A DNA stretch of 64,000 nt, taken from contig NC_134547.1 in the NCBI RefSeq assembly GCF_050624435.1, forward strand, positions 25,007,374-25,071,373. Reading direction: 5' to 3'. This stretch comes from Tenrec ecaudatus (taxonomy: Eukaryota > Chordata > Mammalia > Afrosoricida > Tenrecidae). Shown one piece after another: positions 1 to 64,000 of this stretch; the first letter of the stretch is position 1; the number at the start of each line of letters is the position of its first letter. Made by a program: the position numbers and the translations under genes. The notes beneath the pieces were generated by a model. That model was not told the origin of the DNA. It saw nothing but the letters and a program-made list of their open reading frames with translations, and searched no databases.

Positions 1-44
1 TGTTTCCATGTCATATTGTCAGGGGCTAATGTTTCTCTTTCCAG

Positions 45-3000
45 GTAAACTACAAGCAGGAAATTGAACTAATGAAGAAAAACTTTGAGAAGGAGAAAAG
101 GGAAATGGAGCTTATGTTCAAAAGTGAAGTCAGCATGCTAGAGAACCAGAGAGCAGACCTGGAGGCGCTCCATGCACAGTCTCAGGATGCCCTTTGCAGC
201 CTGCAGGGGCAGCTGTGGTAGATAAGGAGTGGGGGCCCACATTGCCCCAAGGAGTTGGCCACCTTAGCTCAGTGGCCAGACGAGAAGCTACGCCTGAGAC
301 ACCAGCACGGACTACCACAAATCAGGTCTGCTGCCCTGTTTTCTTCTGGGTCCTCCTTCAGTCTGAAGTTCTTCCCAAAAACCCACATTAGATATTTAAT
401 TCAGGAAATGACTCAACTGCAGTGCATGCTAAGTGGGTAGTTTTTCTCTGGCCACAGAGAGGAAGGTAGGAAAAAATAGGGCTTTGTATGAGTTGTTTTA
501 ACTTAAATTAGAAATATATATATTAAAACTTAAGTTATGAAGTAATTTAGTTTGTAGACTACTTTTAACACATTCATATTTATTTTCTGCCTCAGACTTC
601 TCTGTAGCAAAGGAACAAAGTAGCAAAGCATCTTCCTTATTTAATGTCATGTTCTAATTTTCCAGTGCACGCGGTAGCATGTGGGCAAATGGAGAAAAAG
701 GCTAAAAGCTCCTTTGCAATAGGGAGGCCAGTTATCTGCGAAGGTAGCTTTTCAAAGCTGTCCTAAGCGAAAGGAGCCCTGCTGGGGCTTTGGGTTAGCA
801 TCAGGCTGCTAACTACAAGATTGGTGATTCCAACCTCCCAACTGCTTTGTGAGAGAAAAACAGACTTGCTCCTCCAAGAAGAGGGACCATCTGAGAGCCT
901 CGGCAGCAGTTTGCTCCATCCTGCAGAGCATAGGAGTTAGAATCGGTTTCATGGCAGCGAGTTGCTGTGTCATCACAAAGAAAAGCAATGAAAGATTTCT
1001 TTGGAAAACTGAGCGTATCAAGTAGGTTTCACTTAGTGGAATGATAACTGGTTGCTGCCAGCCCATGCCTATTTATCATGACCTCACTCTCCCACAGAGA
1101 ATCTTGGCCCTCGCCAACTTGGACACCAAGCGGGCTAGAGCCCTGCTGACCAGACCTGCAAAGCCTCCTTGGGAAGCATTCTTAGCTGGGAACATGGCTC
1201 GGGTTAGAAGTGGCACTACGATGACCACAGTGGACCAAGCCATCTCCCGTGTCCTGTGACCTGGGGAGGTTGATGATCCCAGAGCCAGTCTGCCTTTCTG
1301 TCATGGTGCAAGGAAATTGAGGCAGCTTGAGTATGGGCGGTAAAGAAAATCCTGGACTACTGAATTGTACCCTCTTCTGTACCCTGCCTTTCTGTTCCCC
1401 AAAAGATGACCACACAGTGGCCTCAGACCTGGGCGTTGCAATAACACATACTGCCCGCTAGGATGATCCAGAGCTTCCTCCTGAGAATTTTGCTTCATAG
1501 TATCTGAACCTGTGAACTGTCTGGTAAAGGGCGGGCTACTGTCCAGAACACCTTATAGACCATTGCCACTATTCCCAAGCCCTCTCAGGCTCTAAGAAGC
1601 AGCAAAGGGACATGTCTGGTCCCAGGAGTTTCCTTAACTGGCTGGAAGGCTGCTCCCACCCCCATTCCCACCCCATGTCATGATTGTGAGTCGAGCCATA
1701 TTGCATGACTCTGATGAGCTGAGTTACTCTTGTTCTCCCAGGCTGACTGCTCTCAGCTGGGCCTCACTCCACCTCAGTGTTATTTTCCTGGGGCTTCTAA
1801 AGGCCTCTTTCCTAGATGTTTAAAATACTTTTTAGAGTAATTTCGACTAAAGGTACTTTTTTTTTTCACTAAACTTTAGGCCAGTACTGCCCAATACAGC
1901 TTTCTGTAGTGATAGACATATCTTGTGTTTGCCTGCCCATTACAGGAGCCACTGGCCACATGGGGTCACTGAAAGTGACTGATGTGACCAAGAATCTGAG
2001 CTTTGATTTTATTCCATTTTAATCGGTCTAAATGTAAATTTAGTCCCATTTGACAAGTCGTGTCTGCTGCATTATCAACTAGATCTTGTGCATGCACTCT
2101 CTGAGCGCAGCTGGCACGAGTAGCGAGGAGTTGTGCACTTAGAACGTGCGCTTGGGCAGGCCTTTCTAACCCTGTGATACATGTGACATTCGTGTTTCTG
2201 AGCCAGGTCCATGTGAAAGTTTCTGTAGAAAGGGGGCAAAGGCTGAACTGAGCCAGAAACTCCTGTGAATGGAAGCAGCGCACTTGTTACAGCAATGGGA
2301 CTGTAAAAAGAAAAAGATGCTTCAGAGGCAACTGCAGCTAGTGACAGACATGGGAGCCCAGCTGGACTTGGACAAGGGATAGAGAAGAGAGGCAGAAGGA
2401 GATGCTAGCCCAGTGCAAGAAGCAGCAATGCAAGTTGGGTGGGGGGTGGAGGGTGGAGGGTGGCAGGGAGGGCTGATGAGTAAAGAGCAAGCTAAAATTT
2501 GCAAAGTGTTTGCACTTGAAAAGTTAGAAACCACATATAGGAAGCAATTAAAAGGGCTTTCCCTGGAGGCAGAGGGGCTGAAAGCCTTCTTGAAGGAGGG
2601 AAAGGCAACTGCCTCCAGGCCTGCTGAGGTCCACAGAAGTCAGAAAGGAGACGGGACCAGCAGGGTCAGAACGTGGAGAGGCTGAGTTCCTGCGTATGCC
2701 AGGGAGGCATCTCACTGCAGATCCTGTCCAGAGCCCGGTCCCGAGAGCAGCCCCACAGCCCAGAGGACCCTCTGCATAGCTCACTATCAGGGCCATCCCA
2801 TCTTGGTGAATGATATAGAGGTGGCTCCTGCTCCTTTAGAGACATGGGTGATGTATGCTATCCCCTAGAGGGGCAAGGCCCATGTTCCTGGAGAAACCCG
2901 TACCTTTGGCTAGCAGCCTTGCTGGTCAGAAGCAAAGATCATCTGAGCAGCAGGAGTCCAAAGCCACAGAGCAGCCCTTACTGGACATGGCTGGACACAA

Positions 3001-3212
3001 GCTGCCCCTCTAGGAGCCTCTGTGTCTTGGAAGGTGAGCATGGGGTAGGGACCACTAGGACAGGACAGCAGAAATTAGAAGATGCTGTACCGATAACAGA
3101 AGGTAGAAACTGTGCTGGAGAGAGAAAAGAATGACATGAAAACCAGGCTCCTACAGCTGGAAGATAAGCTTCTGGCTAGGGAGAAAGAAGCAGACTCGAG
3201 AGAGAATAACAG
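45..3212 (+). pseudogene. NIN: Giant internal exon of NIN, decayed inside
   Basis: The exon opens after a strong acceptor (pyrimidine tract then AG at 43-44). Codons 45-218 give 58 residues of charged coiled-coil beginning VNYKQEIELMKKNFEK, and then meet a TAG at 219-221. Later pieces of the same coiled-coil are recognisable at 2311-2378 (KMLQRQLQLVTDMGAQL), 2388-2420 in another frame (RQKEMLAQCKKQQ), 2479-2590 and 3130-3212 (NDMKTRLLQLEDKLLAREKE). The last piece ends in AG, which joins the A that opens the next exon to make Arg, so it is the true 3' end of the exon. Frame 0 at the start, frame 1 at the end, switches between, several stops and an AfroSINE near 776-965 show that it cannot be read through. 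In human NIN a single very large exon of roughly 2.1 kb (from memory) lies here; this one spans 3.2 kb. Splice sites are retained, the donor (AACAG/gtttgc) being weak. An assembly error is unlikely to explain this many lesions. Confidence 0.72.
776..965 (+). repeat. AfroSINE inside the decayed NIN exon
   Basis: It reads in the same order as other AfroSINEs in the window: ggctgctaactacaagattg, then a body with gggaccatctgagagcctc, then gagttagaatcggtttcatg. The sequence is well diverged, so the insertion is old. Its presence inside the exon boundaries is part of the evidence that the exon is not coding. Confidence 0.7.
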
Positions 3213-3894
3213 GTTTGCCCTCTATCCATTCTTAAACAAGTGGAACTGAGTCATCTCAGTCCCTGATGACTTGATTGCATAACCCCCTTTCCTCCTAGCA
3301 GGCTGGTAGACTCGGCACCAGGAGAATACCACGTAGCCCAGGTGTGCCCAAGCTTACAAGCCCAGTCTGGCCTGTACTCGGGCCGTGGTGTTGCTAGGTG
3401 CTGTGTGAATGCGAAAAGAGAAATTTTCCATACAGAAACCCCCAGAACTTCACCAAGAGGACTGCTGTGGCTTAGACTCAGGTTTTCACTATCTCTGTCG
3501 GCAGGAAATCTGTGCTTGTCTCACGGGGCCCACGAAAGACTGCCCTGAACCCCATTTCATTCCTTTGGGGTCTCTGAAGGTCTCTGCCTGCCAGCTCCAA
3601 GCACCTTCCTTTAGTCCCACTGTGTGTATTTATTGAAAGTGTCCTTGGCGCAGATCTACTGCTTCGTGAATTCTGTGAGAGCCCCAAGAACTGACTGGGA
3701 CACTCGGATGTTGGCCGCAGAAGCCAATGCCTTCTAGAGAAAGCTGAGCTGAGAGGGAGTTCTTAATTCCACCAGCTGGGCAGGCTGCTTGAAAGGCCAC
3801 AGTTGGAACTGGCCTTCTCGCTTGAGGACTTTGGCTGGCAAATGCTCTATCTCAAAAGCCTGGGATATAGGAAGGCCTTTCCCAATATTTTCCA
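3213..3894. other. NIN intron, unassigned sequence
   Basis: The donor of the giant exon is at 3213-3214. Short open frames here show no family resemblance, and I see no repeat I can name. Confidence 0.4.
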
Positions 3895-4380
3895 TAGATG
3901 GACCCATGTCCCTGAGTGGCTTAAAACAACACAGATTTAATATCTTACAGTTCTAGACGCTACAGGTCAGAAATAGGTTAAAATTTAGCTAATTTCTTGA
4001 CAGCTTAGTTGCATGTTAGCTAGAACTGAGAGCTAAATTGTACTCTAATCGAGGTGTCATCAGGGTTGTGCCCCTTCCAAGGGGTTCTAAGGAGAACCCA
4101 TGTACTTACTTTTTCCACCTTCTAGTAGCCACTCACATTTCTTGACTCGTGGCCTCTTCCACTTTTCAAAGCGTCCAATGGCTGGCTGAATCTAAGGCTG
4201 TGCCTCTTCTGCCTCTTTCATTTAAAAGGACCCTAGTCTGTACAATAGGCCCACTAGAATAGTCCAGAATAATCTCATTATCTCACAGTCAGCTGATCAG
4301 CAGACTTAATTTCATCTTCAACTGTAATTCCCCTTAGCCATGTAACATAATATTCACAATCGGGAATTAGAACATGAATA
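3895..4380 (-). repeat. Ancient mammalian interspersed repeat, family not assigned
   Basis: The segment beginning near ggcttaaaacaacacagatt, followed by ttacagttctagacgc and a body with ctcatttcttgactcgtggc-like text, follows a common mammalian repeat of the LTR/DNA-relic kind. It is strongly diverged. The strand is a guess. Confidence 0.4.
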
Positions 4381-4384
4381 ATGT

Positions 4385-4625
4385 TTTACCAACTGCCATC
4401 GAGTTAATTCTGACTCATATCCACCCCAAAGGGCAGAGTAAAACTGATCCCTAGGGTTTGTGAGGCTATAAATCTTGATAGAAGCAGAAAGCCCCATCGT
4501 TCTCCTTTAGAGCAGTGAGTGGGTGGGTCTTTTAGCTGCTGGCTTTCCAGTTAGCAACCTAGAGTGAAATGCAGATGAATACAATACCAACTGCACCACC
4601 ATGGCTTCCCAGAACAGTCTTTAGG
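4385..4625 (-). repeat. AfroSINE, antisense
   Basis: It contains actgccatcgagttaattct, gactcatatccaccccaaag and gggtttgtgaggctataaat, then a gcagaaagccccatc body and ends ccaactgcaccaccatggct. This is the reverse-complement order of the tRNA-derived afrotherian SINE, and it is one of the best preserved copies in the window. Confidence 0.85.
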
Positions 4626-4639
4626 AGGTCATTAATCTG

Positions 4640-5140
4640 CCAACCACAGCAGTGATCTGGATGTTTTTTATCTCTGATACATTCATGATCACATATCTTT
4701 GGTGTATTTAGGTGTGTATTTTTTAAAATATTCTAATGTTATATGCAATAAAAAAGTGTACTGCTATGATTTTATAAGAAATTGATCAGATCGTTTTACC
4801 AGCACCCAAAACAAGAAATAGAACCCTCCTGGATTCCCCACACATAGCCAGTATCCTGACTTCTAACTCCTTAATTTTGCCTGTTTTTGCACTTTATATA
4901 AAAGAAGCATACCATCCGTCCTTTCTTACCATATGTTGTTTGTGAGATTCTTCCATATTGTTGCTTAGAGCTATAGTTATTTCATTTGCACTTTATTTTT
5001 CATTCTCTTGCCTACATTTTTCTACTGCTATGAAAGTTCTTTTACATGTCTTCTGGGTCAATGCAATATGTTTGTATGGAATGGAATTTTTTAGATTTTA
5101 AGATATAATAATGTTTACCTTTTTATTGACATAAGAAACA
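4640..5140 (-). repeat. Ancient L1 3' fragment, antisense
   Basis: AT-rich text with phrases typical of old L1 3' ends read backwards, such as cttttgcactttatataaaa and gttgcttagagctatagtta. It is heavily diverged. Confidence 0.5.
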
Positions 5141-5164
5141 ATGTGTCTTGTGCAAAACTCAACT

Positions 5165-5969
5165 ACAACTCTTTTTTTAATGAAGTTTTTATTGTGAATT
5201 ACGGTTTACAGAGCAGATCATACTTTAACACTCTGCAATTCATACATATTTTGATGCCATTCATTCATTCCAGTCCCCTTAATGTGCCCTCCCTTAGTCC
5301 ACGACTTCCCTGTTTTCTATGTCCTTTTCTCCTCCTTTCCTAGCCTTCTGTCTTTGGGTGAATGCTCCCCATCTCATTTTAACGGTTGACTTTTCTAACA
5401 CAGTAGTGAGTTGAAGTCCAGACCCAAGGGAGCACAGTCTTAGGGGCCCTACCAGACGCTGTCTGACCAGTAAGCCTGGTTTCTTTTAGCATTTTGATTG
5501 ACAGGTTCTTCTTCTCTTTCCAGGACTCTCTAGTGTGATTTTATGCAGAGCTGGTGGTGGTGGCGCCAGGTATCACCCCGTTCTTCTGGGCCCAGGATTG
5601 TGGAGACCGGTGTTCTCACTGTCCCTTCGACTAAGTGTTTTCCCTGTGTCTGTTTGACTGCCACCCCGCTGCTCTGCTCTGGACAGGGAGAGATCAGTCC
5701 TTGCACCCTAGACGGCTGCTCAGAGACCTTTAAGACCGCTGCTACTTACCAGATTAGAATGTAGAGCACTGTCTTTGTGAACTATGATATGCTAATGGAT
5801 CATTTTGTCCCCTGCAACTATTGTGATACCACTCCCCCAAAGCCCAGTACCTTATTCCTTCAGAGTATCTGCTTATATTTAAGAAGTTGTCATAATTTTG
5901 TCCTCTGTTCACCCCACCACATTCATGGATATATTTGCAGTAAAAGTAAATATACAAATACTCACTTTT

Positions 5970-6027
<58 letters not shown>

Positions 6028-7140
6028 GTTTGTAAAAGTCTCCTATCTGTTCAGCCTGTGTGTATGTCCAAGTACTCACTTGTAGATTCCCCAATCCCCC
6101 ACTGTTGTAGGACTTTGAATCTAACAGTGTTTGCGTCTGTAGTTTCTCACTCTTGCAAACTACCGGTGTACTCGCCTGCCTGCCTCCATCGTTTCTCCTG
6201 TGTGTTGCATTCCCCTCCGCCCAGGCTATCACTTGCCTGTGTTCTAGCCGCACCTCCCCCCCCCTCCTTTCCATCCTCTGCAACCATCAAAGAATGTTTT
6301 TATTTCCATAAGAAAACTTACTGTTGATTTTTATAGTGGTGGTCTCATACGATATCTGTCCTTTTTGTTTTTGACTAATTCCACTCGGCGTACTGTCCTC
6401 CGTGTCCATCCCTCTGTGAGGGCTTTGCAGGTGCATCGTTATTCTTCGACGTTGCATAGCATTTCATTGTGTGTTTATTGCACCCAAGTTTGTTCATCCA
6501 TTCTTCCACTGCAGGGCATTTAGATTGTTCCTGTTTTTTGCTATTGTGAATAATGCTATGATGAACATGGGTCTGTATCTATTTATTTGTGTCATAGTTT
6601 TTATTTCTCGAAGACACATACCAAGTAGAGGGATTGATGTGTCATGGTATTTCTCTTCCCAACTTTCTCAGGGTGCACCATACTGCCTGCCACAGTGGCT
6701 GCACCATTTCCCAGTTCCTCCGGCAGTGTATGAAAGTGCCAGTCTTTCCACACCCTCACCATCATTTGTTGTTATCTGTTGTTGTTTTTTTAACCTTCCA
6801 GTTAATTTGGGGGGTGAGGTCGTATCTCATTTTGATGTGTATTTCTCTAATGGCTAATGATTAAGAGCATTTCTTCATATATTTTTGCCCCCCTGAATGT
6901 CTTCTTTGGTGAAGGATCTGTTCGCATCCTTTGACCATTTTTTAAATTAGATTGCCTATCTCTTTCTGTTGAGATACTCAATTTTCTGTAAATTTTAGAG
7001 ATGAGTCTCTTGTCCAGTATGTCATTGTCCAATATGAAATTCCACAGCCTTTGGCTGCTCTTTTGACTCTTGGTGGAATCTCTTGACACACACAATTGTC
7101 TACGTTTTCGGAGCCCCTAGTCATCCATTGTCTTCTGCTC
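5165..7140 (-). mobile_element. L1 LINE: end of ORF2 and 3' UTR, antisense
   Basis: Read on the minus strand this begins in the last part of ORF2 and runs through the 3' UTR to a tail at 5165-5180 (ttttttaatgaagtttttat on the plus strand). The plus-strand phrases tgctattgtgaataatgcta, catccattcttccactgcag and ttaagagcatttcttcatat are characteristic of the L1 ORF2/3' UTR junction. No long open frame survives. A CA/TA microsatellite (5972-6028) lies inside the 3' UTR. Confidence 0.85.
5972..6028. repeat. (CA)n(TA)n microsatellite
   Basis: About 15 CA units run directly into about 13 TA units. It lies inside the antisense L1 3' UTR. Confidence 0.97.
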
Positions 7141-9455
<2,315 letters not shown>

Positions 9456-9459
9456 TATT

Positions 9460-9860
9460 GGAGATGCAGTTAGTTTAAAATTTGGCACCTTGTCTTTTGA
9501 TCTCTCTTAAGTTCCATTTTTAATTTGTTCCAGTTTTTAATACTTTCTGCTTTCTTTTCTAAAGGTTCTTGTCTGTTTTACTTTGTTATTGTTAGTTGTT
9601 TCTGTTGTTTTCAAAGTATGTTTTCCTATAGATGAAGTCCAGAATAGGTGCATCTATACAGACCCTAACTGGATTAATGGTTCTTTGGGAGTTTCACACA
9701 GTTGGTTAGAAGGAAATGGGAAGCTAATAACGACGAGTACAAGAATGAAGAAAATGTTCCAAAACTGATTGTGGTGATGATTATACAATCTTGATATGAT
9801 TGAACTATTGAATTGTATATATGTGAATTATGTATCAATAGAACTTTTTTAAAAATTAAA
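9460..9860 (+). repeat. Old L1 3' end, plus strand
   Basis: The end reads gattgtggtgatgattatac, then tgatatgattgaactattga and a tail with aaaaattaaag. The same ending recurs at 40,100-40,215 and 57,750-57,850, marking an older L1 3' UTR subfamily than the AATAAAATGATTT tails. Confidence 0.6.
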
Positions 9861-10195
9861 GAATCGCCTGAGAACTTTGCTAAAATATTGATTGTGATTC
9901 AGTATATTTAGGTCAAAAATTCAAATTATCAACAGGGGTTGGAACTGGAATGAATCGGTTTGAAGTCCTAAGGGTAAACTTTCCTAAATTCTTCTGGCTT
10001 TAGGAGCTTGGGATCAAGATTGAACCATCACCACTATTATCAATCATAGCAGTAGCAGTAGTGTAGAGGGATCTGGGCCGTAGAATATGAGGGGAGGTAG
10101 GGGTGGGCCTTTTTGTCCAAGCCATGGTGGACTGTTACTAGAAGAAGAAAACTCATTAATTGGCAATGATATTGTTAATTTTGCTTTTTCAACAG

Positions 10196-10265
10196 GAAAG
10201 AAATTGATATTTTAAAGAAAGAGAAATATCAGGCCTGCCTTGAAATGGAAATGATCAACAGTCAG
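10196..10265 (+). CDS. NIN: NIN coding exon (70 bp), coiled coil
   Basis: One base completes Arg, then 23 codons read KEIDILKKEKYQACLEMEMI and NSQ, continuing the coiled-coil. The acceptor is tttttcaacag/G and the donor AGTCAG/gtttag. The exon ends on a codon boundary and joins in frame to the exon at 18053 to give a NSQ-SQKYKDQLSQL junction, which matches the layout of vertebrate ninein. The exon is short and charged, with no motif beyond the heptads. The donor is unusual at +3 to +5 (gtttag rather than gtaagt), so it may be a weak site. A TTTC-rich run (10299-10328) begins about 30 bp downstream. Confidence 0.9.
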
Positions 10266-10298
10266 GTTTAGTATTACCACCTGATGTGAAGCTAATGA

Positions 10299-10328
10299 AC
10301 TTTTCTTTCTCTCTTTCTTTCTTTCTTT
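10299..10328. repeat. (TTTC)n microsatellite
   Basis: A run of cttt units starting 34 bp after the exon end. It is pyrimidine-rich on the plus strand and could bind a polypyrimidine-tract protein; that effect is inference. Confidence 0.85.
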
Positions 10329-10699
10329 AAAAACTATTTTCGAATATTATAGAGGACTTTGTTCCTCAACGATTTCAGAATGCAGTAAATACCTCCCTTG
10401 TCAAAAATCAGAAAGTTCGTGTGGATACATTACTGCCGTCAGGGACACCCCATTTTGGTGCTGCCAGCCATCCTGATAATTCTTAGAATCACATGTGGCA
10501 TTTATATCATGTCTTCTTGTCTCTTTCTCACGGTCTATTCTTTATTTTGGAGACCATGGCACTTTTGAATATTACATGCAATTGTTTTGTTCCGTGTCTT
10601 GAAGTTTGGGTTTGTCTAGTCATTGATAATAATTAGATTGAGATGAGGCTTCTTTGGCAGAAGTACAAGAGTAAGAGTTGTGCAGTCATCAGCACCATC

Positions 10700-11569
10700 A
10701 ATGTCAGAACTCTTCCTTCTTCCACTCATTGTTAGCTTCCCACTTCCCGCATCCTCCCTGCCATGCCCCTAGCCAACTATCACTCCAGTTACTGTCTCTA
10801 GAGATTTACATAGCCTGGATTTCATACACAGAAAATCACACAAAGCACAAACAATGACAAAGCAAAACAGAGAAAAACCTCAGCCAAAAGAAAATATAAA
10901 ATGTTAGAAACTGCCACCAGTTAGAACCTCCTTGGGAATTCAGCCAGTCTCAGCCAGAATCTTAACAGTGAGACACACTTTCACATAAACTAACAAGTAC
11001 TAGCAGACCCCTTAAAATCCCCTTTTTTAATTTATCAGAAAACCACTATAACCAGAACACCACTTATGATTATTTCTGTCACCTAAATCCTACTCATGTA
11101 TTCCTATCTCCTATTCCTTCTACCCAGTCAGCTCTATCATTTCTTCCTCATCTCAACAGAATACAATTTCCAGCCCCTATCTGAACTTTCTCCACTAACC
11201 CAAAGAGCAAGTCCTGTCCCTCCCTCCTCCACCTACTCACACACAATCCAGAACCTTACATACCATCTACAGTTGGATCACTATGCCATGCAAACAACAG
11301 TCAGCAGTAGTAATCACAAAAAATCAAGATAAACAAAAGTCAACAACTGAAGATTACGCAACTTCATTGGAATACACAGAAAGTGAAGACCTTAAATTAC
11401 CAGAAAGAGAATACAGGTGAATGATGTTTGTGACCATACAAGAGATTTGGGGATCAATTCTGAAAAAAGGAAGAAAGTGTGATACTAAAAACCTCACACC
11501 CCAAAGAAACCGAGAAACAAAACAATGAGATAACAGAATTAAAAAACATTGTATGAGAACTGAGCAATA
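10700..11569 (+). mobile_element. Older L1, 5' UTR/ORF1 side, first part of a split copy
   Basis: A-rich text (ggtgaatgatgtttgtgacc, ggagaaaaatgagataacag-like) resembles 47,100-47,900, where it leads into an L1 ORF1. The copy is cut at 11569 by a younger L1 insertion and resumes at 14137. Both sides carry the site duplication agaactgagcaata / agaactgaacaata. Confidence 0.65.
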
Positions 11570-14136
11570 CCGGTGTTCATCGCAGCACAGTTTACAATTG
11601 CAAGGAGTTGGAAACAACCCAAATTTCCATCAACAGATGAATGGATTAAAAACCTATGGTACAGATGTGCTTTACATAATTGATGTATGTATGGATTGTG
11701 CTAAGAGTTGTATGAGCCTCTAATAAAATGATTTAAATAAAAACTATGGTACATACGTACACTGGAGTACTATACATCACTAAAAAGCAGTGATGAATGC
11801 ATGAAGCACCTTGCCACATGGGAAAAACTGGAGAAAATAATGCTAAACAAAGTAAGCCAAGCACAAAACACAAATACAACATGAGTCCGCTGAGGTAAAC
11901 TTAAAAAAAATGCAAAAGAGACATAAGGAAAAAGCTACTGTATACAAACATTCCTGGGGTGAGGTCCAGGTAGTATGGCAGGGGCCAGACCAAATCCAGG
12001 GATACATATGGTAGACAATTAAAAAGGTTGGGGGGGGGGAAGAAAATGAAATAAATGGGTAGCTGGGGAACAGGGAACTAACCCATCCAAGGGGAGGGTC
12101 TTGTTCATATCGTCGCCGGGAAAGAAGGACCAGACTTCTACCCCATGCTCCAAGATGTGAATGCAACATACTGGCATGAAGCAAGGAACCAGTAGAGAGG
12201 TCTGAGGGGTTGGCCCCAATCCCAACTACATGGACAGCAGCCCTTGCCCCCAGAAGAAAGTACTTCAGAGGATAGCATTGAAGCTACAGCTCCGAGAGAG
12301 GGACATGTCTGATCAGAGCAAATCGAAGCAAATGAAGGGGGAGGAAGAGAGACTGGAGCACATCCTGGCCCACCAAGCCTTAAGGACAATATCCCCACTA
12401 AGAACAGCCAATGCACAGAGAGGACCATATGGCTGGTCCCACTATGAGACAGGACATCCCCCACTGACCCATAGCCCTATAGGGGACAACACTGGAGACA
12501 CAGTGTGGGAATTAGACCGATCTGACCCCACCACACTGAGGCAAAACATGAAGGGCATGCAACAGAACAGCAAGGGGAGCAGAGCAAGGAAGTCCCGAGG
12601 CATTATCAAAAATAGACTTTGGGTTCAGAGCATGGCACCCCATCAGGCTCAATCAGCAAACACTCGCAAATGTCAACAAACAGACCTTGAACTATTGACA
12701 GGCTTTTCTTTTTTGTGTCATTTGTTTTTTGGTGGTGTTGTTTTGTTTTCTTTTGTTGCTTTGTTTTGTTCTGTCTTGTTTTTGTGTATATTATTATCTC
12801 TGCAGGTCTATCTAGATAAAATAGGTGGGATAAACAATCTGGAGGAGAAAACAATGGGACTGACAGTTCCGGGGGGACATGAGAGAGGGGAAGGTTGGGG
12901 AAAAGAAGTGGTTAACAAACCAAGGGACAAGAGAACAACAAGTGATCCAAAATCAGTGGTGAGGAGCGTGTAAGAGGCCTGGTAGGGCTTGATCATGTGT
13001 AATGTAACCGAGAGGAATTACTGAAACCCTAATGAAGGCTGAACATGAACAAGAGCAAAGTAAAAGGAAATAGAGGAAAGAACTGCAAGGCACATAGCAT
13101 TTATAGAGCTCTAAATATAGGCATGTACATATGTAAATATATTTATATATGATGATGGAGAAATAGAACTATGCATATATTTATAGGTTTAGTATTAAAG
13201 TAGCAGATGGACATTTGGCCCCTACTCAAGTACTCTCTCAATGTAAGAACACTTGTTCTATTAAACTGGCATTCCATGATGCTCACCTTCCAGACACAAT
13301 CACTGAAGGCAAATGTGGTGAAGAAAGTCAATGGTGTCGGCTATCAAAAGATATAGCATCTAGAGTCTTAAAGGTTTGAAGGTAAACAAGTGGCCTTCTA
13401 GGCCAACCAAAGCCCACATGGAAGAAGCACACCAGCCTGTGTGATCATGAAGTGTCAAAGGGATCAGCTATCAGGCATCAAAGAACAAAGAATAATATCA
13501 TTGTGAATGAGGGGAGTGCAGATTGGGGACCCAAAGCCCATCTGTAGGCAACTGGACACCCCCTTACAGAAGGGCCACGGGGAGGAGATGGGCCAGTCAG
13601 GGTGCAGTGTAGCAATGATGAACATACAACTTTCCTCTATTTCTTAAATGTTTCCTCCCCACCACTATCATGATCCCAATTCTATCTTACAAATCTGGCT
13701 AGACCAGAGGATGTATACTGGTACAGATAGGAACTGAAAACACAGGGAATCCAGGATAGATGAACCCTTCAGGACCAGTGGTGGGAGTGGCAATACTGGG
13801 AGGGTGGAGGGAAGGTGGGGGTAGAAAGAGAGAACCAATTACAATGAGCTACATATAACCCCCTCCCTGGGGGATGTACAACTGAAAAGTGGGTGAAGAG
13901 AGACGTTGAACAGTGTAAGACATGACTAATAATAATTTATAAATTATTAAGTGTTCATGAGAAAGGGGGGCAGGGAGGGAGGGTAAAAAATGAGCTCATA
14001 CCAAGGACTCAAGTAGAAAGCAATGTTTTGAGAATGATGAGGGCAACAAATGTACAAATGTGCTGACACAATGGATGTATGTATGGATTGTGATAAAAGT
14101 AGTATGAGCCCCCAATAAAATAATTACCCCCAAAAA
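11570..14136 (+). mobile_element. L1 3' end (ORF2 tail plus about 2 kb 3' UTR) nested in an older L1
   Basis: It starts in the late L1 region ggtgttcatcgcagcacagt, passes through the family 3' UTR and ends gtatgagcccccaataaaat near 14125. A 14-bp target-site duplication with one mismatch bounds it (11556-11569 and 14137-14150). The 3' UTR here is unusually long, and it holds a 247-codon sense open frame at 12230-12973 that I take as chance. A further tiny L1 tail sits inside it at 11664-11738. Confidence 0.85.
11664..11738 (+). mobile_element. 75-bp L1 tail insertion with target-site duplication
   Basis: Only the last part of the L1 3' UTR (gatgtgctttacataattga to taataaaatgatttaaat) is present. 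It splits the host L1 text aaaaacctatggtaca, which is repeated on the other side as aaaaactatggtaca (11648-11663 and 11739-11753). It is a normal, extremely 5'-truncated retrotransposition. Confidence 0.8.
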
Positions 14137-16430
14137 AGAACTGAACAATAGAATGGAAGAAAATGAAAATTGAATCTATGAACTTGAAGACAACCATGCA
14201 GACTTCAGCAAATGAGAGAAACAAACAAAAAAGTAAAATAATCTGAAGTAAACCTGAGGATGATGTGAGAAACCATGAACAGAAGTAATGAATGTCTTGT
14301 TTGGAATACTGGAACGGGAAGAAACAAACAAATCTACATATAAATTAGTAAGAGAATTTGTGGAGGAAATTTTCCCCAGTACTATAAAGGAGGAGATAAT
14401 ATCCATTCAGGAGACAGAGAGAACTCCAAGGAGGTTAGACCCGGGGGGTGGGGGTAGGGGACATGTATAGGAGGGCATCAGGACATATGATAGTCAAAAT
14501 ATTCAACTTCAAGGAAAAGGAGAGAATCTTGAGAGCAGCTAGAGAGGGAAAAAGTCACCTTCAGAGGTAATCAGATTGGAATAAGCTCAGAGCTCTCAGC
14601 AGAAAATATGCAGGAAATAAGAAAATGGAGCAACATAGATCAAACTTTCAAAGTAAAAACCTGCCAACCAAAATCCTGTATCCAGCAAAGCGATATATCA
14701 CATATAAAGAAGAAATAAAGGTATTCCCAAACAAGGAAATAGTTAGAGAATTCATAAAAACAAAACCAGCATTGCCGAAAACACTAACCATATCTCTATG
14801 GTCAGAAAATCAACAGCACAAAAACATTATGAGATCGCCACAGTCCGTGCTACTATCCAGAAGTCAACACACTAAAACAACACCCAAAACAGTAGATCTA
14901 GACGGGAAACAAGGACATGAATAGATTCCTCCCTCCCAAACACAGATAATACAATATGATAGTAACTCACCTGCATTTGGAATTAATACCAATGAAAATC
15001 AATGGGCTAAATACCCCAGTCAAAAGACAGAGTAGCAGACTGGATTAGGAAACAAGATCCATCAATCTGCTGCCTTCAAGAAACACACCTCAAACTCACA
15101 GACAAAAACAGACTGAGAGTCAAAAGATGGAGAAAAATTTACTAAACCAATGACAATGAAAGGAAGACCTCACACAAATAGAAAACTACAAGCCAATATC
15201 TCTCATGAACATAGATTCTCAACAAAATCCTGGCCAGTAGAATTCAACAACATATCAAAATAATAATAATACTTCATGCCCAAATGGGATTCATACCACC
15301 ATATAAACAAAATATAGAAGAACCAGATGATCATATTGATGGATGTAGAAAAAGCATTTGACAATATCCAACACCCATTCCTAATAAAAACAATAATTAA
15401 ATATAAGGAAATTCTTCAATATACTAAAGTCCATATCTTAATATCCAACAGCCAGTATCATACTGGATGGAGAAAAGCTGAAATCATTGCAATTGAAAAT
15501 GGGAACCAGACAAAGATGCCCATTATCCCCACTTTTATTCAGCATTGTGCTAGATCCTAGCCAGAATCAAAAGGCAACAAGAGATTAAGGGAGTGCAATT
15601 GGGCAAAGAGAAATTAAGCTCTAGTTATTTGCAGATGGTATGATTTTATAGAGAGAGAAAAACCCAAGGTCTCCACAAAACCCTGTTGGAAATAATTGGA
15701 GCTTGTTTCAAATAAGCACCCATCTAAGTGAGATGTCAGTAAACTCACCTGGAAGAAGCACACGATCATCGATGATCCAAGGATTATCAATTATATAAAC
15801 CAGATCTGAAGAAGGGAGTGCTGTCAGAGCTGAAATTTGTGACATTCTGGTGTTCACAAAGCTATGGCTGACAGTGGGAGCCCAAAATACATGTTCAGGT
15901 TCTCCACAGGGAATAAGCCTCCAGTGGCCCCCCTCTGACTATCACTGAGAGATAGGAATAACCTGGTTATCAGGCAGCTGGTATTGGAAAGACGATTATA
16001 GTAAATTAAAATGATAAATAGGGCTTGAATGGTTAAAATCTTGTTATTTGAGCTCCCTTTAGATACACTTTGACTTTTATCTAGTTTTTAATATTTTCTG
16101 GGTTTTGCTGTTGTTTTCTAGATTAGGTCTTATCTCTGCTTTATTTTGTTATTTTGGTACCTTTCTTGATTCTGTTATGTATCTTTCTGTGTTTGGGGGT
16201 TTATCAAACCCAGATTGGGTGAATCTGTAGAGGTAATAACTGGAGTAAGAGTTCTTGGGGTGTATTGATGGGGAGGAAAGAGGTAATGGGGAGCTGACAT
16301 CACGTAGTATGAAAAGGAAGAAATTGATTATATGCAGTAATTGCACAACGCTGCTTGATCTGATAGAGCTATTGGTATGATGTCTGGATTATGCCCTAAT
16401 AAAATGATCTGGGAAAAACATAAATTTTAA
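14137..16430 (+). mobile_element. Older L1, second part: ORF1/ORF2 remnants and 3' UTR
   Basis: The split L1 resumes. A decayed ORF1-side segment at 14287-14924 includes ILYPAKRYITYKEEIKVFPN. A reverse-transcriptase remnant at 15327-15560 reads MIILMDVEKAFDNIQHPFLI, the conserved stretch of the L1 RT finger region. From about 15,695 an older 3' UTR runs to the tail tatgccctaataaaatgatc near 16,410. Stops and frame changes mean it is dead. Confidence 0.8.
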
Positions 16431-17095
16431 AAAATCAATTTTCATTTACATCAGGGCTATCACATTTTTAACAAAACTCAAGTGAATATTCCCAAATTAA
16501 TTAAGTTTTCCCACAAGTTTACAGGAATGCTGCTGCTCCACATAACACAATACTTTTTAGCGTTTTAATGAAGGTCGGGAAGACCTCAAAGATGAATTCA
16601 AGGCAAGTCACCTCAGAAGGCTTTGGAGACTCTCTTTCTGGGTTTCAAAGGAATCCACTTTATATTTTCTCAAGGATGATCACAGAGACTTCTCAGGAAG
16701 ACATCTGAAGAGAATGGAAAGCTGCGCTGGGGAGGAGGAAGAAGGACAGGAAAATGTACCACGGCGTGTGTTCTGTTACGGCGCCATACCTGCTCCTCCT
16801 GGAGGGTAGCAAGGACTGTCTGACGAGCTCCTCATTGGGAACGACCCATCCACCTGACGCAGCCTTATCTGCCTTCCACACTGCTCTGTGTTCCCAAGCT
16901 CAGAGGACATTTAAAACGAACATGATTTGCATCCCTTGAACATGACAAAACTCCCATTTGACATGACATAAATTGAAGAGTGAGAATTCTCTGGGAAATG
17001 AATAGAAAGATGAAAACAATTCAGAAGCATATAGGCATAGATAAAGATATGACATGAAACAGTAGCTTCATATTTTGATAGTTTTGTTTAATTAA
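16431..17095. other. NIN intron, unassigned sequence
   Basis: No gene or repeat recognised. Confidence 0.35.
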
Positions 17096-17099
17096 GGTT

Positions 17100-17215
17100 T
17101 CTTTTTTTAATCCTTTTATTGGGGGCTCATACAACTTATCACATTCCATACATACATTCATTGTGTCAGGCACATTCATACATATGTTTCCATAATCATT
17201 TTTAACAAGTTTCTA
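17100..17215 (-). repeat. L1 3' tail, antisense, short
   Basis: ttttattgggggctcataca is the reverse complement of the young L1 tail, followed by cacattccatacatacattc and cattgtgtcaggcacattca. Confidence 0.8.
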
Positions 17216-18052
17216 TTATACAATGCTTTTATACTTACCCTTGTGTGTGCGTATTAAACCTACAAGATAAAAATGATATGATTCTGCTCATTGCTGAACC
17301 ATAGGTATTCACACCAACGTGGGAATACCTTGGAACTGTGGTTGATCTCTCCCCTGAAAACTAATTGTTGTGAGAAAAAAAGAAAGGCAATCCAACAAAA
17401 ATGTAATTTGATTCTTTTAAATTGTAATTTATTGAAAGATGCTCCTGACCAGTGGTTGACAGTAACTGAAATCTCTATCGTGAAAAACTGAGAAATTTTC
17501 TAGCAACTGTTGGAACACACGGACATTTGTGTATACACCAAGAGGACATCTGTCAGACACTCTAATTTCCTGGTCCAGTGGTACTGAGAATATCAACAAC
17601 TTACTGCCAGATAGAATTGGATATCAGGGACAGGTCAGAGGTCCTTTTGAAGAGATTCATATGCTTTAAGTTTCTTCCTCCCCCCCCCCCCTTAACACGA
17701 TGTTTTAAATAACTTAGATAAAAGTGGGAGGCCTTCAGAACAGTGGTTTGAATGTTCTTATTGGTCTAGATGTATTCTCACTTCTTCTCAGGAATAAAGC
17801 AGAGTTCTCAACTTCAGCATCATTGCTGTGTGAGACTGGATAAGTCTGTATAGGGGCTGTCCTATACATGTAGGATATTTAGTAGCATTTCTATATGTCA
17901 GTAGCCACCCCTACCTACCCCAATTATGACAATGAAAAATGCCTCCAGATGTTGCCACGTCCCACAGTGAGACAAAATTACCCCTCATTAACCACTGAAA
18001 GGATCTGCTGGGGCTTCGTTTTTAATCATTGTTTTACCCTTTTTTGCTCTAG
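17216..18052. other. NIN intron, unassigned sequence
   Basis: Contains an 11-base C run near 17,680. It ends with the pyrimidine-rich acceptor tttttgctctag of the next exon. Confidence 0.4.
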
Positions 18053-18211
18053 AGTCAGAAATACAAGGATCAGTTATCTCAGCTCAACCATAGGATCCTT
18101 CACCTGGGTGAGGAGGCCTTTGTCCACAAGGCTCAAAATGAGAAAAATCAAGTACCCGTTCAGTTGCTGACACTGAAGATGGATCGGGCTGGTCACCAGG
18201 TGAAAGAGCAG
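18053..18211 (+). CDS. NIN: NIN coding exon (53 codons), coiled coil
   Basis: Reads SQKYKDQLSQLNHRILHLGE, then a less heptad-like stretch EAFVHKAQNEKNQVPVQLLT, ending DRAGHQVKEQ. The SQKYKDQLSQLNHRIL part is highly characteristic of ninein. Acceptor gctctag/AGT, donor GAGCAG/gtgagt, both good; the length is exactly 53 codons in phase 0. A second GT (CACCAG/gtgaaa at 18199-18200) could act as an alternative donor, also in frame. The substitutions here look like normal mammalian divergence, not decay. In human, alternative exons are known in the C-terminal part of NIN; none is visible to me between here and 21950. Confidence 0.93.
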
Positions 18212-18339
18212 GTGAGTGGGCAGTGCAGAGTGGGAATATGAGAGCAACAACTTAAAGATATGGAGACATACACTGCCCCACACATAGCCAGGAAGCCTGG
18301 GGGAAAAGAACATGGAATATCATAGTTTTTTATAAATTC

Positions 18340-20375
18340 GCTTTATTTAGAAGAGTAGCATAAAGGAATTAAATCTTAAAAAGAGAGTAAATTCCTACAA
18401 CCTTTCTGAAAAGACAAGTTGAAAATATGGATAGCAAGAGCCTCAAGAATCTCATTATAAGAAGTGAAACTTCACTCTTTGCAAATAATATGATTTTATA
18501 TATTGAGAATCCTAAAGGGTCCACAAGAGACTAGCTGGAAGTCATAGAGGAGTTTAGTAGAGTAGCAGTATACAAGAGTAACAATTGACTTCTTCTATAC
18601 CAGGGATGGGGGTACAGAAAAAGATACCAAGGAATCAGTATCCTTTGCAAAAGCTGAAATACCTGGGAATAAACTTAACCAAAAACCAAGACTTGTACGA
18701 AGAAAACTATAGAACATTACTATAAGAAGCCAACCGGGATCTACACAAATGGAAGCATATTCCGTGTTTGTGGATCAGAAGACTCAGTATTGTGAGAATG
18801 TTGATACTATCTAAAACAATCTACAAATAAAATGCATTGCCGATCCAAATTCTAACATCATTCTTCAAAGAAATGGAAACACTAATTATTAACTCCATAT
18901 AAAAAGGGAAGAAACCCAGGATAAGCAAAGAACTCCCCAAGAAAAAGAACAAAGCAGGTGATCTCACATTACTTGACCCCAAAACCTACTTATACAGCCA
19001 CAGTTGTCAAAACAGTCTGATACTGGTATACTGATACATGCTCCCTGTCACTAGCCACCCAGGAAATGTGAGTCAAAATGACCATAAGATCCCACCTAAT
19101 GCCCATAACTAGCCCAATTAAAAAAAACCAGAATGTGAAAGGGAGGATAGGGCGGAGGTAGGGGGAGGAATGAGGAGCTGATGCCAAGGGCTCAAGTAGA
19201 AAGAAAATATTTTGAAAATGATGATGGCAACAAATGAACAAATGTGCTTGACACAATGGAAGGATTACAATAAGTTGTACAAGTCCCCAATAAAATGATT
19301 TTTCAAAAGAAACAGAACAACAAATGTTGGAGAGTGTGTGGTGAGATAGGAACTCTTATCCCCTGATGGTGGACTGGTAAATATGTACAGGCACTCTGGA
19401 AGGCAGTATGGCGATACCTAAAACAGATGGCAACTGAACTACCATATGATCCAGCAATACCATTGCTGGTATGTACCCCAAAGAAATAAGAAGCAGATCA
19501 CGGACAGATGTTTCCCTCCCCTATGGTCATCACAGCAGAGTTCATAGTAGCAAAAAGCTGGTGGGTGGGCAGGAAGAAGCTGGAAACAGCCTACATTACC
19601 ATCAGTACAAGAATGGATAAAAACTCTGGTACATACATACAATGGAATACATCCCTAAAAACAGCAATGAAACACCTCAAGTTGTAGAGGCATCTGGAAG
19701 ATATTATGCTGAGTGAAGCTAGTCAAGCACAGAAGGATAAACACTGTGTGAGTCCACGATAATAGGAACATGCAGCAGAACGGGCACAAGTTCAAGTGTG
19801 CAGGCCATCCAGTCGTCTGGCTGGGGACCAGGCAGGCCGCTAAAGAGCCACACATCATCTGCTCAAAGTAAGTATCATGTAGGTCACTTGGCCGAAGGTC
19901 ACCTCATGAGAGCTGGAATCAGATGGATGGGGTGGGGTTGATGCTGGTCCCTGAGAGGTAGCCATGTGGATTTGGGGTGAGGTCTCCCAGAGAGGGAATC
20001 AGCCCTGTCAGAGGAATGGGGCTTACTGATGCGAGGGGCAGCACAGGAAAGAAGAAAGGCAATGGTCAAATTTGGGGGAACATAGGTGCATGCCTGTTGA
20101 GGGGAGAAGAGGGAGGGCTGACATTGTGGGGGGAGGGGTGTCCAGTGAGGTTGCTCTTGGGAGGACCTGATGCAGAGGGGTTAAGTGGAGAGCAAATGCT
20201 TTGAGAGTGATTAGGGCAAAGAATGTATGGATGTGCTTTATACAATTGATGTATGTATATGTATGGATTGTGATAAGAGTTGTATGAGCCCCTAATAAAT
20301 TGTTTAAAAAATAATAATAAATTTTTTTAAAGTTGTATGAGCCCCTAATAAAATGATTTTTTAAAATACTGTAAA
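18340..20375 (+). mobile_element. L1: end of ORF2 and 3' UTR, plus strand
   Basis: Decayed ORF2 C-terminal text (gcaaataatatgattttata, gaaaactatagaacattact, tggaagcatattccgtgttt) is followed by the late region ggagagtgtgtggtgagata and a 3' UTR variant with gtctcccagagagggaatca shared with 39,330. The end is doubled: a full tail to about 20,305 is followed by a second short tail at 20,332-20,362. A separate L1 3' piece is nested at about 19,125-19,312. Confidence 0.85.
19125..19312 (+). mobile_element. Nested L1 3' tail
   Basis: It interrupts the host L1 between gcccaattaaaaaaaac and aacaaatgttggagagtgtg, which are contiguous in the copy at 38,650-38,690. The end is caagtccccaataaaatgat. It belongs to the 'gctcaagtagaaag' tail type, unlike its host. 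Confidence 0.75.
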
Positions 20376-20379
20376 AAAA

Positions 20380-20930
20380 GAAACCAAACTTGACCAACAG
20401 TTACCATGGGTGAAGGGGAAAGATCTGTTGCTTTGGGAGCATTGAGTTTCTGTCACTGTGGTCGATAGTTTGAAAAAGGATAACAATGATAGTTGTACAA
20501 CATTAAGAATATTATTGAGCCTCTTCTCGCTCTGAATTATACAACTAGAAGTTGTGCAATTGGAAAATATTTCTGTATATTTGTGCCACAGTTAGAAAAA
20601 AATAAGTACATGAATTACAATGAGTACAAGGAAGAAGAAAAAGGTTTTGAATTAAATATTGTAACAATTGGACAACTTTTCTTGATCTGATTGAATTGTA
20701 TGACGTGGGTGAAGTGCTAATACAACTGTTTTAAAAGATGTGATGCAAAACAATAATATGGATTATTCGGGAGAACATGATGCTGAGTGAAATTAGTCAA
20801 TCACAAGAGACAGATATTGTATGAGACCACTACTGCAAACGGTTTTCATATTGAAAAATAAATAACGAGATAGAAAGAAACTCCATGTGGTTACAGATCA
20901 GATCAGGTTTTCTGGGATGTTAGAATTACA
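20380..20930 (+). repeat. Old L1 3' ends
   Basis: Two older-type L1 3' ends follow each other: gttaccatgggtgaagggga to about 20,735, then gaacatgatgctgagtgaaa onward. No open frame. Confidence 0.5.
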
Positions 20931-21035
20931 GAGTCAGATCATGACCAAGAAAGCCCCATGGAGCACTTCGACTCTGACAAATACATGTGTTGCCGTGAGT
21001 TAGAACTAACTCCACAGCATCAGTTTTCGTTATTA
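20925..21035 (+). repeat. AfroSINE fragment
   Basis: Partial copy with ggagcacttcgactctgaca and gagttagaactaactccaca, matching the 3' part of the AfroSINE in plus orientation. Confidence 0.55.
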
Positions 21036-21059
21036 ACTGCTGTCTCTTGTTCCCATTCA

Positions 21060-21535
21060 GGATGACGCTTAGGGTTGCCCGTAGGCATGCCCTGTACCCA
21101 AGATTAAAGTTTCATGCAGAATAATTTCACTGCCCTTAAAATTCTCTACTCCACCTGTTTGTTCCTCTATTGTTCCTTGAACTCCTGCTAGTCGCTGACC
21201 TTGTTTCTGTCTCTTTAATTTTGCTTTATAATTGGAATCATGCATTATGTAGCTTTTTCAGACTGGTTTCTCGTACTTAATAAGTACTTAAGTTTCCTCC
21301 ATATTTTTTTCATGGCTTGATGGCTCATTTATTTTTTTTGCTAGATAATATTTCCATGATACAGATATGCTCGTTTGTTTAGCCATTGACCTGTTGAAGG
21401 ACCTCTTGATTACTTCCAGTTTGGGGCAATAATGAATAAAATTACGATAAATATTTGTATGCAAGCTTTTATGTGGATACAGATTTTCAACTCATTTGAG
21501 TAAATACCTAGGAACACAACTGCTAAAACATATGG
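21060..21535 (-). repeat. Ancient L1 fragment, antisense
   Basis: gtttgtttagccattgacct, gaaggacctcttgattactt and caactcatttgagtaaatac are standard phrases of antisense old L1 ORF2/3' UTR in mammals. Confidence 0.7.
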
Positions 21536-21539
21536 CAGG

Positions 21540-21735
21540 CCTTTGGAATAGTGGTTACATTACCAGATAAGTATTGGACTGCTGACAGCGAGATTGACAG
21601 TTCAAATCCACCAGATGATCCGAGGGGAAAAGATAAGCCTATCTATTCCCATAAAGAAATCCTGTCAGAAACTCTATAGAGGGACGCTGTGAGTCAAATT
21701 GGCTTGATGGCATTGTTTTTGTTTTTTTGTAAGCC
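21540..21735 (+). repeat. AfroSINE, plus strand
   Basis: ggactgctgacagcgagatt, agttcaaatccaccagatga, ataaagaaatcctgtcagaa and ctgtgagtcaaattggcttg follow the AfroSINE from A box-like head to tail. It lies about 215 bp upstream of the next NIN exon. Confidence 0.85.
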
Positions 21736-21928
21736 TATGTAAGAAACTGCCACTGTCGGATTCCTATGCAAAACACTACGCCCTGCGCCACACCTATACT
21801 CCTGACAGCTTGTTAGCATCCCATGTTCAGACAGAGGCTCGTAGCTAGTAACTTGTAGATGTGTACATTTCGCCCAAATACCATTTTAAATGTCTTGAAG
21901 TTAGTTCTTTTAAAACATAATTTTTTGA

Positions 21929-22653
<725 letters not shown>

Positions 22654-23909
22654 TATATGAGTGGGTAAAAAAGAAAAACAGGAAAACTCCACTCTGTGGA
22701 GCTTTCATAGGATGCATTGTTCCTACTAGCTGAGCATCGAGCAACTTGTTCTGAGTTAGTGCACCCAGCGGCGTCGCCTGGGAAGGTTCTCTGGTCACAG
22801 TGAATTTTTTCATAAAAGCAGTTTTGCTCACACCTTGTTTTTTTGTGATGGCTCATTTAAGAGAACTGCGTGTGGCTGTGAAAGTTTGCTTTCTGCTCCA
22901 GAAAAATGTCACAGAAACTGTTGTGATGTTGAATACAACTTACAAGGATAGCACTCTGAAAAAAACTCAAGTGTACCAGTAGTTTTCTTATTTCCAAAAA
23001 GGTAAAATGTCGATCGATAACAAACCTTATTCTGGATGTCCATCAACTTTCCAAACAGACAAAAATGTCCAAAAAATTCATCCACTTTTGCTTGAAGACC
23101 AATGATGGACCATTAAAAAGATGGGGAAGTTATCTGGACTATCTTGGAGCTTAGTTCAGTGAAGTTTAACAGAAGATTTGTGACAGGCCACCAAGAAGGA
23201 GTGTCAACTGGAAACAAGTCATTCTTGGAAAGAACAACTCTGAAGTGATCCAGACTTTTCTCAAGGTCATTACTGGTGACAAGCAAACTTCAGTCAAGCC
23301 AGGGGAAGACACCATCATCACCTTGCCCAAGAAAAACTCGTCAAGTGAAATTAAAGATCAAGATTATGCTCATTTGATTTTTTTGATGCCCATAATATAG
23401 TGCATTTAGAGTTCCTTCCACTAGGTCAGACTGTTAATCAAACTTTCTATTTAGAGGTTTTGAAAATATTGTGTAACAATGTGCAACAAAAAAGACCTGA
23501 TTTGTGGCAGATGGGGGACTGGTTTTACCATCATGACAATGCAACTGCTCACATGCCATCTCAGTGTGCCAATTTTTGACAAGAAACAGCATGCCTCTCT
23601 TGTCCCATGCACCTTACCTGACTTCACTCCATGCAACTTCTTTGTGTTTCCACCAATGCAGAGGAACATGAAAGGACAGCTAGTTGATGATATAGAAGAG
23701 ATGAAGCAAAAAAATGAGAGAGGTGCTGTCAGCCGTCCAAACAGCTGAATTTGAAAAAAAACAATGTTTCCAAGAATGGAAGCGCAGAATTGACAAATGT
23801 ATTAGGTGTAATGGAGAGTACTTTGAAAGTGATAAGGTTGTTTTGTAAAAAAATTTAAATACAAAGCTTTGAAACAAAATTCCAGGTTTTGGGGGTACCC
23901 CATCGTATA
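22654..23909 (+). mobile_element. Mariner-type DNA transposon, dead
   Basis: A 1.26-kb element with imperfect terminal inverted repeats: tatatgagtgggta at the left and the reverse complement of gggtaccccatcgtata at the right. The transposase begins at ATG 22848 (MAHLRELRVAVKVCFLLQKN) and continues in pieces through PSTFQTDKNVQKIHPLLLED, a VVFFD-type block seen as FDFFDAHNIVHLEFLPLGQT, and WFYHHDNATAHMPSQC, which is the HHDNA region carrying a catalytic aspartate. Several in-frame stops and frame changes, for example after KKTQVYQ, make it inactive. The length and order are those of ordinary mariner elements. Confidence 0.88.
22848..23845 (+). pseudogene. Mariner transposase pseudogene
   Basis: Recognisable from the N-terminal helix-turn-helix region to near the C-terminus. 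The HHDNA block at about 23,530-23,555 keeps one catalytic aspartate; the first aspartate (normally in a GDE motif) falls in a stop-ridden stretch near 23,275 read as TGDKQ-like and seems lost. Stops occur about every 30-60 codons. In mammals such copies come from old invasions; no function is suggested. Confidence 0.85.
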
Positions 23910-25205
23910 CCTCAAGTAGAAAACAGATTAGCATTGGGGGAAGCATGTTGCTCACTGGTGGAATATCACATGTGTTGTACTTGAGAATCCTTCCTGACAG
24001 GTGCTAAATACCGGTAACATTTCCTGATCACCAGACAGCCATAAATAGGCACCCACACACTTACACTTCCCTGTTCGTGGTTGTGGGAAAATAGTCTCGG
24101 CCCTGTAAAAGGTTTTGCTCTACCGAGTGCCAGGCACCATGCCTGTCACTGTTCTACTGTTCCTTTACTTCCTCCTGTCCCTCCCCTACTCCTCTTAAGT
24201 CCCCTTTCTCCTCTTCTTTCCATCCTGCCTTGCTCTTTTTTATTCCCCCACTCACTGGGAGCCCTCCTTGCCATAAGTATGTAAGCCCATTGTAAAGAAG
24301 CCTGGCCCTCTGGCCTAGCCCTCAGCCCTCCTCTCTGCTCTTTAAATGCCCTTCAAAGACTCTGTGCTCACAACCCTGCTTCTCTCCCTTCCATGCTCCT
24401 CTCATGGCTCAGCCACTGTTCGTCCCCCCTGCCTGGGTCTACACCTAATTCGCAGCTCAGCTTTCAGAATGGATATAGACTCCAAGCACTCGTACCCCAC
24501 TGATCTCACTCTGGTCCACACCCCCTCACTTTATGCCCTCTCTCTGGCCTTCCTGGTTCTGCCTTGCATACCGGCCTTGATTTCTTCTTAGCACAGGCGC
24601 TGCAATACCTCTGAGATCTCAGCTCGCCGCGCCTCACACCTTCCCATCTTCTTCAAAGTAAAAGTCAACCTTGTCACGGTGTCCTTTAAGGCTCTCTTAG
24701 ATTTAGTGTCCACTCCTGCCCTGACTTCCTGTCTATGTTTCCTCAGGAGCACACACCTTCAGCTATGGTGGCTGCCTGCTGCTACCTAGTCACCCCAGGC
24801 CCTGACCAGCTGCAAGGTCTTTGTAATCTCTCTTCTTGCTACCTGGTGTTCACATAGCCCCTAGATTCCTAAACTTACTTGGCCTACCACCCCTTTTTAC
24901 AGGAAAAAAATCACTCATTGTCCACCTGACCATTAAAATCTTTTGTACTATTGCCCCTAATTCAGGATACGGTTTGGGTGTCTGCTTGTGTAGCGCCCCT
25001 GGATGCTTTGAGGCCCAGACATCGTCACTGGACTGTTTCACTGCTACCCAACGGGCAGTACCGCCCCCTTTGGGAAAAACTGGGATAGTCTCTGGACTCT
25101 CATTTTACTCAGAACTCCGTTCACATGTCATCTTACAGGAACAGCCTCGGGGTTTCTGTAGACAAGCAAAACCAGTAAAACATGTATGTAAATATATTGA
25201 GAAAA
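23910..25205. other. NIN intron, unassigned, C/T-rich part
   Basis: Pyrimidine-rich between 24,150 and 24,560. I see no gene; the open frames here reflect base composition. Confidence 0.35.
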
Positions 25206-25249
25206 TTGTACTTCGTGACTCACACACATGGGGGGGTTAGCACGTCCCA

Positions 25250-25395
25250 TATCCGTGGGTCCAGTGGCAACTTGGAGACCTCTGCTGGTTCATGGGGTAG
25301 CAGAGGAACAGATGTCTGCAGGTTTATGAACTAGAACTGCAGGCCAGGCGTTAAGCAAAAACATAACAAAGAATCGAGACGGCTAACCACGATGA
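25250..25395 (+). repeat. Fragment of an afrotherian interspersed repeat
   Basis: ggtccagtggcaacttggag, gacctctgctggttcatggg and ctgcaggtttatgaactaga parallel the fuller copy at 29,630-30,090. Confidence 0.45.
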
Positions 25396-25539
25396 CAAAA
25401 TACAACAGAAATAAACCCCCATAGTTTTAACTGTTCGAGATTTTAGCTATTCAAGTCAGAGTTATCATTTTAATTTCCTATAGTCATCTTCAGTACTCTC
25501 ATCTGGTAACCAGGTTCTTCCCATTCCTCAGTTTCATCG

Positions 25540-25812
25540 GAAAATCACTGGAGACTTATTCGCTGAGTAGCTCCTGCAAATGTATTTTGGCCTTCCGCTC
25601 TCATCCATTCCCTTCTGAAAACCAGAATCTCGCCTGCTAAGCTTTGATACTATTCCCTTCTTCCGATTTGGATTATATAATTTACAATCCATGGATAACA
25701 GATGTTGGTGTGCTTCTTCCATGTGGATTAGTTGACATCTCACTTAGATGGCTGCTTGTTTGGAAACAAGCCTTTAAGATCCCAGATGCTGTTCTGTCTG
25801 ATTAGTGGGGCA
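25540..25812 (-). repeat. L1 3' UTR fragment, antisense
   Basis: gtgcttcttccatgtggatt, gcctttaagatcccagatgc and gtggggcaccatctaatttc match the reverse complement of the module 'gatggtgcccggctatcaaa...gtcttaaaggc' of the L1 3' UTR. Confidence 0.75.
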
Positions 25813-25814
25813 CC

Positions 25815-27280
25815 ATCTAATTTCTTCACCAATGCTACCCTTAAGGGACCTGATCTCATTCAAGAACTTTTTGAAGCCCCCTTGTATTCTTGACCTTGAT
25901 AGCTAAAGGTACACTGCTTCTGACAGGTATCAAGAAAAAGACATTGATTAAAGCAATAGCTATGTGCTTTCTTCCAGGAAATGTACTAATGTGCTCAAGC
26001 AGTGAAACCACATCTGGATTAGCAGTTACAATCAGAGCCACCACTGGTTAAGTTTATATCAATTCACTGTCACTCTCTTAAGATCCTTTTTTTTTTTTTT
26101 TTGCACAAGACAGATAGGTAAGTTGAATGAGATTGTGGTGGAAATCATCCCCCTCCATTCTTCAAGTCTTTATGGTGACATTAATCTCTGCAGGTTCTCC
26201 AGCAATGTAATACTGCTTTTGGTCTAATATTTCTTTGAGGAAAGTTCTAATGGCTTCCACTTGGCCTTTCTTACTGTAATAACCCTTTCTCCATGTGTCA
26301 GGGATCCAAAATTCTGCCAATTGCATATTCTGGACCTGGAGAGATTATTACAGGATTATTTCAGAGACCACTGTACCCACTGTTGGATAGGCATGAGCTG
26401 ACATTTGGGCCTCCTAGAATGAGTGTCAGTTTAGTGCCATAGGGATCCTTTGAGAAATATTAACTATCTATATTCTGACAGTGTAGTGGATTTCTACCTC
26501 AGAGGATTCATAGGAGTTGTGGGCCTATACACTTGCTCATCTTGGAATTGATAGAGCCCTCTAAGCATCCCCTGCATGTGTGGGTATGTCCATCTTGATA
26601 AATCTACTCTAACATTCCAATTTACTTCAGCTTTTAGATCCCTTTTCCAGTATATAAAAGCAATTCAACTTCATTCAGTATAGGCCACTTCATAGTCCTC
26701 ATTGTCGTCCCACAACAATGTAACTACTAGGTACTTTTCTGACGCCGTGAGCTGAAACATCGAATGAAGACTTGCCACTTGGCAGGCTCATAGCACTACA
26801 CTCAGACTGACACAGTTCCCACACCTAATCCCGAGGCCTTTGTTTCTCCTTGTGTTCAGTAGGAAAAGCAAGCAGTCTCTGTCTGGAGTATGCCATACCT
26901 CCTCCTGGGCCACACTTTATGCCTCAAAGAAGTCGTGTCACGGGACAGTGGACTTCACACTAGTTATTGTTCTAAAAGCAAAAAGTGCATCTTGCAAAGC
27001 ATTTGCCTCATACAAAGATTCCTGGGACACAGCTGTGGGACTATGGTCAGATGAGGATAAGAGGGCTGATTTTACTCTCGAAGGTGATTCAGGCAAAGAA
27101 GGTGGGTTAATCCCTTCAGATGGGGGCAGGAGGCTGGTCCTTCTGAAAATAAAAAAAGGTAATTCAACAATAAGGGCTCCATGTCCCTAGCTTGATCCTT
27201 TTATTGTCCACATTTTCCCATCTCAATTTTCAGGATCTCACATCTTCCCCGTCAAACCTTTCAACATAAGGGATTCAGTT
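25815..27280 (-). mobile_element. ERV-L-like retrovirus remnant, antisense
   Basis: On the minus strand, 25856-26044 gives a 62-codon open stretch containing NPDVVSLLEHISTFPG, which resembles the reverse-transcriptase region of ERV-L-class endogenous retroviruses. Further minus-strand text up to about 27,200 looks like more upstream parts of such a provirus. There are stops and a 16-base poly-T run near 26,087, and no intact open reading frame. It is an old, inactive copy in the last NIN intron; no LTR is visible at either end. Confidence 0.6.
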
Positions 27281-27309
27281 GATGGCGTAATTAGCTATTC
27301 TTCAGCTAG

Positions 27310-27520
27310 GACTCAGGAATGATGGTGGTGTGTGGGTTACAAACTGGACTGTTAGCTAAAGGTCAGCGATTTTAAAAGCACCAGCCACGCCCCAGGTAAA
27401 AGATGAAGTTTGTGCTCCGATAAATATTTATAGCCCCCAGAGCCCTCGAGGACATTCGATTTTGGCTTATGCAGTCACTGTGCATTGCAGCCAACTCAGT
27501 GGTAGTGAGGATAAGACTCT
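27310..27520 (+). repeat. AfroSINE, plus strand, diverged
   Basis: ggactgttagctaaaggtca, gattttaaaagcaccagcca and gataaatatttatagccccc keep the AfroSINE order; the tail reads gcagccaactcagtggtagt. Confidence 0.7.
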
Positions 27521-27524
27521 GGAT

Positions 27525-27900
27525 GGGTTTTCAGCAATCTCAACACTGCTACAAGAAATAAGACTTTATTTCAAGACCCAAATAGCAACTTTCAGGTCCT
27601 TTATGTACTGCTTGAGCCAGGACTTTGAAGCTCTGGACTCATCATTTTCTCTTTCCGCGTTGTGTATCTGAAAGCTGAACCAGCCAGCTTCACTATGCTT
27701 GTGGGTGTAACAAAAATGTTGAAAGATAATAATGAAATAGTAGTCACTCACAGCATTGTCTCTCACAGATGTTTGATCTAATGGTGGGGATATTATGCTT
27801 GTCTTTATTGCCACCTCATGCCATGGATTACTATGCCTCTTTACTATTGGAAGTCGAGCAATTAGTACTTTTAAATCCAGCCAGACTTGAGAATAAGTTC
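27525..27900. other. NIN intron, unassigned sequence
   Basis: Nothing recognised; it provides the insertion site of the L1 that follows. Confidence 0.35.
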
Positions 27901-27914
27901 AGAAAGCATGCTGT

Positions 27915-29174
27915 AGTGGAGTTAACAAACCCAGGGACAAGAGAACAACAAGTGCTCCAAAATCAGTGACGAGGATGGTGTAAGAGGCCTAGTAGGGCTT
28001 GATCAAGGACAATGTAACTGAGAGGAATTACTGAAACTCAAATGAAGGCTGAGCATGATAGTGGGACAAGAGAAAAGTAAATGGAAATAGAGGAAAGAAC
28101 TACAAGGCAAAGGGCATTTATAGAGGTCTAAGTACAGGTGTGTACATATGTAAATATATTTATATATGATGATGGGGAAATAGATCTATGTGCATATAGT
28201 TATAGATTTAGTATTAAGGTAGCAGATGGACATTGGGCCTCCACTCAAGTACTCCCTCAATGTCAGAACACTTTGTTCTATTAAGCTGGTATTCCATGAA
28301 GCTCACCTTCCTGACATGATCGCTGAAGACAAATGGGTACATAAGCAAATGTGGTGAAGAAAGCTGATGGTGCCCAGCTATCAAAAGATATAGCATCTGG
28401 GGTCTTAAAGGCTTGAAGGTAAACAATTGGCCATCTAGCTCAGAGCAACAAAACCCACATAGAAAAAGCACAACAACCTGTGTGATCATGAGGTGTCGAA
28501 GGGATCAGATATCAGGCATCAAAGAACAAAAAATCCTATCATGGTGAATGAGGGGAAGTGCAGAGCAGGGACACAAAGCCCATCTTTAGGCAACTGGAGA
28601 TCCCCTCACAGAAGGATCATGGGGAGGAGACAAGCCAGTCAGGGTGCAGTGTAGCAATGATGAAACATACAACTTTCCTCTAGTTCTTAAATGCTTCCTC
28701 TCCCTCCCCCGCCATCATGATCCCAATGCTACCTTACAAATCTGGCCAGAGGATGTAGACTGATACAGATAGGAAATGGAAACACAGGGAATCCAGGATG
28801 GATGAACTCCTCAGGACGAGTGGTGATACCGGGAGTGTCAAGGGAATGTAGAATAGAAAGGGGGAACCAGTCACAAGGATTTACATAAAACCCCCTCCCT
28901 GGGGGACAGACAACAGAAAAGTGGGTGAAGGAAGATGTCGGACAGTGTAAGACATGACAAAATAACAATTTATAAATTATCAAAGGTTCATAAGAGAGGG
29001 GGACTGGGGAGAGGGGGGAAACAAGGAACTGATGCCAAGGGCTCAAGTAGAAAGCAAATGTTTGAGAATGATGATGGCAACAGATGTACAAATGTGCTTG
29101 ACACAATGGATGATTGTGTGGATTGTGATAAGAGATGTAAGAGTTCCCAAGGAAAGTATATAACTAAAAAAGAA
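27915..29174 (+). mobile_element. L1 3' UTR insertion (1.26 kb) with target-site duplication
   Basis: It begins gtggagttaacaaacccagg inside the L1 3' UTR and runs to the tail near 29,160 (gagttcccaaggaaag, a degraded AATAAA). A 14-bp duplication flanks it: agaaagcatgctgt at 27901-27914 and agaaagcattctgt at 29175-29188. It carries a single copy of the 'gatggtgcccagctatcaaa' module, in contrast to the doubled form at 40.4 and 52.2 kb. Confidence 0.85.
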
Positions 29175-29189
29175 AGAAAGCATTCTGTG

Positions 29190-29600
29190 TTGGGCCGGGT
29201 TGACTAGAGAAACTAATCCAGAGATACTCATATATGTATAAGAAAAAGTTTTATCTCAAGAAGTAATTATGGATCAATAAAACATTCCATCCCAGTCCAG
29301 CTCTTCAGTCTATAAGTCGCTCTTCAGACTCATTAAGTCACATGCAATGATGCAGAATGCAGGACAATCACAGGCCAGTGGGTGTAGTTATGTGGATCCA
29401 ACTGACCGTATCGTAGTGCTTGCAGCAGCCAGGAAAGTGAAGGCACAGAGAGTGGGGGAGGTGCCCAGGACCCTGCTTATGAGAAAGTCTCGCCCACAGA
29501 GAGTCACCATCAGGGTGTGACCTGATTGACAGACTAAACTCTACCCTTACACTTTCATATATCTTCAAGTTGACATGAAATGATGTAACTACCACTTATT
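29190..29600. repeat. Interspersed repeat of unknown family, copy 1
   Basis: Starts gggttgactagagaaactaa and ends near tttcatatatcttcaagttg. The same elements recur at 41,735-42,185 (ttttctagagaaataaatca ... gatgcatcaaactgatataa), so it is a dispersed repeat and not unique intron. Confidence 0.6.
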
Positions 29601-29629
29601 CTTTGAGTTTTGTTCTTCTAGAATCACTC

Positions 29630-30090
29630 TTGGTGCCAAATAGCTAAGTCTGAGTTCTCGAGAGGGGTGCATCAGTGAGATGCACACATACATACATATA
29701 AAGAGATTTGCTGCATGGTAGGGGTTTATGCAGTTGTAGAGGTTGGCAAGTCCCAAACCTACCGTTTGTGTCCAGTGGAAGCTAAGGATTTCTGATGACT
29801 TGTGGGGTTGTAGGACTGGTGAATCCACGACCTGCTGGTTAGGATGGAGACTTCTTCAGGTTTATAACACAGGAACTGCAGATCAGGCAACTAGAGTGCA
29901 GGTCAAGAAAGAGAGCAAACTTTGCCACAACTTCCACTTCGATAAAGGAAGCTGGCCACACTCCCGAGGCAATTTCCCTTTCAACTGATTGGCTGTTCAT
30001 ATCAGATCACAAAAATGAAAGTTGATTCCATTATGAAAAAGCACCTGTCAGACTGATGAGAATCACAGTCTAGTCAAATTGAGGTTTACA
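29630..30090 (+). repeat. Interspersed repeat of unknown family
   Basis: gagatttgctgcatggtagg, gcaagtcccaaacctaccgt and gaggtttacattagtcgtta. A partial relative lies at 25,250-25,395. Confidence 0.45.
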
Positions 30091-30800
30091 TTAGTCGTTA
30101 CAGTTCCCTCAACCAACTAGCTGCCCCCCTCTTGCTCCTTGCTTGGTTTTCTCAGCACTTCCCCCATATGGCATACTAAGTTTGGTTCTCATTAGCATAT
30201 GTGGTGCACAGCCCAGAGACTACGTTCACCACCGCTTCGCTAGTGCTAGAGCAAGACCTGGCATGTGGGCGCTTACTGACTATGTTCTACAAGTGAAACT
30301 TGGTGTTGACTGAACCCCATGCTGGGATTCTTGTGCCCTTGTATTTTGAATGAGGTCATTGCTAGTGTTTCCTGTCATTCACATCTGTGAAACCGTATGG
30401 GTTTGGCAGAAAGCTCAGACCCAGGAAACAGCAGTGGGGGTCAGGGCCACAGTGATTCCTAGGGCAAGGGGCAGTAAAGAACCAAAAATTGTTGTCATTC
30501 TTTGCAATTCATTATTGTATCGTACAATAGCCTTTCTGAGAACTGTTGATTTGTGACTCTTGGGTCTTCCGGTTAAACTGATTCCCACAATTTCCCTTAA
30601 ATTTTCTCCAGTACATAATTCATCACACCCTCAGTTGGAGGTCTCACGTCAGGGTAACAAGAAGTGTCATACACGCAATATTTTTGTTATATCCTTAAGA
30701 GCCTAAAGTTATCATTTCAACGACCGTGGAATGAACAGGGTCGGGAGCATGTACCCCTTCCCTGCACTCACAGTAATGGGTGGCTCTCTTCCCTCTCTAG
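30091..30800. other. End of the last NIN intron
   Basis: No repeat recognised. It ends with the acceptor ttccctctctag at 30,789-30,800. Confidence 0.4.
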
Positions 30801-30992
<192 letters not shown>

Positions 30993-31289
30993 AGACTGCT
31001 TGCTTTCTTGGAATTCATTCTGAAAAGAAAATCTTAAAACCTGAGCCACTGTGATGCCTTAATCACTTGCAGCTTATTGGCCATGGTCCTCAGAAACAGG
31101 GTGACTGTGGTGTCTGGCTTGTTCCAGCAACATCTGCTCTGTGCCAGATCCTGGGAACATACACGTGTTGGACAAGAGCACATTTTTATAAAACTCCCAA
31201 TTTTACCACTGGGAAAACATGATGGAAACACTTGGTCAGGCCTGACAGAGAAAGTGGGTTAAGATAATGCAGTTCCAATACTGCATTTT

Positions 31290-31375
31290 CGACTTAAGCT
31301 CTCATTGCCATCGAGTCAATTACAATTCGTAGTGACTTTGGCTTCAAAGATTAAAATGTAAAGTAGGGCTCTAGA
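31290..31375 (-). repeat. AfroSINE fragment in the NIN 3' UTR, antisense
   Basis: ctctcattgccatcgagtca followed by attacaattcgtagtgact is the reverse complement of the AfroSINE 3' part. It is cut short after about 85 bp. Confidence 0.75.
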
Positions 31376-31574
31376 CAGCTTTATCATATTTTTCCTTTTA
31401 AATTTCATTTATGTTTTCTTAAGCAGACACACAACAAAACATACATCACTTCAGCAGTTTTTAATGTATACAGTTTGCTGATACGGATTATATTCCTCCG
31501 GTCTGTAGCCATTTTCAGCTTTTTTGAGTTGTTGCTCATCTGTTAGCATAAATTCACTCCCCTTAGAGTTCCAG

Positions 31575-31795
31575 GGGAGTCCAGGTGGCATGGTGATGAC
31601 AGCGCTGGGCTGCTAGCCACAAAAGCAGCACTTTAAATCCAACAGACTTGGGAGAAAGACATGGCTGTCTGCTCCCATGAAGAGTTGCGGTCTCAGAAAC
31701 GCACAGGGGCAGGTCTACTCGGTCCTGTAAGGTCATTGTGAATCAGAATTGATTTCATGGCAGTGTGGTTGGCTTTGTTTTTTGTTTAAAGTCCC
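31575..31795 (+). repeat. AfroSINE in the NIN 3' UTR, plus strand
   Basis: gtccaggtggcatggtgatg, gctgggctgctagccacaaa, gaaacgcacaggggcaggtc and gaatcagaattgatttcatg give a nearly complete copy, ending in a gtttgttttt stretch. Confidence 0.88.
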
Positions 31796-32422
31796 AGGCA
31801 AATACTTCAAGTTGTTTTCCATTTTATTCCACATACATAGTTGTTAAAAGATCATCAAGCTCAAAGCAGACTTTTTTTTTACTAGTTAAGCCAAACTATT
31901 ACTTGGTTTCAAGAAGACATTATGATACATTTCTGGTTTAAGGCAATAGTTTTAGGAGTTCAGCCACCCTCCATGGCTCCAGAAAGTTGGGAATTGTGAG
32001 AATTTTATTTTCTTGTCTGTATTTTTGCCCCATTTTGTTCAGGATCCTTCTCTGAACTCTTTGATCAAAATGCTCAGCAGTGGTAGCCAGGCACCATGCA
32101 GTTCATTTGGACTTGTGACAAAGGAGGGCATTGTTTATGGAGGCAGCTAATTAGCCATGCATTCCAGAATCCTACTCTATTCGATTCTGTTGTTCCACAT
32201 GAATCGACACCAACTGTGCCTGACAACTGAAGGAGGAGGTAGAACAGAAGCACCAAACATGTTAATAAGCCAAATAATGGTATGTCCCATGAAACCATTA
32301 CCCTGAACCTAAGAGCTTTACTGTCTGGTTATTCAGCTCTGTCCTCTGTTACACTTCCCAATGGCTGCTGAGTGCAGACTTTCCAGAAGGGCTTCCCTCT
32401 GTAAGCAGAGTGTCCTCTAGAC

Positions 32423-32428
32423 AATAAA
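32423..32428 (+). promoter_or_regulatory. Candidate proximal polyadenylation signal
   Basis: AATAAA, with a moderately G/T-rich region 25-40 bp downstream. Confidence 0.4.
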
Positions 32429-32670
32429 GGGGAGGACTCTTGTTCGTTTGGAACCACTTTACCACATGTAAATATTGGTACTGTGGTTACATCTGTAGGC
32501 TTGTATTTATTGTACATTAATCTTTTTTTCATTGGAGTGTTTTTGCACTGGGAATTGAACTATATGTTAAAAAAGATAAAAATATAGTTTTATACCAAAA
32601 TTGATGGTCATTTGTTTATCTGAATATACTACTGTAATGTGAAATGAGTCACTGTATTTGCAGTTTTTCA

Positions 32671-32676
32671 ATTAAA
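32671..32676 (+). promoter_or_regulatory. Candidate distal polyadenylation signal of NIN
   Basis: ATTAAA followed within 30 bp by a GT- and T-rich stretch. I prefer it as the main site because of the downstream element. Confidence 0.5.
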
Positions 32677-32700
32677 AAATTTCAATGTTGTCCTTTGTTC

Positions 32701-33995
32701 TTCAATTATAAAATATCTCAAATAATTAGAAAGTACAGTTTTAGGAGAAAACCCATATACCCATCAACTAGATACATTTAATATAATATTTTGAAATTTT
32801 TTTTAAAAGATATAAAATATTTTAGATAGAGGTGAAGGTCGTATTCTATTGATTGCAACCTTTTACTCGTCCTAAAGGCACGCACTATCCCAAAGATGGT
32901 AAGTAAGTCTCCTGGTCTCTTTGTACATTTATTATATATGCATTATATAGTCTTGATTAGTGTCCACGCTTTTACTTTTGCATGTATCCATTGCAACGGC
33001 TACACAGAAACTCACAGACAAAATGCGTGATGAAAGAATTTAATAACTCAATAAGTTATAGTGCCAAGAGAAATGCTCAGGGTAGGTGTTTAACAGGACA
33101 CATTACAGAGTTTCAGGTATGCTAATAAACACCCGAAGTGGCATACAACTCTGCTATGAGCCTCAACCCAAAGACATTCAGCTCAGGCTCTGGTCAAACC
33201 CAGGTCAGCAAACCCAGGTCTCCGAATTAAGTGCCCAGACTGAAGGACCAGGAAAACGTCAGTCTTCACAACCTAGAAATTGAAAACATTGTTCGGCACC
33301 CAGCTACCATGACCAAGTGTTATGAAAAGGATCACAACAGAAGGTTCTGTCTAGAGTGGGGGAGAAGTTAAGAACATAACCCTAAAGGATGCCAGGTTTA
33401 CTGATCGAACAGAGATAGGCAGGACCTCCAAGATTTGCACTCTTCCCCTGCAGATCGGGAACTGAACTCAAATGGTACATTGACGGTATTGCTGCAATTA
33501 ATGGGTTGAATCAGAATGCATATGAATTGTGGTAAATGATGTAAAAATATCACCTGATCTTTTGAGGGCAGGCCAGGTATGAGTGATAGGCTTTTTCACT
33601 GGGGTCAAGGAGGGGAGCCAAGCCCTTCTTTCAAAAGATATTTTTAATTAAAAGTTTCTTTTTTCATATAACACTGTTTAGGAATGAATAAAATGTAGCA
33701 CAAAACCTGTCTCTTTCAGCCCTGCCATGTTCCCAAACATGCTCCGCAGTGTTCCCCTTGCTCATATGATAAATATGATTATATCTATCCATATTTGTTT
33801 TATGAAAAATGCTTACACTGTACAAGTTGTAAAGCGGTCCTTCAAAAATTAAGGACTGTAAAAATTGTCCTTCAAAAAAAAGTTAAGTATTCCAAGATAA
33901 AAGCTGAGCGTTCATAGCTATTAGACTCCCATACAAGAAAACTTAAATCCAGTCCTCCAACGTGAGAAATGTGAAGGAATGATACTAGAAAGTCA
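32701..33995. other. Intergenic sequence after NIN, unassigned
   Basis: AT-rich. No gene or nameable repeat seen. Confidence 0.4.
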
Positions 33996-34019
33996 CTCAA
34001 AGTTGAACACAAAAGGGAA

Positions 34020-34165
34020 AATGATGAGAACAAATGTACAAATGTGCTTGGAAATTGATATATTTATGGATTGTGATAAGAGTTATACAAGCCCCCAATA
34101 AAACTATTTTTTAAGTTGTACGAGCCCCCCAAAAACTGATTTAATAAAAAAGAAAGAGCTAGATC
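34020..34165 (+). mobile_element. Short L1 tail with doubled end
   Basis: gatgagaacaaatgtacaaa to gcccccaataaaactatttt, followed at once by a second small tail, aagttgtacgagccccccaa. It is the 'gatggcaacaaatg' tail type. Confidence 0.75.
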
Positions 34166-34232
34166 TGGAAATGGTGGAATGTCACCTGGCTTATATTCTT
34201 TTCTTATTTTTTGTACAATGACTATATTCCTT

Positions 34233-35060
34233 TCTCTCTTTTTTAATCATTTTACCACAATCCATATCTACACCCATTGTGTCAAGCGCATGTGTACATT
34301 TACTTCCATCATCATTCTCAAAATACTTTCTTTCTACTTGAGGCCTTGGTATCAGCTCCTCATTTTTCCCCTCCCTCCCCACCCCCTTCCCTCATGAACC
34401 CTTGACAATTTATAAATTACTATTATTTTGTTATGTCTTACACTGTCCAACATCTCCTTTCACCCACTTTTCTGTTGCCTGTTCCTCAGGAAGGGGGTTA
34501 TATTGTAGATCCTTGTAATCGGTTCCTCCATTCTATCCCACCTTTCCTCCACCCTTGAATTATCGCCACTCTCACCACTAGTCCTGAGGGGTTCATCTGT
34601 CCTGGATCCCCTGTGTTTCTTTCTGTACCCGTGTACATCCTCTGGTCTAGCCAGATTTTAAGATAGAATTGGGATCATGATAGTGGTGGGGAGGAAATAT
34701 TTAAGAACTAGAGGAAAGTTGACTCATCCTTCCCTGTGGTCCCTCTGTGGGGAGATTGTTCCACTATCTACAGATGAGCTTTGGATCTCTGCTCCAGCCC
34801 TCTCGTTTTTATTTGTTATGTGTCTGCTGATGCCCAGTTCCTGTGACTCCTCATGATCGCACCAGCGATGTGCTTCTTCCATGTGGACTTGTTGCTTCAC
34901 TGCTGAATGGCAGCTTGTGTGACATCAAGCCTTTTAGACCCCAGACACTATATCTTTTAATAACCGGGCACCATTTGCCCTCTTCACCACATTTGTTTAT
35001 GCACCTATTTTGTCTTCAGCGATTGTGTCAGGAGGGTAAACATCTCATGCTGCTGACTGG
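34233..35060 (-). mobile_element. L1 3' UTR, antisense
   Basis: Begins ttttttaatcattttaccac and runs backwards through the 3' UTR to gcaccatttgccctcttcac and gcgattgtgtcaggagggta. ctttctct-type sequence on both sides is a possible target-site duplication. Confidence 0.85.
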
Positions 35061-35074
35061 TTAGAACAAAACTT

Positions 35075-36190
35075 TCTCTTTTTTAAAAAATTTATGTATT
35101 GGGGCTCATGCAATTCTTATCACAATCCACACATACATCAATTGTGTAAAGCACACTTATACATTCATTGCCCTCATCATTCTCAAACTTCGCATTCCGC
35201 TTTGGTTCCTGGAATAAGCTCCTCATTTTCCTTTTTTCTCTCCCTCTCCCTCCCCGCTCCCCTCTCCCTCATGAACCCTTGATAATTTATAAATTATTAT
35301 TTTATCTTATCTTACACTGCCAGGCGTCTCCCTTCACCCACTTTCCTGTTGCCCATTCCCCAGAGAGGAGGTTATATATAGATCCCCGTGATTGGTTTCC
35401 CCTTTCTACCCCTCCTTCCCTCCCGGTATCACCACTCTCACTGTTGGTCCTGAGGGGGTTCATCTGTCCTAGATTCCCTGTTTCCAAATCCCAACTGTAC
35501 CGCTGTGCATCCTCTGGTCTAACCAGGTTTGCAAGGTAGAAGTGGGATCATGATAGTTGGGGGGAGGAAGTGTTTAAGAACTAGAGGAAAGTTGTGAGTT
35601 TCGTTATTGCTACACTGAAGCCTGAGTGACTCATCTCCCCACTACCGCTCTGCAATGGATGTCCAGTTGTCTACAGATGGGCATTGGGTCCCCATAGAAC
35701 AAAGTGTTCTTGAATGGAAGGAGGATATGAGTGGATGCCCAAAGTCCATCCCCTACCTCAGGGTATTGCCATATAAATATATGTACATGGGCCAATACCT
35801 CTATTTTTGTAGATTAATGTATTTACATATGCACACCACTATGTTTATACCTCTATCCATTGCTTTGCTTCCTTGGTCCTTCCTCTGTTGCCTTTTACCT
35901 TCCTCATGTCCCACTGCCACTTTCCCCTTATTTCTGCCTCTTGGTAACCCCCTTAGCTAGTCTGCTGTTGCTCCAACATTACCACCACCCCCACCTTGGA
36001 TCCCTATATCCTCATTACTGGCTCTGACACCCCAGTTGTTCCCCTGTCCATGGCGCAGCCTGCTCAGCACCCCCTTCCTCCACCACTCTGACCTCCCAGG
36101 TCTCCCTGGAACCGTTGGTCCCAATGCTCTCACCTCAAGCATGCCTCCCATACCTATCCTATATAGGTAGGTACGCCGACTATGACATAG
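35075..36190 (-). mobile_element. L1 3' UTR, antisense, second copy
   Basis: A second antisense tail (ttatgtattggggctcatgc) opens right after the previous element and runs back to ctcaagcatgcctcccatac. Its 35,168-35,539 part is open for 123 codons on the plus strand, which I read as composition. Confidence 0.8.
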
Positions 36191-36795
36191 CCCAAAATGA
36201 TTTTTTAAAATAAAAATAGTAAATCAATAAGAAAAATTTTTTAAAAAGAGAAAAGAACTATACAAAAATCCTGGGTCTCTTCGCTGGCCTTCAAGACTGT
36301 CCAGGAGCTGCCTCTCCCAGCCTGGAGTGCATGTAGACCCTACTATGAAGCACCAAACCATGAGGACAGCATGGTCACATGGAAGGATGCATGAAGAGAG
36401 AGAGTTACAGGCTAGGGAGAGGAGCCAGCATGCCACACCCACACAGTGGCAGGCCAGGAGAGAGGAAGAGAAAGAGAGCGGGACTAGACCCCACGCTGGC
36501 ACGCCAGGCTCGGAGGATGACGTCCCTGGGGGAAGCTAATGGGACACAGAGGGAACTGGACAACTGACAACAGCTGGTGGCATGCTGTCCCCTTGCTGGA
36601 GCAGACTGCGACAAAGTATATTTCTTGATCACAATTGAATGTAAACAGAATTTGGTAACACAATGAAACTGAAATACACAATTATATGGAAATTAAACCA
36701 TTATACAAACAACCAGTGAATATTTAGAGTCAAATGAAAATGAAGATACAACACACGAAAACATTTGAGACTCTGAAACTGTTAGGGTGGGGGAA
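36191..36795. other. Intergenic sequence, unassigned
   Basis: Purine-rich around 36,380-36,540. No repeat or gene recognised. Confidence 0.35.
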
Positions 36796-36799
36796 GGGA

Positions 36800-37375
36800 A
36801 GTATACTTATTACCAATGAAGTGAAGGTTTACAGAGAAGTTCATCAGTTTTACATCGAAAAATTCATACACATTGATTTTGCACATCCACTCCAATACCT
36901 TCCATGTGCCATCCTACTTCCCCACTGGGCTTTCTCTTACCATCACTCCTTCTTTAGTAACCCTCTGGACTTTGTCATTGGGTAAATGCTGCCCTTTGGG
37001 TTTTAAGCTGTTGATGGTTTTAAAAAAGGTCATTTCAGTTCCACGCCTAGAGGACATTGGTTATATTCTTGGGGTATGCTACTAGATTCCATTCAACCAG
37101 TAAACCCAGTCTGTTTTATGATCATGAGTTCTGTTCCACATTTTACCCCCATTCCATTGAGGACCTTCTAATGTGATTGTGTTCAGAGTAATAGGTAGCG
37201 GTAGTCAGGCACCATTTAGGTTTTCCAAGCTCAAGATTATAGAGACTAATGTTTGGGTTGTTCATCATTCTATTGTAATAATTGTATTCAACATGTCTTT
37301 TGACTTCACTCTTGTTTCCTCCGAGTGCAGAGAGACCAATAGTTACTACTGGCTGCTCATGCACAGTTTTTCTTA
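36800..37375 (-). repeat. Old L1 3' UTR, antisense
   Basis: gtgaaggtttacagagaagt, tcactccttctttagtaacc and gtagtcaggcaccatttagg. It is related to the antisense copies at 5,165 and 61,700. Confidence 0.65.
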
Positions 37376-37397
37376 TTTAAGTCACTTTTTTAAAAAA

Positions 37398-37690
37398 CAA
37401 AAATTTCAAAAGAGGACCTGATGCAAGGGGCTTAAGTGGAGAGCAAATGCCTTGAGAATGATTGGGGCAGGGAATGTATGGATGTGCTTTATACAATTGA
37501 TGTATGTATATGTATGGATTGTGGTAAGAGTTTTTTGAGTCCCTAAAAAAATGTAAAAGAAGAAAAGAGAAAAAAATGATTAGGGCAAAGACTGTACAGA
37601 TGTGCTTTATACAATTGATGTATGTATATGTATGAACTGTGAAAAGAATTGTATCAGCCCCAATAAATTGTTAAAAAAATAAATTTAAAA
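37398..37690 (+). mobile_element. L1 3' end with two full tails in tandem
   Basis: gaggacctgatgcaaggggc opens the first tail, ending gagtccctaaaaaaatgtaa. It is followed by a second tail, gattagggcaaagactgtac to agccccaataaattgttaaa. The same pair, with the same private changes (gtggtaagag; gaaaagaattgtatcag), is found at 53,268-53,545. Confidence 0.85.
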
Positions 37691-37869
37691 AAATTCCTTT
37701 TATTTTTTTTGTACTGTCCACGTCTCCCTTCACCAACTTTTCTGTTCTGTTTTAATGTAATTTTTATCATTAAACTGTGAGTCTAATGGTAACAAAATAG
37801 AACGTGTGTGTGTCTGTGTTAAAATAGTCATTAAAGAATAGAATTCAGAGACAGAGAATTTTTTTAAGT

Positions 37870-38035
37870 TTTTAAAAATATTTTCTATTGTTACTTAGGT
37901 GAAGGTTTATAGAACAGACATCAGTTTTACATTAAATAACTCGTTAAATCTACCATTGTCTTTTCATTTCCAATATTTTTTGCCAATCTCTTGTTTTATA
38001 TTGTCTTCCCTTCACAAAAATAACACCTGTCTACC
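37870..38035 (-). repeat. Old L1 3' UTR fragment, antisense
   Basis: aggtgaaggtttatagaaca and catcagttttacattaaata resemble the 36,830 copy. Confidence 0.5.
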
Positions 38036-38039
38036 CTCT

Positions 38040-40225
38040 AGCTTCCACAGACAGAGAACTTATTGTTGACAAATGCCTAAAAAACATTAAATGGGAAGCA
38101 GACACCTCTTCAATAAATGCTATTGGAAATACTGGCTATCCACTTGCAGAAGAACAAAAAAAAAGACGACTGCCTCACCCATGCACAGAAACAAACTCAA
38201 GATGGATCAAATTCCTAAATGTAAAACCCAAAGCTCTCAGGATCAGAAAACTGGGACAAAACTAGGAACCCTAATGCAGTAGATGGGCTATCAGAAATAA
38301 CAAAGCTGACACAATCCATAGAAAACAAAATAGTGGGACATATTAAAAAATAAAAAACGTGCATACATTAAAAGACTTCATTGAAAGAGTAAAAAGACCC
38401 ATAGACTGGGAAAAGATATTTAGTAATGACATAACAAAGGACTAATTACTAAAATCTACAGAATTTACAAGGTGGCAAGAAAAACAAACTAGTAGCCCTA
38501 TGAAAAAGTGGGCAAAGGACCGGAGCAGATGATTCACAAAGGATGATACGTGAATAACTAATAAACATATGAGTAAGTTCTCTCAGTCATTAGCTATCCA
38601 GGAAATGCAAGTCAAAGCAACCATGAGATACCACCTAACACCCATAACTGTAGCCCAGTTAAAGTAAAAAAGCTGAGAACAGCAAATGTTGGAGAGTGTG
38701 TGGTGAGATAGGAACTCTTATCCTCTGCTGGTGGACTTGTAAATATGTACAGACACTCAGGAAGGCAGTATGGCGATACCTAGAACAGATGGCAACTGAA
38801 CTACCATATGATCCAGCAATACCATTACTGAACATATACCCCAAAGAAATAAAAAACATCATAAGCAGACATTTGCTCCCCCATGTTCATCACAGCACAG
38901 CTCACAATTGCTAGAAGCGGCCTCCATTCCCAACAATGGATAAAAAACCTCTGGTTCATAAACATGATGAGTACTGCGCATGCCTGAAGAACAGCAATGA
39001 GACCCCTCACGTCGTGGAGGGCTCTGGAAGACATGCTGAGGGAAGCGAGTGAAGCACGAAAGGACAAGCATTGTGTGAGTCCAGAGCAGCAGGAACAAGC
39101 AGCAGAAGGGGCGCAAGTTCAAGCGTGCAGGCCATGCAGTCGTCTGGCTGGGGTCAGACAGGCCGCTAACGAGCTGGACCAGTGCCAATGACCTACACAT
39201 CATCTGCTCCTGGTGAGTATAGTGTAGGTCACTTGGCCGGAGGTCACCTCACGACAGCTGGGATCAAATGGAGGGTGCGAGGGGGTAGTGGCTGTTCGCT
39301 GAATAGTAGCCATTTAGATCTGTGGTGAGGTCTCCCAGAGAGGGAGGTAGCCCCGTCGGAGGAATGGGGTTTACTGATGAGAGGTGCCGCACAGGAGATG
39401 AAAGGGAATGGTCAAATTTGGGGGTACATAAGTGCATGCCTGTTGAAGGGAGGGGAGGGAGAGCTAACCTCCAGGTGGGGGACAAAAGACTGAGGATGCT
39501 CTTGGCAACAATAAATGGGAGGTGTCTTCAGTGGCATGCAATGGGTGGGCAGAACTGGTGTAGGGCATCTGGGGGGGGGTATCCCAGGAAAGCAGACCAG
39601 GTGCCATAAAATGCTGGGACACCAAATCCTGGATCTTTGGGGTGCATGCATGCTCCAGAGGCTACATCAGTGAGCCCCATATGGGAATCCCACTGGGTGA
39701 ACTAGACTCTACCTCAGACACACTTGTAACATGAGGACTTAAGCGGGAAATACATGGTGCCTGAGGAAGCAGAAAACAGCTGTACCAAGAGTGGTGTACT
39801 GATGGTTGGTGGACAAATAAGGTCATGTTACATCAACCCCCTTTATGCTGGGTTAAGATATCTATTATTATGGAAATCTTGTGACAGCCCCTCTACTGTG
39901 TGTTGCATGTGCTTGGGTATATTAAGGTGTGTCTCAGGGGTGCAGCACCATGGGGGTCACTTTCTTGAAGCTGTTATTTGTTTCTGCTTTTTAGTAAATG
40001 AGACCCAGAGACTTTGAGAAAGAAAATATAACAATAGTTTGGGGGGGGGGGCGAGGATAAAGAGGGTCGGGGGAAGTAAGAGGGAGATGATGTCAAGTAG
40101 TCTAGGAGGGAAATGTATGTGTGGAGACTGATTGTGGCAGCAATTTTACAATTCTGTTTGATGTGATTGAACTATGGAATAATATGACATTTGTATTAAC
40201 TCCTAAGTTAGCAAATTTTTTAAAA
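38040..40225 (+). mobile_element. L1: end of ORF2 and variant 3' UTR
   Basis: ORF2 C-terminal remnants (gacaaatgcctaaaaaacat, gactgggaaaagatatttag, gcaaccatgagataccacct) lead to the late region at 38,690-38,960, then a 3' UTR with gtctcccagagagggaggta as at 19,980. The end near 40,200 is of the older kind (ttgatgtgattgaactatgg). No intact frame. Confidence 0.82.
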
Positions 40226-40259
40226 AGCATAGATTCAGGAATGGTTTGGGGGCTCACAC

Positions 40260-40873
40260 TTAAAAAGAATTATCATGGCCCTGCTCAGTACTCACCTTCA
40301 TGAAATGATCACTGAAGATAAAGGTACTACAGCGAAGTGTCGCAAAAAAGTAGATAGTAGCACTCCCTCAATGTATGAATACTTTCTTTTACTAAATTGG
40401 CACTCTGTGATGCTCACCCTCCCGACACAACTGCTGAAGCCAAAGCGGGTGAACAAGTAAATGTGAAGAAAGCTGATGGTGCCCGGCTATCAAAAGAGAT
40501 AGTGTCTGGGGTCTTAAAGGCTTGAAGATATACAAGCGGCCATCTAGCTCAGAAGCAACAAAGCCCACATGGAAGAACACACCAGCCTGTGTGATTGCAT
40601 GGTCCCGAAGGGAACAGATATCAAAGAACAAAAACTCAAATCATTGGCTGCACACCTCCATGATACAATCACCGAAGACAAACAGGTGCATAAGCAAATG
40701 TGGCGAAGAAAGCTGATGGTGCCCGACTATCGAAAGAGATAGTGTCTGGGGTCTTAAAGGCTTGAAGGTGAACAAGCGGCCATCTAGCTCAGAAGCAATA
40801 AAGGCCACATGGAAGAAGCACACCAGCCTGTGCAATCACGAGGTGCCAAAGGGACCAGGTATAAGGCATCATG

Positions 40874-40924
<51 letters not shown>

Positions 40925-41600
40925 AACACCATAGTGAATGAAGGGGGAAGTGCAGAGTGGAGACCCAAAGCCCATTTGTCAGCCACTGGAGATCCCCTAA
41001 TAGAGGGGTTTAGGAGAGGAGATGGGTCAGTCAGGGTGCGATGTAGTACCGATGAAGAACACAGCTTTCCCCCAGATCCTGGATGCTTCCTCCCGCCACC
41101 TACCATGATCCGAATTCTACCTTGCAGGACTGGATAGGGCAGAGGTTGTACACTGGTGCATATGGGAGCTGGAGGCACAGGGAATCCAGGGTGGATGATA
41201 CCTTCAGGACCAGGGGTGTGAGGGCCGATGCTGGGAGAGTGGAGGGTGAGTGGGTTGGAAAGGGGGAACTGATTACAAGGATCCACATGTGACCTCCTCC
41301 CTGGGAGATGGACAGCAGAGAAGCGGGGGGGGGCTGTAGACTCTGGATAGGGCAAGATATGACAAAATAACAATCTATAAATTATCAAGGGCTCATGAGG
41401 GAGGGAGGAGCGGGGATGGATGGGGGAAAAAAAGAGGACCTGATGCAGAGGGCTTAAGTGGAGAGCAAAAGCTTTGAAAATGATTAGGGCAAATAATGTA
41501 TAGATGTGCTTTATACAATTGATGTATGTATATGTATGGGTTGTGATAAGAGTTGTATGAACCCCTAATAAAATGTTTTTTTAAAAAGTACTAAATCTAA
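40260..41600 (+). mobile_element. L1 3' UTR, young type with doubled module
   Basis: The module aagaaagctgatggtgcccg occurs at 40,466 and 40,706. A TA/CA microsatellite follows (40,876-40,925), then gatcctggatgcttcctccc and the tail near 41,570 (aacccctaataaaatgtttt). The minus strand is open for 199 codons at 40,789-41,388. Confidence 0.85.
40876..40925. repeat. (TA)n(CA)n microsatellite inside L1 3' UTR
   Basis: About 17 TA then 7 CA units. The same position in other young copies carries (TG/TA)n. Confidence 0.95.
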
Positions 41601-41734
41601 AAAAAAAAAAAAAGAGTGGCTGAATTACAACACTAACTGAACCCTCTACTTAGAATGATTTCTGATGTTAATAGGAGAGCATGGATTGGGACTAAATGGG
41701 AACCTGAAAGTTACGGTGGAGAGGACTGTGCTAC

Positions 41735-42185
41735 GCTGAGTTTTCTAGAGAAATAAATCAAACTACACTCAAATAACTTTATAGCAAAAATAAATTTACA
41801 TCAGGAAGCCCAGCCCAGTTCAACTCAAGTCCATGGGTCAGATGCTAGATGAAGTCCCCTTTAGACTCACCCAGCTTCCAGCCAATGAAGCGAAGGCAAA
41901 GCAGGAATCGGGAAAATCACAGGCCAGTAGGGGCAAGAGCATCTGGATGTAAGGTCAGCAGGAAGAGGGCAGGGCACTGCAGCTCCTATGATCAGCAGGC
42001 CGGCTCGGCCATGAATCCTAGAGATGCAGAATCAAGGTAAGCAGGATGGAGGGAGAGGGAAGGAAAGTTGTCCATGGCATCTCTCTAAATTGGGCACCTC
42101 CTCCAAGGAGAGGGCCTTATTGAGATTGAACTCTACCCATACTTTCACACAGATGCATCAAACTGATATAAAATCGAACCATCAT
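41735..42185. repeat. Interspersed repeat of unknown family, copy 2
   Basis: Same order of phrases as 29,190-29,600: ttttctagagaaataaatca, ccagcccagttcaactcaag, gactcacccagcttccagcc, gaaaatcacaggccagtagg, gattgaactctacccatact. Confidence 0.6.
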
Positions 42186-42199
42186 AGGGACACACGGAA

Positions 42200-44005
42200 A
42201 GATTATTCTCAGAAATATCAGAACATGGATCCTTGACATGCCATTGAGTTACTTCAGCCAACAACACTACCACTCACATCTGAAGAGTTTAATCCATCAT
42301 TAGTAAAGCCATTGTCCCCTCCACCTGCACTTGAGCTTAGCCCAACTTTCCCTGCTGATAGGGAACCTCGAGTTGTATCTGGAGCATTCCCTGCAGCAGA
42401 TGCCTTGCAAGATAATGCTGACACTTGCTGGGAAACACCTTCGACACTCATGCCTGCTTCGACACTGCCTCTAAACTTGTCTCAGTAATCCCAAAGGTGA
42501 CCTCCAAATATTGATCCAGAAAGAGCTGTGCTATCCTCTTAAAGGACTGCTAGCATTTTCTAGTATGTACAGGCAGAGACCCGAGGAATGTGTGTGGGAG
42601 TGAGATGATGATGCAAGGAGCGAACGGTTGCATCAGTCTGAATGTGTTGACGTGGACCAACTAAGCACTGATCCTTCAGTCAGTGTTTCAGCACCAGACG
42701 TTAGGACAGAATCTAATAGTTTATCTGTTTGGTTTACTGAAGCAAAGCTTCTGCAGTGGCTTAGAGCAAGTTAAGTTGAAGTACCAGACCTAGCTTGGTA
42801 TACTTTAGAGGATTAAGGGAATGGGCGTGTTTCAGGGCAGACCCATAGACTCACAAATGGAATGCACTGAGGACACACCTTTTCTCTCAGTGGGAAACAA
42901 ATTTCTGAAGGGATCATAAGTATCTCTAAAGACTGCTGTGATTGATATTTTATTTTGAGCCAGTTTTGACAGTGGAAAATACCCTAATTAAGACGTTTGC
43001 ACATAACATGGCTGATTGGGTCCCATGGTAGTAGGCGGTAAGCAGTAGCATTTAACAGAGACAAGGTGGGTGTGGTTGCCAAATGGTTAGCAGAGTCAAA
43101 GTAGTAACAGAATAGCCTGATTTGTATGGCATTGGATACCTAAGCAGAGTGTCCCTAGGAGTGAAATAAATGAGAAACCTACCAAATCTATCATTGATCT
43201 GTACAAGTTGAAAAATTCTAGGCCAGTTGAATAGCAGTCTAATTCAAATAGCCAGATATAGAGTCGCAAATGCTCGATCAATTCCCCAAAATTGAGCCAG
43301 TTCACAAACGCTTCATTTACGGGGAAGCCAGGTCCCTTTGAGGAAGGCACCCACTACACTAATAAAAAAAATGCATAGTTAGCCTTTCTCCCAGGCCTGC
43401 CCAGTGGAAACTGCGCCTTTTATAAGTGACAATTCATTGGAGAAAGGAAATAATCAGATGTTGGGGATGGTTACTGGACATTGGCTCCAAACTGACATTA
43501 ATCTAAGTGACCCTAAATTTTAAGGTCCCACAATCAGACTAGGAGCATATAAAGGTCAAGTTATAATGGAGTCTTAGCTCAGGTTGATCTCACAGGGGAT
43601 CCAGTATGAGCCCAAACCTATTCTATAGTAATTTCCCTGTTCTAGAACACATAAATGGAATAGACAGACTCACTGACTGCCAGTACCCCATATGGCTACC
43701 TGACTCTAGAACATGGACTACTATGGCAGGGGCAGGAGTGGAAGCTAGTAAAGCTACCTCTACTTAGGAAAATGGTAAAGCCAATGCAATTATGTTTTCC
43801 TGGAGGGATTGCAAAGATCAGGGTGCAAAGATTGCACCATCAAGGAATTGAAGAATATAGGGCTGGAGACCATTACTTCCGAACTGAGCTGTTGTCTATG
43901 GGGGGACTAGCAAACTCTAGACCTATGTGGTTTGTAAGGGTCCAGGTATAAGCTGTGCTTACACACACACAAGCACCAGCAGCGGTTAAGCCAGTTTTTA
44001 GTGTG
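42200..44005 (+). other. Unassigned, possibly an ERV-L-like internal remnant
   Basis: It lacks L1 or SINE text. Short frames and the general layout suggest a decayed retroviral interior on the plus strand, but stops are frequent and I cannot place LTRs. A protein-level search is needed; I hold this lightly. Confidence 0.3.
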
Positions 44006-44009
44006 GGGT

Positions 44010-45335
44010 TTTTTAATCACTTTATTAGGGGCTCTTACATCTCTTTTATAACAATCCATACATCAGTGGAGTCAAGCATATTTGTACATATGTTGCCATC
44101 ATCATTTTCAAAACATTTTCTTTCTACTTGAGCCCTTGATATCAGCTCCTTTTTTCCCTCCCTCACCCACCCTCCCACCCTCAAGACCCTTGATAAATTA
44201 TTATCGTTTTCCTATCTTACACCATCTTCTGTCTCCCTTCACCCACATTGCTGTTGTTTGTCCCCCTCAGGGTGTGGGGGTTATGTCTACATCATCATTG
44301 TAATCAATTCTCTGTTTCTCCCCCTTCTCCCCCTACATTCCCCCTAAGTGGCCTACGCTGATAGTGTTGCTACTCCCATTACTGTTCCTGATGTGTTTAT
44401 CTGTCCTGGATCCCGTGTGACAAGAGCTCTTATCTGTACCATCTGGTCTAGCTAGGTTTGTAAGCTAGAACTGGGATTTGTAAAGTAGAAGTGGGGTCAT
44501 GATAGGTGGGTGGGGTGGGGTGCGGGAAGCACTAAAGAACTAAAGAAATGTGTGTCTCGTTGGTGCTGTACTGCACTCTGGCTGACTTGTCCCTCCTGTG
44601 AGGGATGTCCAATTGTCTACAGATGGGCTTTGAGTCTCCATCCGACTCCCTTCATTCACATCATATGATGGTTTGGGGTCTCCTGATGTCTGATACTGTT
44701 AGATTCCTCAGGTGGAAATACCTGGGTCATTGGCTTCCCATGAGAATGAATTCACACCGAAGCCTGGTTTGTGATCCAAGTGAATTTTTATAAAGGATAG
44801 AAGTGTAAAGGTGAAACTGAGGTACAGGGAGGAAGACAGACATAACTGACAGGACAAGGAAAGCAGAAACAGAAATAGCTTTATTAGGTGGGGCAGTAGG
44901 GCGGCTCCTGCGGCTCCCTGCCGAGGTTTCGTGACCTAGGCGGACAGGTCAGGGAAGTCCCATTCAGCAGCTGGGGGCGAGGGTTTTTACAGGGGTAGTG
45001 AGGAATGTATGGCGATTAGCATATGGGGTCTGGAGATCTGGAGAATTGCTTGTCATCTCCTTGCAATTCTGACTTTTCAGGGCCCTCCACTGGGAGGCGT
45101 GGTTGACAGTACTGGTTGACTCCATTGACTCAATTAAGCTCACCTGGCCTAGATTGAGGTCCTCCCAAGAGTACTGGCTTCGTCTCAACTGCCTGAATTT
45201 ATTCATGCCATCCAGCCTGGAGCAGCTTCCCACAGTCTGTAAGGGTGGAGGGAGGCCTTGGCAGGTAGAGGTAGAGGTTTCTGCCTCTAGCTCCCTAACA
45301 CTTTCTGATCCCATCTACACCTTGTGATCACACAG
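44010..45335 (-). mobile_element. L1 3' UTR, antisense, split by an LTR
   Basis: gttttttaatcactttatta opens the antisense tail. The L1 text tcctgatgtctgatac stops at 44,696 and resumes at 45,301 as ctttctgatcccatctacac, then cttgtgatcacacaggctgg. In unbroken copies the two halves are contiguous. Confidence 0.85.
44697..45300 (-). mobile_element. Solo LTR of an endogenous retrovirus, antisense
   Basis: A 604-bp unit with perfect 6-bp inverted ends (tgttag ... ctaaca) sits in the middle of L1 text. On the minus strand a polyadenylation signal AATAAA (TTTATT at 44,880-44,885 on the plus strand) lies about 185 bp from the 3' end, as in LTRs. No internal retroviral sequence adjoins it. A clear 4-6 bp target duplication is not visible at the two ends. 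Confidence 0.75.
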
Positions 45336-45339
45336 GCTG

Positions 45340-46080
45340 GGCAACAATTTTATTAAAGCATAGATAGAATCATTTCCAAAGAAAGTATGTGAGTCCTTCT
45401 GGCATGGTGAAAAGGATACCTTAAGCATAGATAAAATATGCTTTGCTCCCGGAATGTAGTGGGGGCCCCTTTCACAAATTAAGAAGGGTCATTCATTGTC
45501 TAGGGGAAGACTCCTAGTTTCTAAAAGACAGTTTTAAAGGGGAGGAGTTTGCCACTCCACAGATGTACAATTAGCTTTCTAATTAGTTATTTAGACCACC
45601 CTTGAGGCTCTTTAAATTGCAATCTCAGCTTTTGTCTCTGGATCAGTGTGCTGTCAGATTTATCTCCAGCAGCACTGCTGTGTGAGGACATTCATTAGGG
45701 CCTAGCTTCAAGGTTGACCTGCTTACTAACCTGTTCTCACAAGGTCTTCTGTTAATTCCCATATTGCAGGCAGAAAATGCCTCTTCTGTCCCTGTCAATT
45801 TGGTCAGTGCAAAAAACAGGTGGATCTTTGAGAATGGCAGGGGGTGCCTGGAAACTTATCCAGGTGGTGACTCCAATTGCAGCTGCTGTCCCAGAAATGG
45901 TTTTATTGCTTGAGTAGATTAATATCTCTTCTAGTATCTGATAGCAGCTACTAATTGGGCAAATGTGTTTTTCTCAATTCCAGTTTTAAAGAGCAGCACA
46001 AGCAGTTTGCCTTTAGCTGTTGTGGCAGTTAGATGTTATGTCAACGTGACCCTGTGGGAAACTGTAGCACTAGTCCCACC
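45340..46080. other. Intergenic sequence, unassigned
   Basis: No family recognised. The part near 46,020 (gttagatgttatgtcaacgt) looks like a dispersed repeat but I cannot name it. Confidence 0.3.
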
Positions 46081-47649
46081 TATCAAACAGGTTACAGCCT
46101 GATGACTCCTCCTAGGGGATATGAACTTTCAAATAAGAAAGACAATGAGAGCAGCAAGAGGAGATAAGCAGCACTTGAGAGGGGATTGAGGGGCAGCTGG
46201 GAGGAGGAGGATGACCAAGCAGCACACACTGCAGAGAACAGCGCAAAAGAGTTACTGAAAGGGATAGCACTTCCAGACCACAGGATTGTCACCATAAAGA
46301 TAGGTAGACACAAATAGACTACAACGAGAGAGCAGAAACACCAGCCAATTAGAACCGCTTAGGGCATCTCCTCGGCCGCCTGAGGGGAGATTCCAGGGTC
46401 TTTGAATTGGGAAGCTAGCTGAGGGGGTGGGGGGTACGTGCCAGTGGGGTGTGATGGAGCAAAAGGATCATAATTCGAAGTGACCAGACTGGGACCAGGG
46501 AAAATAAAAATATAAATTTCTTTGGCTTCCTGCCAAGACCAGAAGACTGCCAGTGGAGATCCCCCATCTAGGACTCACTCCTAGTAGTGGGTACTTCACA
46601 GCTTACTGAGCCTCACAGGGCTGAGAACAGGGCAGCTGAAAGCAGGTGTTAAGTGATTAACACCAAGAGCTCCAGCCCCCTCCTGAGGTACCACTCAGCA
46701 CAACCCCTGATCGGAAGACACCCCAAAGGCCTGGTACCTTAAATAATTGGGCCACTCTGAGGATTTATTTTCATATTACTTGTTACACATACCTGGATTG
46801 CATACACCTGACTCATTGACTAAGTATTTGCATCACAAAACAAGAAGCTGGAGCAGGTTTGGCAGGCAGAACAGGTTTTACAAGCCCAGGCAAGGAATTT
46901 ATATAAGGGAGTTTATATATATCATTTGTATGATATATTACTTTACGTTTTTTCCTTCCGATCTCATTGGTTTATTTCCTAGACCCCTAACACCCCATCT
47001 ACCTACTAGTTCGCACCCACAACAGAGACTAAGCTCTGTGTGAAGCTTAGTGTCCCGGACAAACATACATTAACAGCTCTCCTGCATCTTATGCTAGTAT
47101 GATTTTTCCTATTACTATTATTAAAACTGTCATCTCTTACCCCTTTTCTTTCATTTTCCTTTCTTTAGTCTAAATATCCAAAGTTTTACTTCATAACATC
47201 ATTAACCTGTCTTTTAGTTTCACTGTACTGATCATCAAAATTTTTCTTACATTTTCAGACTCATAAAACCAAAGACTAATACTACTATCACAATATTTAA
47301 AATTGTTTTTGCTCTCAAATACTAGTACCCATTGATCCATCGTTGCAAATGAGGCATTTCAGGGCCAAATACCCCTTCCTTTAACCTACTATATAACACT
47401 ACCTGATCCTCCACCCTCTTTTTTAACCTACTGCTTCTTTCACTCTCCCAACACTCATAACATTTCCTCCCCAAATTTCATATGACTCCCCTAACACATA
47501 AATTAGCAACCTCCCTCAGACACTTAATACAAACTATCCATTAGCCCTCTACTGCACCACCTAATAGAGTTAACCAGTTCCAAATAACATCGCCTACATA
47601 ACACTCCCAATAGACTCCAAGATGACAAGGAAACAACAGAAGATATTAG

Positions 47650-47650
<1 letters not shown>

Positions 47651-47688
<38 letters not shown>
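47651..47688. repeat. (CA)n microsatellite
   Basis: About 19 CA units in the L1 5' UTR-like region. Confidence 0.97.
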
Positions 47689-47691
<3 letters not shown>

Positions 47692-47924
47692 CAAGAGAAA
47701 CAGAAACAAATAACCAAATAGCAATCAGACTTAAATGTAACACCTGAAACTGTACAAGTTATGGATTTCCCAGAAAAAGAATGTAAAGAATGATGTTTGT
47801 GCTCATGCAACAGCTGAAAGAAGTCTGAAAGGAAAAATAAAACAATAGAAAAGCTATAACCTCATTAGAGAAACAAACAGAAACACAAAAATCAAACACT
47901 ACAATAAATAGCAGAATTACAAAT

Positions 47925-48642
47925 CAGGGGTGTCAAACTCAATTAAAAAGCGGGCCATTTGGTGCAACAGGCAAGATTCACATGGGCCACATCACATTTA
48001 CAAATTTTGTTCAATTTCTATTTTGAAGTGAGGATTCAGGAATATGGATAGGATTATTAAAATACTATAATAGCTTTTATTTAATGTATTTATAAAACTA
48101 AAATTATTGTTTTACCCTTAACTTGACAGTGCTTTCCTTCTACTAGTTTTCACTACGTCTTATGTTGTGACCGGAAAATATAACAAGGTAACTAATAAAA
48201 AACACCAAGATTTGGGCAGCTGACAAACGTGATGCACAATTGTAATGGTTTCCCTCTAAAAATGTTCACTAGCACTGCTGCTAGGTATGATCATAACAGC
48301 ACAACCCAGAGTGCTATTTTTCACCTTTTCACTATTGGGATCTCTTTACATTATGTGACACTGAGAGTGGCAGACAGATCGCTTCCAATCATCACTGGAA
48401 CTAGGTCAGTGCATTTATACACATCCACAGGCCCCCCAGAAAGCACTGGGCCACATGTATACTCATCTTCAGATAAAGGGTTAACGAGGGAATTGTGTGT
48501 ACGGTATTGCCTCGATCTCCCCTAAGTGCTATTTTCTTCATAACAATTTTTTCTATTTTCATTTTATTTCAGAGCATCGCAGGCCACAAAAAAAGCTCCT
48601 CAGGGGCTACATGCGGCCGACAGGGCCAGTTTGACACCCCTG
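47925..48642. mobile_element. hAT-type non-autonomous DNA transposon (718 bp)
   Basis: The ends are cagggGTGTCAAACTc at the left and the inverted AGTTTGACACCCCTG at the right, a 14-16 bp inverted repeat characteristic of one hAT group. The subterminal text gcgggccatttggtgc and catgcggccgacagggcc is also typical. The 8-bp flanks are ttacaaat and ctataaag, an imperfect duplication. The interior has no transposase frame. It interrupts the L1 at 46,085-49,879. Confidence 0.82.
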
Positions 48643-49390
48643 CTATAAAGGAAAAGCGGGAGGCTGTAAAAAAAATAGAGATACAGAATTGAAGAGATAG
48701 AAACCCAAATTAGTGAACTGAAAGACAAATCTATAGATTCCAATCAAAAGGAAGGACAAATAACCAAAAAATGCAAAAGAGACTGAGAAAAGCTTGATAA
48801 TAATGTGGGACACCATTAAGAGGAACAACCTGCATCTTGTAAGAATTCCAGAAGAGGAAGAAACAAACAAAGTTACATCCACACAGAGAATAGTCCAAGA
48901 GCGCCAGCCAAAGAACTTTGCTCAATGTCTAAAAGAGAAAAAGACGATTGTTTAGGAAGCCAATAAGAACCCCAGCCAGGAGATATTCTAAAAGGCAAAC
49001 TCCACGGCATATTGTAGTCAAGATGTCGAACATCAGAACGGAAACAACAAACAATCTAAAAGCACCTAGAGAAAAAGATCAATTACACACAAAGGTTCAG
49101 CAACTAAATATGGTGGTATAATACAATTATTTCAAGACAAGAAAAGCCAAAAGCAAGACCACCATTACAAAAAATACTCAATGAAGTACTGTGGCCAAAA
49201 AAACCAACAGCAACAACACACAAACCTGAAACCAACATTCAAGACAATTCCTCACAAAAACCAGCACACACAGAACAACACCCAGAGCAAGGGAACGACA
49301 CAGGAAGAACAAAGAAACTGAACACAATACACATCCAAACACACAACACACGCATATATAAACCAAAATGGTGGAAACAAATACACATAC

Positions 49391-49680
49391 ATGTCAATAA
49401 TTTCACTGAATGTTAATGTACTAAATACACCAGTACAGAGACAGAGAGAAGCTGAATGGATAAGAAAGCAAGCCCCATCAATATGCTGCCTACAAGAAAA
49501 ACACCTCACAAACAGAGACTTGAAGACATTAAAAATCAGAGGTGGAACAAAAGCATACCCAGCAAACAGCAACAAAACTCAGCAGGGGTAACAATATTAA
49601 TCTCCAAGAAGATAAACTTCAAGGTAAACAACATAACGAGAAAAGATTGAATACTACATAATGATAAAGGGAAAAATAGC
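49391..49680 (+). pseudogene. L1 ORF2 endonuclease-domain pseudogene
   Basis: About 90 codons of the apurinic-endonuclease-like domain survive with one frame change near 49,585 and a stop after NITRKD. The downstream frames (YIMIKGKIAQKT-like, then GIRTYIDSKNRRLQYT-like) fade out by 49,830. Confidence 0.75.
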
Positions 49681-49894
49681 TCAGAAAACCATAACTTTAA
49701 TAGTCATCTATGCACTCAATGAAACACCTTTGAAATACATCAGATCCTCATAGAATTGAAAAAGGACCAAGACACATCGACAGTAAGAACAGAAGACTTC
49801 AATACACCACTCTCAAAGAAAAAAAAATGTCAAGAAAAAAGGCAATGAAGACCAAAAAAAGTTTAATAACACAATCAATAAAAACTATCTTGGA

Positions 49895-49924
49895 TGTATG
49901 AGCCCCTAATAAAATGTTTTTTAA
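49895..49924 (+). mobile_element. 30-bp L1 tail insertion with perfect 15-bp duplication
   Basis: The insert tgtatgagcccctaataaaa plus atgttttttaa is only the end of the L1 3' UTR with its A-tail signal. It is flanked by aaaaactatcttgga at 49,880-49,894 and 49,925-49,939, without mismatch. Confidence 0.85.
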
Positions 49925-49939
49925 AAAAACTATCTTGGA

Positions 49940-51060
49940 GGGAAGATGGTGACTGAGTAACACATACCAGAGGGACTCCACAGAAATCAACCCAGGAGAG
50001 CTACTAAGAGGGAAATTCAACACTGCTGGGTCGCAGGAGGCGCATCATAAAGATAAGTAGGCACAGATCCACAAGGTTTGAAGGGACTGGCGGGCCCTCA
50101 AAGTTTAGTATTAAGGTAGTAGATAGACATTGGGCCTCCATTCAAGTACTGCCTCAATGCAACACTGTGTTCTATTAAACTGGCATTCCATGATGCTCAC
50201 CTTCCCAACACAATCGATGAAGACAAATGAGTGCATAAGCAAATGTGGTGAAGAAAACTGATGGTGGCAAAAGATATAGTGTCTAAGGTCTTAAAGACTC
50301 AAGGTAAACAAGCGACCATCTAGCTGAGGAGCAACAAAGCCCACATGGAAGAAGCACACCAGCCTGTGGGATTATGAGGTGTCAAAGGGATGAAGTAGGA
50401 GCCATCAAAGAACAAAAAATATTATCATTGTGAACGAGGGGGGTGCAGATTAGGGAACCAAGAGAGACTCATCTGTAGACAACTGGACATCCCCTTACAG
50501 AAGGGTTGGGGGGTGGGGCGAGACAGCCAATCAGGATGCATTGTAGCAACAATGAAAGTTACAACTTTCTTCTAGTTCTTTAATGCTTCCTTCCCCACCA
50601 CTATCATGATCCCAATTCTAATTTAAAATCTGGCTAGATGAGAGGATGTACACTGGTACAGATAGGAACTGGAAAAACAGGGAATCCAGGACAGATGATC
50701 CCTTCAGGACCAGTGGTGAGAGTGGAGATACCAGGAGGGTGGAAGGAAGGGGGGGAGGGGAAACCGATTACAAGGATGTACATATAACCTCCTCCCTGGG
50801 GAATGGACAACAGAAAAGTTGGTGGTGGGCGATGTTGGACAGTGCAAGATATTACAAAATAATACATTGCCAAGGGTTAATGAGAGAGAGGGCAGCGACG
50901 GGTGGGGGGGGGGGAATGAGGAGCTGATGCCAAGGGCTTAAGTGGAGAGCAAATGTTTTGAGAATGATGTGGGCAACGAATGTACAAATGTGCTTGACAC
51001 AATTGATGTGCTATGGATTGTGATAAGAGTTGTATGAGCCCCCAATAAAATGATTTAAAA
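49940..51060 (+). mobile_element. L1 with 5' leader joined directly to 3' UTR
   Basis: About 163 bp resembling an L1 5' end (gggaagatggtgactgagta ...) are joined at 50,102/50,103 to the 3' UTR at gtttagtattaaggtagtag. ORF1 and ORF2 are missing. The join on the 3' side lies exactly after the AG of tttatag in unspliced copies (compare 13,181-13,187). The tail ends gcccccaataaaatgattta near 51,055. Confidence 0.65.
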
Positions 51061-51126
51061 AATAAAGATTTATTTGAACATAAAAAATAGATATAACTGA
51101 TGGCATATATTCAATCTTGTTTTGTT

Positions 51127-51525
51127 AGGTGCCACCCAGTCAGTTCAGACTCGGTGACCCTATCGACAACATAAGGAAACAGTGCTTGTTTCTTGTGTCA
51201 TCCTTACACATGTTTTCTCTTTGAGCCTATGATTTCCGTCATGTCAATACATCTTTTTTGCTGTGCCTTTTCTGTAACAAGCATTCTTTCAGGGACTGGT
51301 CTCTCCTGAAAACCTGTCCAATGTCCAACATCTTGCCATCCTTGTATCTAAGGAGCATTCCGGCTGTACTTCTTCCAAGACAGATTTGTTGTTGTTTTTT
51401 GGCAGTCCATTTACTTCTAATATTTTTCACAAGCACCATAATTCAAATACATCAATTCTACATTGATCTTCCTTAATCAATGTCCAATTTTTACATGTGA
51501 ATGAGATGATTAAAAATGCCATGGC
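51127..51525 (-). mobile_element. RTE-type LINE, antisense, part 1
   Basis: ctaaggagcattccggctgt, acttcttccaagacagattt and ttttggcagtccatttactt are the antisense form of the afrotherian RTE 3' region. The copy is cut at 51,525 by an L1 insertion and resumes at 54,286. Confidence 0.85.
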
Positions 51526-54285
51526 CCCCAAAAGACTGGACTGGAAAACGCTCCTAAGGGCCAGCAACGATCCCTGAACTAACTACAAGCTTTTCTCTTG
51601 TGAACTGTTTTGTTCTGTTCTTTGTCAGTGGTTTGTTTTTGTTGTTTTGTTGCCTAGTTGTATACTGTTGCTTTGTTTTCCTCTGTCTTGTTTTCGTGCA
51701 TGTTAGTGTCTCCACAGGTCTGTCTGAATAGGACAGGCTGGATGAACTATCTGGAGGAAAAACAACGGGACCGACAGTTCCGGGGGGACTTGGGGTGGGG
51801 GGGTAGAGGGGTATAAGGAAGTGGTGTTAACAAACCCAGGGACAAGGGAAAAACATGGGACCCCAAATGGTAGAGAAGGGGGAGTGGCAGGCCTGGTGGG
51901 AAATGATCAAGGGTAAGGTTGCTTAGAGAAGAGGTATACTCTAGCCCAGGTGGCGACGAAGCATGGTAGTAGGGCAGGAGGAAAGTCAAGGGAGATGGAG
52001 GAAAGAGCTAGGAGTCAAAGGGCATTCATGGAGGTCTAGACAAAGACAGGTACATGCAAATATATATAGGAGGATGGGGAAATAGATCTATGTGTCTATA
52101 TTTATAGGTCAAGTATTAAGGTGGCGGAAGGACCTTGGGCCTCTACTCAAACACTCCCTCAATGTATGAATACCTTCTTTTATTAAATTGGAACTCTATG
52201 ATGCTCACTCTCCCAATAAAACGGCTAGAGCCAAAGTGGGTGAACAAGTAAATGTGGTGAAGAAAGCGGATGGTGCCCGGCTATCAAAAGAGATAGTGAC
52301 TGGGGTCTTAAAGGCTTGAAGATAAACAAGCAGCCATCTAGCTCAGAAGCAACAAAGTCCACATGGAAGAACACACCAGCCTGTGTGATCGAGTGGTCCC
52401 AAAGGGATCAGTTACCAGGCATCAAAGAACAAAAAATCATATCATTGACTGCAAACCTCCATGATAGGATCGCTGAAGACAAATGGGTGCATAAGCAAAT
52501 GTGGTGAAGAAAGCTGATGGTGCCCGGCTATCAAAAGAGATAGTGTCTGGGGTCTTAAAGGCTTGAAGGTGAACAAGCGGCCATCTAGCTCAGAAGCAAA
52601 TAAGCCCACATGGAAGAAGCACATCGGCCAGTGCGATCCCGAGGTGCCCAAGGGACCAGGTATAAGGCATCATGCAAAAAAAAAAAAAGATATAAGTGTG
52701 TGTATGTATGTGTATATATGTGTATATGTATATATGTATGTATATATGTATATATATATATATATATCATAATAAATGAAGGGGGAAGTGCAGAGTGGAG
52801 ACCCAAGGCCCAAGTGTTGACCAATGGAGATCCCCTCATAGAGGGGTTTAGGAGAGGAGATGGGTTAATTAGGGTGTGAGGTAGTATCGATGAAGAACAC
52901 AGCTTTCCCCCAGATCCTGGATGCTTCCTCCCCCCAACTACCATGATCCGAATTCTACCTTGCAGGGCTGGATAGGACAGAGGCTGTACACGGGTACATA
53001 TGAGCGTTGGAGGTACAGGGAATCCAGGGTGGATGATACCTTCAGGACCAAGGGTGTGAGGGACGATGCTGGGAGAGTGGAGGGTGAGTGGGTTGGAAAG
53101 GGGGAACTGATTACAAGGATCCACATGTGACCTCTTCCCTGGGAGAGGGACAGCAGAGAAGGGGGGAAGGGAGACTCTGGATAGGGCAAGATATGACAAA
53201 ATAACGAGGTATAAATTACCAAGGGCATACGAGGGAGGGGGGAATGGGGAGGGAGGGGGGTGGAAAAAAGAGGACCTGATGCAAGGGGCTTAAGTGGAGA
53301 GCAAATGCCTTGAGAATGATTGGGGCAGGGAATGTATGGATGTGCTTTATACAATTGATGTATGTATATGTATGGATTGTGGTAAGAGTTGCTTGAGTCC
53401 CTAATAAAATGTAAAAGAAGAAAAGAGAATAAAATGATTAGGGCAAAGACAGTACAGATGTGATTTATACAATTGATGTATGTATATGTATGAACTGTGA
53501 AAAGAATTGTATCAGCCCCATTAAATTGTTAAAATAAAAAAAATTTTTAAAAAAAAGCAAAAAAAAAAAAGATGTAAGTGTGTGTATGTATGTGTAGATA
53601 TGTGTATATGTATGTGTATATATGTATATATGTGCCATATTAAATGAAGGGGGAAGTGCAGAGTGGAGACCCAAGGACCAAATGTCGGCCAATGGAGATC
53701 CCCTCATAGAGGCGTTTAGGCGAGGAGATGGGTTAATTAGGGTGTGAGGTAGTACCGATGAAGAACACAGCTTTCCCCCAGATCCTGGATGCTTCCTCAC
53801 CCCAACTACCATGATCCGAATTCTACCTTGCAGGCCTGGATAGGACAGAAGCTGTACACTGGTACATATGAGGGCTGGAGGCACAGGGAATCCAGGGTGG
53901 ATGATACCTTCAGGACCAAGGGTGTGAGGGCCGATGCTGGGAGAGTGGAGGGTGAGTGGGTTGGAAAGGGGGAACTGATTACAAGGATCCACATGTGACC
54001 TCTTCCCTGGGAGAGGGACAGCAGAGAAGGGGGGAAGGGAGACTCCTGATAGGGTAAGATATGACAAAATAACGATGTATAAATTACCAAGGGCACATGA
54101 GGGAGGGGAGAAAGGGGAGGGAGTGGGGAAAAAAAAGAGGACCTGATGCAAGGGTCTTAAGTGGAGAGCCTTGAGAATGATTGGGGCAGGGAATGTATGG
54201 ATGTGCTTTATACAATTGATGTATGTATATGTATGGATGGTGATAAGAGTTGTATGAGTCCCTAATAAAATGTAAAAAAAGAAAA
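51526..54285 (+). mobile_element. Composite L1 3' UTR insertion with three tails
   Basis: One target-site duplication (aaaaatgccatggc at 51,512-51,525; aaaaatgccacggc at 54,286-54,299) bounds 2,760 bp. Inside are a long 3' UTR with doubled module (52,260 and 52,507), a microsatellite (52,676-52,767), two tandem tails ending near 53,545, and then a second partial 3' UTR from its microsatellite (53,556) to a third tail at 54,285. Either the second part landed in the poly(A) tail of the first, or the source RNA was already tandem. Confidence 0.8.
52676..52767. repeat. A-run plus TG/TA microsatellite in L1 3' UTR
   Basis: Poly(A) of 14, then gtgtgtatgtatgtgtatat units ending in (TA)n. Equivalent tracts lie at 53,556-53,636 and 55,255-55,330. 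Confidence 0.9.
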
Positions 54286-55186
54286 AAAAATGCCACGGCA
54301 TGGTCAGGTGCTACTTGGTACTCAAAATATTCAGTTACCCAAATACATGTCTTCTGATTTCTTTGACTGCTGCATCCATGAGCATTGATTGTGGATCCAA
54401 TCAAGACAAAATCCTTGACAACTTCAACCTTTTCTCCATTTATCATGCTGTTACCTACTGGTCCAGTTGTATTTTGGTTTACCTTATAGAGTAGTAACCC
54501 ATACTGAAGGCTGCAATCCTTGACCTTCATCAGCAAGTGCTTCCATTTCTCTTCATTTTCAGCAAGCAAGGTTGTGACATCCACATATTGCAGTTTGTTA
54601 ATATGCCTTCCTCCAATTCTGGTGTCACATTCTTCATATAATCGAGCTAATCATACAGATTGAGTAAGTATGGTAAGACAGTATAAACCTGACCAACACC
54701 TTTCATGATTTTAAACTATGCAGTATTCCCATGTTTGATAAATTACAGAATGGAGACATAGGTACATAGGTAGAAATTTTCAATTTCTGTATCACTAGCT
54801 TGAATGGTTGGTATGTAAATTTGAATAATCACAATTGTTTGGATTTCCTTATATGAGGATAGATTTTGCATCACAGACAGCATTATACTCTAGATCTTGA
54901 AATGTCCTTTTTGACAATGCATGAAACACTATTCCTCTTGAATCTATCATTCTCAGCAAGCTACATTTAGATTCAGAATGGCCAATGCTAGTCCATTTTG
55001 GTTCACTAACACCACGAATATCTATTTCTGTCTTCCATTTCATTTTTTACAACTCTCAATTTTCCTAAATCCCTACATTCTAAGTTCCATTACTGTATAT
55101 ACTCAAGTATATGACCTGAATATCTGCCGAAGCACCTAATTTTACCACAAAAATTACATTAAAATGTGCTGAAAAACGTGGCTTAC
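54286..55186 (-). mobile_element. RTE-type LINE, antisense, part 2, with reverse transcriptase remnant
   Basis: On the minus strand, about 54,330-54,584 reads MDVTTLLAENEEKWKHLLMK, VKDCSLQYGLLLYKVNQNTT and INGEKVEVVKDFVLIGSTIN. This is the C-terminal side of an RTE reverse transcriptase around and after the catalytic ADD block, here degraded (MDVTT in place of the usual ADDTT). Another open stretch at 54,849-55,043 belongs to the same element. It is cut again at 55,186. Confidence 0.85.
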
Positions 55187-56120
55187 CCACATGGAAGAAG
55201 CACACCGGCCAGTGCGATCACGAGGTGCCAAGGGACCAGGTATAAGGCATCATGCAAAAAAAAACAAACAACGATATAAGTGTGTGTATGTATGTGTATA
55301 TATGTGTATATGTATATGTATATATATACCATATTAAATGAAGGGGGAAGTGCAGAGTGGAGACCCAAGGCCCAAGTGTCGGTCAATGGAGATCCCCTCA
55401 TAGAGGCGTTTAGGAGAGGAGATGGGTTAATTAGGGTGCGAGGTAGTACCGATGAAGAACACAGCTTTCCCACAGATCCTGGATGCTTCCCCCCCCCCCC
55501 CCCAACTACCATGATCCAAATTCTAACTTGCAGGCCTGGATAGGACAGAGGCTGTACACTGGTACATATGAGGGCTGGAGGTACAGGGAATCCAGGGTGG
55601 ATGATACCTTCAGGACCAAGGGTGTGAGGGACGATGCTGGGAGAGTGGAGGGTGAGTGGGTTGGAAAGGGGGAACTGATTACAAAGATCCACATGTGACC
55701 TCTTCCCAGGGAGAGGGACAGCAGAGAAGGGGGGAAGGGAGACTCCGGATAGGGCAAGATATGACAAAATAACGATGTATAAATTACCAAGGGCACATGA
55801 GGGAGAGGAGAAAGGGGAGGGAGGGGGAAAAAAAAGAAGACCTGATGCAAGGGGCTTAAGTGGAGAGCAAATGCCTTGAGAATGATTGGGCCAGGGAATG
55901 TATGGATGTGCTTTATACAATTGATGTATGTATATGTATGGATGGTGATAAGAGTTGTATGAGTCCCTAATAAAATGTAAAAAAAGAAAAGAGGAGAAAA
56001 AATGATTAGGGCAAAGACTGTACAGATGTGCTTTATACAATTGATTTATGTATACGTATGAACTGTGATAAGAATTGTATGAGCCCCTAATAAATTGTTA
56101 AAATTAAAAAACAAAAAACA
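55187..56120 (+). mobile_element. L1 3' UTR insertion (934 bp) with two tails
   Basis: The duplication aaaaacgtggcttac (55,172-55,186) and aaaaatgtggcttac (56,121-56,135) bounds a single insertion. It holds the microsatellite, a C-run (55,489-55,502), a first tail ending gagtccctaataaaatgtaa and a complete second tail ending gagcccctaataaattgtta. A 285-codon minus-strand frame (55,183-56,040) covers most of it. Confidence 0.88.
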
Positions 56121-56135
56121 AAAAATGTGGCTTAC

Positions 56136-56440
56136 ACTCAAGCATATATGGTAATTGGTGTTTTCAGCTATCTCTTCTCCTTTTGAGTCATGTCCCATCA
56201 GTAAATGAAGGTCATGAAGGCTTTACTCATGTAGGGTGTATTCCACCCACATCACAATAGACTCTACTTTGTGAAGGCAGTTCTCCTGGAGTCATACTGA
56301 GTGTCTTCTGGAGTCATACTGAGTGTCTCCTGGAGTCATACTGAGTGTCTTCTGGACTGAAGGCTCATCTTCTGGCACCATCTCTGACAATGTTGTTTCT
56401 ACTCTTAAGGTTTTCTGTATCTGATTCACTCTGTTTGTCT
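56136..56440 (-). mobile_element. RTE-type LINE, antisense, part 3
   Basis: Continues the element after the second L1 insertion: catgaaggctttactcatgt, ccacccacatcacaatagac. It contains a small tandem repeat at 56,287-56,356. Confidence 0.65.
56287..56356. repeat. Minisatellite, about 24-bp unit, three copies
   Basis: ctggagtcatactgagtgtc is repeated three times with alternating cttct/ctcct linkers. Confidence 0.92.
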
Positions 56441-56810
56441 CCCTGTGAGACATTCCTGTTCACAAGCCACTGGGAGCTACACTGATGGAGCCAGGGCCCT
56501 GGAGATGGAGGAGTCATATGGAGACCCATGACATCGCTCAGATGCTTCCACCACCACTGGATCCGGATTTTTCACCCACTGGCCTGTGATTTTCCTCATT
56601 CAACATCATTGCATGTGTTGCTTGAGTCTGAAGAGGAATTTATAGACTGGTATTGGACATATGGACTAATATCAGACTTATGGACTTGATCTGGACTGGG
56701 CAGGGATGTTTTCTCAATATACAGTTGCTCTTTTATATAAAGTTCTTTTTTATACACGAGTGTCTCCCTGGATCTCTCTACCTGGACTAACACACACAAC
56801 CACCACAGTA
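56440..56810 (+). repeat. Interspersed afrotherian repeat of unknown class
   Basis: caagccactgggagctacac, cttccaccaccactggatcc, gtctgaagaggaatttatag and gggatgttttctcaatatac are phrases I associate with a dispersed afrotherian repeat; the family name is not known to me. Confidence 0.5.
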
Positions 56811-56889
56811 AACCTGAGTCATGAATATCCCCGGGAGAAGCAGCTAGATTATGGGCCCCAAATGAACTCTAGCTCCAGCCCAAGAATAG

Positions 56890-57850
56890 TCAGTTCTGAA
56901 AACATGGCCCTGCTCAATACTCACTCACATGAAAAGATCACTGAAGAGTGTCCTACGCATTGTGGTGAGAAAGCAGATGGTGCCTGGCTCTCAAGTGGAA
57001 TCGTGTTTGTGGTTTTAAGGTGTGTATTCAAATAAAAAGCCATCTAAGTAAGGAGTCCACTAAGCCAACATGGAAGAAAACCAGCTCGTATGAGTCAAAG
57101 ATGACAATAAACTCAAATATGATGAAAGAAGTAATATCAGACCTAAAATTATGAACACCCAATTTGTGGAAGGCTATGGAGGACAGTGGGAGCCCAAAAT
57201 CCATCTGCAGAATATCAAGACAAATTAAGCCACTGGCAGATCTCTAGTTACAGGCAAAGGTCTGAAATACTTACTACCAAACAAAAATCATTGTCATCCT
57301 GATTATGCTGGATCAAACTTGGGATTTGATCAGTTGACCTTCTAGATCCATCCTGAATTTGTTCTAGGTGTAAGGATCTCTTGCTTACTCCATGATAAAA
57401 ACTTCTTCCCTGGCCTTTAAAATATTGATGGTGGTGGGTTAGGAAAAAAAAATGATGGTGGTGCTTTTTATTTGTCTTTATATATTATTGTCTTATCCAT
57501 ATCATTTTATTTTTTGTTATTATTTCTGTTGGATTTACCAGTTGAAGCACAGGAGTGGATAAATATAGTTAACTGATGAAAGGGTTTCTAGGAGATATAG
57601 GGGTGGGTGAGCAGGGATTGGGGAGGGTGAGGCTATTTCGGGAGTAAACAATGAAGGTGGGAGGGGGAGTGAGTACTAGGACTCAAGGTGATTACACAAC
57701 TCAATTTAAAGATGATTTAACCATGGGAGTGGGGGGGTATAGAGAAAATATTCTGAAATTGTGGTAATGATTGTACAATTCTTCTTGATATGACTGAACT
57801 ATTGAATTGTGTGAATGTGGATTAAAGAGAATTTCAAAACTTAAAGTACA
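56890..57850 (+). mobile_element. Old L1 3' UTR, plus strand
   Basis: catggccctgctcaatactc, gcagatggtgcctggctctc and gtccactaagccaacatgga are the older form of the young 3' UTR module. The end reads cttcttgatatgactgaact and gaattgtgtgaatgtggatt. Confidence 0.7.
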
Positions 57851-57949
57851 ATGCTTTCTGTAATATGAAAATATCTATATACCTACAAGGAAGCCCAATT
57901 AGTATGACTATTATTCTAATTTAAGAATAAAGAAATTGAATTCTACCAA

Positions 57950-60130
57950 CTTCAGTCTGAACTGATCACAAATATAATCAAGATGCATTATTGATAATTG
58001 GAATGAGAGCTGGAACAAAGAGGGACAATAGTTTGAAACTATGGCTTCAGAGAAACAAAAGTTGCTGATTGCATGATAGAATTTTCTGAGATGGACTTAA
58101 ATGCAATACCTTTTTCAACAACATAATGTGTACTTGGATAGACAGCATACAGAATGTATAGCTAGGTCTCATACTGACTACCTCCATGGGAAGAGATGAC
58201 AGAGAAGCTCAGTAATAGCAGCCAAAAGGCTGACTGTGAAACAGAACATCAATTGCTCACATAAAAGTTCAGGTTGATGTTGAAAATTAAAACATGCCCA
58301 CAAAAGCCCCAATATGACCTTGCATATATCCCACCTCAATTTTATAGACACATCAAGAACAGCATTAAATATTAACAACACTGATGACAACTGATATGCT
58401 GTGGGATGAAATAAATGACAAGGTTATATAATAAGAAAGCAATATGCCAATAAAAAGAAAATAAAGCAGATATCAGAAGAGACCCTAAAACTTGCAGTTG
58501 ATCATAGATCAACTGTAATAAATTTAAGAAATGAAGTTCACAGAAAATCACAAAGGGCAGATTAATGAGACAAAGTATCAAATATGCAGACTTGAAGTTA
58601 GAAAACCAAAAAGGAAGAACACACTCAACATATCTCATGCTGAAGGACTGAAAAAAAAAATCCAAGCCTTGAGTTAAACATTAAGGATTCCTATGGGCAA
58701 AATATTGAACAAAGCAGGAAGTACCCAAAGATGATGGGAAGAACACTCACTGTACTGAAAAGTACATTCAGCTATTTTAAGAGGTAACTTCTGATCACAA
58801 ACCAATGGTATTGAAGGAAGAAGTCCAAGCCCTATCAAAGGCATTCGCAAAAAATAAAGTTCCTGCAATTGGTCAATGGAAATGTTTCTTCAGCAAAGTA
58901 ATATACAGGCTCGTCTATGCCTAAGAAATTTGGCACAAGCTTACAAGGCCAACTGAAAATCTGTGCCTACGTCAAAGAAAGGTGACACAACAGACTGCAG
59001 AAGTTATCAAACTTCTTATATTAATATCTGTTAAATCAACTTTTGCTGAAAAAAATTCATCAATGGTTACAATCAACAGAGTGCTGCCAGAAATTCAAGT
59101 CAGATTCAGGAGAGGATGTGGAACAAAGGATTTATCATTGATTATATGAGATGGATCTTGGCTGAACAAAGATAACAACTGTTGCTACTTGCGTTGTAAA
59201 GGTAACAGGGTACATAGATCATAACTATTGATCACATTTGGAAAAATGGGAATTCCTCAACCCTTGATCATCCCTGTACAAACCAAGTGGTATTTGAGGC
59301 ATTCATTGGAATAGAACAATATGGGGCTGTTTAAAAGCAGCTAATATTCATGTCAGAGCTGCTTTCTTTTGCCATATTTAATCAAAATATATGGTGAAGT
59401 AATAATCTAAGAACATATGAAGACAGGCCCAGGATTGGAGAGAGTGTTTATTAACAACTTACAATATACAGATGACACCTCAACTGCTACAGGTGAGGAC
59501 CTGAAACACTTGCTGATGAAGATCAAGGGTTGCAATCTTCAGTATGGAATACAACTCAATGCAAAGGAAACCAAAACCCTTATAATCAGTAGTCAACATT
59601 ATGGTAAAGACTAATATTATCTAAAATGTCATTCTGCTTGGATTGACAAGCAATGCCCATGGAAGGAGCAGTCAAGAAAACAAACAGTATTGCACTGGAC
59701 AAATCTGCTGCACAAGACATTTTAGTGTTGAAGAGCAAGGGAGTCACTTTGAGACTGAGACCTGTCTGACCCAAGAGAGTATGGCATTTGGGCATTAAGA
59801 CCAGAGAAGAATGGATACATTTGAATCATGGTATTGATGAAGAACAGTGAGAAGACCAGGGACAGGCAGAACAAGTATTCTAGAACAAATACAGCTAGAA
59901 TGATCCTTAATGGTAAAGATGACAAGATTTCATTTCACATACTTTGAACATATTGTCTCAAGATGTTGGACATCAGACTTGTTAAAATAGGGTAGTAAAA
60001 AAGATTCTCACAATGGACTGATAAAATGGTTACAAGTTCAAACCTAATTGTGAAGAGGCACAGGACGGTAGTATTTTGCTCTTTTGTACACTGGGTTGCT
60101 ATGAGGAACCAACTAAATAGCACCTAAAAA
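57950..60130 (+). mobile_element. RTE-type LINE with reverse transcriptase remnant, plus strand
   Basis: At 59,417-59,614 a 65-codon frame reads NNLQYTDDTSTATGEDLKHL and LMKIKGCNLQYGIQLNAKET. TDDT stands where RTE reverse transcriptases have ADDT, the metal-binding aspartates being kept in this fragment. Upstream text at 59,080-59,160 (gaaattcaagtcagattcag, gaggatgtggaacaaagga) is the conserved QAGFR-like region. Stops and gaps are frequent, so it is inactive. The 3' end near 60,100 resembles AfroSINE tails, as expected since that SINE borrows RTE ends. Confidence 0.8.
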
Positions 60131-60133
60131 TGA

Positions 60134-60349
60134 TCAGCTTAATGAGCTTTGTCTTCTCTTGATGAATGTTTCTTCTTGATTACATTTCATTGACTTACCT
60201 TCAATGCTACCTACTTCTGTAATCTTTTGGATTTTAATTTGCTGTGTTGGTATAATTTCTAATGTTTCATTTATTTTGTTATTGTAGTCGTCCCTGAATT
60301 TTCCCAAAGTTTTGTTTGCCTTGCAATATTCTCTATGTAAAATGCCCAA
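60134..60349 (-). pseudogene. L1 ORF1-like fragment, antisense
   Basis: Seventy-one open codons on the minus strand (LHREYCKANKTLGKFRDDYN, then INETLEIIPTQQIKIQKITE) look like the coiled-coil part of an L1-type ORF1. Diverged and isolated. Confidence 0.4.
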
Positions 60350-60544
60350 TTATTAACTATGAGGAAGTTCCCATGACATTTCTTCCTTAGAAAGGGTTTC
60401 TAGATCTTTATTTTGGTGAATTGTTTCTTTGGGTGAAATGAAATTGAATTCTTCAGTGTACTGTAATGGTACTATTTGTACTTAATTGGTGATTATATGT
60501 TGTTAGGTGCTAAGCACCTGTCTCCTTATGGGTGTGACACAGAA

Positions 60545-60850
60545 CGGGAATGACTATAATTCTCTGTTCACTGCGGAGTGCAGTTGAGAACAGATTTAGA
60601 AGATGTTGGCCACTATCATTAGTCAAAAAGTGGCCCCCACCTGTAGGTAGAACTCCTATGGTAAATGGGTGGGGGGAGGGGGAGGGCTGGGCACCTGGGC
60701 TGCCAGCTATTGATATGGGGCAGTTGTCAGCTCATTGTTCTGATCAAACCCTGTTCACAAAACTTCATAATGTTCACCAGCAATGGGTACAAGAAGAAAA
60801 TCTTCCAATGTTGATTATAGTGATGATTTCACATTAAACACAAATTTCAT
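60545..60850 (+). repeat. Old L1 3' end
   Basis: gggggagggggagggctggg, tgatcaaaccctgttcacaa and gttgattatagtgatgattt resemble the 57,650-57,800 end. Confidence 0.45.
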
Positions 60851-61034
60851 AATGGATGTGCTGTAATGTCAGTTGAGAATTTACTAGTCTCGTGTCTTCA
60901 TATTTAGATTTTATTCAGCTTCTTGTAGTCAGCATTCAAATAATCTCTCTATCCTCTCCTCTAAAACTGAGGGTCCCTGGATTTTCATTCGTGTTTTATT
61001 TGGTCTTTCACATATTTCTTGTACAGGATCTTGG

Positions 61035-61470
61035 TAGTGTGTCTGTTTGGGCCAGGTCCGGACCAGGCAGCCCCTTGCACCAGCCTCTCAAGAAGACAAA
61101 TGACCTGCGGAACTTCAAAGCAGCTGCCTCCAGCATGTCACAAAGCTTACCCCCGGGCAGAACACAGACTCCCCCCCAGCGTGCCAGGAAGCAAGTTTGC
61201 TGAGAACAAGATGATTTATGGACAGGTCATCTCCTGCTCCGAAACTTGCAGCCGCAGTACAAAGAACCTCCCTTCCCCTTACCGGCCCATATGCCTTTAA
61301 GCTCATATAATATGTATATATCCTGCCACCCTAGCACCATGCGCGACTTCCTTAACCTATTCTTGTTGGGTTGCGGAATCCATCTGGGAGTTCTTTTCCC
61401 TCAATAAAATCTTTCTCTTTCACTCATTTTTGTCTGAACCCTGCCTCTGTTCTGTGACTCTGTCTCAATC
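61035..61470 (+). mobile_element. LTR-like unit of an endogenous retrovirus, plus strand
   Basis: The unit has a TATA-like stretch (catataatatgtatata from about 61,304) and AATAAA at 61,403-61,408, followed by a T/C-rich region and gtgactctgtctca. This order is that of a retroviral LTR (U3, R, U5). No internal retroviral sequence adjoins, so it would be a solo LTR. I could not find a target duplication, and the edges are approximate. Confidence 0.6.
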
Positions 61471-61689
61471 TCTAGGTGTCTATTTAATCTTGGCAGAAGT
61501 CCTTCTTGATTATCTTTTAGTTCTATTTCCACATGACTTTTTGGAAAAGCTTTACTCACTTACTTAACATTTCATCATTTCATAATTTAAAATATAGTAG
61601 AGATGACCAAAACTACAGCCCCAACAAACACTTATGGGGTTGCTGAGTTGAAAATCTTAAACAGCACCCAACATGCACAGCAACAACAA

Positions 61690-62230
61690 TCTAATACTAA
61701 GTTTTTATTTAATTAAAGAACACTTCATCATTGTACCTGTTTACAGAATTAGTTTCGCATTCAACAATTCGTAATTTGTTTCTTTTGTGACATTAGTTGT
61801 AATCCCTTAAACATCCTTTTTGGGTTCCCATTTCACCCTCTTCCTGCCTTCTGAACTTGGCTTTTAGCAACATTTCTTCTCATATGATTGTCAGTATACT
61901 TTGTTCTCATGAGTCCTCACAAGTGTTACTATTTTACAGGTCTGTCCAGTATGGCATAAAAATGATCTCTGGGAATAGGTTCATTTTCAGGTTTGACGGA
62001 TGTTTAAGGGTTATAGTCTTAGGGGGAGAGGGGATTCTCTACCTGTCTTTATCAGACCAGTGAAGCTGGTCTTTTCTCTCCTACTCTGTTCAGGATCTTC
62101 GATTTTTACTAGAGTGGTAGCCAGGAACCTTCCAGTTCTCCTCGTCTTAAGGTTAGAGAGGTTGTGGGATACAGAAAGGTTTTCCCCAGGTTGTCACAAC
62201 CTTATTATGACACATGGTAAATGACTGTAC
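61690..62230 (-). repeat. Old L1 3' UTR, antisense
   Basis: tttttatttaattaaagaac, gtttacagaattagtttcgc and tagagtggtagccaggaacc parallel 36,830-37,210. Confidence 0.6.
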
Positions 62231-63185
62231 ACTTGGAGGTCAGCTGCTTAGAGGGTATCTTGTCACAGGTGTATCCCCAGTGTTTCCCCCTTCCTATTGT
62301 GTGTGTATTCCTAGCTGGTCCCCTTCCTGTCACGCATAAACCTATTGTACAGCCCCTTCCTGTTACACATATGGTTACCTGTCACTAGGGGGCTTGAATG
62401 TCCTCAAAATGTATATACAGCATGATTAGAAATATGACACATTTTCTCTCTGTGTGAGGACCTGGCTGTTGAGATCATGGCCGTCCTGAAGGTGAGCAAT
62501 TGTATACTTTATTTTGTCTGTTGTCTCTTTAATTTTACCCCTCAATTACACAACTGGACCCGTTTGATTGTGGGAGTTGGTACCCCTCAGGAGGTAGGAG
62601 TTCATGTGGTCCAATAGTTCTTTAACCTAATTGTTTGGGTCTTTGATTTCAACTCTTTTCCAAATGGAAAGAGACTAACAGTTGGAACTTAACTGGTCAC
62701 CACGCAAGCTTATAAGACTCCCTGTAACTGCTACTCATCCAAATAAAATGCAAAACATTCGGTTTAAAGACTGTTACACCAATTGACCTAGACAGTCTCC
62801 AAACTATGGTCTTTACCCTTCCAGTCCAGTGCCTCAGAACTTGAAGGTGTTTTTGGATATGAATAAGTTTTCATAACTTTGTACCCTGTATGCTCTATCA
62901 CATACGTGGACATATTGACATATTTACAGTACAAATAAGTATATCAAAATAGTCCCTGCCACACAGGTATACTCCCACAGACCACCGGTTCAACTCATAT
63001 CTACCTATATATATACATACACTTATAAATTATTATTTGCTTTCACTGTTATTTCAAAATCGTGATTGGTATCTTTAAAAGGCATTTGAATCCAAAAACA
63101 CAAGTAAATAGATAATGAATGATTGACTACAAGCTAAGCAACTCTAAGAATTGCTGGCAGTTCCCAAAAGCTGAGAAAAATGATA
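62231..63185. other. Intergenic sequence, unassigned
   Basis: The part at 62,290-62,600 may be another LTR remnant (paired gtcccttcctgt-like repeats and a transcript-like layout), but there is not enough to call it. Confidence 0.3.
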
Positions 63186-63189
63186 TACG

Positions 63190-63310
63190 GACCTCCCTTA
63201 TTTCAGAGAGAGAACAAGGTGCTGTCAACACTTGCCTTCAGATTTCTGGCCTCCAGAACCGAGAATAAACTTCCCTTTGTTTTAAGCTACCTTGCTTATG
63301 GCATTTAGTT
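63190..63310 (+). repeat. MaLR-type LTR end
   Basis: agatttctggcctccagaac, then gagaataaacttcc and gttttaagctaccttgctta follow the 3' part of old mammalian MaLR/MLT-like LTRs with their AATAAA. Confidence 0.5.

Positions 63311-64000
<690 letters not shown>

Follow-up and report, generated by a model that had tools for sequence, protein, structure and literature searches.

Decay of NINL exon 17 in the tenrec Tenrec ecaudatus, with the following exons intact

We analyzed a 64,000-nucleotide stretch of Tenrec ecaudatus DNA, referred to here as the window. A ninein-family coiled coil is encoded at its start, at 45-218, as a sequence-only reading of the DNA had recognized. That reading named the gene as NIN. 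However, the best protein match of 45-218 was NINL. All three of the matches at an E value of 1e-3, among 18 candidates, were NINL proteins, to which the translation was 98% (T. ecaudatus), 91% (Echinops telfairi), and 76% (the manatee Trichechus inunguis) identical. The public T. ecaudatus protein, P0001, is the representative of a cluster of seven sequences. No NIN protein reached the same threshold among the 18 candidates. When the three NINL proteins were used as tblastn queries, NINL exons were found spread over 45-30992. A convergent neighbor lies downstream of NINL. There, tblastn placed the end of the GINS1 (PSF1) coding sequence at 63842-63910 on the minus strand, and the 23-residue translation of this segment, the GINS1 C terminus, matches PDB PSF1 chains (2.7e-11). 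GINS1 adjoins NINL on human chromosome 20, and NIN is on chromosome 14. With every match to NINL and with GINS1 downstream, the gene is NINL rather than NIN.

The region from 45 to 3212 had been read as one giant exon of 3,168 nt. It consists instead of exon 16 (45-325), intron 16 (326-2228), and exon 17 (2229-3212), all on the plus strand. Earlier NINL exons, including those for the N-terminal EF hands expected of a NINL orthologue, would lie beyond the edge of the window. Exon 16, so called because the exon that follows corresponds to human exon 17, is 281 nt long, starts in phase 0, and ends in phase 2 at a GT donor (326-327); tblastn aligned residues 556 to 648 of P0001 with 51-329 (96%). 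Its end is fixed at window position 325 by the short elephant isoform X9 (P0007), which reads ...LRLRHQHELQQVR up to the junction and IELQRLSEQ after it, and also by the join in P0001. In the elephant long form (P0005), a segment running from KEAEAELSQ... to ...TRENNR is inserted between the two halves of the junction. Because the elephant has both forms with that junction, exon 16 is 45-325, and the large exon is a separate one after it.

Intron 16 begins with GT (326-327) and ends with AG (2227-2228), and none of the three NINL proteins matched between 336 and 2223 at an E value of <0.05. Given exon boundaries at 325 and 2229, most of the inside of 45-3212 is therefore intron. A SINE had been placed within the exon. 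A SINE-like stretch is present (approximately 767-965), which we presume to be AfroSINE-like and which had no second copy in the window by blastn at an E value of 1e-3, but it is intronic and irrelevant to the exon. Two other descriptions of this region were rejected. A 1.9-kb insertion splitting one exon was dropped because elephant X9 shows exons 16 and 17 to be separate. A single NIN-matching exon of about 2.1 kb does not fit the layout of NINL exon 16, intron, and exon 17.

Exon 17 is 984 nt long, is in phase 2 at both ends, and keeps its flanking AG and GT. Its equivalent in human NINL (P0074) is residues 735 to 1083, and these 349 residues are the exact length by which human isoform B is shorter. 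The exon had been thought to make up about a third of ninein, whereas it corresponds to about a quarter of human NINL isoform A (349 of 1,382 residues). Five intact exons follow on the plus strand, numbered from 18 on by our own count at this locus: exon 18 (8079-8183), exon 19 (10196-10265), exon 20 (18053-18211), exon 21 (21950-22063), and exon 22 (30801-30992), which is the last coding exon and ends with a stop codon.

Some further features were seen along the locus. Between exons 19 and 20, window positions 12251-12385 form an open frame of coiled-coil-like composition, for which the NINL proteins used gave no match at an E value of <0.05. Some lemur and bat NINL models have an extra block, very roughly 35 to 100 residues long, between exons 20 and 21, and nothing better than an E value of 3 was found for it in window 18212-21949. 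Manatee, dugong, and elephant models also lack the block, but so does one mouse lemur isoform, so the block may be optional and not something that afrotherians have lost. A 27-base repeat occurs in nine plus-strand copies (at 20239, 37490, 37608, 41512, 53348, 53466, 54209, 55914, and 56034), eight of them exact and one with two mismatches, where none is expected. Three pairs of copies are spaced 118 to 120 bases apart, and the 27 bases are probably the tail of an element that was active in the recent past.

The sequence-only reading had reported frame changes and further stops before 3212. We examined exon 17 by aligning 2230-3210, with a frameshift-aware method, to its counterparts in manatee, dugong, and elephant. 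Compared with the manatee, there were seven frameshifts and two stops along the whole exon, with 186 of 306 aligned residues identical, which confirms that report. The dugong alignment also had seven frameshifts and two stops (185 of 312 residues identical), and the elephant alignment had eight frameshifts and one stop (181 of 311). The manatee alignment scored 611, compared with -129 to -204 for six shuffles and -173 to -229 for three other noncoding stretches of the window. The best tblastn E value was about 1e-26. Exons 18 to 22 (640 nt) contained no frameshifts and no premature stops in the same kind of alignment, so that all five are undamaged, as had been proposed; exon 16 had no frameshifts and one stop. 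Even where it is intact, exon 17 evolves fast, with identity to the manatee exon of 38% in human, 55% in mouse lemur, 53% in armadillo, and 80% in elephant. Therefore, identity alone would not reveal decay. The decay of exon 17 is real and is more than chance. It was right that a large, frame-neutral, alternatively spliced exon of the ninein family has decayed, but this is exon 17 of NINL and not an exon of NIN.

Because exon 17 is in phase 2 at both ends, skipping it preserves the frame from exon 16 into exon 18. When exon 16 was joined to exons 18 to 22, the result stayed in frame for 307 codons, counting the terminal stop, and was interrupted once, by the premature stop at 219-221. The T. 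ecaudatus protein P0001 makes the same join from exon 16 to exon 18, without exon 17. In the Echinops protein (P0002), exon 16 is followed directly by exon 20, so that exons 17, 18, and 19 are all missing; given the two further exons skipped, this gene model may be poor. Exon 17 has lost its reading frame, and an mRNA that skips the exon would still read from exon 16 into exon 18, so that the gene could continue to produce an isoform-B-like NINL. An mRNA with exon 17 spliced in would run into a TGA at 2266-2268 (plus strand), the 13th full codon of the exon, and the remnant would be at most a poison exon. Exon 17 is presumably skipped in tenrec mRNA, and the tenrec can probably make only the short form of NINL, without isoform A.

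We also scored the donors of exons 16 to 19 with an approximate donor matrix, which gave 0.34 for exon 16, 0.34 for exon 17, 2.58 for exon 18, and -3.39 for exon 19. By this approximate matrix, 90% of the GTs in the window score below 0.63. The exon 17 donor is not clearly dead, because its score equals that of the exon 16 donor, and this counts against skipping. The polypyrimidine content of exon 17 was the lowest of seven (0.53, versus 0.59 to 0.88). Our main reading, to which we assign a probability of about 0.88, is that the window is the orthologous tenrec NINL locus, that exon 17 has lost its frame and is noncoding, and that an isoform-B-like NINL can still be made by skipping it.

A stop at 219-221 had been counted as damage to the giant exon. 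The TAG is present on the plus strand, but it sits in exon 16, one exon before the decayed one, and does not belong to the exon 17 decay. This codon is Glu612 in P0001 and is also Glu in Echinops P0002. Of 247 residues compared between the window and P0001, 5 differ, and the window also lacks one codon. Three of the differences are among the 93 residues of exon 16 (the stop, Met to Ile, and Ser to Asn), where the codon is also missing, and exons 20 to 22 have two in 154 residues. Between T. ecaudatus and Echinops NINL, 11 of 94 residues differ in exon 16 and 22 of 154 in exons 20 to 22. With the Tenrec/Echinops split set at 14.37 million years, a rough clock would put the window about 2 million years from P0001, a distance that points to T. 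ecaudatus itself or a close sister species. The exon 16 TAG is private to a lineage or allele, segregating, or an error. An allele that carries it would encode a NINL cut short where residue 612 of 859 should be. On its own, the TAG would bar full isoform B from that allele, which counts against our main reading.

The TAG might also be a sign that NINL is disappearing altogether from this lineage, with exon 17 decaying first and the exon 16 stop then truncating the protein and making nonsense-mediated decay likely. Consistent with this, the TAG sits in an exon that is common to nearly all of the proteins compared. Exon 16 was at least half filled in 136 of the 139 rows of the NINL alignment described below, and of the other three (P0006, P0007, and P0117), P0007 contains it by eye. 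The four changes in the window relative to P0001 are also clustered in exon 16. However, the five later exons are open, with two differences from T. ecaudatus in exons 20 to 22, and the public T. ecaudatus protein P0001 has no stop there. We therefore consider loss of the whole gene unlikely. Sequencing or assembly errors could be proposed as the cause of the stop and the frame changes, and the absence of the exon 16 TAG from P0001 would fit. Even so, such errors would have to produce nine damaging events in exon 17 (984 nt) while sparing exons 18 to 22 (640 nt) entirely. Two tenrec gene models lack exon 17, and the exon 16 stop comes with three other differences, which makes this explanation quite improbable. 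We hold it less probable still that the window contains a pseudogene or an incomplete duplicate while an intact NINL lies elsewhere, because its introns and splice sites, the undamaged later exons, and GINS1 downstream are those of the original locus, and the exon start is 98% identical to annotated T. ecaudatus NINL. NIN also has a large skippable exon (713 amino acids in human), but the identification as NIN exon 18, as first read, deserves almost no credence when the three matches are all NINL, the exon has the size and position of NINL exon 17, and the neighbor is GINS1.

To place the tenrec locus among other mammals, we aligned 139 NINL proteins: the three already used, 119 from the best 120 of 1,000, and 17 that had been found as exon 17-containing. 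The rows of this survey are proteins rather than species, with several isoforms of one species, and they are a nonrandom sample of gene models, not DNA. Among the 139 proteins, the exon 17 block held 0 or 1 residue in 19, 62 to 157 residues in 26, and 276 to 396 residues in 93. Elephant X9 (P0007) was misaligned, and exon 17 is absent from it by eye. The proteins without exon 17 were those of the tenrec, Echinops, a golden mole, all six bats listed, and a colugo, and also those of four lemurs, a fur seal, and Talpa, two sea lion models, and one unnamed protein. Other NINL models of Talpa, sea lion, and mouse lemur do contain the exon. The single NINL models of Eulemur, Propithecus, and Prolemur lack exon 17, although the exon is present in the ring-tailed lemur and the mouse lemur. 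Therefore, absence from models is weak evidence, and this applies to the bats, colugo, and golden mole. The list of exon 17-holding proteins (72 matches among 7,993 scored) omits human NINL, which does contain the exon, and so cannot show absence; the omission probably arose because scoring was limited to those candidates with the most shared words.

Most of the partial exon 17 models (24 of 26) are from dog-like carnivores. In bear, seals, walrus, mustelids, foxes, and raccoon dog (P0057, P0058, P0072, P0080, and others), the exon is cut to approximately 96 to 135 residues, with the middle missing. Full-length exon 17 models also exist for sea lion, elephant seal, and painted dog. One Sigmodon hispidus protein (P0034) is named ninein at its source and aligns as NINL, including exon 17.

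The NINL gene models of two tenrecs, P0001 of T. ecaudatus and P0002 of Echinops, are without exon 17. This suggests that the exon was lost before about 14 million years ago, and the loss would then predate the Tenrec/Echinops split, dated to 14.37 million years (PMC13063843, in excerpt). The golden mole NINL model (P0032) is also without exon 17. If the golden mole DNA is damaged likewise, the loss would be older than about 49 million years (date from the excerpted text of PMC13063843).

Human NINL isoform B arises by skipping of exon 17 and is 349 residues shorter, and the zebrafish ninl transcripts that were identified lack exon 17 (PMC4617701, in excerpt). The tenrec resembles human isoform B (isoform 2) and zebrafish ninl in having no exon 17 segment and in joining exon 16 in frame to the next exon. 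However, this is a splicing choice in human NINL, whereas in the tenrec the exon itself is damaged and isoform A is probably unmakeable. In the paralogous gene, NIN exon 18 is likewise a large frame-neutral cassette exon, and its skipping occurs in neurons (PMC6429586, in excerpt). The loss had been interpreted through the centrosomal and noncentrosomal forms of ninein. That switch concerns NIN exon 18 (713 amino acids in human and 707 in mouse) and is described for NIN, not NINL. Because the gene is NINL, this biology does not transfer.

Lineage-specific exon loss in mammals is a known general class. Tenrec NINL conforms to it, with frameshifts and stops concentrated in one exon and the later exons intact. 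It differs in that the exon holds viral protease sites and many codons positively selected in primates (PMC9651953, in excerpt). Among the papers listed by our literature searches, none, judged by its title and the opening of its abstract, dealt with tenrec NINL or reported that mammals had lost NINL exon 17. In mechanism this is exon loss of the ordinary kind, harmless to the frame through the symmetry of the exon. A relaxed need for isoform A may have allowed it, and a simpler cause than protease escape is that an optional exon had become dispensable.

Human NINL exon 17 includes two of the three mapped coxsackievirus B3 3C cleavage sites, Q827 and Q1032, as well as the many positively selected codons (PMC9651953, in excerpt). 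A check of positions placed both sites inside human exon 17 residues 735 to 1083. According to the same excerpted text, human isoform 2 is little cleaved by 3C, and NINL is a dynein adaptor whose knockout leaves human cells less responsive to interferon (PMC9651953). The 3C sites and the positively selected codons make the loss of this exon worth testing. Protease escape as its cause is speculation. It is also doubtful that exon 17 was lost or shortened independently in tenrecs and golden mole, in bats, in the colugo, and partly in dog-like carnivores, fixing an isoform without the main picornaviral 3C sites. If this were true, exon loss would be a host route out of a protease arms race, with tenrecs as its end state. 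A large-exon finding of this kind needs checking against the paralogue and the exon map. An animal unable to make exon 17 would be a natural test of the role of isoform A and of how well the loss of a cleavable segment is tolerated.
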